Both the position numbers and the translations under genes were made by a program. From positions 62,001 through 126,000 of the forward strand of contig JAFSXU010000060.1 of the NCBI GenBank assembly GCA_017443895.1: a stretch of 64,000 bases of DNA, given 5' to 3'. The notes beneath the pieces are model-generated. The model was not told where the DNA came from. It did no database searches and saw only the letters and a program-made list of their open reading frames with translations. Below are positions 1-64,000 of this stretch, one piece after another. The stretch's first letter is position 1. Each line of letters starts with the position of its first letter. The stretch is from Clostridia bacterium. Its GTDB lineage: Bacteria; Bacillota; Clostridia; UBA1381.

Positions 1-980
1 GGTATACCACCGCAAAAGATGCATATAATGCAATCCTTGCCGGAGAGAATAAGCTCACAGCGCAGTTTGCGCTTATAAAGCTTGATCAGAACGGCGAAAT
101 AAGGGAGATAGACACTGCAACATACAATGAACAAAATGAAACCTCGAATTCATTGCAGATTGATGTTCCGTTCTGGTACGGTGGCGAAACAACCTATACG
201 CAAAGGCTTATAAGAGCAAATGCAAACGCTGCAAGAATTGGCGAAAAGATAGTATTTGATGCAAATACAAAGGTGTTTATAGTACCTTTTGTAACGGACT
301 ATGACAATGTGCGCGACGATGACCTTTGGGTAACCGCAGGCTCAAGACTTGCAAACGATACAGGTACCTATGCACAGAGCTATAAAACATCGGAGAATAT
401 AGGTATTACAAAGTACTTACTGCTAAAAGGCTATGACCCCAACCGCGTAAATGCAGAAATGCCGATACTTGCTCAGGAAATAAGCCGTGGTATTGACGAG
501 GACGGAAACCCTGTCGAGGTACTGGAGGGCTATCAGGGCGCTGCGCCTGTAAGCATAAAGGCAGATGAGAGCGTAAGCAGTCTGTTTACAAAGAGCGGAG
601 TAATGCCCGGCGATGTTGTAACCCTGACAAAGGACAGCTACGGTCATGTTAAGGGCTGTACGGTGGTATATAACTACAGAACGGGCGAGCATAAGGCAAT
701 ATCGGCGCTCAATGATATTGTCGGACTGTTTGCAGGCTATGCACACAGCGTTGTTGACAATGTTGTAAAGATTGGCTTTACAAGCGGTGCAGAATGTGAC
801 TTTGCAATCAATGCCATGTCAAGACCTGTTTTGGTTTACGACACATCAAAGACAATAAATGCAATTTCAGCCGGTACAACGGGCGATATTGTTACATACT
901 TAAACGACCCTGAAAAATGTTCAACTGTATTTATAGTAACAAACAGAATGCAGCCTCAGATGTTTATAATTTATAGGTAG
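1..980 (+). CDS. 3' part of a surface protein of the SLH/stalk type (start lies outside the window)
   Basis: The reading frame is open from the first bases to the stop at 978-980, so only the C-terminal 325 or so residues are present. There is no catalytic motif. The segment is beta-rich, with alternating acidic turns and short 'V.G..V....' repeats, typical of wall-attached stalk regions. A stretch near window bases 225-435 (R-I-G-E-K-I-V-F-D followed by a V-P strand, a D-D-D turn and a final K-Y-L-L-L-K-G-Y-D strand) parallels the truncated protein at 62000-64000, so the two are probably paralogues. It lies 28 bases before the binding-protein gene and may share its transcript. Function is inferred as surface or cell-wall association only. 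Confidence 0.6.
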   Translation, partial: YTTAKDAYNAILAGENKLTAQFALIKLDQNGEIREIDTATYNEQNETSNSLQIDVPFWYGGETTYTQRLIRANANAARIGEKIVFDANTKVFIVPFVTDYDNVRDDDLWVTAGSRLANDTGTYAQSYKTSENIGITKYLLLKGYDPNRVNAEMPILAQEISRGIDEDGNPVEVLEGYQGAAPVSIKADESVSSLFTKSGVMPGDVVTLTKDSYGHVKGCTVVYNYRTGEHKAISALNDIVGLFAGYAHSVVDNVVKIGFTSGAECDFAINAMSRPVLVYDTSKTINAISAGTTGDIVTYLNDPEKCSTVFIVTNRMQPQMFIIYR

Positions 981-1008
981 ATAAAACGGAAAGGAAAGTG
1001 ATTACAAG

Positions 1009-2403
1009 ATGAAACTCAAGAAAATCTTATGCGCAGTGTTGGCCATTACAATGTGCAGTTCATTATTCGGCTGTGCAGGCTCCAACAAGGGACGGACGGA
1101 GGACGGCAGAATTGCCATTTCAACGAGCGGTTGGCCCGATCCCGACTCACCAAACTATCCCAAGGCTCTTGAAAGGGAGCAGGGCTTTGAAGAGGCAAAT
1201 CCCGATGTAGACTTAACAGGCGATACATGGACCTTTGATTTAAAGAGCTTTTATCCAAAGGCAGAGTCAGGCACGCTTCCTACAATTTACCGCTGTAACT
1301 TTACCGAGATACAGAGAATTATAGACGGTGAGTATGCCGCAGACATTACCGATGTTTTAAAGGACAGAGGCTATGAGGGTAAGTTTTCAAAGAAGGTTGA
1401 GGATGTAATCTCAAAAGACGGACGGATATATTCATTCCCGATATCTACATATATTCTCGGTCTTGCGGTAAATATGGATTTATTCAAAGCCGCAGGTCTT
1501 GTAGAGGCAGACGGCACGCCAAAACAGCCAAAGGATTGGTATGAAATGGCTGAGTTTGCAAAGCAAATCAAGGAAAAGACAGGTAAGGACGGCTTTATAT
1601 TACCTACAATGAACAATGCAGGCGGTTGGATATTCACCGTTATGGCATGGTCATTCGGTGCAGAATTTATGAAGCAGGACGAGAACGGAAAATGGATTGC
1701 AACCTTTGATTCGCCCGAATGTACCGAGGCATTGCAATTTATAAAGGATTTAAGATGGAAGTATAATGTACTGCCTCAAAATACCCTGATTGATAACAAC
1801 GGTACAGCAGAGTATCTTGCAACAGGTAAGGCGGCAATGATGCTTGGTTCGGGAACTATCGGAAACCAGGTGGCAACATACAGCATTAACCCCGATTCAT
1901 TGGGTATGATGGCTATTCCTGCAGGTCCAAAGCGTTATGTAACCCTGCTTGGCGGTGATACAAGAGCTATAGTAGACGACGCTACAGAGGAGCAGATTGA
2001 TGCTTGTATCAGATTTTTGGAGTATACCGGAAACGGTTATGACATTGACGAGTCGGGTAAGCAGGCTTTGATTGACTCAATCGAGCAGAAAAAGGCAGGC
2101 GGTGCCGTTATCGGTATCAAGTCTTTAAGCCCGTGGAATGAAGAAAGTGCAAAGCAGAAGTTCCAGAACGAGCTTATTGAAAAATATGCAAATGTCAGCC
2201 CGAATAATGTAAGACTCTATAACGAGTTCTTAGACGATGAAACAGTTGAGGTACAGCCTGAAGAGCCTATATGCGCTCAGGATTTGTACGGTATTCTTGA
2301 TAACTGTATTCAGAATGTTCTGGGTGATAAGAATGCCGACTGTGCAACCTTGTTAAAGAAAGCAAATTCAGATTTTCAGACAAACTTCTTAAATAACTTT
2401 TAA
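1009..2403 (+). CDS. Extracellular sugar-binding lipoprotein of a CUT1 ABC transporter
   Basis: 464 residues. The N-terminus has a Lys-rich start, a hydrophobic core and a lipobox ending L-F-G-C (Cys at about residue 22), so the mature protein is lipid-anchored on the outer face of the membrane. The rest matches family-1 solute-binding proteins, with W-x-F/Y-rich sugar-pocket segments such as '[17 protein letters not shown]' and a '[11 protein letters not shown]' hinge segment. It delivers oligosaccharide to the two permeases encoded next. The start is supported by GGAAAG upstream. It is separated from permease 1 by 118 bases containing a strong stem-loop, which probably keeps binding-protein mRNA in excess. 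The substrate cannot be read from sequence; neighbouring enzymes point to a plant or acidic glycan oligomer. Confidence 0.9.
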
Positions 2404-2422
2404 TTATAACATAATCAAACAG

Positions 2423-2454
2423 CCCACCTGCAGTGCTAAGGCGCTGTAGGTGAG
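2423..2454 (+). promoter_or_regulatory. Intercistronic stem-loop after the binding-protein gene
   Basis: Arms 2423-2436 and 2441-2454 pair over about 14 positions (two G-T wobbles, one mismatch) around a TAAG tetraloop. There is no T-run after it, so it is more likely an RNA-processing or 3'-stability hairpin than a full terminator. Its place between binding protein and permease is where such elements adjust subunit ratios in malE/malF-type operons. Confidence 0.7.
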
Positions 2455-2521
2455 CGTTGGAGTTGATTGCCGTTATCTGTTTTACGGCTTGATTTCAGCT
2501 TTAGAATAAGGAGGATGCCCA

Positions 2522-3442
2522 ATGAGAAACAAGAATGACGGGCGTGCAAAAAAGTTAAATCGGGGCGGATTTCAAAAGAGAACCTTTATAACCTCATGGC
2601 TTTTTGCGGTGCCTGCTCTTATACTTATGTACCTTTTCATATGGCGGCCTACGGTAATGGGCTTTGTGTGGTCGCTGTTTAAAATGAAGGGATATTCGCC
2701 TACATATTTTATCGGTATAAAGAATTATGTCGAGGTAATGAAGGATACTCAGTTTATACCGCTTTTTATAAACACCTTGGAATATGTATTCTGGTCGTTG
2801 GTGGTTGGATTTTTGCCACCGGTGCTTTTAGCGGTCGTTGTAAACGAGATGGTGCATTTTAAGCAGAAGATAATGACGCTTTTGTACCTGCCAGCCATTA
2901 TACCTGCAATTGCTGTTTCGCTCTTATGGAAGCAGATGTATGACCCTACCGAGATAGGCCTTTTGAATATGATACTTGTAAAGTTCGGTATGTCGCCGTA
3001 TCAGTGGTTAAATGATGCTCATTTTACGATTTTATGGATAGTTGTGTCCATGACATGGAAGAGCTTCCCGGGCACAATGCTACTCTACTATTCGGCACTT
3101 CAGGGCGTAAACCAGGAGCTTTACGAGGCGGCAACAATAGACGGAGCAGGAATATTAAAGCGTGCGTGGTATGTTACCCGTCCGCAGATAATGGGAGTGC
3201 TGATATTAAACTTCGTACGCCAGATTATCGGTGTATTCCAGGTTATGGAACAGCCTCTTGCAATGACGGGCGGAGGTCCTGACGGCGCTTCTGCATCCTT
3301 GGGCTATCAGCTTTATAAATACGGTTTCGTTACTCAGAGAGTAGGCCACGCTATGGCATTGGGTACAATAATTTTTGTAGTCCTGATATTTATGACAATA
3401 TTCTATTTCAAGCTCAACAGGAAGCTGGAAGAAAGTCTGTAA
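2522..3442 (+). CDS. Sugar ABC transporter permease, MalF/UgpA type
   Basis: 306 residues with about six membrane-spanning segments; the first is around residues 22-44 after a basic cytosolic N-terminus. The CUT1 EAA loop is clear ('EAATIDGAGILKRAWYVTRP'), the site that docks the ATPase in the cytosol. A perfect AAGGAGG sits 8 bases before the ATG. It forms the membrane channel with the next gene. No ATPase gene occurs anywhere in the window, which in Bacillota usually means a shared MsmX-type ATPase (inference). Confidence 0.9.
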   Translation: MRNKNDGRAKKLNRGGFQKRTFITSWLFAVPALILMYLFIWRPTVMGFVWSLFKMKGYSPTYFIGIKNYVEVMKDTQFIPLFINTLEYVFWSLVVGFLPPVLLAVVVNEMVHFKQKIMTLLYLPAIIPAIAVSLLWKQMYDPTEIGLLNMILVKFGMSPYQWLNDAHFTILWIVVSMTWKSFPGTMLLYYSALQGVNQELYEAATIDGAGILKRAWYVTRPQIMGVLILNFVRQIIGVFQVMEQPLAMTGGGPDGASASLGYQLYKYGFVTQRVGHAMALGTIIFVVLIFMTIFYFKLNRKLEESL

Positions 3443-3457
3443 AGGAAGGTAAGAACA

Positions 3458-4381
3458 ATGAGTAAGTTTCAAGACAAAACTACGGGTTTGCTTACAAATG
3501 TCGATTTAAAAAGCGCAAGAGGCAAAATCCTGTATTGGATATTATTTGCAATACTTATTGCCTGCTGTCTTATAACATTCCTTCCTGCTGTTTGGACGGT
3601 TTTTACGGCATTAAAGGACCCTAACGAAATATATACCAGTACAAAATTTTTCCCCGAACATCTGTCATGGCACATTTTTGTTACCCGTGTGGCAGATTCG
3701 TGGAACCAGTTAAAATTCGGAAGAAGTATTATCAATACATTCTATTATTCCGCCGTTGCTTGGGCACTGAAGTTAGGTGTGTGTACATTTGCAGGTTATG
3801 CTTTTTCAAAGCTCAAGCCAAAGGGAAGTACCATGGTATTTATATTGATACTGTGGACAATGATGATGCCGTCTCAAATGCGAACGGTACCTAACTATAT
3901 AAGCTATTTGTCTTTCCCGTTTGCATCAAGAACGGAGTTTGGCATCGGTATAAATTTGCTCAACACCTATTGGCCGCTGTGGCTTGGCGGTGCGGTTGAC
4001 GCATTTGCGATAATGCTTTTTAAGAACGCCTTTGATGCGGTTTCAAACTCCATTGTCGAGGCGGCAACAATTGACGGAGCAGGCAAGCTTCAAATATTCT
4101 TTAAGATTATGGTACCTTTAAGTGTGCCGATAATCATATATGAATCAATTATGACCTTGTCGGGAGCATGGTCAAACTTCTTCGGTCCGTATCTTATTAT
4201 CCAGGATACGACAAAGCAGTTGTTACCTGCAAAAATATTTATGATGGGTAATGACGGAACAGTTAAGCAGAACACATATCTTATGGGTCTTATAATCGCA
4301 GCTATGCCTCAGCTTATAATATTTGCGTTCTTCAAGCGCTACATTATGGGCGGTATCAATATCGGCGGAGTTAAGGGTTAA
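3458..4381 (+). CDS. Sugar ABC transporter permease, MalG type
   Basis: 307 residues, six predicted membrane segments, first about residues 24-47. The EAA loop reads 'EAATIDGAGKLQIFFKIMVP', with the typical MalG-family C-terminus ending in G-G-V-K-G. It starts 15 bases after permease 1 with its own GGAAGG ribosome site, so the two are translated together. Partner of the 1009 binding protein and the 2522 permease. Confidence 0.9.
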   Translation: MSKFQDKTTGLLTNVDLKSARGKILYWILFAILIACCLITFLPAVWTVFTALKDPNEIYTSTKFFPEHLSWHIFVTRVADSWNQLKFGRSIINTFYYSAVAWALKLGVCTFAGYAFSKLKPKGSTMVFILILWTMMMPSQMRTVPNYISYLSFPFASRTEFGIGINLLNTYWPLWLGGAVDAFAIMLFKNAFDAVSNSIVEAATIDGAGKLQIFFKIMVPLSVPIIIYESIMTLSGAWSNFFGPYLIIQDTTKQLLPAKIFMMGNDGTVKQNTYLMGLIIAAMPQLIIFAFFKRYIMGGINIGGVKG

Positions 4382-4422
4382 GGCTCTTATAATATTCTGA
4401 ATAAAAGATAATGTAGGAAAAT

Positions 4423-4456
4423 GGGTTGTTTGAAAATCGGAATTTTTGAACAACCC
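4423..4456 (+). promoter_or_regulatory. 14-bp hairpin between transporter and glycosidase genes
   Basis: Arms 4423-4436 and 4443-4456 pair over 14 positions with two G-T wobbles and a six-base loop (TCGGAA). No T-run follows. It lies 34 bases before the next ATG and probably separates or tunes expression of the transporter and the glycosidases. Confidence 0.65.
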
Positions 4457-4489
4457 ATAAATTTAAATTATAGAAAAAGGAATAAACAT

Positions 4490-5833
4490 ATGGCAAATAT
4501 CAGCATTGACTTCAATGATAAAATCGGAAAAATCAAGCCCATGCACGGGGTCGGACAACCTCCGTTTGGCGCAATAGATTTTTCGTTTGTTAAATATTTA
4601 AAAGATGCAAATATTCCGTATTCACGCCTGCATGATGTCGGCGGTTGGTTCGGCGGTAATATGTTTGTTGATATACCGAATATTTTCAGGGATTTTTCCG
4701 CCGATGAAACAGACCCCTCATCATACGATTTTGTGTTTACCGATATGCTTATCGAGGCTTTGGAGAAAAATAACTGTGAGCCGGTATATCGTCTGGGAGT
4801 TACGATTGAGAATTTCCATTATATAAAAGCGTACAGGATTTTTCCGCCCAAGAATATGGAAAAATGGGCGAGAATTTGCGAGCATATCATTCGCCACTAT
4901 AACGAGGGCTGGGCAGACGGATTTCATTACGGTATCAAGTATTGGGAAATCTGGAACGAGCCTGATAACGGCATAGACAACACGCAAAATATGATGTGGC
5001 ACGGCACAAAAGAGGAATTTTATGAGCTTTATAGGGTAACCTCAAAGCATCTTAGAAAATGCTTTGGAAATACGATTAAAATAGGCGGTTACGGTCATTC
5101 GGGATTTTATGTTGTTGACAGTGCCAAAGATATAGAAAATTCTATCGGTATAGGACTTGGTATGAAGGAAAATCCTACCGATTGGGAAAAGAGAACGGAG
5201 TATTTTATCACATTTTTTGACGGATTTATAGATATGGTGGTAAAGGAAAACCTGCCGTTTGACTTTTTTTCACATCATAGCTATGCAACGGTTTGGGCAA
5301 CCGTGAAAAGACAGAAATATGTTGAAAAACGGTTAAATGACGCAGGCCTTTCGGAGGTTGAAATACACCTAAACGAGTGGAACCCAAACGCCCGTACGAA
5401 AGAGCGTGGCAGGTCCGTTGCATCGGCAAATGCGGTGGCAATGATGTGCGCAATGCAGAACACAAAAATGTCAATGATGTGCTATTACGATGCAAGATTG
5501 GGAATTTCGATGTACGGAGGCTTGTTTAATCCCATGACATATGAGCCGTTGTGTACATATTACGGATTTAAGGCTTTTGGAAACCTTTATAAGCTCGGAA
5601 CACAGGTAATGGCAAAATCCGATACGGAAGATGTATATGTGCTTGCAGGAACGGACGGTGAAAAATGCGGAGTCTTGATTTCAAATATCGGGCAGGACAC
5701 TCCCATTACACTTGCCACTGACAAAAAATTGCATGGATATTTAATAGACGAGAACAATTTTTATAAGGAGACAGATATAGATACCGCATCCTTTATCTTA
5801 AAGGAAAATCAGGTGATTTATCTGGAGAGTTGA
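4490..5833 (+). CDS. GH39-like clan-A glycoside hydrolase (cytosolic)
   Basis: 447 residues from the ATG at 4490. That start is chosen because an AAAGGA site lies at the right distance, while the upstream in-frame ATG at 4421 falls in a hairpin. A TIM-barrel clan-A signature is visible: acid/base Glu157 in 'EIWNEPD' and probable nucleophile Glu296 in 'HLNEWN'. There is no signal peptide, so it acts inside the cell on imported oligosaccharides. GH39 members are beta-xylosidases, alpha-L-iduronidases and related enzymes; the sugar specificity here is not readable. It lies just ahead of the GH106-like gene (two bases apart) and after the transporter, consistent with intracellular trimming. A related clan-A family remains possible. 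Confidence 0.72.
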   Translation: MANISIDFNDKIGKIKPMHGVGQPPFGAIDFSFVKYLKDANIPYSRLHDVGGWFGGNMFVDIPNIFRDFSADETDPSSYDFVFTDMLIEALEKNNCEPVYRLGVTIENFHYIKAYRIFPPKNMEKWARICEHIIRHYNEGWADGFHYGIKYWEIWNEPDNGIDNTQNMMWHGTKEEFYELYRVTSKHLRKCFGNTIKIGGYGHSGFYVVDSAKDIENSIGIGLGMKENPTDWEKRTEYFITFFDGFIDMVVKENLPFDFFSHHSYATVWATVKRQKYVEKRLNDAGLSEVEIHLNEWNPNARTKERGRSVASANAVAMMCAMQNTKMSMMCYYDARLGISMYGGLFNPMTYEPLCTYYGFKAFGNLYKLGTQVMAKSDTEDVYVLAGTDGEKCGVLISNIGQDTPITLATDKKLHGYLIDENNFYKETDIDTASFILKENQVIYLES

Positions 5834-5835
5834 AT

Positions 5836-8184
5836 ATGAACAACATAACTTTAGAAAAGCTTATACACCCCGACAGGGAATTTTCACCTATGCCGTTCTG
5901 GTTCTGGAACGACAGCTTTGACGAGGCGAAAATTGTGAGTCAGATACAGAAAATGTATTCAAAGGGCGTAAACGGATTTGTTATCCACCCAAGAATAGGC
6001 ATACCCCGTGATATACCGTATATGTCGGATAAGTATCTTCACTATGTAAAATGTGCGGTGGAGGAAGCGGACAGGCTCGGTATGAAGGTAATTCTCTATG
6101 ACGAGGGAATGTACCCATCAGGGTCTGCACATGGAATGATAGTAAACACGCACCCCGATTTTGCATCGAGAGGTATAAGATGCGAGGAAAGTACAAAAAG
6201 TGTGCCTTGTCTTAGTGAGGGTGAAAGGTTGGTATTTACATTTACCGCAAAAAAAATATCCGATAATGCCTTAGACAGGGCAAGCATTAAAGAATATAAA
6301 GGCGGAGCTTTAGATGACGGCTGTGTATTTCTTCATTTGATAGAGGGCTTTTCTCACGGACATATCCGAGGTATACACATAGGCGAGGACGACTGGGAAA
6401 ATCCGCCCGGTGCGGCAGATATATTAAGACGGGAGTCTGTTGAGTGCTTTATAGAGCTTACACATGAAAGGTATTACAATGCTCTTTCAAAATATTTCTC
6501 AAATACTGTGATAGGTATTTTTACCGACGAGCCATCTGTTTTGGGGCGCGGTGAAGATAAGAGAATGAACGAGTGGACAACCGGCTTTGCACAGGAGCTT
6601 AAAAATGTGGGAGTATATCCTTGCGATATTGTGGCAATGTGGTACGATGTCGGCGAAGAAACAGCTAAGATACGGAAAAAATATGCAAAAGCAGTCTGTA
6701 ACAGACTTGAAAACAGCTTTTATAAACCCCTTTTTGAGTGGTGCAATAAGCACAATATTGCACTGGTCGGGCATCCCCGTAAATCCGCAGATATCGGCTT
6801 TTTAAAATATTTCCATATCCCGGGACAGGATTTGGTTTTCAGAAAGGTTGCCCCCGAGGACGATAAGGCAATAGGGGGCATCGACTCAATTCAGGCAAAA
6901 TGCTCCTCAGACGCCGCACGCCACAGGGGGCAAAGGCGAAACCTTAACGAATGCTTTGCCTGTGGCGGCAGGAACGGAATAGAATGGGCATTTAATGCCG
7001 ATGATATGAAATGGACTATGGACTGGCTGTTTGTAAGGGGCGTAAATATGCTTGTGCCCCATGCATTTTTCTATTCCCTTGACGGCGAAAGGCGGTTTGG
7101 AGAAAGACCGCCCGATGTGGGATTTAATAATATCTGGTGGAAATATTACGGCATAATCTCCGATTATATGAAACGAATGTCGTTTATGATGACGGACTCT
7201 GTTAATGTAACAAATATTGCGATACTTTGCGAGTCGAACCGTTTACCGATTGATATAGCAAAACCGCTTTACCAAAATCAGATAGAATTTAACTATCTTG
7301 AGGAGGAGCTGATAAATGACGGAAGCTGTGATATTGGCGGCGGTAAGATAAAGATACAATCGCAGTGCTATGACACATTGATAATTGATGATGTATCTCT
7401 TATAAGCCAAGAAATCAAGGATTTTGCATCGGACGGCGGTAAGGTTATAGCGTATAATCCGACAGGTGCAGAGCTTAGCAAGAATATAATCTCTGTAGCC
7501 TCATTTAAAGATATACCTGCATACCTGAAAAGAGATTTGGTAGTTTATCCGTCACATAAGGATTTAAGGGTGAGCCATATCGTAAAGAATGGCGAGCATT
7601 TTTATGTGCTTGTAAACGAGGGCGAAGCACCCGTCATAGGTGAGGTAACAATTCCCGCAGATGATAATATCAGTGTGTTTGACCCTTGGGAGGGCAAGGA
7701 AATTACGGATAATGTACTATCGCTTTACAGGCGTGAGAGTCTTATAATCTGTGCAGGTAAAAATCCGACAGAAAAGACAGTGCTGAGGTTTTGCGATAAA
7801 TCGGGAACACCAAAAAAAGAAACACAGCTAAAAAACTGGTATATAGGATCTGAAAAAACAGAGCTTGGCTCATGGACTGAAAATGAAAGGTTCAAGGATT
7901 TTTGCGGAACGCTCTCTTATCAGTCTGACTTTGATATATCCCTTGACGGTGTGGATAAAATTGTTCTTGATATGGGTTCGGTTGCCGAACAGGCACAGGT
8001 ATACATAAACGGCTATTTTGCAGGCTTTAGGCTGTGGGCGCCGTATCAACTGGATATTACAGAATATGTAAAAGACGGTAAAAATAATCTTCAAATTGAG
8101 GTAACAAACTCTCTTGCAAATAAATACACTTCACATAGACTCCCGTCTGGGTTAATTGACACAGTAACATTAAAGATATATTGA
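5836..8184 (+). CDS. GH106-like (alpha-L-rhamnosidase-related) glycoside hydrolase
   Basis: 782 residues. The ATG at 5836 is preferred over a TTG six bases upstream because GGAG at 5824-5827 is then 8 bases away. The N-terminal 'PFWFWND' segment (residues 20-26), 'YDEGMYPSG' (88-96) and 'FTDEP' (229-233) are hallmarks of the large family that includes GH106 rhamnosidases. The last 120 residues form a jelly-roll galactose-binding-like domain ('QVYINGYFAG...'). There is no secretion signal, so it is cytosolic. GH106 releases rhamnose from pectin or flavonoid glycosides, but many family relatives are uncharacterised, so specificity is tentative. Confidence 0.65.
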   Translation: MNNITLEKLIHPDREFSPMPFWFWNDSFDEAKIVSQIQKMYSKGVNGFVIHPRIGIPRDIPYMSDKYLHYVKCAVEEADRLGMKVILYDEGMYPSGSAHGMIVNTHPDFASRGIRCEESTKSVPCLSEGERLVFTFTAKKISDNALDRASIKEYKGGALDDGCVFLHLIEGFSHGHIRGIHIGEDDWENPPGAADILRRESVECFIELTHERYYNALSKYFSNTVIGIFTDEPSVLGRGEDKRMNEWTTGFAQELKNVGVYPCDIVAMWYDVGEETAKIRKKYAKAVCNRLENSFYKPLFEWCNKHNIALVGHPRKSADIGFLKYFHIPGQDLVFRKVAPEDDKAIGGIDSIQAKCSSDAARHRGQRRNLNECFACGGRNGIEWAFNADDMKWTMDWLFVRGVNMLVPHAFFYSLDGERRFGERPPDVGFNNIWWKYYGIISDYMKRMSFMMTDSVNVTNIAILCESNRLPIDIAKPLYQNQIEFNYLEEELINDGSCDIGGGKIKIQSQCYDTLIIDDVSLISQEIKDFASDGGKVIAYNPTGAELSKNIISVASFKDIPAYLKRDLVVYPSHKDLRVSHIVKNGEHFYVLVNEGEAPVIGEVTIPADDNISVFDPWEGKEITDNVLSLYRRESLIICAGKNPTEKTVLRFCDKSGTPKKETQLKNWYIGSEKTELGSWTENERFKDFCGTLSYQSDFDISLDGVDKIVLDMGSVAEQAQVYINGYFAGFRLWAPYQLDITEYVKDGKNNLQIEVTNSLANKYTSHRLPSGLIDTVTLKIY

Positions 8185-8209
8185 CAACATACTAAAGGAG
8201 GACTTTACA

Positions 8210-11200
8210 ATGAAATTGCGTAAGATTATAAGTACTGCTGTTACGGCTGCCGTTATCATGGCAAATACTGCTGTAATAACTACGCCGTCGGTGTATGCGG
8301 AAAATGTAAACACCGATACTGCCTACAGGGAGAACTTTGACGGCTTTGCAAGCGCAAACTATTCTCCAACGCTCAAAGGCTTAAAGAACTACGGCTGGTA
8401 TGCTGCCGATAACAACACTCTTTATACTACGGTTGACAGTGTTCCGCCGTACTCGACCTATGAAGGTAAGTTTGCAAAAATCACCGATAAAGACGGAAGC
8501 AAGGTTTTGATGGTTGTTTCAGCAGGCGAGGGGAACAGTACCCAAAACGGCGATATTCCCGAATACGGCTATGCCAAAACCTTCCCGGGTGTGAATGCGG
8601 GCGAGGCGGTAACAGGCTCATGGGAGATAAGCTTTGATTTTAAACCTTATTTATTAAATAAAATGACGCAGTTTGCTTTTACACTGAATACCGCAGACAA
8701 ATCGGATTTAACAGAGGCAAGCGCACAGCATAATATCATAGCAGGCTACGGACAGAGATTTTATCTTGGCTACCGTAACTACAAAACACTTTTAAATGAC
8801 AATTCTGCGCAAGGCACCCTGAAGGCTGTTGATATAGGTGGCGAGGCATGGTATACGGTTAAAACCGTATTAAACTGTGACGAGCACTATTATTCGGTGG
8901 AGCTTTATAATAGGGCAACGGGTAAGCTTATTGCGAGAAGAAGCCCTGTAAGCTTTGACGCTAATGAGTCGGTAGGCTTTTTAAAATTTTCTGCGCTGGG
9001 CTTTAAACAACATTCCTGGGTATATATTGACAATGTTTCTATAGAAAAAACCTCAAAAAATGCTCTTATATACAATGAGAGCTTTGATACCTTTACAAAC
9101 AACAGTTACCGTGCGACCGACGGTATGACAACGGCTGAAAAGTCTGAGGATTTAACAGGTAACAGCTATTTTGAGGGATTTACACCGTGGCGGTTTTATG
9201 AGAGTATCGGCAACAGCTATTGTTTAGAAAATGACAGCACACTTTCAAGTCAGGTAGTGAGACTGGGCGATGATCCGGGCACAGCAGGAGTAACCGAACA
9301 GTCGGGCTTGGTATATATGCCCTCATATGACCCGATTATAAATCAACAAACGGCAAATCTTCGAGGTATGCTAAGGGCGAGCTTTAAAATCAAACCCGAA
9401 ACAATAGCCGACACCTTTACGGTAAATGTCATACCCGATACAGGTCTTGACATTGCATCCGGTAGCAGTGAAATTTTTAAAATTGCCAATAACAACGGCA
9501 CTCCCGCAGTTTTAAACAATGGTGAATATGTAGGCCTTGACCGTTCAAAATGGTATGATGCAGAGCTTATATTTGATGTTTTACTCCATACCGTAACGGT
9601 AAGGGTAAAGGATATTCAGGGGAATGATATTGCATACAACTGTGTGTCAGACAACTCTGTGCCCGATGCCGTAAAGGCGATAATGTTTAAGGCAGACGGA
9701 GGCACATCTGTTTTGGCAGACGATATCAGACTTGAATATTCAGACAGAGTGCTTAATATAAGTAAAGTAAGTGTAAACGGCAAGTCGGTCGATTATTTAC
9801 CTGATATAGACGCTCCTCTGACAGTCAATGTCACAATGGACTATGCAAACTCAGGTGATGAAACGCTCAACAGTGAGGTAATACTTGCCCTATACAGTGA
9901 CGGCAGGCTCATAAGCGTGCAATCCGCCGATTTTTCACTATTACCGAAAACATATGGCACAGATGATGAAACGGTGGCATTTATTCTACCTTCAGATGTT
10001 GATACAAATGCCGTTGATAAAATGTCGGTATTTGTGTGGGACGGCCTTGAGAGTATGCGCTGTTTTACAAAAAAGATAAATTCAGAAAAGAAACAAGAGT
10101 CAATATATAAGGATTATGTTGATTTTACGGTTGATATTAAGAGCGGACGGGGTGCGGTAATTTTACAGCTTACGGACACGCAGATTGTGGACTCAACCCA
10201 GATCCGCCCCGATGTGACATATAATCCGGCTATGCCAAAATATTGGCTTCCGGAGCTTATGAACAGACGGCTGTTCAATGATTTAAGGGAAATAATCAAT
10301 AATGTAAAGCCCGATTTAATTCTTCTTACGGGCGATATGGTATACGGAGGATATGACGATAAAGGAACCTCGTTTGTGGAGCTTGCGGATTTCCTTGATG
10401 GATACGGCATACCTTGGGCGCCTGTATTTGGTAATCATGAGAATGAAAGCCAAATGGGTGTTGACTGGCAGTGTGCATACCTTGAAAACTGCAAAAACTG
10501 TTTGTTTAAGCAAAGGACTTTGACAGGAAACGGCAATTACAGTATAGGAATTGTCCAAGGCGGAGAACTAAAGCGTGTAATATTTATGCTTGACAGTAAC
10601 GGCTGTGCGGTAATGAGTGATGAAAGCTTCAGTAACGGCCATTCTAAAAAGACGGCAGGCTTTGGCGATGACCAGATTGAATGGTATAGCGGCGCGGCAG
10701 AGAAGATAAACAAAGATTTTGGGGATATGAAGTATACCTTTGCGTTCCATATACAGCTTGCCGCATTTGAGGATGCATTTTACAATACATACGGATTTGT
10801 AAACGGCAGTGAGAGGAACGAGCGTGGCGATTTGGTATCACCAATCAATATTGATGAGCGTGCGGATAAACAGCCTACGGATTTTGGATATATCGGCAGA
10901 AATCTTAAAGGGCCATGGGATAAAGACAGAACCGTATATAACGGAATAAAAGCACTTGACGCAGATTCCATTTTAGTGGGGCATGAGCATTGTAACAGCG
11001 CAAGCGTTGTATATGACGGCATACGCTTCCAGTACGGTCAGAAAATAGGCGAATACGACAGAATTAACTTCCGTAGCTCTGACGGCAGTATTGTCGGTGC
11101 ATCGGCATATGCAAGTGATTTGGGAACGCCCATTCTTGGCGGTACGGTTATGGAGTTATCCGAAAGTACGGGAGAAATTTCAAATGCCTATATTTATTAT

Positions 11201-11212
11201 TGCAGTAAATAG
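8210..11212 (+). CDS. Secreted metallophosphoesterase with N-terminal LamG-like modules
   Basis: 1000 residues. A signal peptide covers about residues 1-30 (cleavage near 'VYAEN'). Two concanavalin/LamG-like beta-sandwich modules follow, about 40-290 and 295-520, each with the 'W/Y..V...D...' and 'YIDN' style strands seen in other proteins of this window. A linker leads to a calcineurin-like phosphoesterase domain (about 640-1000) with 'LTDTQ' (about 653), 'LTGDMVYGG' (about 707), 'GNHE' (about 740) and 'GHEH' (about 923), the metal ligands of this fold. The first motif is D-x-Q rather than D-x-H, a variant found in some family members. It probably removes phosphate from extracellular substrates. 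It starts 25 bases after the GH106-like gene behind a perfect AAAGGAGG site. Confidence 0.82.
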   Translation: MKLRKIISTAVTAAVIMANTAVITTPSVYAENVNTDTAYRENFDGFASANYSPTLKGLKNYGWYAADNNTLYTTVDSVPPYSTYEGKFAKITDKDGSKVLMVVSAGEGNSTQNGDIPEYGYAKTFPGVNAGEAVTGSWEISFDFKPYLLNKMTQFAFTLNTADKSDLTEASAQHNIIAGYGQRFYLGYRNYKTLLNDNSAQGTLKAVDIGGEAWYTVKTVLNCDEHYYSVELYNRATGKLIARRSPVSFDANESVGFLKFSALGFKQHSWVYIDNVSIEKTSKNALIYNESFDTFTNNSYRATDGMTTAEKSEDLTGNSYFEGFTPWRFYESIGNSYCLENDSTLSSQVVRLGDDPGTAGVTEQSGLVYMPSYDPIINQQTANLRGMLRASFKIKPETIADTFTVNVIPDTGLDIASGSSEIFKIANNNGTPAVLNNGEYVGLDRSKWYDAELIFDVLLHTVTVRVKDIQGNDIAYNCVSDNSVPDAVKAIMFKADGGTSVLADDIRLEYSDRVLNISKVSVNGKSVDYLPDIDAPLTVNVTMDYANSGDETLNSEVILALYSDGRLISVQSADFSLLPKTYGTDDETVAFILPSDVDTNAVDKMSVFVWDGLESMRCFTKKINSEKKQESIYKDYVDFTVDIKSGRGAVILQLTDTQIVDSTQIRPDVTYNPAMPKYWLPELMNRRLFNDLREIINNVKPDLILLTGDMVYGGYDDKGTSFVELADFLDGYGIPWAPVFGNHENESQMGVDWQCAYLENCKNCLFKQRTLTGNGNYSIGIVQGGELKRVIFMLDSNGCAVMSDESFSNGHSKKTAGFGDDQIEWYSGAAEKINKDFGDMKYTFAFHIQLAAFEDAFYNTYGFVNGSERNERGDLVSPINIDERADKQPTDFGYIGRNLKGPWDKDRTVYNGIKALDADSILVGHEHCNSASVVYDGIRFQYGQKIGEYDRINFRSSDGSIVGASAYASDLGTPILGGTVMELSESTGEISNAYIYYCSK

Positions 11213-11238
11213 AATATGGGTACTTAACGGCCGTAGGT

Positions 11239-11268
11239 TTGATAAGTGTTTGGATTTTAAGATATAAT
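11239..11268 (+). promoter_or_regulatory. Sigma-A promoter of the GH3 gene
   Basis: TTGATA at 11239-11244, 18-base spacer, perfect TATAAT at 11263-11268, 38 bases before the GH3 start codon. Confidence 0.75.
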
Positions 11269-11306
11269 AAAAGCATAATAAACATTGGTTTGTAGGTGAT
11301 TATAAA

Positions 11307-13415
11307 ATGGATATAAAAAAATTACTTTCCCAAATGACAATCGAGGAAAAAATCGGTCAGCTTTTGCAATGCGGTCCGTCTATTTACAGAAATTTTGAGG
11401 AGATAAGATGGGACACGCTAAGGTCGGGTGAGATAGGCTCGTTTATCAGGGTAAGAGACCCCGAAATGGTAAACAAGCTCCAAAGATGTGCGGTTGAGGA
11501 GTCAAGGCTTGGCATACCGCTTGTCTTTGCCGATGATATAATACATGGCTATTTTACAAACTTCCCCGTACCTGCGGCGGAAGCGTGTAGCTGGGAGCCT
11601 GAGCTTGCAAGGCGCACGGCAGAGGTTGCCGCAAAAGAGGCGAGAGTATCGGGTATACAGTGGACATATGCGCCCATGGTGGACTTGGCAAGGGATGCGC
11701 GCTGGGGCAGAAACTCAGAGGGCGCAGGGGAGGATCCGTATCTTGCATCGGTTTTTGCAAAAGCAAGGGTCGAGGGCTTTCAGGGCGATGATATTTCATC
11801 CGATACACATGTGGCGGCGTGTGCAAAGCATTTTGCAGGCTACAGTGCGTGCATGGGCGGACGGGATTATAACAGCGTTGAAATGTCGTGTCAAACACTG
11901 TACGATATGTTCCTACCGCCGTTTAAGTCGGCAATAGATGCAGGCGTTGCGACTGTGATGTCGGCATTCCATGACTTTAACGGTGTACCGTGTGCAGGAA
12001 ACAGGTGGCTGTTAAGAGATGTTTTAAGAGACGATTTGGACTTTAAGGGAGTGCTTATAAGCGATGCGGGAGCCGTGGGGCAGATGCAGGTGCATGGCTA
12101 TACCGAGGACGAGCGCGATACCGCCAAAAAAGCAATGGACGCAGGTACCGATATAGAAATGGCAACCTTTACATATAACCACCATTTAAAGGAGCTTGTC
12201 GAAAACGGCGAAATACCTATGGAAATGCTTGATGAGGCGGTAGAAAGGGTGCTGGATTTAAAGAACAGACTCGGACTTTTTGAAAACCCGTATATTGATG
12301 TGGAAAAAGCAAACAGCATAGGAGCTACGGAGCAAAGCATCGCACTTGCACGGGAATGTTCAAGAAAGAGTATTGTTTTATTAAAGAATGACAATAAAAC
12401 CTTACCGCTTAATAGGAAATCAAAAATTGCCGTTATCGGCGCACTGGCAGGCAATGAGGATGATATGCACGATGTCTGGAGCGGAAAAAACAAGAATGCA
12501 ACGACCATATACGGAGCCTTAAAAGCAAATAACTATGATGCAATGTATGCAAAAGGCTATGATTTAAAAACAGACGAGGTTTTTATTGAAGATGCCAACA
12601 GAGTGGCAAATGAGTGTGATGTTATTTTATTTGTCGCAGGCGAGGGAGTCAATTATCAGGGCTTTATGTCGGGCGAGGCAAGAAACAGATCCGATATTGA
12701 GATACCAAAGCTTCAGCAAAAGCTTCTAAAAGAGCTTAAAAGGACAGGCAAACCCATTGTCGCATACATATTCTCGGGCAGACCGTTGGCGCTGAGGAAT
12801 GTTGATGAAACGGTTGACGCCATACTCTGGTCGGGAGGCCTCGGAACGGAAGCAGGCAATGCGGTTATGGATGTTTTGTTCGGAGACTACAATCCGTCGG
12901 CAAAGCTTGTCTGGACATTCCCGACATCAAACGGACAGTCCCCGTATTTTTACAACCATAATAATACAGGTAAGCCTCCGATTGCCGAGATTTGGTATTC
13001 ATCAAAATATATCGACGCACCTATCGGCGCGCAGTATCCGTTTGGGTACGGACTGTCATATACGAGCTTTAAATATGACAATCTGCAAATTTCAAGCAAA
13101 GAATTTAGTATTGATGATGTTTTAGAGGCGTCTGTAGAGGTTACAAATACAGGCGATTGCTTCGGCGAGGAAATTGTAGAGCTTTATGTACGCGACCTTG
13201 TGGGAAGTATGGTAAGACCTGTAAGAGAATTAAAAGGCTTTGACAAGATTGGTCTTAATCCGGGTGAAAAGAAAACAGTGGTTATAAAAGTACCGATAAA
13301 AAATTTAGGCTTTCACAATCAGAAAATGGAATATGTTGTTGAACCTGGGAAATTTATGCTTTATGTAGGTCCTGACAGTGCAAGCGGACTTGAAACGGAG
13401 TTTTTTGTAAAATAA
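11307..13415 (+). CDS. GH3 beta-glycosidase (beta-glucosidase/beta-xylosidase type)
   Basis: 702 residues with the standard GH3 order: TIM-like N domain (about 1-320), alpha/beta sandwich (about 340-560), C-terminal Fn3-like domain (about 600-702). The nucleophile Asp253 sits in 'GVLISDAGA', which aligns with the family's SDW/SDY segment but has Ala in place of the aromatic residue. 'KHFAGY' and 'GEDPYL' substrate-pocket motifs are intact. No signal peptide, so it acts in the cytosol on imported oligosaccharides. It has its own promoter and is a single-gene unit closed by the terminator at 13442. Confidence 0.93.
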   Translation: MDIKKLLSQMTIEEKIGQLLQCGPSIYRNFEEIRWDTLRSGEIGSFIRVRDPEMVNKLQRCAVEESRLGIPLVFADDIIHGYFTNFPVPAAEACSWEPELARRTAEVAAKEARVSGIQWTYAPMVDLARDARWGRNSEGAGEDPYLASVFAKARVEGFQGDDISSDTHVAACAKHFAGYSACMGGRDYNSVEMSCQTLYDMFLPPFKSAIDAGVATVMSAFHDFNGVPCAGNRWLLRDVLRDDLDFKGVLISDAGAVGQMQVHGYTEDERDTAKKAMDAGTDIEMATFTYNHHLKELVENGEIPMEMLDEAVERVLDLKNRLGLFENPYIDVEKANSIGATEQSIALARECSRKSIVLLKNDNKTLPLNRKSKIAVIGALAGNEDDMHDVWSGKNKNATTIYGALKANNYDAMYAKGYDLKTDEVFIEDANRVANECDVILFVAGEGVNYQGFMSGEARNRSDIEIPKLQQKLLKELKRTGKPIVAYIFSGRPLALRNVDETVDAILWSGGLGTEAGNAVMDVLFGDYNPSAKLVWTFPTSNGQSPYFYNHNNTGKPPIAEIWYSSKYIDAPIGAQYPFGYGLSYTSFKYDNLQISSKEFSIDDVLEASVEVTNTGDCFGEEIVELYVRDLVGSMVRPVRELKGFDKIGLNPGEKKTVVIKVPIKNLGFHNQKMEYVVEPGKFMLYVGPDSASGLETEFFVK

Positions 13416-13441
13416 TCAAAGATATAACAAAATAAGAACAA

Positions 13442-13480
13442 AATAAGAGCTGTTTAATGCAAACAGCTCTTATTATTTTA
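13442..13480. terminator. Bidirectional rho-independent terminator
   Basis: Perfect 14-bp arms 13442-13455 and 13461-13474 around a 5-base loop, with A-rich sequence before and T-rich sequence after. It ends the GH3 gene (+) and the converging AraC gene (-), whose stop codon it abuts. Confidence 0.9.
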
Positions 13481-14350
13481 TACACGCTTTAATGCTTGGT
13501 TAAGGGATGTGGCGTGAAGCTTTTTGAATTTAGATGGCGACACGCCCTGTTTTTTTGTGAAAATTTTTATGAAGTATTTTACATCCGTATATCCGACAAT
13601 ATTGGATATTTCCTCTGTTGATATATTTGTGTGCATGAGCAGGAATGCGGCCTGATTTATCCGTATTTTCTGCTGATACGCTTTAAAGGACTCGCCCGTT
13701 TCAGCTTTGAATTTCTTGCTAAGATACGGAACGCTGTAGTTTAATTTGTCACCTATAACCTGCAAGATATTATGCTCTGCGTAATGAATGGATACATAAT
13801 CCTTTATAGTTTCCGAAATAAACGGACTGACTGAGCTTCCCGGGTTTAGCGACCGCACGGTAAGCAAAATTATGACATTTAACAGACTTCTTGCAATAAG
13901 GTTATATTTGTAGTTCTTATTTTTGTACTCGTCTCTTAGCATCAGGAACAGCTGGCGTACCTCGCCTGTAGTGTCATGGTATACTCCGCTTATTTGATTT
14001 GGCTTAATATTGCTTGAGCGAATATTCAATGACGGGTTTTGCATACACTCATAAAGTGAATTTTCTTCAGCGCAAGGGTAGGGAAAACCTGCGGTGAATA
14101 TACAGTTTATTACAGACAGGTTTTCAGACCCGATTTTTACATATTTATGCTGAGTCCCGGGCTCAATAACAACATAGTCATTTGCCCCTATCACCTCTGA
14201 CTTACCGTTAAGAATATGCACAGCCTTACCTGATAATGTATAGGCTATTTCAATAAACGAGTGTGAGTGTAATTCACATTTTGTAAGGTCAGTGTGATAA
14301 ATAATACCGAATTTTCGGTTATTTATAAGAACAGTATTTAATTCCCTCAT
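13478..14350 (-). CDS. AraC-family transcriptional regulator with cupin sensor
   Basis: 290 residues from the ATG at 14350. This start has GGGGAGGA seven bases upstream, and longer versions would begin at or upstream of the promoter -10. The N-terminal half is an AraC-type cupin (effector binding); the last 100 or so residues carry two helix-turn-helix motifs, ending with the family signature 'VGYTDVKYFIKIFTKKQGVSP'. It is the last gene of the minus-strand cluster and has its own promoter. Likely activates glycan genes nearby; the target is unknown. Confidence 0.9.
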   Translation of the reverse strand: MRELNTVLINNRKFGIIYHTDLTKCELHSHSFIEIAYTLSGKAVHILNGKSEVIGANDYVVIEPGTQHKYVKIGSENLSVINCIFTAGFPYPCAEENSLYECMQNPSLNIRSSNIKPNQISGVYHDTTGEVRQLFLMLRDEYKNKNYKYNLIARSLLNVIILLTVRSLNPGSSVSPFISETIKDYVSIHYAEHNILQVIGDKLNYSVPYLSKKFKAETGESFKAYQQKIRINQAAFLLMHTNISTEEISNIVGYTDVKYFIKIFTKKQGVSPSKFKKLHATSLNQALKRV

Positions 14351-14382
14351 CGACATTCCTCCCCAAACTAAACTACTTTTCC

Positions 14383-14411
14383 AATGTACCATATTTCTTT
14401 CGTGATGTCAA
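14383..14411 (-). promoter_or_regulatory. Sigma-A promoter of the AraC gene at 13478
   Basis: On the minus strand: TTGACA (14406-14411), 17-base spacer, TACATT (14383-14388). It lies downstream of the Gfo/Idh stop, so the regulator can be made independently of the operon. Confidence 0.7.
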
Positions 14412-14480
14412 ATGAAGAAATTGGCATATGATACATACCGGATTGCTATAGTACAAAATCATACAAAAAATATTTAAAGT

Positions 14481-15737
14481 TTATCGCTTGTCCCAAGGCA
14501 ATACTTCCCAGTCCTCGGGTGGAGTGCCAAGGTCGGGAACCTCCATCGGCTGATTTCCGTTTAGTGCCGATTGATGTGCGATAAGCCCCGGAATATTATA
14601 TCTTGCAACCTCCCAGATGTTTGTAGGCGATAATTTGCCCGTCTCATATGCACGGCAGAAATCGTCTACAAGGAAATGGTGTGTGCCGTTATGACCGTTA
14701 TGTATGCCCTGATATTCCTTAGGCAGACGCTCCGTTGGCTGAACAGGCGCCGCATCGTACCAGCCGACACCTGTTGCAATCTGCTGTATTGCGTCTTTGT
14801 AATCCTCATTTATAAGCTTTGCCACAGATTCGGGCTGGATTTGGTCTGTTACATCCTCCATTATGGTCTTGTGGTCGTCATCGGGGTTCCAGCGTGAGAG
14901 GCTGTGTCTTGCAACGGAGAACTCATAGCCGGCGCTGTCACCGTAGAACTGTGTTATATATGTTTCGGGCGCTACCCAGCCGATACAGCGGTTTTCGCTT
15001 ATTCTTACAACACCGCCGTTTGAAAGCTCAAGGAGCATTGTTTCGTTTGAGAATGGGTTATTGTAGTTGTTCTGCCCGTCAGTGCCGTAGATGTCAGGTC
15101 TTTGAGTGCTCCTAAATCCCATTGCAACAACTCTTTTTGCATAAACGCCCGGCATTGCCGATAAAATCATAGATGTTGAATGTGATGGATAGAAGAACGG
15201 AGGTATTCCTGCAAATCGTTTCCAGTCCTCACCGCCCGAGCTTCTGAAGCTCTGCTCCATATTGCGTATATCGTGGTTATACTGCGCCTCGCCGTATGTA
15301 AAGTTGCCAAATGTGCCCTTTGCAAACTCACGCCTGCAAAAACAAGCGGGAGCACGGTAGAAGCCTGTTTCACCCATGGAATATGTAAGCCTTGTTTCTC
15401 TGACAAGCCTTTCTATTTCCTTTATCTCATCAACCTTTACCGCACACGGAACGGAGCTGTATACATGCTTACCTGCCTTTAGAGCTCTTATAACCATCTC
15501 GCCGTGTGTAAACCGCTGTGTAAATATGGCTACTGCGTTGATCTCTTTTGACGCTAAAACTTCTTCATATGTATCAATTATTTTTACATCAAAATCCTTT
15601 GCAAATTTTTGGGCACGCTCTCTTTTTAAGTCGCATACATAAACCTCTTCCACTATCGGATCCGCCTTAAAAAGCGGAACAAAGAACGGACTGAATCTTC
15701 CGCATCCAACTATTGCAATTCTCATTTTTTCTTTCAT
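14481..15737 (-). CDS. Gfo/Idh/MocA-family NAD(P)-dependent oxidoreductase or GH109-like enzyme
   Basis: 418 residues from the ATG at 15737 (AAGGAG ten bases upstream). The N-terminal Rossmann fold opens with 'IAIVGCGRFS'. The usual catalytic 'EKP' after 'GKHV' is replaced by 'SSVPCAV', so the conserved Lys of sugar dehydrogenases is absent. Non-dehydrogenase members of the superfamily can also depart from EKP. The C-terminal alpha/beta domain has many aromatic and His residues ('YNHDIRNMEQSF'). Cytosolic. It is the sixth gene of the operon starting at 20052, 26 bases after the Fe-S gene, suggesting a shared redox pathway on a sugar-like substrate (inference). Confidence 0.8.
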   Translation of the reverse strand: MKEKMRIAIVGCGRFSPFFVPLFKADPIVEEVYVCDLKRERAQKFAKDFDVKIIDTYEEVLASKEINAVAIFTQRFTHGEMVIRALKAGKHVYSSVPCAVKVDEIKEIERLVRETRLTYSMGETGFYRAPACFCRREFAKGTFGNFTYGEAQYNHDIRNMEQSFRSSGGEDWKRFAGIPPFFYPSHSTSMILSAMPGVYAKRVVAMGFRSTQRPDIYGTDGQNNYNNPFSNETMLLELSNGGVVRISENRCIGWVAPETYITQFYGDSAGYEFSVARHSLSRWNPDDDHKTIMEDVTDQIQPESVAKLINEDYKDAIQQIATGVGWYDAAPVQPTERLPKEYQGIHNGHNGTHHFLVDDFCRAYETGKLSPTNIWEVARYNIPGLIAHQSALNGNQPMEVPDLGTPPEDWEVLPWDKR

Positions 15738-15763
15738 TTTTGTCAATCTCCTTTTTGTTTGAA

Positions 15764-16741
15764 TTATGTCCTGTTGCTGAACTTCCATTCCTTTTCCCGT
15801 TTACCGGTTACAAATTGCTTTGTGTCAAGCTTCCAATCCTCGCCGTTTCGGAATTTCTTTTTAAAGCCTTTTTTAAGAGCGCCCTTTTCCTCAAGATGTA
15901 TATAACATGCCCTGTCGCACGCTCTGCCACAGATAGAAGTCCTGTAATAATGCTTTGCCGGAGGATAGAAATAAATATTATCAAGTATTTCCTTTGCCTC
16001 ATCGTTATCAAACTCTGCCGTACCGTTAATAATATCGAGCCTGTTGTCAAAACCCGAAAACGCATCGGGGGGCATAAACGGATTTTTTGCCCCGTTTGCG
16101 CCGTTATAGTATACGGCGCAACGCCAGGTGTTCATTTTTCCGTTTTTGTCTATTGCTCCTCCAGGACACGCTTTTATACATTCACCGCACTTGTCGCAAA
16201 GATGAGGCTCATATACGGGCGTCGGCTCAATAACGGCATTTGTTATTATGAACGAATACCGTATAAACGGACCGTAATCATCATTTAGAATTGCACCGGA
16301 CAGGCCTTTTTCGCCAAGTCCGCAAAGCACTGCGCACTTGTCAAAATCAATCTGATTTTCCGCCTGTACACCCCTGTAAATATCGTTATAGTCAACCTCG
16401 GGGTTGGTTTCGTTTTCCTCGTTCATTATAAGCTGGTTCCGTCTTTGAGGGATTGCCTCAAATCCGTTTTCTTCTATCAGGGTGCTTATTCTTAAAAGTG
16501 CCAGAGGCATTACCGTTTCTTCCAAGTTCTCAACACCCATGGTTGTATACTGGTAATATGTCGTACCCTCTTCAACGCCCCTGTATTCACCGCGCAAAAC
16601 TCTAAAGCCAAGCCCGATGACGGTTTTTGCATTGGGCATAATCTTAAATATTGCGTCGTCCTTGTCAAATCTTTGGGCAGGTGCAAACCCGACAATATCC
16701 GCATCAAATTTCAGGGCGGTATCAATTATAGCCTGCTTCAT
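15764..16741 (-). CDS. Epoxyqueuosine-reductase-like Fe-S protein, paralogue A
   Basis: 325 residues. A ferredoxin-type [4Fe-4S] motif, C182-x2-C185-x2-C188-x3-C192-P, follows a 160-residue N-domain of the QueG/reductive-dehalogenase-like type ('IGLGFRV', 'YGPFIRYSFIITNAV'). Extra cysteines at 208 and at 271, 275 and 279 could bind a second cluster. There is no twin-Arg signal, so it is cytosolic. Its start overlaps the stop of paralogue B by four bases (ATGA). True QueG acts in tRNA queuosine synthesis and uses cobalamin; three copies in a sugar-linked operon argue for another substrate. The first and second paralogues are closest to each other. Confidence 0.75.
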   Translation of the reverse strand: MKQAIIDTALKFDADIVGFAPAQRFDKDDAIFKIMPNAKTVIGLGFRVLRGEYRGVEEGTTYYQYTTMGVENLEETVMPLALLRISTLIEENGFEAIPQRRNQLIMNEENETNPEVDYNDIYRGVQAENQIDFDKCAVLCGLGEKGLSGAILNDDYGPFIRYSFIITNAVIEPTPVYEPHLCDKCGECIKACPGGAIDKNGKMNTWRCAVYYNGANGAKNPFMPPDAFSGFDNRLDIINGTAEFDNDEAKEILDNIYFYPPAKHYYRTSICGRACDRACYIHLEEKGALKKGFKKKFRNGEDWKLDTKQFVTGKREKEWKFSNRT

Positions 16742-17643
16742 ATTTTTCCTGCCTCCTTTAAATGTTTATAGCATACCGTTTCGCATTTTTTACCGCAAAG
16801 GCACGGAACATATCCAAAATGCGTGTTTGGTAAAAATTTCAATTTCGGGTATATCTCTTTTGCCGTTTCGCTGTCAAATTCCATATCCCCGTTTAGTATC
16901 TTTTCACGGTTGGGATCGTTTGCAAGAAAGGTATCGTTCATAAACGGATTTGACTTGTGCGCGCCCCTGTAATAGACACTGCACTGCCATGAATTTATAC
17001 CGTCTTTACTGATAGCATTTCCCGGACACGCCTTTATACATTCACCGCACTTGTCGCACAGGTCATTTTCTATGGGCTTGTCGCACTGTAGGGGCATATC
17101 GGTTATAATAAAGGCATAGCGCATATATGTACCGTATTTGGGAGCAATAACCTTATTGTTTAACCCGATTGTACCCAAACCGCATACAACTGCCGCCTTG
17201 TTATAGTCTATTATTACCTCAGGCGCAGGCTTTCCCTCCTCGACAGGGGAGGAATATATCAGCTCATATGTCTGACTTACCTCGGGCGATGTTGATTTGT
17301 CGCCTTTTATCCTGAGCCCCGGCACAGTCCTTTGCAGACAGGCGTCATAGCCTGCATCTTCAATAATCCTTGCCATTTTTAAAAGAAGTATCTCCACAAA
17401 CGCCTCGTCAATGTATTTAACACCGAGATTTGTGTAGTTGTAATACTGAACACCTCTGTCCATTGCATCATAAAGGGCATTTGGGATTTTCATTCCAAAG
17501 CCTATTATACACTTGGCCGCAGGCAGTATGGATTTTGGGTCCCTTTGTATATCGCATCCATCATAATAGGCAATATCTCCGATACCGCAGGTTGTTGCGC
17601 CCAACTCCTTAGCTTTGTGTTTTATATATTCGGCAGTTAGCAT
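16738..17643 (-). CDS. Epoxyqueuosine-reductase-like Fe-S protein, paralogue B
   Basis: 301 residues. Same layout as its neighbours: N-domain with 'IIGFGMKIP' and 'YGTYMRYAFIITD', then C196-x2-C199-x2-C202-x3-C206-P, C221, and a C-terminal Cys group (281, 283, 287, 291). An AAAGGA site lies 9 bases before the ATG, inside the end of the cupin gene (35-base overlap), so translation is coupled. Probably an oxygen-sensitive reductase subunit; substrate unknown. Confidence 0.75.
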   Translation of the reverse strand: MLTAEYIKHKAKELGATTCGIGDIAYYDGCDIQRDPKSILPAAKCIIGFGMKIPNALYDAMDRGVQYYNYTNLGVKYIDEAFVEILLLKMARIIEDAGYDACLQRTVPGLRIKGDKSTSPEVSQTYELIYSSPVEEGKPAPEVIIDYNKAAVVCGLGTIGLNNKVIAPKYGTYMRYAFIITDMPLQCDKPIENDLCDKCGECIKACPGNAISKDGINSWQCSVYYRGAHKSNPFMNDTFLANDPNREKILNGDMEFDSETAKEIYPKLKFLPNTHFGYVPCLCGKKCETVCYKHLKEAGKI

Positions 17644-17980
17644 CTATTGTCATCCTTTCTGTAGATTGTTTTGTTATATTGCTGTCCTCAACAACAATCA
17701 AAAGCGCATCCCTGCTTATTTTTAAGTGATGCCAGGTTCCTTTTTCTATGTTGTATACAACATTTTTGCAAAGCTCCATACATACCACTTTATCATTCTC
17801 ATAAGTATAAAGAGTTGCATTTCCCAAAACAGGTATGATTACCTCGTCTGTTGTCATATGACGCTTTAATTCTTTTAAATCTCCGTAGGCATCGGAATAG
17901 GTGATATATGCCACCTGCCATTTGTCCGTGGCACACATAGGATAAAATCCGCTAAGATGCTCTTTTATGGATTTTATCAT
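17609..17980 (-). CDS. Small cupin-fold protein
   Basis: 123 residues from the ATG at 17980, whose ATGA overlaps the upstream stop; GGAGG is 8 bases before it. A single beta-barrel with 'EVIIPVLGNATLYTY' and 'KGTWHHLKISRDALLIVVED' resembles ureidoglycolate-lyase-like or small sugar-binding cupins; the two adjacent His residues could bind a metal. It sits between Fe-S paralogues C and B, so it may isomerise or bind their substrate. Exact function not recognised. Confidence 0.7.
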   Translation of the reverse strand: MIKSIKEHLSGFYPMCATDKWQVAYITYSDAYGDLKELKRHMTTDEVIIPVLGNATLYTYENDKVVCMELCKNVVYNIEKGTWHHLKISRDALLIVVEDSNITKQSTERMTIDANCRIYKTQS

Positions 17981-19059
17981 CTGTCCATCCTCCATGCCTT
18001 TTTCGTGCGCAGGGGCTTTTCAAATCTGCCCTCCATACATCCGCCTTTTTTCTCAAGCATACTTACGCAGGCACGGATACAGCCTCCGCATTTTGCCATA
18101 TTATAGCCCACCCAGCTCGGGAAATATTTTTCCAGACTTGTATATACCTTCATTATTTCTTTTTCGTTTGCAACGGTGTCGTTGGGGTGTTCAAGGAGAT
18201 TTAGAAGACCGTCCTCGTTCTTGTCAAAAACCTCCTTCGGCACAAACGGGTTATAGTATCTGCCTGTATGTGTATAGAATGCATAACAGCGCCACATATC
18301 AATATCTCCCCACTCGCATATCTTGCCTGCAAGGTTTACGGTTACGGTTTTTCCTGAATTAAGCGGAGGAATACATGAGCCCGGACATTCCCTTACACAC
18401 GCACCGCATTTTCTGCAAAGCGGTTTTCCGTTATACATTTCGTCATATTCAAGCTCCGCATCGGTGAATATAAACGCCACACGCTGGAGTGGCCCAAATT
18501 CCGGAGTTAAGAGCATTTTGCTCCAGCCTATTTCGCCGAGTCCGCACGCAACGGCGGCTAAACGGAACTGAAACTGCAGATCGGGCGGAACCTTGTCCTT
18601 GCCGACCTCCCTTGTAAACTGCACGCTTCTGTGATGCGCTGTTTTGCCCTTTGCGTGCTTGCTGACTTTTATTTGCTCCTCGGGAGACAGGGTGTTTCCG
18701 GGACTTCCGTCCATGTCCGAAACTATGCCTCTTGCGCCTGTGTTTCTATAAACTACAGCCTCATATCCGGCGTCTTCTATTACCTTTCCCACATGGTATA
18801 GGACTGCAGGCGCATATATTTCATTTATACCGCCGTATGCCATTGACGGGTACTGGTAAAATTGCGTTCCCTCCTCAATGCCTCTTTGGACTCCGCGCGG
18901 TATCCTGAACGCAAATGCTATACAGCTTTTTGCGGTTGGGAAGAGCTTTCTGGGATCCATTTCGGGTGGCGCACCCTCAAATCTTGACATAGGACCTATG
19001 CCACATTTGTCCGCGCCTGCCTCGTATGCTGCGTCCTTAATCATTTTGCTTGTCAACAT
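17977..19059 (-). CDS. Epoxyqueuosine-reductase-like Fe-S protein, paralogue C (long form)
   Basis: 360 residues, the longest of the three. It has the same N-domain signatures ('CIAFAFRIPRGVQRGIEEG', 'FGPLQRVAFIFTD') plus an insertion around residues 115-165 rich in Lys/His that A and B lack. Cluster motif: C215-x2-C218-x2-C221-x3-C225-P with an extra C229; later cysteines at 258, 324, 327 and 331. A GGAGG site lies before the ATG at 19059, three bases after the U32-like gene ends. Its differences from A and B suggest subunits or successive steps rather than recent identical duplication. Confidence 0.75.
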   Translation of the reverse strand: MLTSKMIKDAAYEAGADKCGIGPMSRFEGAPPEMDPRKLFPTAKSCIAFAFRIPRGVQRGIEEGTQFYQYPSMAYGGINEIYAPAVLYHVGKVIEDAGYEAVVYRNTGARGIVSDMDGSPGNTLSPEEQIKVSKHAKGKTAHHRSVQFTREVGKDKVPPDLQFQFRLAAVACGLGEIGWSKMLLTPEFGPLQRVAFIFTDAELEYDEMYNGKPLCRKCGACVRECPGSCIPPLNSGKTVTVNLAGKICEWGDIDMWRCYAFYTHTGRYYNPFVPKEVFDKNEDGLLNLLEHPNDTVANEKEIMKVYTSLEKYFPSWVGYNMAKCGGCIRACVSMLEKKGGCMEGRFEKPLRTKKAWRMDR

Positions 19060-19062
19060 TGT

Positions 19063-20052
19063 CTATTCCTCCAATTTAACTAATGCAGAGTTTATTCCTG
19101 AATATGTTAATTTTTCATTTGTTACCGTTTTTAAAATCTTGCTGTTATCCAGAATGTAGGGATAGAGCGTGTGCGTGTGGTTGGGTTCGAGCAAATCACA
19201 AACACTGCCCGAAAATTTTTTGTTTTCAATATACGCCTTTAAAATCCTTGAAGGATTGTTTGAAACCCGTGTTGCAAGCTTCAGTGAGGGGAATAATCCC
19301 TCGTAAAGCTCTGTATCCTCGGGCCGTATAAAGTTTGTAATGTCCAAATACGATTTTATATGCTCTTTATCCGATAGGTATTTGTGGCATATCCCATGAA
19401 ATGCATAGCCGTTGTCCATTTTCCGTATCTCGTTCTCGTGAGATACAAGGTTATCGTGGAATGTATGCGCCGAGCAGTTATTTAAGCAACCGCTGTTTGC
19501 AAGGGCGTATAACCCCTTGCCGTTGTCGTCACACCATTTCTTTAATTTTTTAATCGCTTCAAAATCCCTGTTTAGCTCACGCTTTAGATAAAAGCTGTCA
19601 AAATAATCTGAAATATAGTCCATTCCCTCTATCGTGCCGATTGACATATTAACCGATGCCCTTACATCAATATCAGAAAAATTTTCCTTTATAAACTTTC
19701 CGATAATGGGTGAAGTGGTCGTAATACTGCTAAGCCCGAGGGTGGTTTTAACAAAATCAACCGTGTCGCCGATGTTTTCAAAGAACGCCTTTGAAAGGCT
19801 GTCCGCTCCGTAGCAGGTGGCGTTAAAGAGCAGGTTAAATTTTATCCCGTTTTTTGAAAGCGTGGAAAGGTCGCTCATTTTTCGGTTGGCCGCTTCCCAT
19901 TTTGAAAAATCGTTTGCAATATATGTAGTGTTTCGCCCGTTTGCAAACCCGTCCCAGGCAAAATACACCTCATGTATGCTGTCCTTGTTTGATATTATAG
20001 TGTCAATAAAATCCGTTTCGGGTCTTAACTGGTATCCTACTGAAAATTTCAC
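19063..20052 (-). CDS. U32-peptidase-like (UbiU/UbiV-type) Fe-S protein
   Basis: 329 residues beginning with GTG (GAGGGA upstream). The fold and 'ANSGCLNNCSAH' signature match the U32 'peptidase' superfamily, many members of which (UbiU, UbiV, RlhA, TrhP) are [4Fe-4S] enzymes that add hydroxyl groups rather than cut peptides. Four candidate ligands are visible: Cys189, 193, 222 and 285. As first gene of the operon, ahead of three other Fe-S proteins, it may hydroxylate or transfer groups on the same substrate. Cytosolic. The link to the reductases is inferred from gene order. Confidence 0.72.
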   Translation of the reverse strand: MKFSVGYQLRPETDFIDTIISNKDSIHEVYFAWDGFANGRNTTYIANDFSKWEAANRKMSDLSTLSKNGIKFNLLFNATCYGADSLSKAFFENIGDTVDFVKTTLGLSSITTTSPIIGKFIKENFSDIDVRASVNMSIGTIEGMDYISDYFDSFYLKRELNRDFEAIKKLKKWCDDNGKGLYALANSGCLNNCSAHTFHDNLVSHENEIRKMDNGYAFHGICHKYLSDKEHIKSYLDITNFIRPEDTELYEGLFPSLKLATRVSNNPSRILKAYIENKKFSGSVCDLLEPNHTHTLYPYILDNSKILKTVTNEKLTYSGINSALVKLEE

Positions 20053-20083
20053 AACATATCCCTCATTTTTATCTTTTATATTA

Positions 20084-20112
20084 TTGATTATAGCATTTGT
20101 TTGTGATACAAT
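20084..20112. promoter_or_regulatory. Overlapping divergent promoters between the AraC gene and the Fe-S operon
   Basis: Plus strand: TTGATT (20084-20089), 17-base spacer, TACAAT (20107-20112), toward the AraC gene. Minus strand: perfect TATAAT (20087-20092) toward the Fe-S operon, with no recognisable -35 at the proper distance. The plus -35 and minus -10 overlap, so polymerase can occupy only one. The missing -35 suggests the operon needs an activator, plausibly the divergent AraC protein. Confidence 0.6.
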
Positions 20113-20191
20113 GTTTTAAATAATAAATAACAAATATAAGAAAACAAACTTTTTAAATAAATCTGATTTTGGAAAACGGGAGATATTGAAA

Positions 20192-21037
20192 ATGGAAGTA
20201 TATAACATAAATCCCAATATACGCTATGCCAAGGAGCACAATAATTTCAGAGGAATGCCGTATCTTAGCAAGTGCTACGATTGCAGGCTGTTCTATATTT
20301 GCAGTGGTGAGGGATATGTAACGGTTGACGGTAAAAAATATAAATTTTCGGATAATTATATAATGTTTTTCCCGCCCAAAACAGAATACAGGTTTATGAT
20401 AAGCGACAGCGACTCCATAACCGTTCAGGTTTTCAATTTTGATTTGTCCGATGAATATTTTTCACATTCAACCTCCCTGGGAACACCGCCAAAGGAGGAG
20501 TTTGACAATTCCAAACTGCCCCTGTACGAGCTGCCAAAGGAGTTTGACCATGTAATCATAAGAGAGGATTTTTTAAGGATAAACGAAATGCTTGGCGAAT
20601 GTGTTAAAATTTTTATACCCAAGTCCAAATATTATAAAGAAATTGCATCGTCGGTATTGAAAAGGGCTTTGTTATTGCTTTTAACGGAGGAAAACTCGCT
20701 TGGTAAAAACAACAGGCTTGTCGCTTCGGTTCTGGATTATATAAACAAAAACTATGCAGACTCAAATTTATCAAATCAATTTATTGCCACACATTTTAAT
20801 TACCACCCGTATTATCTTAATAAGCTGATGAAAAACTTTACAGGCAAAACCATACATCAGTATATAATTTATTACCGTCTGAGAATGGCAAAGGATATGC
20901 TCCTTACAACCGACGACGATGTTAATACCATTGCGTGGAAGGTCGGGTTCAATTCGCCGTCACATTTTATTGATACATTCCACCGCCGTTTCGGGCGCAC
21001 GCCCTATGATTACAGACAGGCAAATATTTTGTACTGA
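20192..21037 (+). CDS. AraC-family regulator, divergent from the Fe-S operon
   Basis: 281 residues from the ATG at 20192 (GGGAG nine bases upstream; a TTG six bases earlier is too close). N-terminal cupin of the AraC type ('YICSGEGYVTVDGKKYKF', 'NYIMFFPPKTEYRF'), C-terminal double helix-turn-helix with 'VGFNSPSHFIDTFHRRFGRTPYDYR'. Divergent placement and the activator-type promoter make it the likely regulator of 20052-14481. The effector is probably a sugar or aromatic compound; unknown. Confidence 0.9.
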   Translation: MEVYNINPNIRYAKEHNNFRGMPYLSKCYDCRLFYICSGEGYVTVDGKKYKFSDNYIMFFPPKTEYRFMISDSDSITVQVFNFDLSDEYFSHSTSLGTPPKEEFDNSKLPLYELPKEFDHVIIREDFLRINEMLGECVKIFIPKSKYYKEIASSVLKRALLLLLTEENSLGKNNRLVASVLDYINKNYADSNLSNQFIATHFNYHPYYLNKLMKNFTGKTIHQYIIYYRLRMAKDMLLTTDDDVNTIAWKVGFNSPSHFIDTFHRRFGRTPYDYRQANILY

Positions 21038-21138
21038 CTTATAAATAAGGAAGAAACAGGAGAATACATAGCTTCGGTTTTTTATTTTAATGCAGAACTT
21101 AGGAAAAATTATCACCCAAAATGGGAAAAATCATCATA

Positions 21139-21167
21139 TTTAAAATAGGTAAAGATAGTGGTACAAT
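21139..21167 (+). promoter_or_regulatory. Weak sigma-A promoter before the D-aminoacylase gene
   Basis: TTTAAA (21139-21144), 17-base spacer, TACAAT (21162-21167). The rest of the 203-base gap shows no terminator. Confidence 0.4.
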
Positions 21168-21240
21168 ATAGAGTAGGTATAAGTGTAATCTTTTATGTCA
21201 GATAATAAACATTTAAAATATTTATCGGGAGAAAAAATCA

Positions 21241-22749
21241 GTGTATGATTTGGTTATAAAAAACGGAACAATCATTGATGGCAGCGGTGATGACGGGTAT
21301 GTATCGGATATTGCAATATCGGGTGGCAGGATTGTGTGTATTTCAAAAAGCCTTGACGGTAAAAAAATAATTGATGCAAGCGGACTTACGGTAACACCCG
21401 GCTTTATTGACTCGCACAGCCATGCAGACAATGCCATGACAGACTATCCGGATATGATTGAAAAAATAGAGCAGGGTATAACAACCTCTGTTGCAGGGCA
21501 ATGCGGAATATCTCAAACACCGATAAGGGTGGGCGATGCATATAAAACCTTTGCCGATACCGTAAATGAAGTTAAAGATATTCCCATGGGCGCCAATATT
21601 ATGTCATTTGTCGGGCATGGAACGATAAGGCAGGCGGTTATGGGTTTTGATAACCGAAAGCCAACAGATGGAGAAATGGCGCAGATGGAATTGCTGCTTC
21701 GTAATGCGATGGAGTCGGGAGCGGTAGGCTTGTCATTCGGGCTTATTTATTCGCCGGGCTGTTATGCCGATACCTCGGAGCTTACGGCACTTGCAAGGAT
21801 TGTAAAGGAATATAACGGCGTAATAAGCGCACATTTACGGAGCGAAGCATTTGAACTGGAAGAGGCGGTAGAGGAATTTTTAGATGTTACAAAAGCCACA
21901 GGCGCAAGGGCGGTGCTTTCACATCATAAAGCCATGTATAAGGCTAACTGGGGCAAGGTTAAAAACACTTTAAAAATGGTGGATAAGGCAATAAGCGAGG
22001 GCTATGAGGTATACTGTGATGTTTACCCATATACCGCATCGCACACAACTTTGATATCAACCGTTATCCCTCCAAAAAGGCGTGCCTTAGATAATGACGG
22101 GATTGTGGAGCTTCTAAACGATAAAGAGATGCGAAAAATAATAAAGGAGGAATATTCTTCCGTATACGGCGATGACCTTAGTTATATATCCATATCACAG
22201 GCGGCAAACCACCCTGAATATGAGGGCAGAAATATTTGCGAAATAGCAAAGGAGAACGGAGAGGACCCGTTTGACACCGCATTTAACATTATACAGGAAT
22301 GCAGAGCCGATGTTCATGTATTAAAGTTTGTAATGTGCGAGGACGATGTTGAGGCGGTAATAAAGCACCCTCGTGCAATGATATGCACCGATTCATCCGT
22401 TGCAAAGGGCAATGCGGCGTATCATCCCAGGCAGAGGGGCAGTTTCCCAAGAGCATTGGGCAGATATGTCAGGAAAAAGGGTGTTGTGCCTTTGGCGGAG
22501 ATGATAAGAAAATGTACATCAATGCCTGCATCGGTGTATGGACTCAAGTCAAAGGGCTTACTAAAGGAAGGATATGATGCTGATATTTGCATATTTAATG
22601 CAGAGCGCATTATTGACAGAGCCGATTATTCCGACAGCACTAAACGGTGCGAGGGCCTGGACTATGTAATACTTGGCGGTGAGGCAGTCGCAAAAAACGC
22701 CGTGTACACCGGACTCAAAAAAGGCGGTTTTATAAAAAAAGAGGCATAA
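21241..22749 (+). CDS. N-acyl-D-amino-acid deacylase (D-aminoacylase), amidohydrolase superfamily
   Basis: 502 residues, starting with GTG behind GGGAG. The metal-binding 'FIDSHSHAD' (H59, H61) follows the small N-terminal beta domain typical of amidohydrolases ('VIKNGTIIDGSG'). Later signatures match D-aminoacylase/dihydroorotase-like enzymes: 'SHLRSEAF'-like 'SAHLRSEAFELEEAVEEF', 'LSHHK' and 'ICTDSSV'. It hydrolyses N-acyl-D-amino acids to the D-amino acid and a carboxylate in the cytosol. The next gene is a D-amino-acid aminotransferase, so the pair likely recovers nitrogen and carbon from D-amino-acid derivatives such as peptidoglycan fragments. Confidence 0.88.
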   Translation: MYDLVIKNGTIIDGSGDDGYVSDIAISGGRIVCISKSLDGKKIIDASGLTVTPGFIDSHSHADNAMTDYPDMIEKIEQGITTSVAGQCGISQTPIRVGDAYKTFADTVNEVKDIPMGANIMSFVGHGTIRQAVMGFDNRKPTDGEMAQMELLLRNAMESGAVGLSFGLIYSPGCYADTSELTALARIVKEYNGVISAHLRSEAFELEEAVEEFLDVTKATGARAVLSHHKAMYKANWGKVKNTLKMVDKAISEGYEVYCDVYPYTASHTTLISTVIPPKRRALDNDGIVELLNDKEMRKIIKEEYSSVYGDDLSYISISQAANHPEYEGRNICEIAKENGEDPFDTAFNIIQECRADVHVLKFVMCEDDVEAVIKHPRAMICTDSSVAKGNAAYHPRQRGSFPRALGRYVRKKGVVPLAEMIRKCTSMPASVYGLKSKGLLKEGYDADICIFNAERIIDRADYSDSTKRCEGLDYVILGGEAVAKNAVYTGLKKGGFIKKEA

Positions 22750-22765
22750 AAGAAGGGATTTACAA

Positions 22766-23653
22766 ATGAGCGAATTACTAAAAAATTTGGGGTACTATGA
22801 CGGAAAATATGATTTGATTGAAAATATGAGTGTACCAATGACAGACAGAGTTTGCTGGTTCGGTGACGGAGTTTATGATGCAACGGCAACCAGAAACGGT
22901 ATAATTTACTGTGTCGATGATCATATAGACCGTTTTTATAATTCGGCGCAGATGGTGGATATAGAAATTCCGTACACAAAAAAAGAATTAAAATCTCTTC
23001 TTGAGAGCCTCGTAGCAAAGGTTGATACTAAAGACACCGACGGGGAAACCTTCCTGTACTGGCAGATTACAAGAGGCGCAGGAACATTAAGAAATCATGT
23101 TTACCCCGAGGATACAGAAGCCAAATTATGGGTTACTGTTACGCCCAGAAAGCTTGCCGATGTATATCGCAGGGCTAAGATTATATCGTATGAGGACAGG
23201 CGCTTTTATATGTGCAATATTAAAACCCTGTGTCTGCTCCCGAATGTTCTGGCGTCTGAAAAGGCGAAAAGAGCGGGCGCAGAGGAATGTGTTATGTACA
23301 GGAGCGAGGCTGACGGTATCAAGAACAGAGTAACCGAGGGCGCGCACACAAATATACATTGTATTAAGGATAATACTTTATACACCGCACCGCTTGATAA
23401 TCTTGTTCTTCCGGGCATTGCAAGAAAGAACCTGATTAAAATATGTAATAATCTTGGCGTTAAAGTTAAAGAAGAGCCGTACTCGCTGGATTTTTTGATG
23501 AATGCCGATGAGGTAATCCTTTCCTCAAGCTCCAATTTCTGTATTGTGGCAACGCAGATTGATGATATTGAAGTAGGCGGAAAGGCGCCCGAGCTTTTAA
23601 AGAAAATCCAGGACGCATTGCTTGAGGATTATTTAAAACATACGGAGATTTGA
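22766..23653 (+). CDS. D-amino-acid aminotransferase (class IV PLP enzyme)
   Basis: 295 residues. PLP-binding Lys153 lies in 'CNIKTLCLLPNVLA'. 'RVCWFGDGVYDAT' near residues 28-40 and 'TRGAGTLRNHVYP', with Arg109/His111 forming the substrate carboxylate trap of D-alanine aminotransferases, favour D- over branched-chain L-substrates. It starts 16 bases after the deacylase, so the two make a deacylation-transamination route giving 2-oxo acids. The usual length for the family is about 280. Confidence 0.88.
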   Translation: MSELLKNLGYYDGKYDLIENMSVPMTDRVCWFGDGVYDATATRNGIIYCVDDHIDRFYNSAQMVDIEIPYTKKELKSLLESLVAKVDTKDTDGETFLYWQITRGAGTLRNHVYPEDTEAKLWVTVTPRKLADVYRRAKIISYEDRRFYMCNIKTLCLLPNVLASEKAKRAGAEECVMYRSEADGIKNRVTEGAHTNIHCIKDNTLYTAPLDNLVLPGIARKNLIKICNNLGVKVKEEPYSLDFLMNADEVILSSSSNFCIVATQIDDIEVGGKAPELLKKIQDALLEDYLKHTEI

Positions 23654-23667
23654 TTTTGAGGAGCAAA

Positions 23668-23772
23668 GTCTGAAAAAATGCTCGTCGCATAGCACTGTTG
23701 CTGAGGACTTGAAGTACACAAGTACGGCTGCGTCCTTCATAACAGCACTCTGACAAGAGCATTTTTCCGGAC
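23668..23772 (+). ncRNA. Long imperfect stem-loop element (possible structured RNA or MITE-like repeat)
   Basis: The outer arms 23668-23683 and 23757-23772 pair over 16 positions with one wobble and one mismatch. An inner arm around 23691-23708 pairs imperfectly with 23731-23748, and the tip is a perfect ACTTG/CAAGT hairpin (23708-23722). The whole 105-base element could be drawn as one rod. It ends 19 bases before the GH38-like start codon. No protein is encoded. It might be a 5' regulatory RNA, a processed small RNA or a miniature inverted-repeat element; a genome-wide copy search would separate these. Confidence 0.6.
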
Positions 23773-23791
23773 GGTTTTGTGAAAGGAGTTA

Positions 23792-26467
23792 ATGGTTATA
23801 GAAATGAAGGTCAAAAAAATTGATGTTGTATCAAACACACACTGGGACAGGGAATTTCGTTTCAGCTTTGAAAAAACAAGACATAATCTTTTAACTATGC
23901 TTGATACCACGCTTGACATTTTGGAAAGTGATGATAAATACCACTCCTTTACCATGGACGGACACTCCATAATGATTGACGATTATTTGGAAATGCGTCC
24001 CGAAAGACGGGAGCAGGTAGAGAAATTTATCCGTGAGGGCAGGCTTATTATAGGTCATTACTATACACTGCCCGAGGAGTTTACCATTTCGCATGAGGCA
24101 ATAATCCGTAACCTCATATTTGGCAGGGAAACGGTTAAAAAATACGGCGGAACGGTACCGCCTGTTGCATACACCCCATCGTCGTGGGGACAGACAGGGC
24201 AGTTACCGCAGATTTTAAAGGATTTTAACATAGATTACATGATGTTCTACCGTGGAATTTCACATCATGAAGCACCTGCCGAGTATATCTGGAAAGCTCC
24301 CGACGGGAGCGAGGTAACGGCAAGCCGTTTTGCTCTTTATTGCAGATATAACTGGTATTATCAGGTGCACAGAGCCGTATCGAGAAACAGAGTATGGCAA
24401 AAGGACTATAAATGGGGCGAATTTGACGAGGCACCGTTTCGGTGTGCTGACGGTTTTATCGGACCGTCAATTAACTATGATTTAAAATCACCCGTTGCAA
24501 ACTATGATAAGGAGAACCTTAAAAAAGCAATCCTTGATATGCTGGAGGAGGAAAAGGGACATTTTACAACGCCCGTATTCCTCGGCATGAACGGACATGA
24601 TATTTCCGTAGGCTTTCCCCGTGAGAGTGAGGTTATAGAGGACGCAAAAGAGGCGTTTTTGGGCGAGATAGAAATAGAGCATACAAATCTTGAAGGCTTT
24701 TGGCGTGATGCCGAAAAGTATCTTGACAGGGATAATATGACGGTACTTACAGGCGAGCGCCGTTCATACTTAAAAGAGGGAAAATGGACATATCTTTTCC
24801 CGGGCACAATATCGGCAAGAACATACCTAAAGCAGGCGGATTTTAAGGCATATACAGAGCTTTCGTATATTGCAGAGCCGTTAAACGCCATGGCAGGTAA
24901 CGACGCTAAGAGGTATCTTCACAGGGGCTGGCAGTATCTTTTGTCAAATCACAGTCATGATGCAAACGGCGGATGTGCGCCCGATTGTGTGTGCAAGGAT
25001 ATGGAATACCGTTACCGCAAGGCAGAGGATATTGCAGAAATTGTATCGGAGGATGCAATGGCGCATATTGCTAAAAACTTATCACCCAAAGGTCAAAAGC
25101 AGGATATTGTACAGCTTGTTGTATACAATACCCTGCCGTATAAGAGGAATGTTATCGTACCTCTTGATGTTGAAGTGCCCGATACCTTAGGTGACGGCAT
25201 AAAGATTGACGGCGTGAAATTACAGGTTATTCAAAGCGAAAAATCCAGTATTTTTATGGATAATATATGGGATGTGCCAACTATATTGGAAAGCCGTCAT
25301 CACAGGCTGTATGCTGAATTTAAGAATATTCCCGCTATGGGCTATAAGGTCTTTGAGATAAAGGGAGATCCGCATAAACCACAGAAAAAAACAGGTATTG
25401 CCATGGGCAATATATTAGAAAACAGCAAACTAAAGGTGACTGTAAATTCAAACGGTACATTGGATGTTCTGTATAAGGAAACGGGCAAGGAATATAAGAA
25501 TCTAAATTTCTACACCTCGCAGGGCGAGGTCGGGAATGCATGGCAGCATAGGAGTCCCGAATTTGACAGAAAGTATACAACCTTGGGAACGAGCCACAGG
25601 ATTTATGTAACCGAAAGCGGAGATCTGTCGGGAACAATCGTAACCGAATGTGAATTTGAAGTTCCTAAGAGCTGTGAGCAAAATCCGAGCGATGTTTATA
25701 CCAAAATACCGATTAGAACAAGCTATACGCTTTATAAGGATGCAGATTATATAAGCGTTAAAACGGAGCTTATAAACAATGCAAAGGACCACTGGTTAAG
25801 AGCGAATTTCCCGACCGGTATACAGACGGAGTATTCATATTCCGACAGTCATTTTGATATTGTGCGCCGAGACATTGCCGTTCCCGATTCCACGGGCTGG
25901 GTGGAGCAGGCATTTGGAATGCAGCCCATGCGCACATTTGCCGCCGTAACAGACGGAAAAGACGGATTTTCGGTTATGCCAAAGGGCTTGTTTGAATATG
26001 AGGTGTTTGACGATAGCACCATGGCATTGACCTTAATAAGAGCGTGCCGTATAAAGCTTGCCGTATCGGAGGAAAAGGTAACAGAGCTTCAGGACGAGGG
26101 CGTGCAATGCCCCGGTAAGCAGGTGTTTGAATACGCAATGCACTTTGGTAAGGGTGAGATAAATGAACTGCCAAATTGTGCGGCGCAAATTTTTGCAAAT
26201 GTAAAATGCGCCGTATGCGGTAGGGGCAAGGGCACATTACCGCTTGAAAACAGCATGTTTGAAATAGAAAATAAAAATGTCCATGTAACAGCCGTAAAAA
26301 GAGCCGATAACGGTAATGGGATAATTGTAAGAATGTATAATCCTACAGATACGGAACAGCGAGTGGATATAAACGCTCAAAAATGTAAAATGGACGAGAG
26401 CGTCATAGGCGAATTTGACGGAATAGTCGGTGCAAAGAAAATAGTAACGGTAAAAACAGGAGATTAA
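23792..26467 (+). CDS. GH38-like alpha-mannosidase-related protein lacking the catalytic Asp
   Basis: 891 residues. Zn-site motif 'NTHWDRE' (H17, D19) and the distal 'NHSHDANGG' (about 386-393) match GH38. At the nucleophile position, normally P-D-S-F-G, the sequence reads P129-S130-S131-W132-G133, so the Asp that is both nucleophile and zinc ligand is replaced by Ser. The remaining architecture (central helical domain, large beta-rich C-terminus) is full length. No signal peptide, so cytosolic. Either the protein is not a retaining mannosidase, uses another residue, or is a binding protein. The ATG at 23792 is only three bases from AAAGGAG; a second ATG lies at 23804. Confidence 0.75.
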   Translation: MVIEMKVKKIDVVSNTHWDREFRFSFEKTRHNLLTMLDTTLDILESDDKYHSFTMDGHSIMIDDYLEMRPERREQVEKFIREGRLIIGHYYTLPEEFTISHEAIIRNLIFGRETVKKYGGTVPPVAYTPSSWGQTGQLPQILKDFNIDYMMFYRGISHHEAPAEYIWKAPDGSEVTASRFALYCRYNWYYQVHRAVSRNRVWQKDYKWGEFDEAPFRCADGFIGPSINYDLKSPVANYDKENLKKAILDMLEEEKGHFTTPVFLGMNGHDISVGFPRESEVIEDAKEAFLGEIEIEHTNLEGFWRDAEKYLDRDNMTVLTGERRSYLKEGKWTYLFPGTISARTYLKQADFKAYTELSYIAEPLNAMAGNDAKRYLHRGWQYLLSNHSHDANGGCAPDCVCKDMEYRYRKAEDIAEIVSEDAMAHIAKNLSPKGQKQDIVQLVVYNTLPYKRNVIVPLDVEVPDTLGDGIKIDGVKLQVIQSEKSSIFMDNIWDVPTILESRHHRLYAEFKNIPAMGYKVFEIKGDPHKPQKKTGIAMGNILENSKLKVTVNSNGTLDVLYKETGKEYKNLNFYTSQGEVGNAWQHRSPEFDRKYTTLGTSHRIYVTESGDLSGTIVTECEFEVPKSCEQNPSDVYTKIPIRTSYTLYKDADYISVKTELINNAKDHWLRANFPTGIQTEYSYSDSHFDIVRRDIAVPDSTGWVEQAFGMQPMRTFAAVTDGKDGFSVMPKGLFEYEVFDDSTMALTLIRACRIKLAVSEEKVTELQDEGVQCPGKQVFEYAMHFGKGEINELPNCAAQIFANVKCAVCGRGKGTLPLENSMFEIENKNVHVTAVKRADNGNGIIVRMYNPTDTEQRVDINAQKCKMDESVIGEFDGIVGAKKIVTVKTGD

Positions 26468-26469
26468 CA

Positions 26470-27111
26470 ATGTATACAAAACACAAATGGCAATCTGATA
26501 CATATTATAATTTCAACTATGCACAGTATTTACCTAAAGATTTTGACGAGGATAAGGAATATCCGTTGGTGCTGTTTTTGCACGGAGCAGGCGAGCGTGG
26601 CGACGATTTGGATATTGCCGCAAGGCACGGGTATATGAAATATGTGCGTGAAGAGGGCAAGGAATATCCGTTTATATGTATCCTACCGCAATGCCCAAAT
26701 AATAAATACTGGGGTTGCTATACAGAGTCATTGCTTGCATTCTTGGACTATATTTGTAAAACTCTGCCCGTTGATAAGAAAAGGATTTACCTTACAGGCT
26801 TTTCAATGGGCGGAACGGGTACATTTATGCTTGCAATGGCGGCGCCCGATAGGTTTGCGGCACTTGCGCCCGTGTGCGGATCGGGAATTGTATGGAATGC
26901 AGGTATAATAAGCAAAATACCGATATTTATGTACCATGGCGACTGCGATCCGATAGTGCCCGTAACAGAAAGCGTAAATATGCTAAGGGCGATTAACCAA
27001 AAGGGCGGAAATGCAAGATTAAAACTCTGCTACAGCGTCGGGCATGAGGCGTGGGATCATGCATATACAGACGATGCGCTCATTACATGGCTTATGGAAC
27101 AGCATTTGTAG
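26470..27111 (+). CDS. Alpha/beta-hydrolase esterase (phospholipase/carboxylesterase type)
   Basis: 213 residues. Oxyanion segment 'FLHGAGERGDD' (37-46), nucleophile Ser112 in 'TGFSMGGTG', acid at Asp158 or Asp160 in 'HGDCDPIVPV', and catalytic His192 in 'GHEAW' or His197. This arrangement is shared with acyl-esterases of the CE1/feruloyl-esterase-like group, so it may strip acyl groups from imported oligosaccharides. No signal peptide. It starts two bases after the GH38-like stop, so the two genes are translated together. Confidence 0.82.
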   Translation: MYTKHKWQSDTYYNFNYAQYLPKDFDEDKEYPLVLFLHGAGERGDDLDIAARHGYMKYVREEGKEYPFICILPQCPNNKYWGCYTESLLAFLDYICKTLPVDKKRIYLTGFSMGGTGTFMLAMAAPDRFAALAPVCGSGIVWNAGIISKIPIFMYHGDCDPIVPVTESVNMLRAINQKGGNARLKLCYSVGHEAWDHAYTDDALITWLMEQHL

Positions 27112-27143
27112 ACAAAAAAGATAAAGCATATGTGGAATACTTG

Positions 27144-27224
27144 TTTTGGAGTTTACACAAGGTCGGGGTATTCTACATAAATGAAGATAGGAGTGGTAGC
27201 TAAGGACTTTATTTTCATCAATGC
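27144..27224 (+). repeat. Left imperfect inverted repeat of a possible cassette
   Basis: Runs TTTTGGAGTTTAC...TCGGGG...ACATAAATGA...GACTTTAT...TCA.GC. It matches the reverse complement of 28069-28139, with the first 13 bases identical and the rest conserved with a few gaps. A local hairpin also exists (27131-27140 with 27169-27178, 9 of 10 paired). Confidence 0.65.
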
Positions 27225-27253
27225 AAAAAAAATACAAGAAAGGAGAAATGTTA

Positions 27254-27883
27254 ATGAAGAAACTTTTATTATGCATGGTATTTGCGTTGTGCGCAGCTGC
27301 GAGCGCAAATGCATATGCTGCAGATGCGACATATGATAAAGACACAGGCATTGTCAATATACCCGATGAAACACGAAATGTCAAAACTGTGATTATAACA
27401 GATGAAGATCCGACACAGAAAACGATAGAAGATAAGAATATTTACTATATGGATCAGGCATTACAGGGTTCACCGCTTAGTGCAGCCACAGGCTTTGCAA
27501 TCAAGGAAGATCCGCCTGCAGGTACATATTATATGACATTAAGGTATAGTGATGACACAACCGACAACAAAGAGTTTACAGTAATAAAAGAAATTATGCC
27601 GGGTGATTTGCCGATGAACCCAATAGGAACATCAATATTTGTAACAACTGATGCTGTTGATTCGTCAAATTATAGCAGTATAAAGGTAGGATTTACAAAA
27701 GACGGAACGACAACATACTTAGGCTGTAATTTGGATGAGCTTGGATGGAGTGCACTTAAATTAGGTGACACTAATGGAGCATTTGTCGGTGTTCAGTTAA
27801 ACGGTGCAGATGGATATGACAGTGTATCCATGTGGTTATCACCGGACATATTAGAAGACATAGGAGGTAACAGCAATGAATAA
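27254..27883 (+). CDS. Small secreted protein, unknown function
   Basis: 209 residues from the ATG at 27254 (AAAGGAG nine bases upstream; an in-frame ATG at 27248 is too close). A signal peptide (about 1-23, ending A-N-A-Y-A-A) is followed by a short beta-rich domain ('GTYYMTLRYSDDTTD...EFTVI', Ig-like in pattern) and a second beta region ending 'VSMWLSPDILEDIGG'. It contains no enzyme motif that I recognise. It and the next small ORF lie inside the inverted-repeat pair, and its codon use is slightly more A/T-rich than its neighbours, compatible with transfer (impression, not measured). Confidence 0.75.
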   Translation: MKKLLLCMVFALCAAASANAYAADATYDKDTGIVNIPDETRNVKTVIITDEDPTQKTIEDKNIYYMDQALQGSPLSAATGFAIKEDPPAGTYYMTLRYSDDTTDNKEFTVIKEIMPGDLPMNPIGTSIFVTTDAVDSSNYSSIKVGFTKDGTTTYLGCNLDELGWSALKLGDTNGAFVGVQLNGADGYDSVSMWLSPDILEDIGGNSNE

Positions 27884-28043
27884 ATATGTATCTCCAATTA
27901 TAGAAATTTCCGAGTTTAAAGGTGAGGATATTCTGACTGCGTCAACCGCAATAAGTGCAGATTTACAGCAGTGGGCTAACGAAAATGGCAATGCTGTAAC
28001 GGCACAGGTGGATTATGATAGCCTATATACTTACTACAACTAA
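27876..28043 (+). CDS. 55-residue peptide ORF, translationally coupled
   Basis: The ATG at 27876 overlaps the last eight bases of the secreted-protein gene, with a perfect AGGAGG at 27863-27868. The product starts M-N-K-Y-V-S-P-I-I-E-I and ends D-Y-D-S-L-Y-T-Y-Y-N. It is acidic, has a Thr/Ser/Ala-rich centre, no Cys and a Tyr-rich tail. No signal peptide and no membrane segment. Short proteins with an 'M-x-K-Y-x-x-P-x-I-E' start are common in Clostridia; some are peptide precursors, but no modification enzyme is visible here, so function is unassigned. Confidence 0.65.
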   Translation: MNKYVSPIIEISEFKGEDILTASTAISADLQQWANENGNAVTAQVDYDSLYTYYN

Positions 28044-28068
28044 TTAAACAAAAGAAACACTCCAAAAG

Positions 28069-28139
28069 GCTTTGACGGATAAAGTCTGAGGCTATTTCGT
28101 CATTTTGTGGGAAACCCCGATTTTATGTAAACTCCAAAA
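28069..28139 (-). repeat. Right imperfect inverted repeat of a possible cassette
   Basis: Reverse complement of this segment aligns with 27144-27224 from TTTTGGAGTTTAC through TCGGGGT, ACA-AAATGA, GACTTTAT and TCA-A-GC. No transposase gene and no clear target-site duplication lie outside the repeats. The pair encloses about 1 kb. Confidence 0.65.
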
Positions 28140-28155
28140 TATTATTATGATTTAG

Positions 28156-28188
28156 AACAGGGCTATTCACATATGGTCCTGTTTTTTT
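28156..28188 (+). terminator. Rho-independent terminator
   Basis: Arms 28156-28163 and 28076-type partner 28176-28183 pair over eight positions (one wobble) around a 12-base loop, followed by seven T. It closes the transcript containing the small genes and insulates the DeoR promoter. It lies just outside the right inverted repeat. Confidence 0.75.
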
Positions 28189-28236
28189 GTAAAACGATTG
28201 TAAAATAAAATAATAACAATAATAATAAAAAACCTA

Positions 28237-28265
28237 TTGACAAATGGTTATATACGGAATATAAT
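28237..28265 (+). promoter_or_regulatory. Consensus sigma-A promoter of the DeoR operon
   Basis: TTGACA (28237-28242), 17-base spacer, TATAAT (28260-28265): a full consensus match, so a very strong promoter that needs repression. Confidence 0.92.
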
Positions 28266-28270
28266 TAAAT

Positions 28271-28314
28271 CGAAATGTAAACGAAATTAAATTGAAAGTA
28301 AAAGGAAAGTGCAA
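28271..28314 (+). promoter_or_regulatory. Four-unit 11-bp tandem repeat, probable DeoR operator
   Basis: Units start at 28271, 28282, 28293 and 28304, each (c/t/g)GAAA(t/g) followed by an A/T-rich five-base tail, one helical turn apart, directly after the -10. DeoR-family repressors such as AgaR are reported to use repeated TTTC/GAAA-type direct repeats, so autoregulation by the next gene is likely. Confidence 0.6.
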
Positions 28315-29078
28315 TGGACACATATGAAAGAAGAAAGCGAATAGCGGAGCTTGTCAATGAAAAGGGCAGAGTAACGGTGAAAGAGCTTGGCGAGATGTTT
28401 GAAATATCCGAGGTTACGGTGCGTATGGACTTAACGGAGCTTGAAGCACAAGGACTTTTGACCAGAGTTCACGGCGGTGCGGTAAGCTCGTACAGGGCAT
28501 ACTATAATATGAGCTTGCAGCAGCGTATGTCATCGGGGATTGATAATAAAAAGGAAATAGCAAAGTATGCCGCAAGCATGATAAAAGACGGCGATACAAT
28601 TATGCTAAACTCAGGAACGACAACGCTTTTGGTGCTAAGAGCGATACCGCAGAACATAAATTTAAGTATTGTTACAAATTCGCTTGATATTGCTTTAGAG
28701 GCAGGTGCAAACCCGAATTTCAGGGTGGTGCTTTTGGGTGGTGCGATAAATGCAAAATACCATTTTTCATACGGCGCCGATGCAAATGCACAGCTTGCAA
28801 GATATAATGCCGATAAGCTGTTCTTGTCTGTAGACGGAATAGATTATGAAAACGGGTTTACCACATATTACGATTTGGAAACGGATGTTGATGCGCTTAT
28901 GCTTAAAAATTCAGTGGCGAAAATAATCGTTGCCGATTCAAGTAAGATTGCAAGGCGCGCGTTTGCAACAATTGCAGCTCTTGAAGAGGCGGACTATATT
29001 ATCACAAACAAGGATGTTTATGCCGAGAGTGATATTGAAAAGCTAAAAAAGAAAGTCGGAAATATAATTACTGTTTAA
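28314..29078 (+). CDS. DeoR-family transcriptional repressor
   Basis: 254 residues. N-terminal helix-turn-helix (about 5-57) with 'VTVKELGEMFEISEVTVRMDL' and 'GLLTRVHGGAV', then a phosphosugar-sensing domain ('LNSGTTTLLVLR', 'IVADSSKIARRAFATI') typical of the DeoR C-terminus. It is the first gene behind the consensus promoter and repeat operator. The family usually responds to a phosphorylated intermediate of the sugar pathway encoded downstream, here probably the product of the FGGY kinase or the FSA substrate. Confidence 0.93.
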   Translation: MDTYERRKRIAELVNEKGRVTVKELGEMFEISEVTVRMDLTELEAQGLLTRVHGGAVSSYRAYYNMSLQQRMSSGIDNKKEIAKYAASMIKDGDTIMLNSGTTTLLVLRAIPQNINLSIVTNSLDIALEAGANPNFRVVLLGGAINAKYHFSYGADANAQLARYNADKLFLSVDGIDYENGFTTYYDLETDVDALMLKNSVAKIIVADSSKIARRAFATIAALEEADYIITNKDVYAESDIEKLKKKVGNIITV

Positions 29079-29100
29079 CTTCAGGGAAAGGATAAAAACG

Positions 29101-30588
29101 ATGAGTAAATTAAATGTAGGCTGGGCAGAGGTCAGCATAACTCCGAGTAAGAGAATTGCACTTGCAGGGCAGTTTGCAGAAAGGATTTCAGAGTATGTTG
29201 AAACTCCCATAACCGTAACAGCGCTTGCGGTTACAGACGGTGAGGAACAGCTTATTATATGCTCGTGCGACCTTGTAAGCATAGGCGAGAACCTTATGGA
29301 AGCTGTAAGGGAAGAGGTTGGCGCAAAAAACAGCGAGATTGATACCGACAAGATTATAATTTCTGCCATACATTCGCATACCTCCCATGTATACAGCCGT
29401 GGCAAGAGCAACACTGCAAAGCGGATGAAAGAAATTTTTGATTCATATTTACCGCCCGAAAAGCAGTACAGGGCAAGGGTATCGCCAAAGGGCGAGGACT
29501 TTATGGACGCCGATGAAGCACTTGAATTTTTGATTGACAGAATTTCACAGGCGATTTTAAAGGCGTGGGAGAACAGAAAATCCGCAAAATATGCCCAAGG
29601 CTTTGGCAGGGCGGCGGTTGGTATGTGCAGGCGTGTTTGTTACTCGGACGGCTCCGCTAAGATGTGGGGCGATACAAATATGGCGTCCTTTACGGAATTG
29701 GAGGGCGGTAGTGACAGCGGAATAGAAATGTTGTTCTTCTATGATGAAAACGATAATTTAACAGGTGTTGTTGCAAATGTTGCCTGTCCTGCACAGGTTT
29801 TGGAGCACAGAATGTTTATATCCTCCGATTATTGGGGCAAGGTAAAGAGGTTACTCCGTGAAAAATACGGAAAAGACTTGTTTGTTTTGGGACTGTGCTC
29901 GGCGGCAGGCGACCAGTGTCCGAGGGATTTAATACGCTGGGTAAACCCAGAAACGCCTATTGACGACCCGAATATCGAAAGAAATGATTACATAGAACGG
30001 AATGCAGACCCGTCAATGTTTGATATAGAGGGCAGCAATCTTGTAGGCAGACGAATAGTAAACGAAATTGATATGGCGCTTGAGAGAGTGCATACAAAAT
30101 ATGATGAAGCAGTATTAAAGCATGAAAAATTAACTGTTGATTTGCCCCTCAGGCGTGTTACACCTGCACAATATGAGCATGCAAAAGAGGCACTTTTGCA
30201 GTATGCAGACAAGGTAGTGGATCACATCAATTTTGATGACAATGCAAAAATGCATATCCACACAGGCACGATTATACGCTATGAGGAACAGCATACACGG
30301 GATATTTATCCTGTTGAGGTGCATATTGCAAGGCTTGGAAATATTGCAATAGCAACAAACCCTTTTGAGCTGTTTTTGGACTACGGAAACCAGATAAGGG
30401 CAAGAAGCCGTGCAAGGCAGACAATTTTAATTCAGCTTGCCTGTGGCAGGGGCGGATATTTGCCGACAAAAAAGGCCGAACAGGGCAGTCATTACTCTGC
30501 TTATGTATCAAGCGGTAATGTAGGTCATGAGGGCGGAGAAATGCTTGTTAGAAAAACGACTGAAGAAATAAATAAAATGTTCAAATAA
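29101..30588 (+). CDS. Neutral/alkaline ceramidase-like hydrolase family protein
   Basis: 495 residues. The start 'VGWAEVSITP' and 'IIISAIHSHTS' match the N-terminal domain of neutral ceramidase-like proteins; the His-containing segment supplies zinc ligands in that family. There is no signal peptide, so it is cytosolic, unlike true secreted ceramidases. Many bacterial members lie in sugar operons with unknown hydrolase roles. It follows the DeoR gene by 22 bases and precedes the isomerase, so it probably cleaves or trims the sugar substrate rather than a lipid (inference). Confidence 0.75.
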   Translation: MSKLNVGWAEVSITPSKRIALAGQFAERISEYVETPITVTALAVTDGEEQLIICSCDLVSIGENLMEAVREEVGAKNSEIDTDKIIISAIHSHTSHVYSRGKSNTAKRMKEIFDSYLPPEKQYRARVSPKGEDFMDADEALEFLIDRISQAILKAWENRKSAKYAQGFGRAAVGMCRRVCYSDGSAKMWGDTNMASFTELEGGSDSGIEMLFFYDENDNLTGVVANVACPAQVLEHRMFISSDYWGKVKRLLREKYGKDLFVLGLCSAAGDQCPRDLIRWVNPETPIDDPNIERNDYIERNADPSMFDIEGSNLVGRRIVNEIDMALERVHTKYDEAVLKHEKLTVDLPLRRVTPAQYEHAKEALLQYADKVVDHINFDDNAKMHIHTGTIIRYEEQHTRDIYPVEVHIARLGNIAIATNPFELFLDYGNQIRARSRARQTILIQLACGRGGYLPTKKAEQGSHYSAYVSSGNVGHEGGEMLVRKTTEEINKMFK

Positions 30589-30610
30589 TAAAACGGAAAG
30601 GAAAAATACT

Positions 30611-31957
30611 ATGACAAAAGTAGCATTTGTAGGCTTTGGCGAGGTTAATACGCCGATTGATATTATCATCAATAAGTGCAAAACCGCCGAGGAAAACCTA
30701 AAAAAAGAAGGGTTGGATTTAATATCCGTATACCCCGTAACGGATGATTATGAGGAGCGTGACATAAAAAAAGCTGTTGATGCATTGGTCGGCAAGGATT
30801 TTGATTGTCTTGTAGTGTGCATTGCAGGCTGGATTCCGACTCATGCGGTTGTAAAGGTGTGCGAGCATTTTCGTGATAAGCCCATGGTATTGTGGGGCTT
30901 GTGTGGCTGGATAGAGGGCGACAGGCTTGTAACAACAGCGGACCAGGCAGGTACAACGGCCATAAGAAAAACATTCTATGATTTGGGATATACATTTAAG
31001 TATGTGTATGACATAGTAGGCTTGCCGTCAAAGACAAAGGCGGTATATAACTACTGCATAGCGGCGTCTGCGGCAAAGAAGCTCCGTCATGCAAGAACGG
31101 GCATGGCAGGCTACAGGGATATGAATTTATACGGCACCTTGTATGACGGAGGCTCACTAAAGCGTGAAATTGGCCCTGAGATTGAAACTTTTGAAATGCT
31201 CGAAATAGAACAGCGGTATAGAAATATTACAGACGAAGAAAAACAGGCGGTCATTGATAAGGCAATGAGCAAATGGAAATTTATAAAGCCTGCAAATCCC
31301 GAAAGCATGAAAATGGCGGCAGGGTACTATTTGGCGGTTAAGTCAATCTGTGATGAAAGAGGCTATGGGGCAATATCCCTAAAAGATGTTGACGGTATGA
31401 AAAAATTACTCGGCTTCCCGCCTGCACCGATATTTATGCTCTTATCAGACGAGGCAGGGCTTTGCACAATCCCCGAAAACGACGCACTCGGAAACATTAC
31501 ACAGCTTATGGTAAAGTATTTAACAGGTCAGTGCGCAATGTATCTTGAATTCTATGAATTTTTCACCGACCGTGTAATTGCAGGCGTACCCGACTATGTA
31601 CCTGCTGAGGCTGTTGACGGCGATGTAACGGTAATGCCTGCGGCATTTGGCGAATTGTCAGAGGGAATTTTAAATGTATCAAAGCTAAAGACAGGCACCG
31701 TTACAATGTGTCGGTTAACGGCAGTGGACGGAGAGTATTATATGCACATGGTAGTAGGCGAGGGCATAACTCCGAGGAAGTGGGAGGAGGCAGGCTGGAC
31801 ACAGCCGGCACCTCAGTTACCGGGCTTAGAGATAATGTTAGACGATGTTGAGGATTTTGCAGAGAATATAATGTGCCAGCACTATATTATCTCATACGGC
31901 GACAATACCGAAAAAATTAAAAATCTTTGCGATATATTGGGGGTTGAAATTATATGA
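30611..31957 (+). CDS. L-fucose/L-arabinose isomerase-like protein
   Basis: 448 residues. An 'IDIIINKCKTAEENLK' N-terminal domain with 'CIAGWIPTHAVVKVC' and 'PMVLWGLCGW', and C-terminal Mn-site-like segments ('EFYEFFTDRVIAG', 'MHMVVGEG'), fit the fucose/arabinose isomerase superfamily. These convert an aldose to a ketose. Probable first sugar step of the operon; its end overlaps the aldolase gene by four bases (ATGA). Confidence 0.78.
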   Translation: MTKVAFVGFGEVNTPIDIIINKCKTAEENLKKEGLDLISVYPVTDDYEERDIKKAVDALVGKDFDCLVVCIAGWIPTHAVVKVCEHFRDKPMVLWGLCGWIEGDRLVTTADQAGTTAIRKTFYDLGYTFKYVYDIVGLPSKTKAVYNYCIAASAAKKLRHARTGMAGYRDMNLYGTLYDGGSLKREIGPEIETFEMLEIEQRYRNITDEEKQAVIDKAMSKWKFIKPANPESMKMAAGYYLAVKSICDERGYGAISLKDVDGMKKLLGFPPAPIFMLLSDEAGLCTIPENDALGNITQLMVKYLTGQCAMYLEFYEFFTDRVIAGVPDYVPAEAVDGDVTVMPAAFGELSEGILNVSKLKTGTVTMCRLTAVDGEYYMHMVVGEGITPRKWEEAGWTQPAPQLPGLEIMLDDVEDFAENIMCQHYIISYGDNTEKIKNLCDILGVEII

Positions 31958-32628
31958 AATACTTAATTGACACAGGACACATAGAGGATATACGCCGCAT
32001 AAATGAGTTTTATCCGATTGAGGGCGTTACGACAAACCCAACGCTTGTAGCAAAGGAAAAATCCGATTTCTGGGCGCTTATAAAAGAGATACGCTCTATT
32101 ATCGGTCCTGATAAGGCGCTCCATGTACAGACCGTACAGACTACGGCTGAAAAAATGGTAGAAGAGGCAAAGCTGATTAAGGAAACCGTTGGCGGAGAGC
32201 TGTATATTAAAATCCCGATAGGCGAGGAGGGCTTAAAAGCTACAATGGAGCTTAAAAAGCTCGGTATCGGCGTTACAATGACTGCAATTTTCACACCACA
32301 GCAGGCATTGATTGCCGCAAAGGCAGGAGCGGATTTTGTTGCGCCGTATGTAAACAGACTCGATAATATTGTGGGCGACGGCGTAGGCGTTGTAGAGGAT
32401 ATAGTAATTGAATTTGATAATTACGGCATAGATTGCCAGGTGCTTTCTGCAAGCTTTAAAAATGTAGAGCAGATACATAAATGCGCACTTTGCGGTTGTC
32501 ACAGTGCAACCATAGCACCCGATTTATTTAAGGCGGCAATTTCTCATCCTATGACAGATGCGGCGGTAAGCGGATTTACAAGCGACTGGAAAGCAACATA
32601 CGGCGATAAGACGATAATGGACTTTTAG
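31954..32628 (+). CDS. Transaldolase-family aldolase, fructose-6-phosphate-aldolase (FSA) type
   Basis: 224 residues, the short single-domain form. N-terminal 'LIDTGHIEDIRRINEFYPIEGVTTNPTL' and the Schiff-base Lys86 in 'ELYIKIPIG' identify the class-I transaldolase/FSA family. It cleaves ketose phosphates or exchanges dihydroxyacetone units. Cytosolic. Tight coupling to the isomerase and TIM genes places it as the C-C cleavage step of the pathway. Confidence 0.88.
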   Translation: MKYLIDTGHIEDIRRINEFYPIEGVTTNPTLVAKEKSDFWALIKEIRSIIGPDKALHVQTVQTTAEKMVEEAKLIKETVGGELYIKIPIGEEGLKATMELKKLGIGVTMTAIFTPQQALIAAKAGADFVAPYVNRLDNIVGDGVGVVEDIVIEFDNYGIDCQVLSASFKNVEQIHKCALCGCHSATIAPDLFKAAISHPMTDAAVSGFTSDWKATYGDKTIMDF

Positions 32629-32637
32629 GAGGGAAGT

Positions 32638-33339
32638 ATGTACAAGGATTTTAAAATAAGACCGCCCTTTTTCGAGATAGGTCCAAAGGCGTTTTTATAC
32701 GGCGATGAAATGCTTGCTCTTGCAAAGGTGATAGATAAAACTGCGGCAAAATACGACCTTGATGTTATCGTTACACCACAGTATACCGATATTAAGCTGT
32801 TAGCCGATAACACAGAGCGAATACTGGTATTTGCACAGCATATGGATTATTTAACGCCGGGCAGGGGCTTGGGCTCGGTTTTACCCGAGGCTGTAAAGGC
32901 GGCAGGCGCAAAGGGCGTTATGCTAAACCATGCCGAGAAAAAGCTCACATTAGATGTTGTTAAAAAGACGATAGAAAGAGCCGACGAGGTGGGGCTTGCA
33001 ACAATAGTGTGCGCAGATACGGTTGAGGAATTATGCGAGATTGCAAAGATGTCGCCAAACTTACTTGTTGCAGAGCCGACAGAGCTTATCGGCACAGGTC
33101 AGACAAGCGATGCAAACTATGTAACCGAAACCATAAAGCGTGTACACGATATTAACCCTGATATTATGGTATTGCAGGGCGCAGGAATATCAAACGGCAA
33201 AGATGTATATAACACAATAAAATTAGGCGCACAGGCAACGGGTACAACAAGCGGAATAATGAAATCGGACAAACCTTATGAAATGGTTGAGGAAATGTTA
33301 TATAACCTAAGGAAAGCATGGGACGAAATTCATAAGTAA
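32638..33339 (+). CDS. Triosephosphate isomerase, archaeal-type short form
   Basis: 233 residues. Catalytic Lys17 (I-G-P-K-A-F), His68 in 'VFAQHMD' and Glu146 in 'VAEPTELIGTG' are all present, and 'LNHAEKK' replaces the usual N-H-S-E-R-R. Length and motifs ('TDIKLLADN', 'GLGSVLPEAVKAAGAKG', 'LQGAGISNGKDV') resemble archaeal TIMs (about 225) rather than the 250-residue bacterial glycolytic enzyme. It interconverts dihydroxyacetone phosphate and glyceraldehyde 3-phosphate, draining the aldolase products. It is probably a second TIM dedicated to this operon. Confidence 0.85.
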   Translation: MYKDFKIRPPFFEIGPKAFLYGDEMLALAKVIDKTAAKYDLDVIVTPQYTDIKLLADNTERILVFAQHMDYLTPGRGLGSVLPEAVKAAGAKGVMLNHAEKKLTLDVVKKTIERADEVGLATIVCADTVEELCEIAKMSPNLLVAEPTELIGTGQTSDANYVTETIKRVHDINPDIMVLQGAGISNGKDVYNTIKLGAQATGTTSGIMKSDKPYEMVEEMLYNLRKAWDEIHK

Positions 33340-33369
33340 AAGGGAACAGCGGGGAGGATAACGGATAAA

Positions 33370-34638
33370 ATGGATATGTTGCATGAGCCCGATATTTATA
33401 TGGCAAGCCCGAAGCGAAGCAGACATTTCTTTATCTACATATGGATAATGTATGCAATGGTTTATATGACAAGGAATTGTTTTAGCTCCGCAATGGCACA
33501 AATAGTTGCCCAAGGCGTGTTCACAAAATCGCAGACCGGCCTTATAACGGCGACATTTTATGCGGTGTATGCACCGCTCCAGATACCGGGCGGAATACTT
33601 GCAGATAAATATAACCCTGAACGGCTTGTGCAGATTGGTCTTTTGAGTGCGGCAACGGCTAATATGATTATATTCTTTAATCATAATTATTATGTAATCC
33701 TTGTCGTATGGGTGTTGGGCGCAATAGTTCAGGCACCGCTCTGGCCCTCGGTATTTAAAATAATTTCATCGCAGATGTCAAAGACAGAACGCCCTAAAAT
33801 GGTATTTTTAATATCGTTTGGCACAACCTTCGGCTTGCTTGTGGGGTATGTTATAGCGGCATTTATCCCGTCATGGGAGTATAACTTTGCAGTATCTGCA
33901 GTGGTTCTTATAATACTTGCCGTTTTAATGTATGAGCTTTGCATCCATTACGGTGAATATGTAAAGAAACCCGACGGGGGACACCAAACAAAAACATTGC
34001 ATGAAAATAACGGCAATGTAAGCACCTTGGGGCTGTTTGCAAAAAGCGGATTTTTGCTCTTACTGCCAAGTGTATTTTTTAGAAATGCGATTGAAAACGG
34101 TGCAAAAACCCTCTCGCCGACCATGCTTATGGAATGTTATGAAAATGTATCCTCATCCATAGGAAATCTTTTAAATATTTTTATTATAGTGGCAGGCCTG
34201 GCAGGTCTGGTAGTTGCAAAGGTGCTGATATATCCAAGACTTATAAAGAATGAAGTCGGCGGTATATGCTTTATGCTTATTGCGTGTATGCCGTTTTTGG
34301 CTGCACTAAAGCTTGTAGGTATAATACCTGTGGGCGGTGCGGTCATATCGCTTTGCGGTGTTACATTTACAACTACAATTACACATATGTTTATGATGTA
34401 TTTCTTCACATATTTCTCCCAATACGGGAAAAATGCCACCGCAGCAGGTCTTGTTAATTCACTTGCAAGTATAGGCGTGGTTGCATCAAGCTACGGAATG
34501 ACGCGTGTGGCGGAGTTGTTTGGCTGGAATGCTGTTACAACCTTATGGATAATTATGATTGCCATAGCAATAGCATTTTCCGTTGCGGCCATACCGCTTG
34601 CCACTCGCTTTAAGAATAGTTTACCAAAACAAGTTTAA
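33370..34638 (+). CDS. MFS transporter, organophosphate:phosphate antiporter (GlpT/UhpT) type
   Basis: 422 residues, about 12 membrane segments. The N-terminal 'MYAMVYMTRNCFSSAM' and 'GLITATFYAVYAPLQIPGGILADKYNPERL' match the OPA family, which exchanges sugar phosphates for phosphate. GGGGAGGA lies 11 bases before the ATG. It suggests uptake of a phosphorylated or acidic sugar for the operon, bypassing the kinase. Close relatives also carry non-phosphorylated sugar acids, so substrate is open. Confidence 0.82.
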   Translation: MDMLHEPDIYMASPKRSRHFFIYIWIMYAMVYMTRNCFSSAMAQIVAQGVFTKSQTGLITATFYAVYAPLQIPGGILADKYNPERLVQIGLLSAATANMIIFFNHNYYVILVVWVLGAIVQAPLWPSVFKIISSQMSKTERPKMVFLISFGTTFGLLVGYVIAAFIPSWEYNFAVSAVVLIILAVLMYELCIHYGEYVKKPDGGHQTKTLHENNGNVSTLGLFAKSGFLLLLPSVFFRNAIENGAKTLSPTMLMECYENVSSSIGNLLNIFIIVAGLAGLVVAKVLIYPRLIKNEVGGICFMLIACMPFLAALKLVGIIPVGGAVISLCGVTFTTTITHMFMMYFFTYFSQYGKNATAAGLVNSLASIGVVASSYGMTRVAELFGWNAVTTLWIIMIAIAIAFSVAAIPLATRFKNSLPKQV

Positions 34639-34663
34639 ATAAAATTCACAGGAGGAAAAGAAA

Positions 34664-35284
34664 ATGGAATTTAAAGTTTATCAAAAGGAATTGGAGCTAC
34701 AGTCAAGAGGCTGGATCCCGACCTTCCACGACATCTCAAAGGAGATAAATGAGATTGTTGAGGCGTCGGGCGTAAAGAACGGAACAGTAAGCATAGTATC
34801 GCATCATACAACCTGTTCGGTTATGGTACAGGAGTGTTCGCATGATATTGATTCATTCGACCTTGAGTATTTACAGCATGACCTTTTAGACATTATGCGT
34901 AAAATGATCCCCGATTTTGCCGAGGAGCATCAGTACCGTCACCCGGGTCCTATCCATGCACAGTACGGAAGATATGTTGACGAGCCGGGCGACTATTCAA
35001 GTATGAACACAGACGGACATTTAAGAAGCTGTTTCTTTGGAAGATCGGAGACAATGACCATAAAAGACGGTATTCTTGACGGCGGTAAGTTTGCACATGT
35101 ATATTTCATTGACTGGGATCATGTTCTTGCACGCCACAGACAGGTAAATGTAACCGTTATGGGAACAACAGAGGATGTCGGGGACAGAAAATGGAATAAC
35201 GGCGAGGTTATCGACACAAGGCATAAGTTTACAGACGAGGAAAAGGCATATGATTTACATTATGACCTTCAGCAAAAAAGATAA
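34664..35284 (+). CDS. YjbQ/UPF0047-family protein, extended form
   Basis: 206 residues; the family is usually about 135-140. The conserved core is 'HHTTCSVMVQE' (about 47-57), 'HPGPIHAQYGRYV', 'NTDGHLRSCFFGRSE' and 'VYFIDWDH'. Family members have been named secondary thiamine-phosphate synthases on the basis of side activity; the true role is unknown. Extra sequence at both ends and an operon position among sugar-phosphate enzymes suggest a role in that pathway. Perfect AGGAGG upstream. Confidence 0.85.
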   Translation: MEFKVYQKELELQSRGWIPTFHDISKEINEIVEASGVKNGTVSIVSHHTTCSVMVQECSHDIDSFDLEYLQHDLLDIMRKMIPDFAEEHQYRHPGPIHAQYGRYVDEPGDYSSMNTDGHLRSCFFGRSETMTIKDGILDGGKFAHVYFIDWDHVLARHRQVNVTVMGTTEDVGDRKWNNGEVIDTRHKFTDEEKAYDLHYDLQQKR

Positions 35285-35297
35285 AAATTAACAATTT

Positions 35298-35401
35298 GGG
35301 GACAGGTAATAAAGTAGGGGAGGATATTATCCTCCCGTACCTGCCCGATGTTCTATAGTATACAAGGGACGGACATTGACTACACCCTGATATAAGTCAA
35401 T
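35298..35401 (+). promoter_or_regulatory. Structured leader before the FGGY kinase
   Basis: A nested hairpin: outer arms 35299-35308 and 35338-35346 (nine pairs, one bulged A) enclose a perfect inner stem 35318-35325/35329-35336. Further on, ATTGACT (35375-35381) pairs with AGTCAAT (35395-35401) just before the ribosome site. No T-run, so regulation by translation, processing or a protein operator is more likely than termination. Confidence 0.5.
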
Positions 35402-35413
35402 ACGGAGAAAATT

Positions 35414-36814
35414 ATGAAATATTTACTCGGAATAGATGTTGGAACGACATCCCTAAAGGCGGCGGTATTTGATGAGAATGCCGTTTGCAAAAAGACGGTT
35501 ACAAAGGATTATACTCTGTCGGTATCGGGTGACAGGGTTGAATTTGACGCAAATGAGTATTGGAAATTAGCGTCTGAGGCGATAGATGAGCTTGCCTCGG
35601 AGTTTGATATATATGCACTTGCAACGGATACGCAGTGCGAAACACTTATAGTTACGGACGATGACGGAAATCCGTTAAGAGATGCCATTGTATGGCTTGA
35701 TAACCGCGCGGCAAAGGAAGCGGATAAAATAAAGGCGAAATTCGGCGAAGAAACAGTGTATAACATAACCGGACAGCCTGAGGTAACCGCAACCTGGCCT
35801 GCAAGTAAAATGCTTTGGATAAGGGAAAACGAGCCTTTTGTTTTTTCAAAAATCCGCAAGGTATTTTTGCTTGAGGACTGGCTTTTGTATAAGCTCACGG
35901 GCAGATTTATAACCGAGCCTACATTGCAGTCATCAACTATATATTTTGATATACACAATCACTGCTGGTGGCAGGATATGCTTGAATTTGTGGGAATAGA
36001 TAAGAGTATACTCCCCCAAATCATACCGTGCGGAACACTTGCAGGCGAGTATAAGGGGATAAAGGTATGCACGGGCGCAATCGACCAGATTGCAGGCGCA
36101 ATAGGCGCAGGAGTTGTAAAAAAAGGCGTAATAAGTGAAATGACGGGTACTACCATGGTGGTGTTCGTGCCTACAGATACAGTACCCCAATATAACCCTG
36201 AGAGTAAAATCCCATGCCATATAAACTATGACGGAAAATACTGTCTGCTGTTGTGGACACCCACAGCAGGTATAGCGCTTAAATGGTTTAAAAATAACCT
36301 GTGCGAGAACTATAGCTTTAAAGAGCTTGATAATATGGCAAAGGATATAGAGCCGGGCAGTTGCGGGCTTACATTTTTACCGTATCTTTGCGGAGCGACA
36401 ATGCCAAGGTATAACCCGGATGCAAGGGGTATGTTCTACGGACTTACTATGGAGCATACGAGAGGTCATTTTGTAAGAAGTATTTTGGAGTCCGTTGCGT
36501 GTATGCTAAAGGCAGGACTTGAATACGGCGGTATAGACTGCGATGAGATACGCTCCATGGGCGGCGGAGCGCAAAGTCCGTTATGGTGTCAGATTAAATC
36601 GGATATGATTAACAAAAAAATCGTAACCTTAAAGAATGAAGAAACGGCGTGCTTAGGCTCTGCAATATTGGCAGGAGTCGCAACGGGCGTTTTTGAAAAT
36701 GTGGAGTCAGCGTGTGATTTGGCGGTTGAGAAAAACAAAGAATATACGCCGTCGGGTGATGATTATACGGATTGCTACAGGCGCTACTGTGAGCTTGATG
36801 AAAAACTGTTTTAG
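35414..36814 (+). CDS. FGGY-family carbohydrate kinase (xylulokinase-like)
   Basis: 466 residues. Actin-like ATPase fold: phosphate-binding 'GIDVGTTSLKAAVFDE' (residues 6-21), 'WLDNRA' (about 95-100), catalytic-base region 'GAIDQIAGAIGAG', second phosphate loop 'MGGGAQSPLWCQI'. FGGY kinases phosphorylate ketoses such as xylulose, fuculose or ribulose, matching an upstream isomerase. Cytosolic. Starts a second gene block of the DeoR region after a structured leader. Confidence 0.92.
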   Translation: MKYLLGIDVGTTSLKAAVFDENAVCKKTVTKDYTLSVSGDRVEFDANEYWKLASEAIDELASEFDIYALATDTQCETLIVTDDDGNPLRDAIVWLDNRAAKEADKIKAKFGEETVYNITGQPEVTATWPASKMLWIRENEPFVFSKIRKVFLLEDWLLYKLTGRFITEPTLQSSTIYFDIHNHCWWQDMLEFVGIDKSILPQIIPCGTLAGEYKGIKVCTGAIDQIAGAIGAGVVKKGVISEMTGTTMVVFVPTDTVPQYNPESKIPCHINYDGKYCLLLWTPTAGIALKWFKNNLCENYSFKELDNMAKDIEPGSCGLTFLPYLCGATMPRYNPDARGMFYGLTMEHTRGHFVRSILESVACMLKAGLEYGGIDCDEIRSMGGGAQSPLWCQIKSDMINKKIVTLKNEETACLGSAILAGVATGVFENVESACDLAVEKNKEYTPSGDDYTDCYRRYCELDEKLF

Positions 36815-36825
36815 GAGAGACAGCT

Positions 36826-37425
36826 ATGATAAGTAAAGAAGCATTGGATATGGCACTCTCGGCATACGATATAGAGGCTGAGTGCATAAGAGAAATGAAA
36901 AACCACTTTGATAAGAACGCATTTTCAAAGGCGGTGGAGCTTTTAAAGAATGCCGAGCGTATAGCCTCGTCAGGGTGCGGACATTCGGGCATAGCGTGTA
37001 AGCATTTTGCGCATTTGATGTGCTGTATAGAGTTGAGTGCAAAATTCATATCGCCTGCCGAGGCGGTGCATGGCGGTACGGGGTATCTTAAAAAAGGCGA
37101 TGTAATGCTTTTTGCCTCCCGTGGCGGTAAGACTGCCGAGCTTATGCCGATATTGGATATATGCAAAGCTAAGGGCGTAAAGGTAATAACCGTAACTGAG
37201 AATTTATCATCACCGCTTGCAAAAGGCTCGGATGTTGTAATAAAGCAGTATGTAAACCGTGAAACGGATAAATATAACTGCCAGGGTACTACAAGTACAA
37301 CGGCGCTTATTATGATTTTTCACGCATTGCAGACAGCGCTTATTGAGGAAACAGGCTATACATCGGAGCAGTTTGCGCTTATTCATCCGGGCGGTGCTGT
37401 AGGTGCGAGGTTAAATGAAAAATAG
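36826..37425 (+). CDS. SIS-domain sugar-phosphate isomerase
   Basis: 199 residues, a single SIS domain: 'IASSGCGHSGIACKHFAHLM' (about 45-65), 'FASRGGKTAELMPIL' phosphosugar loop, 'VITVTENLSSPLAKGSDVVI'. Small single-SIS proteins include 6-phospho-3-hexuloisomerase and phosphoheptose isomerases. It lies 12 bases after the kinase, so probably isomerises the kinase product. A regulatory SIS role is possible. Confidence 0.85.
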   Translation: MISKEALDMALSAYDIEAECIREMKNHFDKNAFSKAVELLKNAERIASSGCGHSGIACKHFAHLMCCIELSAKFISPAEAVHGGTGYLKKGDVMLFASRGGKTAELMPILDICKAKGVKVITVTENLSSPLAKGSDVVIKQYVNRETDKYNCQGTTSTTALIMIFHALQTALIEETGYTSEQFALIHPGGAVGARLNEK

Positions 37426-37446
37426 GATGTACGCGGAGGATAGATA

Positions 37447-38574
37447 ATGGAAGTTAAAACCATAGACAAAGGATATTATGATGTCGTTGTTGTCGGCGGT
37501 GGAATAGCAGGTGTTTCGGCGTCTGTCAGTGCGTCAAGATTGGGCGCAAAGGTGCTTCTTATCGAAAAGCAGATAAATCTCGGGGGACTTGCAACGGGCG
37601 GTTTAATAAGCTGGTACGAGCCTCTTTGTAACGGAAAGGGTGAGCAGATAATCGGCGGTATTGCCGAGGAGCTTATAAAGCTGTCGGTAAAATACAGCTA
37701 TGATTCATTGCCTAAAGCTTACGGAGGGACAGATAAAAGTTTTCCTCGCACCGATAGATATGGGGACAGATATGCAACAAAATTCTCGCCCTGTGTATTT
37801 TCGCTGGCACTTGATGAATTTGTTATATCAAACGGGGTAGATGTATTGTTTGATACTTATGCGACCTATCCCGTTACGGAAAATAACAGCGTAGTCGGAG
37901 TAATAGTTGAAAACATTGACGGAAGATGTCTTTTCCATACGCAAAAAATAATTGATGCAACCGGTAATGCCCTGATAATGCAAAGAGCAGGAGTACCCTG
38001 CAGAACCGGCAAGAATTATATGACATACCTTGTCCATTCGATTGATGAGGAGGTTATTAAAGAGTATAATAATGATAAATGCGCATGGAAGCTGCGAAAA
38101 TGGGAGGCAGTAGGCGCTGATAGGTTGGGTAAGGGACAACCACAGGGCATGGGTACCTTTGAAAATCCGACTGCCAGTGAAGTAACGGATTTTATAACCG
38201 AAGGCAAAAGGCGGATGCTTGAAAAACTAAAAGCAAGGGACAGATACAGCTATGAGGTTATGAGTATTCCGACAATACCGCAGCTTAGAACTATACGCCA
38301 AATTGTAGGCGATGCGGACTTTAACGGCATAACCGATGAAACATATACCGACTCCATAGGCAAGGTATCGGATTTCCGTGCAGGCAAAGAAGGAAGTGTA
38401 TATCAGATACCAAAGGGCGCGTTGTATAATTCACAGTTTAAGGGCTTGTATGCAGCAGGCAGAATTATATCCGCACCCACGCATGACGGCTGGGAGGTAT
38501 CGAGGGTAATTCCCGTATGCGCATTCACAGGCGAGACGGCAGGCAAGCTTGCGGTTTTGGGTGCAAATAATTAA
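37447..38574 (+). CDS. FAD-dependent oxidoreductase
   Basis: 375 residues. Dinucleotide-binding 'DVVVVGGGIAGVSASVSASRLG' near the N-terminus, then 'IEKQINLGGLATGGLISWYEP', the signature of the FAD_oxidored family found in many carbohydrate clusters, and a C-terminal 'GLYAAGRIISAPTHDGWEVSRVIP' FAD motif. Likely oxidises or reduces a sugar or sugar-acid ring in the cytosol. Substrate unknown. 21 bases after the SIS gene. Confidence 0.87.
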   Translation: MEVKTIDKGYYDVVVVGGGIAGVSASVSASRLGAKVLLIEKQINLGGLATGGLISWYEPLCNGKGEQIIGGIAEELIKLSVKYSYDSLPKAYGGTDKSFPRTDRYGDRYATKFSPCVFSLALDEFVISNGVDVLFDTYATYPVTENNSVVGVIVENIDGRCLFHTQKIIDATGNALIMQRAGVPCRTGKNYMTYLVHSIDEEVIKEYNNDKCAWKLRKWEAVGADRLGKGQPQGMGTFENPTASEVTDFITEGKRRMLEKLKARDRYSYEVMSIPTIPQLRTIRQIVGDADFNGITDETYTDSIGKVSDFRAGKEGSVYQIPKGALYNSQFKGLYAAGRIISAPTHDGWEVSRVIPVCAFTGETAGKLAVLGANN

Positions 38575-38589
38575 AGAGGAGTAAAAATA

Positions 38590-39981
38590 ATGAACTACAA
38601 CGGTAATAAGGCAGAGAATGTAAAAATTGCATACATAGGTGGCGGCTCAAGAGGTTGGGCATGGGGACTTATGTCAGACCTTGCAAAAGCGGAGGATATG
38701 TCTGGTAAAGTGTATCTGTATGATATAGATTTTGAGGCGGCAAAGCATAACGAAATTATCGGTAACAGAATAAAGGATATTCCCGAATGTAAATCGGCGT
38801 GGGAGTACAGGGCGGTAAGAACAATAGGCGAGGCATTGGACGGGGCTGATTTTGTTGTCATATCAATTTTACCGGGTACATTTGACGAAATGGAAAGCGA
38901 TGTTCATACTCCTGAAAAATACGGTATATACCAGTCCGTCGGAGATACATCGGGTCCTGGCGGAATAATAAGAGCATTAAGAACTATCCCGATGATGGAG
39001 GAAATTGCGCTTGCGGTTAAAGAGCATTGCCCAGATGCGTGGGTTATAAATTATACAAACCCGATGACAGTTTGTGTTAAAGCCCTGTACACGGCATTCC
39101 CGAAAATCAAGGCGTTTGGATGCTGTCATGAGGTGTTTGGCACTCAGAAGGTGCTTTTAACGGCGCTAAAGGATATATGCGGTATATCTGATGCAAAAAG
39201 AGATGATATCAAGGTTAATGTTGTCGGCGTAAATCATTTTACATGGTTTACAAAGGCGCAGTATAGGGATATTGACCTGTTTGAGGTATATAAAAAGTTT
39301 GCCGATAAGTATTCCGATAGTGGGTATGAGGAGCAGATTGACGATAACTGGATGAATAACTCATTTGTCAGTGCGGAAAGGGTAAAGCTTGATTTGTTTA
39401 ACAGGTTTGGATATATTGCCGCCGCAGGCGACAGACATCTGGCCGAATTTTGCCCGGGGCATTGGTATTTAAAATCACCTGAGCAGGTAAAGGAATGGAA
39501 ATTCGGACTTACGACCGTAGCCTACCGTAAAGACGATTTAGTAAAAAGACTTCAAAAAAGCGCAAGGCTCGTATCGGGCGAGGAGCAGTTCAAGATTGAG
39601 GAAACAGGCGAAGAAGGCGTAAACCAAATGCGTGCATTATTGGGGCTTTGCGACCTTGTTACAAATGTCAATATTCCAAATACGGGACAGATAACAAATC
39701 TGCCGATTGGCGCTGTTGTAGAAACAAATGCGGTGTTCAGATCTGATACACTTCTTCCCGTTATGTCGGGTGAGGTGCCAAAAGAGATTTATTCATTGGT
39801 ATCAAGGATTTTGGGCGAGCAGGAAACCATAGTAGATGCAGGAGTTAACAGAGATCTTAACAAGGCATTTATGGCGTTTACAATGGACCCGCTGGTAAAT
39901 CTGAGTGTTTGCGATGCAAAAAAGCTTTTTGATGAAATGGTTTTAAATACGAAAGATTATTTAAACGAATACTTTAATTAA
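38590..39981 (+). CDS. GH4 NAD-dependent glycosidase (alpha-glucosidase/alpha-galacturonidase type)
   Basis: 463 residues. Rossmann start 'IAYIGGGSRGWAWG' (13-26) binds NAD+. The metal/catalytic motif is C179-H180-E181-V182, and N215-H216 follows in 'GVNHFTWF'. In GH4, a C-H-E form is associated with alpha-glucosidase-like members and C-N-x-P with phospho-glycosidases, so an unphosphorylated alpha-glycoside is likely; B. subtilis LplD (alpha-galacturonidase) is another relative. It opens glycosides by redox-assisted elimination and needs Mn2+ and reducing conditions. Last gene of the block. Confidence 0.9.
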   Translation: MNYNGNKAENVKIAYIGGGSRGWAWGLMSDLAKAEDMSGKVYLYDIDFEAAKHNEIIGNRIKDIPECKSAWEYRAVRTIGEALDGADFVVISILPGTFDEMESDVHTPEKYGIYQSVGDTSGPGGIIRALRTIPMMEEIALAVKEHCPDAWVINYTNPMTVCVKALYTAFPKIKAFGCCHEVFGTQKVLLTALKDICGISDAKRDDIKVNVVGVNHFTWFTKAQYRDIDLFEVYKKFADKYSDSGYEEQIDDNWMNNSFVSAERVKLDLFNRFGYIAAAGDRHLAEFCPGHWYLKSPEQVKEWKFGLTTVAYRKDDLVKRLQKSARLVSGEEQFKIEETGEEGVNQMRALLGLCDLVTNVNIPNTGQITNLPIGAVVETNAVFRSDTLLPVMSGEVPKEIYSLVSRILGEQETIVDAGVNRDLNKAFMAFTMDPLVNLSVCDAKKLFDEMVLNTKDYLNEYFN

Positions 39982-40329
39982 ATAATACATGGCATGTGGC
40001 AGTTTATCCGCTTGCAAGAGGCTATATGTATATTATAATATGCCAAATAAATACAGGCTCTCCCTCTCTCTCCTTGTATATTTTGGACAGGTATATTATT
40101 TACTCAATCCACAGACAAAATAAATATAAATCAGTTAAATAGGATTGGGGTATACATATAGTCTGTTGCAAACGGGCAAGCTGCCGCAAATTATGTTGTT
40201 TGAGCCTTAAAAACATTTATAAATTTATATATGTAAAAATGAGCCTTTTGCATATTGACATGTTTATAAATTATGATAAGATTGTAATGTAGGATGAAGC
40301 TATAGGTATGTAGCGGAAAGGATAAGCAT
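39982..40329 (+). other. 348-base intergenic region
   Basis: I see no ORF and no convincing terminator. It holds a C/T-rich tract near 40060 and a direct repeat of GAGCCTT (40202 and 40241). A candidate sigma-A promoter, TTGACA (40255-40260), 16-base spacer and TAAGAT (40277-40282), leads into the SGNH gene. Confidence 0.5.
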
Positions 40330-40959
40330 ATGAGAATATTATTTCAAGGTGACTCTGTTACAGACTGTGACAGACGAAGAGATGACGAAAAAAATATGGG
40401 AGGCGGCTATCCCTTGCTTGTAAAGAGTGAGCTGGGATTTGATTTCCCCGGCAAGTATGAATTTTATAACAAAGGCATAGGCGGAAACAGAGTTGTTGAT
40501 GTTTATGCAAGGATAAAAAATGATATTCTGTATCTTAAACCCGATGTGATGAGCATTTTAGTAGGCGTCAATGATGTATGGCACCAGTTACATCCGATAC
40601 CAAACGGTATAGCTGCCGACAAATATTTTAAAATATATTGTATGCTTATAGAAGAAGTTAAACAAGCTCTTCCCGATATTAAGATTATGATAATGGAGCC
40701 GTTTGCGCTCAATTGCCAAAGCAGAAAAGATGATTGGGATTATTTTTCAAAAGAGGTTCCCAAACGGGCACAAATGGCAAAAAAAGTGGCAGAAAAATAC
40801 GGCTTGATGTATATAGAGCTTCAAAGTAAGTTTGACGAAGCCGTAAAAATGTGTCCGAGCGAGTATTGGCTTGCTGACGGTGTTCATCCCACACCCATGG
40901 GCCACGAGCTTATTAAGCGTCAATGGATAGAGGCTTTTTGGCAATTAGTGAAAGACTGA
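40330..40959 (+). CDS. SGNH/GDSL esterase
   Basis: 209 residues. Block I 'LFQGDSVTD' (Ser9), block II Gly51/52 in 'KGIGGNRVVD', block III 'VGVNDVW' (Asn81), block V 'DGVHPTPMGH' (Asp and His about 183-186): a complete catalytic set. No signal peptide, so it probably deacetylates oligosaccharides or other esters in the cytosol. Own promoter candidate 48 bases upstream. Confidence 0.9.
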   Translation: MRILFQGDSVTDCDRRRDDEKNMGGGYPLLVKSELGFDFPGKYEFYNKGIGGNRVVDVYARIKNDILYLKPDVMSILVGVNDVWHQLHPIPNGIAADKYFKIYCMLIEEVKQALPDIKIMIMEPFALNCQSRKDDWDYFSKEVPKRAQMAKKVAEKYGLMYIELQSKFDEAVKMCPSEYWLADGVHPTPMGHELIKRQWIEAFWQLVKD

Positions 40960-41049
40960 TACTGTTCATTATCGGCTTAGAAAGCTTTATATCGGCAAGG
41001 TACAAAGTATTAAAGTGAAATTTTATAAGAGTAGTGGGGCTAATTTAAA

Positions 41050-41976
41050 ATGACGGAAATTAAAAAGAGTGATTTTTTTGAGAGTGGAAAAGACGGAGTA
41101 AAAAAAATTTTAACTCCCGATGACAAAAAGATAGACATAATTGAATTTGATGATAAACAGCTTTGCTATGTCAAGAGCTCGCTTGGCTATCCTGCGATAT
41201 ACCCGATGTATGAGACTCATTTTGAGCCTAAGGCGGAGGCAATCCTGATGGACTTGGACGGTACATCGGTACATTCGGAGAGCTTTTGGATGTGGGTAAT
41301 AGAGCAGACAACGGCAAGACTTTTAGGCAATCCAAGATTTAAAAGAGAAGCGGAGGACGAGCCGTTTATATCCGGGCACAGTGTTTCGGAGCATTTACAG
41401 TACATGATAGACAAGTATGCAAAGGGTGAGAGCCTTGAAAAGGCGAGGGAGTATTACTTTGATATTGTAAATTATGAGCTTGACGAGATAATGAAAGGCC
41501 GTGGCAAGCAGGATGCATTCACTCCTGCGCCAAACCTGAAGGAGTTTTTAACGACTGTAAAAAGCGAGGGAATAAAGATAGGTCTTGTAACATCGGGACT
41601 TTATGAAAAAGCAATGCCTGAGATAATCTCGGCATTCCGTCAGCTTGATATGGGTAATCCTGTTGACTTTTATGATTCAATCATAACAGCAGGGCAGGCA
41701 TTGAGACAGGGGCAAACGGGTACCCTTGGCGAGCTTGCTCCAAAACCGCATCCGTGGCTGTATGCCGAAACAGCAAGGGTAGGGCTTGGTATTCCGTTTG
41801 AGAGACGGCATAAGGTTTTAGGTGTTGAGGATAGCTCGGCAGGAGTTGTGTCAATAAAGCTTGCAGGCTTTTCGTGCTGCGGTATATCGGGCGGAAACAT
41901 TGATGGCGCAGGCATCGGCGAGCTTTGCGACTACAGGGTAACCGACTTGTTAGACATACTGGATATAATAATATGA
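41050..41976 (+). CDS. HAD-family sugar phosphatase or phosphomutase
   Basis: 308 residues. The HAD core begins around residue 72 with 'ILMDLDGTSVHSE' (nucleophile Asp), then 'GLVTSGLYEKA', 'PKPHPWLYA' and 'VLGVEDSSAGV', as in beta-phosphoglucomutase-like enzymes (HAD-IA). The first 70 residues are an unusual extension with acidic and Lys-rich segments. Ribosome site is weak (GGGG). Likely acts on a phosphorylated sugar. Confidence 0.85.
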   Translation: MTEIKKSDFFESGKDGVKKILTPDDKKIDIIEFDDKQLCYVKSSLGYPAIYPMYETHFEPKAEAILMDLDGTSVHSESFWMWVIEQTTARLLGNPRFKREAEDEPFISGHSVSEHLQYMIDKYAKGESLEKAREYYFDIVNYELDEIMKGRGKQDAFTPAPNLKEFLTTVKSEGIKIGLVTSGLYEKAMPEIISAFRQLDMGNPVDFYDSIITAGQALRQGQTGTLGELAPKPHPWLYAETARVGLGIPFERRHKVLGVEDSSAGVVSIKLAGFSCCGISGGNIDGAGIGELCDYRVTDLLDILDIII

Positions 41977-42012
41977 TGATAGGTTAGTATTTTTTATAAT
42001 ATAGAATTTACA

Positions 42013-42041
42013 TGGCGTACTGCAATCAAAGCAGTATGCCA
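42013..42041 (+). terminator. Putative terminator after the HAD gene
   Basis: Arms 42013-42023 and 42031-42041 pair over 11 positions (one wobble) with a seven-base loop; only a loose T-rich tail follows. Confidence 0.5.
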
Positions 42042-42111
42042 TTTGAATTATGTTTTATAGTATTTTGCAATAAATACGCGTAAGGAGCGTATCAAGGGTG
42101 AGGATATATTG

Positions 42112-42150
42112 AAAGGCTACATAGTAGAAATTCTACATGTAGCTTTTTTA
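42112..42150 (+). terminator. Strong hairpin-plus-T-run immediately before the esterase promoter
   Basis: GCTACAT/ATGTAGC arms with an inner GTAG/CTAC stem and one bulged A, ending CTTTTTT. It stops read-through just upstream of the promoter at 42154; the GTAGCTTTTT end is also part of the duplicated promoter block. Confidence 0.75.
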
Positions 42151-42153
42151 CGA

Positions 42154-42182
42154 TTTACAATATAGTAAAACTGCGGTAAAAT
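42154..42182 (+). promoter_or_regulatory. Promoter copy 1 of a duplicated pair
   Basis: TTTACA (42154-42159), 17-base spacer, TAAAAT (42177-42182), embedded in about 44 bases nearly identical to those at 46891-46934. Confidence 0.75.
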
Positions 42183-42256
42183 ATGCTTAAACAGGAACGG
42201 ATTTCTGTGAAAAATGTAATCATAAATATATTTTCGGTACTAAAGGGGGTTTACTT

Positions 42257-45200
42257 ATGAAAAAAATCACATCAGTTGTGCTGGTATTTATTATGGCGCT
42301 TGTTCAGGCAGGTATTGTGCCCGTCTATGCCGCAACAGCTGCAACGGTTTTTAGCTGGGATTTTAGCAGCGCAGAATTGCCGAACACAAACTGCAAGCTG
42401 GTGGAGAACAACGCCGTAGTGTCAACGATTGCGTATTCGACGGGTGTATACGGAAAAGATGAATCCGATGCCTGTGTGGGAGTCGGTGCCTATGCAAAGA
42501 ACAGTTATTTTGACTTTGCGCAGGTAGGAGGCAAAAGTATCCTCTATACTGCCGACGGGTACGGTGCAGGGAGCGTGGTTTTGTGTTCTGTAGATTTTGC
42601 TTTTGAAAACGAGGGCAAAGTACCGATTTTGCAAATAACGGGAACAAGAAATACAGGCTCAAACATTACAAATCTATATGCCGATGCTGCAAATTTGAAT
42701 GTTGCATTGTCAAATGTACCTGAGCTTGACGCAAAAAAGTGGCATAATCTGCAAGTGGCAATTAAGATAAATTCTGCAGACAGGACAGTCGCAAGTGATG
42801 TAAAAATATGGATAGACAATACCCAGGTGGGAAGCGGTACGGTAATGCCGAATAACACCATTGGGCATATGTTTACTATGCTAAGGCTTACAAATCCAAG
42901 CAAGGACGGAAAAAATACCATGTATCTTGACAATGCCAAGGCAGATATATACCGTCCGGGTACTTCACCGCAATTTGACGAGCAGGGCGATGATAACAAT
43001 GACGACGGTGTAATAAAATTTGACTCACCGTATGAGCTTGTTACGAGCAATAAGGCAACCTTTGCATATCAAAGCGGAATTTACGGAAAAGAAGCGGATG
43101 ATACCGTATTGCAGGTAACAGGAACAAGCGGATCGGGCTCATTACTTCAAATTCAGGATATTACAAATCTTGTGAGTGTCGGAGTGGGGAAGAAAGTCGA
43201 ATTTTCTTTTGATGTTGCATTATCGGATATTATAGGTGCCAATGATTTCTTTATAACGCTTATGCTATCGCCGTCAAACGGTGCAACAAACAGCTTCAGA
43301 GACAGTGACAATACCGTGCAGAATTATGGCCTGAATTTTACAGACGGCAATGTGGAGTTTTACGGAAAAACAAGTAATCATACGATGGATAGCAAAAAAT
43401 GGCATAACTGCAAAATTGTATATGATATAACCGCTGCAAGGAATGTTAAGGCTACCCTTTATATAGACGGTGAAAAGGTCAGAGCCGAGGTTTTGTCTAC
43501 CCCGTATGATATAAATAAGGTAAGGTATGCACGCTTTACCACAATTACGGGAAATACCGCATATCTTGACAATATAGATATTGTAATCGGAGAATCTGAA
43601 AAGGTATATGAGGAGGCGGTGTCAGAGGACTTTAATTCATCCGTTATGCAGAATGAGTTTAAAGCCCTTAATTGCACGCCCGAATATGTTGGGGGAGCGT
43701 TTGGCAAGGGCAGTGATGATATAAGCCTAAAAATCAATGAGGGCTATCTTGATTTTGCGCCTGCACATGATATTCACGCAAATGACACTGTGGAATATTC
43801 CTTTGAGTTTGCTACTGATAATATCGGTCACGGAGCGGTAGAAAAGAAATTCGGACCGATGAATATTTATAACGGTATAGCCGTGCAGAATGGCAGAATG
43901 ATATTTTTTGACCTTGACAAGGGTGTAACTATCGAGGAGAAAAAGTGGTACAGGGTAACGCTTGAAATGAAGATTTCCGATGACGGAGGCATCGCTGATA
44001 TTACGGCATATGTAAACGGTCAGGCGATAAGCCTTGGCGAAATTGCATTGGCAGCGGCAGGAAATTCCATCGGCGGACTTCGTTTTGAGCCTGTGGATGG
44101 GGATAATCTCTACATAGATAATATATATTTTAATGTATCCCAAGACGGCGGACTTGCTACTGCTTTGGAAATCCCCAACATAGACGCACTTGACATACAG
44201 GGCGCAAAGATTATTGACAATGAGGATAAGGTGATTGATATTACGGGACAGCCTGAGCTTACCGTAGGTGATTTTGTTTCTCATGCAGACAATGCAGTTA
44301 TATTAAGATATGACGGGACAGGTGCCCAAGACTCGGATTTACTTGCCGGCTGCAGGGTATATTCGCTTGGGCAGGGCATTTACTATACAAAATACAGTAT
44401 CCGAAACAGGGCCGAGAACTATTATGACCTTGATAGCTTTGATGGCAGGGAGGATATAATTAAAAACCTTAATACCGAGTATAGCACGGTTAGCACTCAG
44501 ACAAGCGAAGAATACGGAAATTCGCTGGCAATAATCGGAAAAAGCAGTGACAGCAATGTAATTACCGCATCAAAGAGCTATTTGCCTATGGCAGAATTTA
44601 ATTTTGTACATAGCGGCGCGAATGTGTTTACAATAGAGTATATGATGAAGGTTACGGGTAATAATGCAGATTACTCTCTCCAGCTTCGTGACAGTGAAAC
44701 AAAGAGCAGTTATTTGCCTGTTACATTCAATGCCGACGGAGGAATATCAACACATGATGAAGCTCTGCAAACGGAGGGCAATTGGCAAAAAGACCGTTGG
44801 ATAGGCGTTACGGTTACGGCATATCCTAAGGCGCATTTGTATGATTTGTATATTGACGGTGAATTTATAGGCTGCGGAACAGGCAGTAACCTCTCAGACC
44901 TTAACCAAGTGCGAATTATTCAAAACTACAGCCAGGGAAAAGAAGTATCCGATGTATTGCAAATAGACAATGTGAGGATTTATGCAGGTGTACCTGAGCT
45001 TTACGGCATAGAATACTATAAAGACGGTGAAAAGACAGACAGTATTGATAATGCCGATGCTGTTTGTGTAGAGGTAAATAAGCAAAGACAGGCGGTTGCG
45101 GTTTTATCCCAATATGATGATAATAACCGACTTTTATCAATAGCTGTAGGAAAGAATGTAAGACTTGACAATATTAAAGACGCAAATTCACTAAAGCTGT

Positions 45201-46717
45201 TTTTGTGGAACGATTTATCCAAAATGCAGCCACTTGACGGAGTAAAAGTCCTAAAACCGCAAAAGGATATGGTGATGGCAGCGGATGCAAAGGTTTCGGG
45301 CGCAATCGGAGACGATATGGTAATCCAGCGTAACGAGCCGATTTCTGTTTGGGGAACAACCGAGTCGCCAGACGGAACATATGTTGAGGTAAGCCTTGAC
45401 GGTAAACGGGCATACGGTGTCGCAAGCGGCGGAAAATGGGAGGCAATATTGCCTGCCATGGAGGCTGATAATGAGGCTAAAACTTTGACGGTTACCACAA
45501 TGTCCGGCACGGAGGAGTTTAGCAATATCCTTATCGGTGATGTGTATATGGTCGGCGGACAGTCAAATGCATTTTTGCAGATGTACCGTACCTCGGATTA
45601 TGAAGAATACCTTGCAAAAGCGTCGGAGAATGACAATATCCGGTTTTTCTATCAGCGCGCAGGTTCAAATATGACAAGCTACTATGCCGATACGGCATTT
45701 TCCGATACAAAACGGGATAATCCTTATCCTACAAATTATTGGCAGGTTGCCGATGAAAATACTTTAAGTGATGTAAGTGCATTGGGATATTATACGGCGA
45801 CAACTTTGCGTGAAGAGGGTGTTGATGTGCCGATAGGTATTATCTCCGTGGCGCATAACGGAACTGCCATGAATCAGCTTATTCCGAGTGAGGTGGCAGA
45901 AGAAAACGGTATTTTGGGCGCAAAAAGCTATAACGCATTGGCGGCGCCGTTTGAGAAAAGCAGGCTTTGTGCCCTGCTTTGGTATCACGGAGAAAGCGAC
46001 TCTTCAAGTACTGTAACTACCGACAGATATGAAAAGCTCCTTTCAGAGTATATCGACTATGCAAGAAGTGTACGAAATCAGCCCGATATAAAGGTGTATT
46101 CCGTGCAGCTATCCTCGCACGGACCTACGGGCATAACAAACGCCAATGTGCCAATGATGAGATCTGTTCAGTTTGATTACAGCAAGAATATTGACGGACT
46201 CTACCTTATTCCGTCATTGGATAAGGGAACGAGGTTAGGCGACTCTGATGAATCACATCCTCCGTATAAGCGTGAGCTTGGTAAAAGAATAGCAGGTCTT
46301 CTTCAGGCTACGGTTTACGGCAAAAAGGAGCTTTCGGAGGTATCGGCACCTGTGCCCAAGAGCTTTGCTTATGATGATACAGGCGTTACAATTACATTTG
46401 ACTGCGTGGCAGACACTCTTATGCTGTCAAACGGCACAAAGCCTGTAGGCTTTGAATTAACCAAAGACGGTGTTGCTTATCAGGCATCGGCAACGCTTAT
46501 AGACAGCAATACAATTCGTATAGAGTGTAGCGCCATTACAAAGCCTGACGGTGTGCGGTATGCATTTTATAAATCTGCGCCTCCCTCACTTGCAAATATT
46601 GTAAATTCAAACGGCCTGCCTTGCCCTGCATTTGTAGATGCAAATAAGGCGTCAGGCACAACTAATGCAGATATAAGAAAAATCCCTGCATTGAGCGAGG
46701 GTGTTGTCGAGCCGTAA
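42257..46717 (+). CDS. Giant secreted LamG-like multi-module protein with sialate-O-acetylesterase (SASA-type) domain
   Basis: 1486 residues. Signal peptide about 1-25. Four concanavalin/LamG-like beta-sandwich modules follow, about 30-230, 255-445, 450-635 and 715-925, each with 'F...FGKGSDD', 'KKWHN...' and 'YLDNI' type strands. Then a short Ig-like stretch and an SGNH/SASA esterase domain with 'VGGQSNAF' (Ser about 1102), 'LWYHGESDSSS' (about 1240) and 'DESHPPY' (about 1331). Such esterases remove acetyl groups from sialic acid, xylan or rhamnogalacturonan; the neighbours favour a plant polymer. A beta-domain ends the protein, with no SLH or LPXTG, so surface retention, if any, is through glycan binding. 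Confidence 0.82.
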   Translation: MKKITSVVLVFIMALVQAGIVPVYAATAATVFSWDFSSAELPNTNCKLVENNAVVSTIAYSTGVYGKDESDACVGVGAYAKNSYFDFAQVGGKSILYTADGYGAGSVVLCSVDFAFENEGKVPILQITGTRNTGSNITNLYADAANLNVALSNVPELDAKKWHNLQVAIKINSADRTVASDVKIWIDNTQVGSGTVMPNNTIGHMFTMLRLTNPSKDGKNTMYLDNAKADIYRPGTSPQFDEQGDDNNDDGVIKFDSPYELVTSNKATFAYQSGIYGKEADDTVLQVTGTSGSGSLLQIQDITNLVSVGVGKKVEFSFDVALSDIIGANDFFITLMLSPSNGATNSFRDSDNTVQNYGLNFTDGNVEFYGKTSNHTMDSKKWHNCKIVYDITAARNVKATLYIDGEKVRAEVLSTPYDINKVRYARFTTITGNTAYLDNIDIVIGESEKVYEEAVSEDFNSSVMQNEFKALNCTPEYVGGAFGKGSDDISLKINEGYLDFAPAHDIHANDTVEYSFEFATDNIGHGAVEKKFGPMNIYNGIAVQNGRMIFFDLDKGVTIEEKKWYRVTLEMKISDDGGIADITAYVNGQAISLGEIALAAAGNSIGGLRFEPVDGDNLYIDNIYFNVSQDGGLATALEIPNIDALDIQGAKIIDNEDKVIDITGQPELTVGDFVSHADNAVILRYDGTGAQDSDLLAGCRVYSLGQGIYYTKYSIRNRAENYYDLDSFDGREDIIKNLNTEYSTVSTQTSEEYGNSLAIIGKSSDSNVITASKSYLPMAEFNFVHSGANVFTIEYMMKVTGNNADYSLQLRDSETKSSYLPVTFNADGGISTHDEALQTEGNWQKDRWIGVTVTAYPKAHLYDLYIDGEFIGCGTGSNLSDLNQVRIIQNYSQGKEVSDVLQIDNVRIYAGVPELYGIEYYKDGEKTDSIDNADAVCVEVNKQRQAVAVLSQYDDNNRLLSIAVGKNVRLDNIKDANSLKLFLWNDLSKMQPLDGVKVLKPQKDMVMAADAKVSGAIGDDMVIQRNEPISVWGTTESPDGTYVEVSLDGKRAYGVASGGKWEAILPAMEADNEAKTLTVTTMSGTEEFSNILIGDVYMVGGQSNAFLQMYRTSDYEEYLAKASENDNIRFFYQRAGSNMTSYYADTAFSDTKRDNPYPTNYWQVADENTLSDVSALGYYTATTLREEGVDVPIGIISVAHNGTAMNQLIPSEVAEENGILGAKSYNALAAPFEKSRLCALLWYHGESDSSSTVTTDRYEKLLSEYIDYARSVRNQPDIKVYSVQLSSHGPTGITNANVPMMRSVQFDYSKNIDGLYLIPSLDKGTRLGDSDESHPPYKRELGKRIAGLLQATVYGKKELSEVSAPVPKSFAYDDTGVTITFDCVADTLMLSNGTKPVGFELTKDGVAYQASATLIDSNTIRIECSAITKPDGVRYAFYKSAPPSLANIVNSNGLPCPAFVDANKASGTTNADIRKIPALSEGVVEP

Positions 46718-46760
46718 GCATGACATAACAAGGTTTAAATTTTTAATAAAGGTATCATAG

Positions 46761-46805
46761 TACCGCCTGTTGGTAAAAACAGTTGCCGACAGGCGGTATT
46801 TGTTT
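46761..46805 (+). terminator. Rho-independent terminator after the esterase gene
   Basis: Perfect 10-bp arms TACCGCCTGT (46761-46770) and ACAGGCGGTA (46789-46798) followed by TTTGTTT. Confidence 0.8.
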
Positions 46806-46905
46806 AAGGCGGTAATCAAAAATATGGCGTTCTTATGCGGTAAACAGCGTATAAATATGTGAAATCGTAAAAAATGAACAAACCTTTAATGTAGCTTTTT
46901 GACGA

Positions 46906-46934
46906 TTTACAATATAGTGAAATTGCGATAAAAT
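46906..46934 (+). promoter_or_regulatory. Promoter copy 2 of a duplicated pair
   Basis: TTTACA (46906-46911), 17-base spacer, TAAAAT (46929-46934). The flanks (GTAGCTTTTT-ACGA upstream, GTGAAAAA downstream) match copy 1, so the transporter operon and the esterase are probably co-regulated. Confidence 0.75.
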
Positions 46935-47012
46935 ATAATTGTAAAACGGTGCTTTTTTGTGAAAAACATAAAAAGCGTAAGAAATATAATTCTTAATGAA
47001 GGGATGGAAAAA

Positions 47013-47954
47013 ATGCGAGCAAACGATAAAAACAGCAGGACAAAACAAAAAAGCAAATTCGCAAAAAGGTTGTCCGACAGCAAGTATTTGTTATTGATGA
47101 TTGCACCGTGTGTACTGTATTTTATAATTTTTAAATATTGGCCTATGTTCGGACTGATAACATCATTTCAAAATTACAGTGTTTTTAAAGGCATTACCGG
47201 GAGTGAGTGGGTAGGATTTAAACACTATAGCACATTTTTCCATGATCCGTATTTCTTTACGGTATTAAAAAATACCTTGCTTTTGGGTATATTTAATACA
47301 GCATGGAATTTTCCGATGCCTATAATCCTTGCATTGGTAATAAACGAGATAAGGAGCAATAAGTTAAAGAAATTTACGCAGACAGTAAGCTATTTTCCGC
47401 ATTTTATTTCGGTCGTTATACTTTGCGGAATGGTAATGTCGTGTTTATCGCCAAGGGGCGGAATTGTAAATAATATCGTTGTTCTCTTCGGCGGCAAGCC
47501 GATAAATTTCATATCCGATCCTAAGTATTTCAGAACAATATATATTGCATCGGGGATTTGGCAGACAACCGGCTGGGGCACTATAATATACCTTGCCGCA
47601 CTTACGGGAGTAAATGTTGAGCTTTATGATGCGGCGGCGGTTGACGGTGCAAACAGATGGCAAAAACTCTGGAATGTAACGCTTCCTGCAATAATTCCAA
47701 CGATTGTAGTTGTGCTTATTATGAGTGTGGGACGGTCGGTAACGATAGGCTTTGACAAGGTGTTCCTTTTGCAAAATGATGCAAATATTTCAACATCTGA
47801 GGTTATAAGTACATATGAGTACGAAAGAGGTATTATAAAAGGCAATTACAGTTATTCTGCGGCTATCGGTTTATTTATGTCGGTTATATCATCGCTTCTT
47901 GTTATTATGACCAATACAATTTCCCGTAAGCTGTCAGACACTGCACTGTGGTAA
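47013..47954 (+). CDS. Sugar ABC transporter permease, LplB type
   Basis: 313 residues from the ATG at 47013 (GGGATGG about eight bases upstream; earlier in-frame starts are poorly placed). Six membrane segments; cytosolic N-terminal Lys-rich stretch; a degenerate EAA loop 'YDAAAVDGANRWQKLWNVTLP'. This LplB-like type carries complex oligosaccharides. Own promoter 79 bases upstream. Confidence 0.9.
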   Translation: MRANDKNSRTKQKSKFAKRLSDSKYLLLMIAPCVLYFIIFKYWPMFGLITSFQNYSVFKGITGSEWVGFKHYSTFFHDPYFFTVLKNTLLLGIFNTAWNFPMPIILALVINEIRSNKLKKFTQTVSYFPHFISVVILCGMVMSCLSPRGGIVNNIVVLFGGKPINFISDPKYFRTIYIASGIWQTTGWGTIIYLAALTGVNVELYDAAAVDGANRWQKLWNVTLPAIIPTIVVVLIMSVGRSVTIGFDKVFLLQNDANISTSEVISTYEYERGIIKGNYSYSAAIGLFMSVISSLLVIMTNTISRKLSDTALW

Positions 47955-47968
47955 GAGGGGGGGATTAT

Positions 47969-48838
47969 ATGTTTAAGAAAATTTTTAACGGCGATACCCT
48001 TTTTGAATTGATAAAATGCTTGATTATCATCTTGACAATCGTAGTATCGGTATATCCCTTGCTCTATATTTTTTCTGTTTCGATAAGTGATCCTATAGAG
48101 GTTATGAAAGGGAATGTGGTGCTTTGGCCAAAGGGCTTTTGCCTTGACTCATATAAAGAGGTAATGAAAAATCCAAATATCATAACAGGTTATGTAAACA
48201 CGGTTATATATGTTGTTGTGGGAACGGCTCTATCCGTTGCGGTTACAACATTAGGGGCGTATGCACTGTCAAACAAGAGGTTAATCTTCAGAAAATTTTT
48301 CAACAAGATGTTTGTATTTACAATGTTTTTCAGTGGCGGAATGATTCCTACATATCTTGTTATAAAGTGGTGCGGATTGCTGAATTCTATGTGGTCATTC
48401 CTTTTGATGGGAGCGGTGTCGGTGTATAACCTGATAGTTATGCGCTCATTCTTTGAGGGCTTGCCCAAGGAGCTTGAAGAATCCGCCTTTATTGACGGGG
48501 CAAATGATTTAAGAGTATTTTTCTCAATAATTATGCCATGCTCAAAGGCGATAATTTCAACTATGGTTTTGTTTTATGCGGTTGGTATTTGGAACTCGTT
48601 TTTGTGGCCGTTCCTGCTTTTGGACGATAAAGCAAAATATCCGTTGCAGGTGGTTTTAAGGCAGATAATAATTTCAGGCGATACAAAAATGTCAAACTCA
48701 ACAAGCGATGTATCAACTCTTCCCGAAACCATAAAATATGCAACTATATTCTTCTCCGTTCTTCCAATACTATGCGTATATCCGTTTGTACAAAAGTATT
48801 TTGTAAAGGGTGTAATGATAGGCGGAGTAAAAGGTTAA
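47969..48838 (+). CDS. Sugar ABC transporter permease, YtcP/CarB type
   Basis: 289 residues from the ATG at 47969, behind AGAGGGGGGG. Six membrane segments, EAA loop 'LEESAFIDGANDLRVFFSIIMP', C-terminal G-V-M-I-G-G-V-K-G. Pairs with the LplB-type permease, 14 bases apart. No ATPase gene beside it. Confidence 0.9.
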   Translation: MFKKIFNGDTLFELIKCLIIILTIVVSVYPLLYIFSVSISDPIEVMKGNVVLWPKGFCLDSYKEVMKNPNIITGYVNTVIYVVVGTALSVAVTTLGAYALSNKRLIFRKFFNKMFVFTMFFSGGMIPTYLVIKWCGLLNSMWSFLLMGAVSVYNLIVMRSFFEGLPKELEESAFIDGANDLRVFFSIIMPCSKAIISTMVLFYAVGIWNSFLWPFLLLDDKAKYPLQVVLRQIIISGDTKMSNSTSDVSTLPETIKYATIFFSVLPILCVYPFVQKYFVKGVMIGGVKG

Positions 48839-48893
48839 ACAAGGTATTATTAAATTTAAATATACACAATAAAAAAGTTTGGAGGGTTTTTTT

Positions 48894-50393
48894 ATGAAAA
48901 GAAGATTATTGGCAGGAGCGCTGGCTGTTTGTTCATTATTTGTTACGGCAGGCTGTTCGGGCGGCACTTCAAAAAAGGCGTCCGATGAAGAGCTTAATAT
49001 TATGGTATTGTCGCATAATACATACAGCTATCAGGACGGCTGGTGGATATGGGATAAGCTCCAGGAGAAAACGGGCATTAAATTAAATATCACCGCTGTT
49101 CCGCAGACAAATTACGGTGAAAAATTAAATATTACCGTTGCATCGGGTGAGGCTCCCGATATTATTGCAATGGATGTTCATCAGGGTACGCAGCTTGGTA
49201 TGCAGGGTGCCTTAACACCTGTATCGGAGCTTGCAAAAAAAGCACCTAATCTTGAAAACTACATTAAGGACAACAAAGAAATATACGGACAGTTCCTTGC
49301 AGGTGACGGCGAGGCATATGTTGTGCCTACAGACGGCTATGCTGAGGATCAGAAGATGGGCTGGCTCTACAGAAAAGATATATTTGAAAAGCACAACTTA
49401 AAGGTTCCGACAAATGAAGAAGAGCTTTATCAGGTTTTAAAGAAGCTAAAGGAGCTATATCCGTCGTCATATCCGTTGTGTATGAGATCGTATGCATCAA
49501 GAATGTCACTTTTCTTTACACAGTGGGGAACAGGCAGAGATTATTATTATGATACCGAGAACAAAACATGGAAATTCGGACCTCTTGATGCAGAATACAA
49601 GAAGGCTACGGAATTTATGAACAGGCTCTATGCAGAGGAGTTAATTCCGCCTGATTTTCTTACACTTTCAACAGAGGATTGGCAGAGCTTGTTATCAACA
49701 GATCAGAGCTTTATAACAATTGACTATATGGTAAGAATTGATTTCTTTAACAGTATGCTAAGAGGGCAAAATCCTGACTATACCATGGCATTTATGCCAC
49801 CTGCGGCATTTGGTGAAAACGGAAGAGCAGTTCTTTATAACACTATGTTTGATGCGCAGTCTGTAGGTGTTTATTCAAAAACCAAAAAGCTCGATACGGT
49901 ATGCAAATTCCTTGATTTTATGTATTCAGAGGAAGGACAGGAGCTTACCACATGGGGCGAAGAGGGCGTTACATATACATTAAATGCCGATGGAGAAAAG
50001 GACTTCAGCAAATATGCAAGCAGAACTGATTTTATAAAAGAGTTCGGAATGTATTCATCGGGTACGCATCTTGTTGATAACGGAAACTCATTCATCTGCA
50101 TAATGTCGGACGAGCAAAGAAAAGCATTCAAAGACAGCGAGCAGTATGACATACCGTTTGATCCAAGACCTATATATACGGACGAAGAGTATGATAAATA
50201 CATCAATAATATAAGCACACCGCTTTTGAAGTATGTAAACGAGCAGATGTCAAACTTCATTATGGGAACGAAGCCAATGTCTGAATGGGACAGCGTTGCC
50301 GATTACATAAAGAAAAACGGAATAGACGATGTTATCGGATTTTACAATGCAGGCACAAAGCGTGCGCAGGATATAATAAGTAAATTAAAGTAA
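48894..50393 (+). CDS. Sugar-binding lipoprotein, LplA/LipO type
   Basis: 499 residues from the ATG at 48894 (GGAGGG seven bases upstream). Lipobox T-A-G-C at about residue 20. The domain layout and 'GWLYRKDIFEKHNLKVP' hinge resemble long (about 500) binding proteins that partner LplB/YtcP permeases. It follows the permeases instead of preceding them, and is itself followed by a stem-loop that may stabilise its mRNA. Confidence 0.9.
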   Translation: MKRRLLAGALAVCSLFVTAGCSGGTSKKASDEELNIMVLSHNTYSYQDGWWIWDKLQEKTGIKLNITAVPQTNYGEKLNITVASGEAPDIIAMDVHQGTQLGMQGALTPVSELAKKAPNLENYIKDNKEIYGQFLAGDGEAYVVPTDGYAEDQKMGWLYRKDIFEKHNLKVPTNEEELYQVLKKLKELYPSSYPLCMRSYASRMSLFFTQWGTGRDYYYDTENKTWKFGPLDAEYKKATEFMNRLYAEELIPPDFLTLSTEDWQSLLSTDQSFITIDYMVRIDFFNSMLRGQNPDYTMAFMPPAAFGENGRAVLYNTMFDAQSVGVYSKTKKLDTVCKFLDFMYSEEGQELTTWGEEGVTYTLNADGEKDFSKYASRTDFIKEFGMYSSGTHLVDNGNSFICIMSDEQRKAFKDSEQYDIPFDPRPIYTDEEYDKYINNISTPLLKYVNEQMSNFIMGTKPMSEWDSVADYIKKNGIDDVIGFYNAGTKRAQDIISKLK

Positions 50394-50437
50394 CAAAAAC
50401 TCAATCAAGAGATAATACTAAAGGGCTGAGCAGATAA

Positions 50438-50469
50438 CCCACCTGTCGCCGTAAATGGCGGCAGGTGGG
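50438..50469 (+). promoter_or_regulatory. Stem-loop after the second binding-protein gene
   Basis: 13-bp arms 50438-50450 and 50457-50469 with one wobble and a six-base loop (GTAAAT), no T-run. It resembles the hairpin at 2423 in position and in its CCCACCTG arm start. Confidence 0.75.
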
Positions 50470-50525
50470 GTGTAGAGGGCATAAAATAGCCGTACAGCTT
50501 TTAGGTCAAGAAGGGTTTGGTCGTT

Positions 50526-52745
50526 ATGAAATGGTCATTATTTAAGCTTTTGAAAAACAGGTCGAATACATATAAGCTGTATTTGCGTGCATTTATCATT
50601 GCATTTCCGATGATAATTGTATTTGGTATGGCAGAGTTTTTTGTTTCGCACAGTATTGTAAAAAGCACGGTAGTTGATATTTGTAACGACAGACTCGGTA
50701 ATTTTGCCCAGACCATGGACGAATATTTTAAAAATGTATCCGTAATAAGCTCGGATATGCGATTTATAGATGCCGGTGAATACAGAGACCGTCCTGTGCC
50801 AAACGCATGGGATTACAAAGAGCTGGTGGAGTCGGCAAAGAATTTTTCGGATAAAAATTCGGGTATGAGCGTGATTTTCTATACTCCGGGCAGTAATAAA
50901 ATAAGCTGTGAGTTCGGGACATATGACGCACAGAAGTACTTTGACAGGGTGCTTTCAAGCGATGATAAGGAAAACGGGTTTACCTTAAAAGATTTTAAAG
51001 AATGCAGTGAAAGAAAAATATACAAGCAGTCAAGGTATAATCACTCAACCGATTATATTGTATGCCTTATGGACAGCTCGCTTTTACATAATGCAAGGGT
51101 GGCATTGCTTATTGACACCGATGTTTTTAATTCGATTTACGGAGATAATTTTGCTATTTTCGATGATGACGGCAAAAATGTGTATGCAGGCAACGAGCTG
51201 ATACGACAGGCAGATATCCGATTTGACACGGACAAGTTAAACAGCGTCAGGATTGACACTACATCATATGTATACCTTGTAAGACGCTCGGCAATATACA
51301 ACTGGAATTATGTTGCATTTATTCCAAAGAGCCAGTTTAATTACAGAATGGTTTTACTGCTGTATCTGTTTTGTGCGTTTATAATCCTGTTCTCTCTGAT
51401 ATGGCTTGTATATTCGCTTGTTATGACCAACAAAATATATAAGCCTATACGGGATTTTAAGACAAAGGTAGTTGAGGTTCCGCAGTTTGACAATGCCCGT
51501 GACGATTTTGACGATATTTACCGCATTATAAAAGAAACGGGAACAAATCACAGTGAGCTTCGCAAAATGCACAAACTGCTTTTGGATAAATACCATGTTG
51601 CATTGCTTAAAAATATGATGGATATAAGCGATAAAGAAGGCTATGACAGTGCTTTTTTAGAGGGAATATTACTCAAAAACTATGTTGTTATAGATTGCTT
51701 TATAAGCTGTGCAGGGAATACCTCTGAGACTAAAAATCGCCATGTACAAGAGGTAGAGCAAAGTCTGTGTGATTTTATTGCCGATACATATGACGGTATG
51801 GCAGATATTGCAATGAATATAGAAGCAGGCTGTAATGAAAGAGTATTGATAATCACATTATCAGACGGCAATTTTAGTGTCGCAGATTTTGTGCGGCAAA
51901 TAAAAAGATTTGTCAAAAAGGAAATAATGTATCCGTTCTTTGCAAAAATAGTTATAAGCAATATGTACGAAACAGAGGGCGATATAGAAAAGGCATATAA
52001 GTCGGTACGCCAAACTGCCGATTGCCTTTCCGTTGAGGTGGCAAACGAGGTTTTGTGCGAAACGGATAAAAATGATTTTATTGATGAAGTGGGTGCAGAG
52101 TTGATAAGCAGGAAGTTTGAAGAGTTAAGAAAAGATAAGTTCAGAAAAATTAAAAATGTATTTGATGATGTGCTAAAGATTGCATCTGATCAAAAGATGC
52201 CAAGACACTATATTCGCAGGCAGTTTTTCACTGTCTTTGAAAAGCTGGCAAGTGATATAGGTTTATTTGAAAGTCAGTTTGCAGATGAATGCTTTACCAT
52301 AAGAGAGAAGATTTTATACGCAAATACAGTTGATGATTTTGATGACATTGCGCAGTCTGTATCGGCAATTCAAAGTGAGTATAAGGTTTCGGGGGCAAAC
52401 AGCAGTAATAACGACAAAATAATTGAGGAAATAAAGCTGTATGTGAATGAAAACTATAGCGACCATAATCTTTCACTTACATTATTGGCAGATATTTATG
52501 ACCGCTCGCCGGTGTATCTGTCAAGACTTTTTAAACAAAAAACAGGAATTAAATTTACCGACTATGTTAAGCAAATACGCTTGCGCGAAGCGGAAAATCT
52601 CTTGCTTGAAAAGAGCAACGAATACACCGTAAGTATGATTGCCGATATGGTTGGCTACACTGATGTAAATCATTTTATTAAAACCTTTAAAGCGGAGTTT
52701 GGCAAGACCCCGGGGCAGATTAAAAATACCAATAAAGATATGTAG
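50526..52745 (+). CDS. Membrane-bound AraC-type regulator (YesS/YtdP-like sensor)
   Basis: 739 residues from the ATG at 50526. Membrane segments at about 19-41 and 274-301 flank an extracellular sensor domain of about 230 residues; a cytosolic linker leads to a C-terminal double helix-turn-helix (about 640-735; 'LSLTLLADIYDRSPVYLSRLFKQ', 'VGYTDVNHFIKTFKAEFGKTP'). Such one-protein sensors detect extracellular glycans, often via the binding protein of the adjacent transporter, and activate it. Likely controls the duplicated promoters (inference). Confidence 0.87.
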   Translation: MKWSLFKLLKNRSNTYKLYLRAFIIAFPMIIVFGMAEFFVSHSIVKSTVVDICNDRLGNFAQTMDEYFKNVSVISSDMRFIDAGEYRDRPVPNAWDYKELVESAKNFSDKNSGMSVIFYTPGSNKISCEFGTYDAQKYFDRVLSSDDKENGFTLKDFKECSERKIYKQSRYNHSTDYIVCLMDSSLLHNARVALLIDTDVFNSIYGDNFAIFDDDGKNVYAGNELIRQADIRFDTDKLNSVRIDTTSYVYLVRRSAIYNWNYVAFIPKSQFNYRMVLLLYLFCAFIILFSLIWLVYSLVMTNKIYKPIRDFKTKVVEVPQFDNARDDFDDIYRIIKETGTNHSELRKMHKLLLDKYHVALLKNMMDISDKEGYDSAFLEGILLKNYVVIDCFISCAGNTSETKNRHVQEVEQSLCDFIADTYDGMADIAMNIEAGCNERVLIITLSDGNFSVADFVRQIKRFVKKEIMYPFFAKIVISNMYETEGDIEKAYKSVRQTADCLSVEVANEVLCETDKNDFIDEVGAELISRKFEELRKDKFRKIKNVFDDVLKIASDQKMPRHYIRRQFFTVFEKLASDIGLFESQFADECFTIREKILYANTVDDFDDIAQSVSAIQSEYKVSGANSSNNDKIIEEIKLYVNENYSDHNLSLTLLADIYDRSPVYLSRLFKQKTGIKFTDYVKQIRLREAENLLLEKSNEYTVSMIADMVGYTDVNHFIKTFKAEFGKTPGQIKNTNKDM

Positions 52746-52812
52746 TATATCGGGTGAGCGTTATGCCATAAATGATATTTATACTGCCCAAGGTCGCAGA
52801 ATGGAGATAATT

Positions 52813-53793
52813 ATGAAAGCACATAGATTTTTTATCGCATTAACACTTGCAATGTCCATATCAACAGCTGTATTTGCGGATATGGACATAACTACAAATT
52901 CAAATACCGTTACAATAAAAGGTACTGTGCCTAACGCAAAGGGTGAGTATGTAAACATTATTGTCCAATCAAGCAACGGCGATCTTATTTATGTAGGTCA
53001 GGAGGAGCTTGATACACAAGGCTCTTTTTCGGTACAGTATGAGCTCTCGGAAAATGAAAAAGGTGAGCACAGGGTAACGGTTGTTTCAGATAACACAGGT
53101 GATAAGCCTATGGTAAAGGGATATGTATTTGGCGCACAAGCTGATGAAACAAAGCCCGTTATAAAGCCTTCGGGCGGAGGCAACTCCGGCGGAGGCGGCG
53201 GTGGTTCGTCCTCGTCATACATATCGGGCGCGTCAAATCTTATAGTTGCGCAGATACAAGACGGCGCTACGCCGTTTTTGGACATAGCAAGCCACTGGGC
53301 AAAAAGCGAGATAGAAAATGCATATACCAATCATTGGATAAGCGGAGTAAGCGAGAACATGTTTGCTCCCGATACTGCAATAAACCGTGCGGAGCTTGCA
53401 ACCCTGCTTGTAAGGAGGTTTAACATAACCTCCCAAACGGCTCGGAATGAATTTTTGGATATATCTGATAATGATTGGTTTGAGCAGTATATAAGCATTT
53501 TACATAGCAAGGGTATAGTTGACGGCTACGGTGATGTATTTTTGCCCCAAAAACAGGTAACAAGACAGGAAGCGGCTAAAATGATAATGCTCGCATCGGG
53601 AAAGCGTATTGACGAAATGCTCAATTCCGATGGTTTATTTTCCGATGATGCTTTGATAAGCGATTGGGCAAAACCGTATATTTATACAGCTAACCGTCTG
53701 GGCATTATAAAGGGCAAGGACGGTAATGTATTTGACCCTGAGGGTAGAGCAACAAGAGCCGAGATAGTAGTAATGCTTAGCAGGATTGATTAA
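52813..53793 (+). CDS. SLH-anchored surface protein
   Basis: 326 residues from the ATG at 52813 (GGAG six bases upstream). Signal peptide about 1-22; a short Ig-like domain (about 25-110); a Gly/Ser-rich linker (about 118-135); then three SLH repeats at about 153, 214 and 275, each with 'F.D...W....I......I.G......F.P...TRAE/RQE'. SLH repeats bind pyruvylated cell-wall polymers, fixing the protein on the outside. It has no catalytic domain, so it probably serves as a scaffold or glycan-binding anchor. Confidence 0.88.
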   Translation: MKAHRFFIALTLAMSISTAVFADMDITTNSNTVTIKGTVPNAKGEYVNIIVQSSNGDLIYVGQEELDTQGSFSVQYELSENEKGEHRVTVVSDNTGDKPMVKGYVFGAQADETKPVIKPSGGGNSGGGGGGSSSSYISGASNLIVAQIQDGATPFLDIASHWAKSEIENAYTNHWISGVSENMFAPDTAINRAELATLLVRRFNITSQTARNEFLDISDNDWFEQYISILHSKGIVDGYGDVFLPQKQVTRQEAAKMIMLASGKRIDEMLNSDGLFSDDALISDWAKPYIYTANRLGIIKGKDGNVFDPEGRATRAEIVVMLSRID

Positions 53794-53809
53794 AGGAGGG
53801 CGGTAAAAA

Positions 53810-55414
53810 ATGAAAACAAAAATTCTTGTATTATTGAGCGTTGTTTTTACTTTTGTTCTCCAGGCACACTCATTTGCAGCACCTGCATACAAGTATGATG
53901 AAACCTTTGATACATATGAGGCAGAGAAGGCACCGCCCACAAGTGTGTTCCATGTGGGAGGATCGGGAACGGTACTGATAAAGGAAATTGATGAAAACAA
54001 TGTGCTTTCATTTGAAATGACTCCAAACGGCCAGTACCGTATAAATAATATTGTTCCTGTATACGGGCTTTCGGGGAAGCGCTTTGTGTTTGAAGAAAAG
54101 CTCAAAGTCGGAAGCAATGTGTCAATATATGCACAGCTCTATACAGGTATGTCGCAAAACGATAACTATAAGGCAGGAAAAAACCGTATTATATTCAATG
54201 CTGTTTCGGGAAATATTCAAAACCATGACGGAAATGTAATCATACAGGATGCATACACTCCCGATACCTGGTTTGGTGTTAAAACCGTATTTTACAAGGA
54301 CGGGACAGATATAAAATACGATATACATATAGTAAACGAAAAAAATGAGATAGTAAAATCGGCATACGGAAATTCCACCTCCGCCGATTTTGGAGGAACG
54401 CTGACAAGCTCGGGAAGTCTCAGAATAAGAAATATGGCGCTTGGCGATACAAAAAACGGACAAACCGATACCGTTTATCTTGATGACATCAGGGTATATG
54501 AGGCGACTGCTCCTAAGATAAGCAATATTTCCGTAAGCGGAATAATGAAGGTCGGTGTGGAGCTGGCACTTGATTATCAATATCAGGATGACTACGGCAA
54601 TGCGGATAAGAGTATTGTTCAATGGTACAGAGACGGAGTGGAAATAGACGGCGCAACAGCTTCTAAGTATGTTTTACAGGAAGCGGATTACCAAAAGACC
54701 ATTTCCGTTTCCGTAACTCCAAAAAGCACGGTAAGCCAAGCAGGCGAGAGTACAAGCTATAGTGTCGGTCAGGTTTTAAAATTACAGAATAAAATACCTG
54801 TTGCAAGTGAGCTTAGCATTGACGGCACAGCCGAGGCAGGCGCTACCTTAACGGCACAATACACATATGACGGTGAAGAAAATGTTGACGAGGGCGACAC
54901 CCAAATCACATGGTACAAAAAAAACGAATTAACACAGGCAGTTAAAGTCGGAGACAGCATAAGCTATACGGTGTCGCAGTCGGACGAGGGATATTATATA
55001 TATTTTACCGTTGTGCCAAAGGATAAGGACGGTACGGTCGGAGGAGAGTATAAGTCCGATGAAATTTACATTAACGAAAAACCGTATGTTGAGTTTACAA
55101 ATTCAAGATTTTATCGTGGCTTTGGCGATATTAAAACAAATCTTTCGTCAATCGCTCAGGGTACAGTCTCATTTGAAGTGACGGCAGGTGCTCTATCGGA
55201 TACGGATAAGAATGCCACTGTGGTTGCAATGCTTATAAACGGTGATGTGACGGAAAATATGATAGTGTTCCCCGTATCGGATTTAAAGAGCAAAAGAACA
55301 TATGCAGGAAGTTTTAAAGTATCAACGGCAAAAGGCCGTCAGATAAAGATTGTTGCATATAATTCACTTGAGGATAAGAAGATAATAAGCAGTAGCATTT
55401 TGAGCTTGAAATAG
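53810..55414 (+). CDS. Secreted LamG/Ig-like glycan-binding protein
   Basis: 534 residues. Signal peptide about 1-23. One LamG-like module (about 25-230), two tandem Ig-like repeats with W-Y-R/K-x-x-E motifs ('IVQWYRDGVEIDG', 'QITWYKKNELTQA'), and a C-terminal beta domain. No enzyme motif, SLH or anchor signal. AAAGGAGGG precedes the start. Probable extracellular binding protein working with its SLH neighbour. Confidence 0.75.
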   Translation: MKTKILVLLSVVFTFVLQAHSFAAPAYKYDETFDTYEAEKAPPTSVFHVGGSGTVLIKEIDENNVLSFEMTPNGQYRINNIVPVYGLSGKRFVFEEKLKVGSNVSIYAQLYTGMSQNDNYKAGKNRIIFNAVSGNIQNHDGNVIIQDAYTPDTWFGVKTVFYKDGTDIKYDIHIVNEKNEIVKSAYGNSTSADFGGTLTSSGSLRIRNMALGDTKNGQTDTVYLDDIRVYEATAPKISNISVSGIMKVGVELALDYQYQDDYGNADKSIVQWYRDGVEIDGATASKYVLQEADYQKTISVSVTPKSTVSQAGESTSYSVGQVLKLQNKIPVASELSIDGTAEAGATLTAQYTYDGEENVDEGDTQITWYKKNELTQAVKVGDSISYTVSQSDEGYYIYFTVVPKDKDGTVGGEYKSDEIYINEKPYVEFTNSRFYRGFGDIKTNLSSIAQGTVSFEVTAGALSDTDKNATVVAMLINGDVTENMIVFPVSDLKSKRTYAGSFKVSTAKGRQIKIVAYNSLEDKKIISSSILSLK

Positions 55415-55424
55415 GAGGAAACTT

Positions 55425-56420
55425 ATGAAAAAGGTTACTTTATCAGGTATTATTGTTGCAGTCGGCGCTGTTTTGTTATCTGTGGTGCAGACAGCTTACG
55501 CCGCCGACACAATAACAATAGACAACAGGCTCTTTTCTGATAATTTTGAGTCATATAATGTCGGCGATGCGCCCGATAATGCTACATATTCCGGTTTTAA
55601 TGATATATCTTTGCCGACAGCCACGGTCTATTCGGATAACGGCAACAAAGTCCTCAATTTAAGCTGTGACAAGGACACTGCAAGCGAAAAGTACGGAGAA
55701 ATAGCGTATTCAAAACGCTTCGGAGCATCGGGCGGTTCATGGAAAATGAATGTGACAGACATTTGTGGCAACGGTGTTTTGGGATTGGGCTTTAGAGGAA
55801 CAAGCTCTGCACAGAAGCTGTTTCCGCTGGTAATTGACGGCGGAAAGTTTAAAAACGGCATTACGGGCGAGTATCTGCTTGACTGTAACCAAAACCAAAA
55901 TTATGCAATAGAATTTTTGTATAATCCCAAAAACGGCACACTTGAAATTCTTATTGACGGCTCTCGGTCTGTGTCTTTTGATTGGTCAAGTGTTTCCAAT
56001 GCACCGGATCTTAGCGCATCAACAACAACCTTGAGAATGAAGCTTGAGGGTTCAACAGAGTACAATACATCATATTTCATTGATGATTTGGTGTTGAGTG
56101 AACCGAAAATGCAGATTGATAATTTTGCGTATTTTGATGAGTCGGGTGAGGAAATGACTTCATTAAAATCGGGAGAGGTAACGGTTAATGCCGAGTTTAC
56201 AAATTTTGAGGCTCAGTCAAAGAAGATAGGGATTTTTAACCGCGTATCAAACGGAAAAAAGGTTGTGGAAATTACATATTCGGAATTTGTAATTGATGGG
56301 AGCGACAAGGCACAAATTAGGTTCAGCGTTCCCGATGGAGACGGTTATGAGGCTGAAACAATAATCGTTATGCCTGATGATGATTACAGACCGCTATGCA
56401 AAAGTATAGAGATAGATTAG
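55425..56420 (+). CDS. Secreted LamG-like protein
   Basis: 331 residues. Signal peptide about 1-27 ending A-Y-A-A. One LamG-like module (about 35-230) with 'SFDWSSVSNAPDLSASTTTLRMKLE' and 'YFIDDLVLSE' strands, then a short beta domain of the type seen at the end of the 534-residue neighbour. Non-catalytic. 11 bases after the previous stop. Confidence 0.75.
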   Translation: MKKVTLSGIIVAVGAVLLSVVQTAYAADTITIDNRLFSDNFESYNVGDAPDNATYSGFNDISLPTATVYSDNGNKVLNLSCDKDTASEKYGEIAYSKRFGASGGSWKMNVTDICGNGVLGLGFRGTSSAQKLFPLVIDGGKFKNGITGEYLLDCNQNQNYAIEFLYNPKNGTLEILIDGSRSVSFDWSSVSNAPDLSASTTTLRMKLEGSTEYNTSYFIDDLVLSEPKMQIDNFAYFDESGEEMTSLKSGEVTVNAEFTNFEAQSKKIGIFNRVSNGKKVVEITYSEFVIDGSDKAQIRFSVPDGDGYEAETIIVMPDDDYRPLCKSIEID

Positions 56421-56451
56421 TGTACAAGGCATAAGAATGGGGGGATTTTTT

Positions 56452-59400
56452 GTGAAAAGGATTATTTTAGCTATTTTGAGTGCGTGTCTTTTTTCTACCT
56501 GCGCCTTGGCAGCAGGTGTTGACACGGATAACTATGAAGATAATCGGGTAACGGAAAATCCGTATTTGTTTTTTGATACATATGACGACCGTATGGTTGA
56601 TTGGCCGCTTGTAGATACAGGCTACGGCTATGCAAGCGGAGTTGCAACCAATTTTGATATAAATGTTGTTAATTACAAGGATGATAACAATGTCTTAAAG
56701 CTCTCAACAAAACCCCATAAGGCAAAGAGCTCTGCAGACAATAATCTTGCTCTGATTTACTGTATTATGCATGTTTATGACGGTAAGTTTGTGGTAGAAA
56801 ATGATTTTAATGTATCGGATGATAAGTCAAGCTTGCGGTTTTTTATCAGAGGCACAGCCTCAACAGAAATTGAAAATTTAGTAACAGTTAAAGACGGATT
56901 TCTTTGCGCAGGGAATGACGGTGCTAAAACAGGTATAACAGTCAGTGATAATGAATGGCATAATATTGCCGTGATTACGGATATTGATACAATGCATTAT
57001 GAGCTGATGTTTGACGGGCAAACGGTTTTTGAGGGAAAATTTTCCGTTCTTACCAAGGCCATGCTTTCAAATGATACCTCCTCGTTCAGAATTGAGATGA
57101 TAACCGAGCCTGAGCAAGAGTCTTACCTGCTCTTAGATAATTTTAAGGTGTACCGAGGCGGTGAAATTTTAGACAATGAGTATTTAGAGCAATTCCGCCC
57201 CGAGCCGTTTTTTATAGAATATGAGCCGGGTCTGCGTATGCAAAAATTGCAGAATGCCGTAATTTTTGCGCTTGATACACCCATGGTTAAGCTGTTCTCA
57301 AAGAACAGGGAGATTGACAAGAATAATCTCAATATCAAGCCGTTTGTAAAAAACGGAAAATATATGATTCCACTACGGCTTATATCCGAGGCATTTGGTT
57401 ATGAGGTTGGCTATGACGGAAATGTATATATTACATCAGGTCAAAAGCAGATAAGACTTGACGATAAGGGTAACTGCTCCGTAAACGGTACAGCGTACAA
57501 AAGTATTGAGCTTGACAGGCTTTACGGCAGTTTTTTTGCAGATGCGAAGGCTGTTTGTGAGCTTTTGGGGAAGAAAGCGCAGATAACAAAGAATGATCTT
57601 ATTATAGTCAGCGATACGGAGAACTTCTTTGATGAAAATGCAGAAAAATTCAGCGTAACGGCGATTGGTAATCTTTTAAAGAGCAGTAAATACGGCCCGT
57701 GCCTTATATCGGGGGTAAGCGATGAGGAGCTTCAAAAGGTAAGGGATAGAATTGCAAAAGATGAGGAGCCGTATAAAACAGCATGGAATTTAACGCTTGA
57801 AAATGCCAATAAAGCGCTGACAAAGGAATATCCAATGGTCTTGTGCGGATATTCGGGCGGTGCAGGGTATAATGACAACGCCTTTGCCGCAGGAAATGCG
57901 ATACGGGATTTGGCGTTTGTATACCGTGTTACGGGCAATACGAAATATGCCAAGCGTGCAAAGGAGCTGTTGGACCAAAGAGTAAGCGCACCTAATCCGT
58001 TTAATGTCTACAGACAGTTTATGGACGGAGAATGGGCAAACTATAACACCTTGGTTCCTGCAAGAAGCGGAGTTGCAATGCTGTACGGATATACATTTCT
58101 CTATCCGTATCTTGACAGGGAATTTTGCGACAAGGTCGAGTTGTGGGCAGGCAGGCTTGCAGAGGGCGCAAAATATGTCCAGGCAGAGTGGATAGAGCAC
58201 GATTGCTACGATAAGCAATATTGGCAAAACCATATGGTGCTTGGCGAAATGCTTATGATTAGTGCAGCTATTGTAAATCAGGATATAGATTGGCTCTACT
58301 GGGTTGTAGCAGATCCTGAAAATGAGCGTAAAATGCCCGACCTTATAACCGGAAGTATTATTATGGGAGCGGATGACGAGCTTTATGCAAGCGATCCTAC
58401 GCTTGTATCGGGTGCGCCCGAGCCTGAACGCGGTGAAATTTATGACCGCTACAGAATGAGAGTGGGCAAGGGCTTCCATTATGCAAACCTCACTGCAAGA
58501 GGCCTTGCGGTGAGCGCAGAAATGCTTTATAACAACGGTTATGATTTCTTTGATTATTACGGTAAAAACGGCGAAAGATTGGAATATGTATTTGAATATT
58601 ACGGCGCTTACTTTGTAGAGGAAAGCGTAGATATAAAAAGCGGATATTATTCGGGCTCGGCGATGAACACAAGCTGTGCTATCTGGCCGATAGGTCTTAA
58701 ACACTATCCGTATAATACCGAAATACGCCGTACCTGCCTTGATGTGCGTCAGCTTGCGCAGACTGACGGCGAACAGTTAGGCTACCTTTCATGCCTTACC
58801 CACGGAGTTGATGTTATTGAAATCAAGGACAGTAAAGCTCCCGATATTAAGGGGATTAAGATAAACGGAAATCCGCTTGATAATTTCCGTCCCGACAAGC
58901 ACACATATAATATTTCCGTGCTTGCGCATGAGGCGGTCGGGGCAAAGCTTGAGTTTGACACCGATGCAAATATAGTACCGCTTACAAGTGATGACAGATG
59001 GGCGCCGCAGAAATATCTTGTTTTTGATAAGGAGGATATGAACAAGCGCGCGGTATACAGCTTTGTATTGGATGTTGTTGCCGATACCCAAATACCTAAA
59101 AACGCCAAAGCCGTTCCGTGTACCGTTAACGGAGCGAGCGAATCGGCATCGGGCAACGAGCCTGAGCTTACAATAGATAATTCCTATGAAACCCTGTGGA
59201 CAGTTCAGGGCACAGGTAACAAGCATTGGATAGAGTATAAGCTTGATGAGATAACCGATATTTCATTTATAACACTTATGTTTACAAAGGGTACGGAGAG
59301 AAATTATTTCTTCAGCGTTGATGTGTCCCAAGACGGCAAGAAATGGGAGCGTGTGTTTAATTCAAAAAGCTCGGGTAAAACCGACGGCGCGGAAAAATTC

Positions 59401-59505
59401 AGTTTAGGTAATGTAAAAACTCAGTATATAAGAATAAACTGCGAGGGTAATACCGCAAACGATTGGAACAATATATGTGATTTTAAGGCGTATACTCTCG
59501 ATTAA
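56452..59505 (+). CDS. Secreted alginate-lyase-fold polysaccharide lyase with discoidin (CBM32-like) domain
   Basis: 1017 residues. GTG start at 56452, seven bases after GGGGGG. Signal peptide about 1-21; LamG-like module (about 30-225); copper-amine-oxidase-N-like stalk repeat (about 255-385); an (alpha/alpha) toroid of the alginate-lyase type (about 410-790) with 'ALTKEYPM', candidate catalytic Asn593-His594 in 'KQYWQNHM', and 'YDRYRMRVGKGFHY' (664-677); C-terminal discoidin domain (about 880-1017). The enzyme probably cleaves uronic-acid glycans by beta-elimination outside the cell. Substrate cannot be read. Confidence 0.75.
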   Translation: MKRIILAILSACLFSTCALAAGVDTDNYEDNRVTENPYLFFDTYDDRMVDWPLVDTGYGYASGVATNFDINVVNYKDDNNVLKLSTKPHKAKSSADNNLALIYCIMHVYDGKFVVENDFNVSDDKSSLRFFIRGTASTEIENLVTVKDGFLCAGNDGAKTGITVSDNEWHNIAVITDIDTMHYELMFDGQTVFEGKFSVLTKAMLSNDTSSFRIEMITEPEQESYLLLDNFKVYRGGEILDNEYLEQFRPEPFFIEYEPGLRMQKLQNAVIFALDTPMVKLFSKNREIDKNNLNIKPFVKNGKYMIPLRLISEAFGYEVGYDGNVYITSGQKQIRLDDKGNCSVNGTAYKSIELDRLYGSFFADAKAVCELLGKKAQITKNDLIIVSDTENFFDENAEKFSVTAIGNLLKSSKYGPCLISGVSDEELQKVRDRIAKDEEPYKTAWNLTLENANKALTKEYPMVLCGYSGGAGYNDNAFAAGNAIRDLAFVYRVTGNTKYAKRAKELLDQRVSAPNPFNVYRQFMDGEWANYNTLVPARSGVAMLYGYTFLYPYLDREFCDKVELWAGRLAEGAKYVQAEWIEHDCYDKQYWQNHMVLGEMLMISAAIVNQDIDWLYWVVADPENERKMPDLITGSIIMGADDELYASDPTLVSGAPEPERGEIYDRYRMRVGKGFHYANLTARGLAVSAEMLYNNGYDFFDYYGKNGERLEYVFEYYGAYFVEESVDIKSGYYSGSAMNTSCAIWPIGLKHYPYNTEIRRTCLDVRQLAQTDGEQLGYLSCLTHGVDVIEIKDSKAPDIKGIKINGNPLDNFRPDKHTYNISVLAHEAVGAKLEFDTDANIVPLTSDDRWAPQKYLVFDKEDMNKRAVYSFVLDVVADTQIPKNAKAVPCTVNGASESASGNEPELTIDNSYETLWTVQGTGNKHWIEYKLDEITDISFITLMFTKGTERNYFFSVDVSQDGKKWERVFNSKSSGKTDGAEKFSLGNVKTQYIRINCEGNTANDWNNICDFKAYTLD

Positions 59506-59518
59506 AAAGGGTAATATG

Positions 59519-59594
59519 GTCAAGCTAAAAATAATACCCGTCTGCTGTTATAATTTACGGCAGTCGGGTTGCCGTAAACATATGACAGCTTGAC
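59519..59594 (+). promoter_or_regulatory. Switch-like RNA element between the two lyase genes
   Basis: Outer stem 59519-59526/59587-59594 (perfect 8 bp). Inside, hairpin A pairs 59536-59548 with 59557-59569 (one mismatch, one wobble) and hairpin B pairs 59554-59562 with 59570-59578 (perfect 9 bp). A and B share 59557-59562 and cannot form together. It lies 28 bases before the next start codon. No T-run, so it may control translation or stability. Confidence 0.55.
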
Positions 59595-59621
59595 AGCATC
59601 AGATAAAAAAGGGGAACGGTA

Positions 59622-61997
59622 ATGAAGTTTATTTTTGCAGAGGACTATAGCATTTATCCGCCCGGTATGCCTTTGTGTTATCCGGGAAATTCATGGCGGG
59701 GACAGATATGTAAAGGTAAAGACAGCTCCTTGACAGTTGAGGCATGTAAGGACGGACGGCATATTCTGAGAATAAAATCGGGAGCTTGTGCCGGGGTGTA
59801 TACATGGTTTAAAAATGATGCGTCGGTATATATATTTGAAACCGAGATGTGTCTCCCGAATGAAAATACAGCTGCCCATATATATATTGACATTAAGGAT
59901 AACAGCGAAAAACCTCCTGTTGCAAAGATAGATAAAAACACAGTACGGCAAGGGTATACGGCTTTGGTTTCTCTTAAAATTAACCTGAGGAGCAATATTG
60001 CAAGTGTATATATAAACCGTGAATTTTTAAAAACCGTTTCATTGGATATAAAAAGCCGTGAAGAGCATGACAGAACAGATGTGGTATTTATAAAGCTCTT
60101 GCTGTCTGGGAAAGGCGAGCTTGATGTTTTTAACACCGTTATATATGACGGTAATGAATTTTGCACACAGGAAGAAAAAGAAAGCGCATTTAAAAGGCTT
60201 AATCCCAAATTACACCTTAGCGGAGATTTTGGCTACAGTGCGGATATGTCCGATAAGCGTGTAAAAGCGCTGTCAGAGGCATTGACGAAACATACCGATG
60301 AATTACCGCTGTTTGTAAACGATGCGGAGCTTGAAAGTGTAAAGAAAAAAATAAAGCTTAACAAATACCCGTTTCAAAGAGCATGGGAGGGAGTGACGGA
60401 GGATGCAAATTCTGCGCTCACAAAGGAATATCCCATGATACTTTTGGGACAGGCACAGCCGTATATGGCATACGGAATTTCAGCGGCGGCGGCTCTAAGG
60501 GATTTGAGCTTTTACCATAGAATTACAGGCGATGAAAAATACGCAAAAAAAGCGTTGGAAATTCTTATGAAATGGGCAAGTGCAAAAGCTCCGATACCAA
60601 TTCATATAAGTCTTGGCTCAGATGTAAACGGGCTTACAATATCCCGTGTGATGGTGACATTTGCGTTTGGGTATTCTCTTCTTTATAGATATATTTCCGA
60701 TAGTGACAGGAGAGTTATAGAAAAATGGTTCACCGTTATGGCCTGTGCAATCAAGAGATCGCTTGGCTTCTGGGTATCTAATGACTGTTATGACAAGCAA
60801 TATTATCAAAACCATATTGCGGTTATGGTTATGGGGCTTGCAGTTTTGGGAGCTGCGACAAAAAATGTAGATATTTTGACTTACGCATTGTATGCAGATG
60901 ATAACAAATATAACTATGAAAGACTTTTAACAGGCACAATAATCGGCTATAAAGACACTGAGATATATTATAAAGACCCATGCTTTACGGCAGGTAAGCC
61001 TTATCCTAAGCCGGGTGAGATTTACGATAGGTACCGTGCAAGGGTAGGCAAGGGCATACATTATTCAATGCTCAGTGCAAGGTGCTTGCTCTATGTTGCA
61101 GAGGTTATGAGGCACTATGGCATTGACTATTATTCATATACGGGCGAGCATGGCGAAAATCTCAAAATGCCGTTTGAATTTTACAGTGATTTTTACTTAT
61201 ACCGTGATAATTCACTAAAGGGCGGATATTACGGAACAAGCCTTATTCATAACCATGAATGTTTTATCTTTTCCATTGCGGCGGCGGCATATCCCGAAAG
61301 CAAAATTTTAAAGAATTTTTGCCTCAGGGCACCGATTGCACAGAGGGATACCGAGCAGTTTGGCTATCTTGCCTCGCTTATATTCACTCCCGTGTATGAT
61401 GAGCAGGAATGTGAAGATTTACCGAGGCTTGATACCGTAACAATAAATAACGAAAGAATAATAAATTTTTCAAGGGGCCGTTTTTATTACAATATAAAAC
61501 AATGTAAAAACCCTGTATTTGAGGTAAACGGCACAGTGGAGCTTTGTACAGAGGTGAAAAAGGCGGACAACGGCGAATATGCGCTCAGGGTATGGGAGAT
61601 GAAAGAGCCTATGCACTTTGCAACATACCGTTTTAGACCGATAGCGGACCTTGAAAAAAGAGATAATATACAAATAGTGTCCGAGTGCTCTTACAAAGGC
61701 AAAAATACGCGTGAGATATGGTGTGTTATGGATTTGGGCGAGGACACAAAGGTTTGCTATATCACTTTTTATGCAGAGTGTGATATTGAGGAAATCAATG
61801 TATCGGCACAGGTATCGCCGTTTGAAAATGATATTTGGAAAAATGTAAGCTCTGAGCTTACAAAGCACGGAGTTTTATTCAAAATCGAAATTCCAAAAGA
61901 AGCTTGCCGATTTGTAAAGCTGATTTTTACAGGTACGGGCAAGGACAAGGTAATGCTTGATACTATCAGGTGCTATAACATTAGGCAGGAGGTTTAA
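59622..61997 (+). CDS. Cytosolic alginate-lyase-fold protein, paralogue of the secreted enzyme
   Basis: 791 residues, no signal peptide. LamG-like start (about 1-185), then the same toroid with 'ALTKEYPM', Asn397-His398 in 'KQYYQNHI', 'YDRYRARVGKGIHY' (468-481), and a C-terminal beta domain of the discoidin type. It lacks the copper-amine-oxidase-N-like stalk. Probably finishes inside the cell the cleavage begun by the secreted enzyme, on imported oligosaccharides (inference). GGGG before the ATG. Confidence 0.75.
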   Translation: MKFIFAEDYSIYPPGMPLCYPGNSWRGQICKGKDSSLTVEACKDGRHILRIKSGACAGVYTWFKNDASVYIFETEMCLPNENTAAHIYIDIKDNSEKPPVAKIDKNTVRQGYTALVSLKINLRSNIASVYINREFLKTVSLDIKSREEHDRTDVVFIKLLLSGKGELDVFNTVIYDGNEFCTQEEKESAFKRLNPKLHLSGDFGYSADMSDKRVKALSEALTKHTDELPLFVNDAELESVKKKIKLNKYPFQRAWEGVTEDANSALTKEYPMILLGQAQPYMAYGISAAAALRDLSFYHRITGDEKYAKKALEILMKWASAKAPIPIHISLGSDVNGLTISRVMVTFAFGYSLLYRYISDSDRRVIEKWFTVMACAIKRSLGFWVSNDCYDKQYYQNHIAVMVMGLAVLGAATKNVDILTYALYADDNKYNYERLLTGTIIGYKDTEIYYKDPCFTAGKPYPKPGEIYDRYRARVGKGIHYSMLSARCLLYVAEVMRHYGIDYYSYTGEHGENLKMPFEFYSDFYLYRDNSLKGGYYGTSLIHNHECFIFSIAAAAYPESKILKNFCLRAPIAQRDTEQFGYLASLIFTPVYDEQECEDLPRLDTVTINNERIINFSRGRFYYNIKQCKNPVFEVNGTVELCTEVKKADNGEYALRVWEMKEPMHFATYRFRPIADLEKRDNIQIVSECSYKGKNTREIWCVMDLGEDTKVCYITFYAECDIEEINVSAQVSPFENDIWKNVSSELTKHGVLFKIEIPKEACRFVKLIFTGTGKDKVMLDTIRCYNIRQEV

Positions 61998-61999
61998 AA

Positions 62000-64000
62000 A
62001 TGCATTGTATTAAAAAATTCTTGAAAAAATTATCAGTGGCAATCCTGGCAATGAGTGTGGTTGTGGGTGTTTTGCCGATAACGGCGGGTGCTGCGGACAC
62101 TTCGCAGGTAAAGGGCGATAAGGCAATTTCCATTGTAACAGCTCTTAACATTATGGACTCTGACGGTGACGGAGGCGAACTCCTTACACGGCAGGAGCTT
62201 GCAAAGGTCGAGGCACGCTTAAAGCGTATAGATGTAAATTTAATATCCCAAAACCTTACGGGTAACGCATCATATTCAGATGCCATTAAGGTCATTGTAA
62301 CTGCTCTGGGCTACGATATAGCCGTATCGGTGACAGATAATGACGATTGGTACAGAATGGCATTAAAGCTGAAAGTTTTAAATGGCGTCAGGGAAGCAAA
62401 CGGCAATATTACAAGAGAGAATATGGCAATAATGATTTATAATGCACTTGAATCCGAAATGCTTATTCCAAGACATCAGTCTGAAAAGACGGAGTATATA
62501 ATAGATACGGATAAAACACTGCTTGAGAGTGTTTTTAATGCAGTCCATGATAAGGGAATTATAACCCAAACACCATATTCCACACATACTGCAAATAATT
62601 CAAATCATCGTACGGTATATATAGATGATGTTGTATATGTGGATAGGCTGGGACTTGTACCGTCAAGCTATTTAGGCTACTATGTTGATTTTTATGCAGT
62701 GGAAAATGATGATGACGAATACGAGGTAATATGGCTTAAAAAGCGTGATTTTAAAAACGATGCCATAACTGTACAGGCGGAGGATATTTCGGATAAATCA
62801 ACAAGGGAGCAGATGATTTATACAAACATTGCCACAAATTCCGAAAAAAAGGTAAACATTCCCTCAGACGCGGTTATTATTTATAACGGCATACCGACCT
62901 CAAATATCAGCAATATTTATCCCGAATACGGAAGCGTAACCGTTTTGGACAGCGATTATGACGGCAGGTATGATTGTGTGATAATCGAGGCGTACGAGGT
63001 TATGCGCGCAGAGTATATAGATACAAAAAATGAAACGATATACGACTATGAAAACAATTTCACGCTTGATTTATCAAGAGTAGGTATGTACGAGGTTTTC
63101 AAGGACGGCAAGCTGGGTACTCTGGCAACTGTTTCAAAGAACGATACCCTGCTTTTGGCACCGAGCTATTACTCATTCGGAAACAGCATCTCCGATGCCG
63201 AAACGATAGCAATTTATGCATCAAATTATAAAATACGGGGCATTGTTGAGCAAATAGGCAAGGATTACATATATGTAAATGATGCAAAGTATAAAATAAG
63301 CGACGATGCAAGGGAAGAGCTCCAAACCGGTATTTATGTTGAGCTTGAGCTTGACTATTTTGGCAGAGTTTCACGCTGCACGCCGGCGACTGCCATGAAT
63401 AATTACGGATATATCCTATCATACGGACCTGAGGACTGGGACAATGAGAAGGCTGTATATGTAAGAATATTTACGCAGGACGGTGAAATGAAGGTCTTTA
63501 ATTTAAACGACAGTATTATATACAGCGGATATTTGGCAAACGGCACATATACAGAGCAGAGTAAGATTAGTAACGGCACATTCTTAAACCTGCTCAAAAA
63601 CGGTGCAGAGGCTATGAATGAGGTGGTAACATACACTGTAAATACCGACGGAACAATAAAGTCCATACGCTTTGCAGATACATCAAAGGTGAATGACCCT
63701 ATGGCTGATAATAAGAGCGTTCTGATGAAAAATTATGACCAAACCTCTGTAAAGGCAAGAAGTGTTTTTGTCGGCACAAGCTACAGAGTAGATTCTCAAA
63801 CACTCATATTCAGAGTGCCGTCAGGTGGTTATAGCCATAACGATGATGATTATTCGATTTATTCTACAACCAACTTTGAAGAAACAACCTTCTCGCATGT
63901 AAAGGTATACAATGCCTCCGAGAACAAGATTGCAGGCGTTATCGTGCTTGAAAGTGACGATGGCGATGAGCCGTCAGAGGTTATCGGCAATAATGTATTT
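62000..64000 (+). CDS. SLH/stalk-type surface protein, cut by the window edge
   Basis: The ATG at 62000 has AGGAGG at 61987-61992, and the frame stays open to the last base (667 codons seen, no stop). Signal peptide about 1-31 (cleavage near 'TAGAADT'). A degenerate SLH-like region follows (about 40-150: 'LLTRQELAKVEARLK', 'YSDAIKVIVTALGY', 'NITRENMAIMIYNAL'), then repeated beta segments. The last 100 residues visible resemble the protein at the left edge. Surface-exposed; no catalytic motif seen. Confidence 0.75.
   Translation, partial: MHCIKKFLKKLSVAILAMSVVVGVLPITAGAADTSQVKGDKAISIVTALNIMDSDGDGGELLTRQELAKVEARLKRIDVNLISQNLTGNASYSDAIKVIVTALGYDIAVSVTDNDDWYRMALKLKVLNGVREANGNITRENMAIMIYNALESEMLIPRHQSEKTEYIIDTDKTLLESVFNAVHDKGIITQTPYSTHTANNSNHRTVYIDDVVYVDRLGLVPSSYLGYYVDFYAVENDDDEYEVIWLKKRDFKNDAITVQAEDISDKSTREQMIYTNIATNSEKKVNIPSDAVIIYNGIPTSNISNIYPEYGSVTVLDSDYDGRYDCVIIEAYEVMRAEYIDTKNETIYDYENNFTLDLSRVGMYEVFKDGKLGTLATVSKNDTLLLAPSYYSFGNSISDAETIAIYASNYKIRGIVEQIGKDYIYVNDAKYKISDDAREELQTGIYVELELDYFGRVSRCTPATAMNNYGYILSYGPEDWDNEKAVYVRIFTQDGEMKVFNLNDSIIYSGYLANGTYTEQSKISNGTFLNLLKNGAEAMNEVVTYTVNTDGTIKSIRFADTSKVNDPMADNKSVLMKNYDQTSVKARSVFVGTSYRVDSQTLIFRVPSGGYSHNDDDYSIYSTTNFEETTFSHVKVYNASENKIAGVIVLESDDGDEPSEVIGNNVF

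Follow-up and report, generated by a model that had tools for sequence, protein, structure and literature searches.

The inverted repeats at positions 27144-28139 of the window (the whole 64,000-nucleotide stretch of DNA analysed) probably bound a mobile cassette that carries two genes and lacks a transposase, the terminal repeats defining the unit that is copied or moved. So far the cassette is found in two species of one genus: four copies lie at unrelated places in the genome under study, G000 (the window copy and those on contigs C29, C57 and C72), and two in a second species, G001 (MAG RUG12844, uncultured Ruminococcus sp.). At the level of sequence, comparison of these copies establishes paired ends on all of them, tip-to-tip identity between the C57 and C72 copies, conservation of the ends between species, and a match of the ends to those of IS256-family elements. 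The ends, of about 36–40 bp, would have their origin in the terminal repeats of the IS256 (Mutator) family, or have a recognition sequence in common with them. The copying route would be transposition, the most likely mover being an IS256-type transposase that acts, or formerly acted, in trans. If this is right, IS256-type ends have spread small accessory genes behind the carbohydrate-use operons of gut bacteria with no transposase aboard.

The window cassette spans 996 nt (27144-28139). Its parts and its immediate context are as follows.

26470..27111, + strand: upstream esterase gene (context), with its stop codon 32 nt before the left tip
27144..27187, + strand: left inverted repeat, with the tip TTTTGGAGTTTACACAA and then GGTCGGGGTATTC; matched by model R1 at E 2.6e-8
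27190..27200, + strand: conserved 5'-UTR block GGAGTGGTAGC, also present in the second species; GGAGTGGTA in C29 and C72
27254..27883, + strand: gene 1, a 209-aa protein with a signal-like segment at its N-terminus; one domain, a beta-sandwich, is modelled with confidence
27876..28043, + strand: gene 2, a 55-codon ORF that overlaps gene 1; family MxKYxxPxxEIxxFxxEDIITAS
28097..28139, − strand: right inverted repeat, with the same tip as the left on the minus strand (TTTTGGAGTTTACATAAAATCGGGG); matched by model R1 at E 2.5e-8
28157..28188, + strand: terminator-like hairpin and T-run (context), immediately beyond the right repeat, identified by eye
28314..29078, + strand: DeoR-family regulator (context), downstream and outside the unit

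The original prediction was of inverted repeats of about 75 bp, conserved in blocks over 70-80 bases and sharing an identical 13-base tip. The tip TTTTGGAGTTTAC is exact on both arms, at 27144-27156 (+) and 28127-28139 (−), and the repeat itself is real: the local alignment score of the arms is 46, compared to 18.0 ± 2.2 (maximum 28) for 300 dinucleotide shuffles and to a next-best score of 30 among 248 control pairs taken from the window with the same spacing. The predicted length has to be shortened for the window copy, which supports 37-44 nt (37 nt at 81% identity ungapped, 44 nt at 82% with one gap), although the arms of the orthologous G001 copy align over 76 nt at 72%. By itself, the tip is uninformative, because the 13-mer, with one mismatch allowed, occurs in G000 no more often than its reversed control (28 matches each). 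Searches of Rfam gave no match anywhere in the window. A promoter role for the left repeat, with TTTACA as the -35 box, was considered and set aside; by eye, the spacing and the -10 candidates vary among the copies.

As had been predicted, only a small secreted protein and a 55-residue ORF lie inside the window cassette, and no transposase was found there. The cargo is read as a putative secreted protein with a beta-sandwich fold, together with a short peptide, and may be of benefit to the host. The AlphaFold model of the gene 1 protein is confident only for residues 22-112, which form the beta-sandwich, and its matches in the PDB include macroglobulin and immunoglobulin-like domains, none of them below E 0.001. 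Sequence searches against NCBIfam, PHROGs and the PDB gave no useful match for gene 1 or gene 2; a weak Pfam/PHROGs match of gene 1 to 'Spackle' was set aside, as it covers residues 1-59 and so includes the signal-like segment. Gene 1 is under purifying selection, with a dN/dS of about 0.26. Between C57 and C72, gene 1 is conserved (dN 0.03, dS 0.13), and the second ORF has a dN of 0.18 that exceeds its dS of 0.09, these being small numbers. The locus G000:C19:39647 (L071) encodes a large repeat-domain protein to which the C-terminal part of gene 1 has been fused; a short ORF of the same type comes next, and the locus has no inverted repeats.

A protein-level search for gene 1 homologues in 61 genomes identified the G000 paralogues with inverted repeats on C29, C57 and C72, which have 44-51% amino acid identity, and the two in G001. 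The repeat is present at both ends in all six cassettes, which are 1.0-1.07 kb in size, the left tip lying 105-129 nt 5' of gene 1 and the right tip about 260-280 nt 3' of it. Gene 2 accompanies gene 1 in every cassette, and also in several homologues that have no inverted repeats. Around the distant homologues (C36:32914 and C19 in G000, and those in G002, G012, G013, G018 and G029) no matching inverted repeats were found; the short second ORF is still present in several of them. From the 12 cassette ends, a model of the end based on sequence alone was built and applied to 70 family genomes. It returned exactly 8 strong matches in G000 (E<=2e-6; next match 0.003), corresponding to both ends of four cassettes, and exactly four cassette matches in G001, corresponding to both ends of two; a scan of genome contigs for more cassettes gave nothing beyond the two G001 copies. 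The other copies of the ends in the genus thus always enclose the same two genes, in support of the predicted non-autonomous cassette with passenger genes. That proposal also survives the two objections raised along with it, that the ends might have no other copy and that the repeats might not be conserved: copies exist, and the G001 repeats are conserved. The inner block of the arms is GGT-like in the eight ends of G000 and GAT-like in the four of G001, the orthologous pair included, a possible case of genome-wide concerted change of the cassette ends.

Evidence for movement comes from the flanks. The C57 and C72 copies are 91% identical over 1.04 kb, the similarity extending past the tips by 5 and 11 nt; no similarity was found in the flanks beyond this repeat-to-repeat segment, so that the two share the unit from tip to tip in unrelated surroundings. 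A PFL-activase gene precedes the left end in C57, with coding similarity ending about 16 nt from the tip; its 94% copy on C26 has no cassette behind it, and neither does its G001 homologue. Cassettes are likewise lacking at the GH3 paralogue G001:C210 and downstream of the esterase orthologue in another genus (G016). The original prediction proposed to look for empty sites; the only relative with the window locus has the cassette. The genes ahead of the cassettes comprise the esterase, a GH88, the PFL-activase, an SLH-domain protein region and a GH3. Most copies follow carbohydrate-use genes directly and in the same orientation, and in five of the six the distance from the upstream stop codon is 13-41 nt, a same-strand placement that selected operon structure could also cause. 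As candidates for a target-site duplication, the best words shared by the flanks are TAAAATG at C57 and GATATATA at C29, which are short and AT-rich and stand at unequal offsets; the insertions may be old. The left end in C72 appeared to cut a GH43-like gene, which is only a lead: Pfam gave no match, and the best PDB matches were of GH43 type but non-significant (E 0.07 and 0.45).

The relationship of the ends to the IS256 family was revealed by a 17-mer, TTTTGGAGTTTRCACAA, which, with one mismatch allowed, has 29 matches in the 70 family genomes compared to 3 for its reversed control. Beyond the genus, many of the matches mark the right end of an IS256-family element, where they follow the element's 3' part, and these have a common inner consensus, GATTATATnnYCA, and a common outer sequence, GGGATATTCCC. 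In one complete element, L122, the transposase is enclosed by left and right ends (IRL/IRR) that match, and the IS256-family end at G007:C63 is scored by the cassette-only model at E 1.4e-9, better than the cassettes themselves. By terminal repeat sequence, then, the cassette ends match the IS256 family, whose elements with this same end occur in sister genera of the same bacterial family. No match to PF00872 (Mutator-type transposase) was found in G000, a 77-contig assembly, from which repeats may therefore be missing. The original prediction had suggested a search for the tip beside transposase genes; it is found there in the sister-genus elements, but with the ends reversed relative to the cassette.

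This reversal is consistent. At eight loci with recognisable transposase sequence (G082:C100, G070:C3, G001:C69, G021:C54, G021:C3, G064:C307, G012:C43 and G013:C107), the GGGATATTCCC side is outermost in nine of nine ends. In all six cassettes the same side faces inward, so that the outer side of the IS end is turned toward the genes rather than lying at the border of the element. Given the copy-out/paste-in scheme for IS256 (PMC7780238), an IS256 transposase would cut between the repeat and the cassette, and by this analysis the ordinary IS256 reaction would not be expected to carry the cassette along with its ends. The layout is that of an IS circle junction, or of a composite element's inner ends, the genes standing where the spacer would be; formally, the cassette resembles an IS256 circle at its TIR-TIR junction, with 1 kb of genes replacing the 6-8 bp spacer. 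That the cassette moves with inside-out ends of this kind, in the polarity of a circle junction and with its two genes where the short spacer would be, we consider possible but doubtful. If true, it would imply a distinct enzyme that reads the ends from the other side, or an undescribed junction-based route of gene capture, and in either event the polarity poses a concrete puzzle as to how copy-out/paste-in elements capture and move neighbouring genes.

Of the known systems, the cassette behaves most like the mobile insertion cassettes (MIC), such as MIC231A1 of Bacillus cereus, which is moved in trans by the IS231A transposase, and mic-qnrD (PMC3913671). Like these, it has passenger genes between two imperfect, IS-like inverted repeats, has no internal transposase gene, and is present in several copies. 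It differs from them in that its cargo is a small secreted protein and a peptide, its ends are of the IS256 rather than the IS231 type and are reversed in polarity relative to the IS, and no IS256-type transposase is found in the genome; given this polarity and the lack of a matching transposase in G000, equivalence of the ends to those of a trans-acting IS is not observed. A target duplication, of 8-9 bp in the IS256 family, may also be lacking, none that is consistent or convincing having been found. With that family (for example ISCth4; PMC7780238), the cassette shares the end sequence TATnATCATTTTGGAGTTTACACAAAAnnGGGATATTCC, 36-40 bp in length and common to the sister-genus elements, but it has no PF00872 transposase and its ends are inside-out. 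MITEs with IS256-type ends are also non-autonomous with IS-like ends, but have no genes, whereas the cassette carries two conserved ones; an example of such a MITE, at G093:C204, is a palindrome of about 95 bp with normal polarity. Because of the reversed polarity, we place the cassette with neither MIC nor IS256, despite its MIC-like behaviour.

The polarity would be explained exactly if each cassette were a relic of a composite IS256 element, the gene pair having once lain between two IS256 copies whose bodies were lost and whose ends remained, since inner ends (or an IS circle junction) turn their outer sides toward the passenger. Solo right ends of IS256 type without a recognisable IS body do occur in sister genera, for example at G087:C54, 22 nt after a stop codon. 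Such a history would nevertheless require both IS bodies to have disappeared from all six cassettes, the losses stopping at almost the same base each time; the C57/C72 identity stops just outside the tips, and G000 has neither a PF00872 transposase nor, by the end model, any other solo end. We therefore regard this origin as unlikely.

The orthologous locus in G001 bears on the age of the window copy and on whether the family moves at all. G001 holds the window cassette at the same place with both repeats kept, in a region collinear over 26 kb that breaks exactly at the right tip (window 28139 / G001:C155:35299). Beyond the tip, G001 continues into a transaldolase region, the counterpart of which is on C64 in G000. 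The window copy, being common to two species, is old. Synonymous sites are saturated between the two orthologues (dS >1), yet 33 of 34 core repeat bases are identical, which indicates that the ends are maintained. Such conservation in place could mean that the cassettes are an immobile, dispersed paralogous family whose repeats are retained for a function at the RNA level or in regulation, such as a long-range stem that frees the transcript from the operon mRNA or a pair of operators. The same-strand placement directly behind upstream genes fits such a role, as does the variation of the two arms of each cassette together. But the tip-to-tip identity of C57 and C72 in unrelated flanks and the cassette-free PFL-activase copy point to insertion, the match to IS256 ends would be left unexplained, and homologous gene pairs elsewhere manage without repeats; we judge an immobile family to be quite improbable, and prefer the mobile cassette.

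C29 and C72 share about 550 bp of downstream flank at 79%, and their genes diverge more than those of C57 and C72; this right-flank sequence suggests some exchange by recombination. Copying of the cassettes by homologous recombination or gene conversion without a transposase would fit this flank, as if a C57-type cassette had replaced that of C72, but would not require both C57/C72 breakpoints to fall at the repeat tips and is very improbable as the general route.

A second dispersed repeat was observed in the same genomes. It is about 205 nt long, with inverted ends of about 28 bp and an internal CCTCTCTTTCCCTCTC stretch, and is present in G000 at C29:5124 and 5417, on C72 (two copies), and at C57:3240, C77:6577, C26:4845, C36:37329 and C14:18395 (partial), and in G001 on C114. 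It lies within about 60-160 bp downstream of the right repeat in four of the six cassettes, the two orthologous window-type copies being the exceptions. The repeat has no Rfam match; RNAalifold predicts 43 pairs, 12 of them with compensatory changes, making it a candidate for an unrecognised structured RNA or a MITE.
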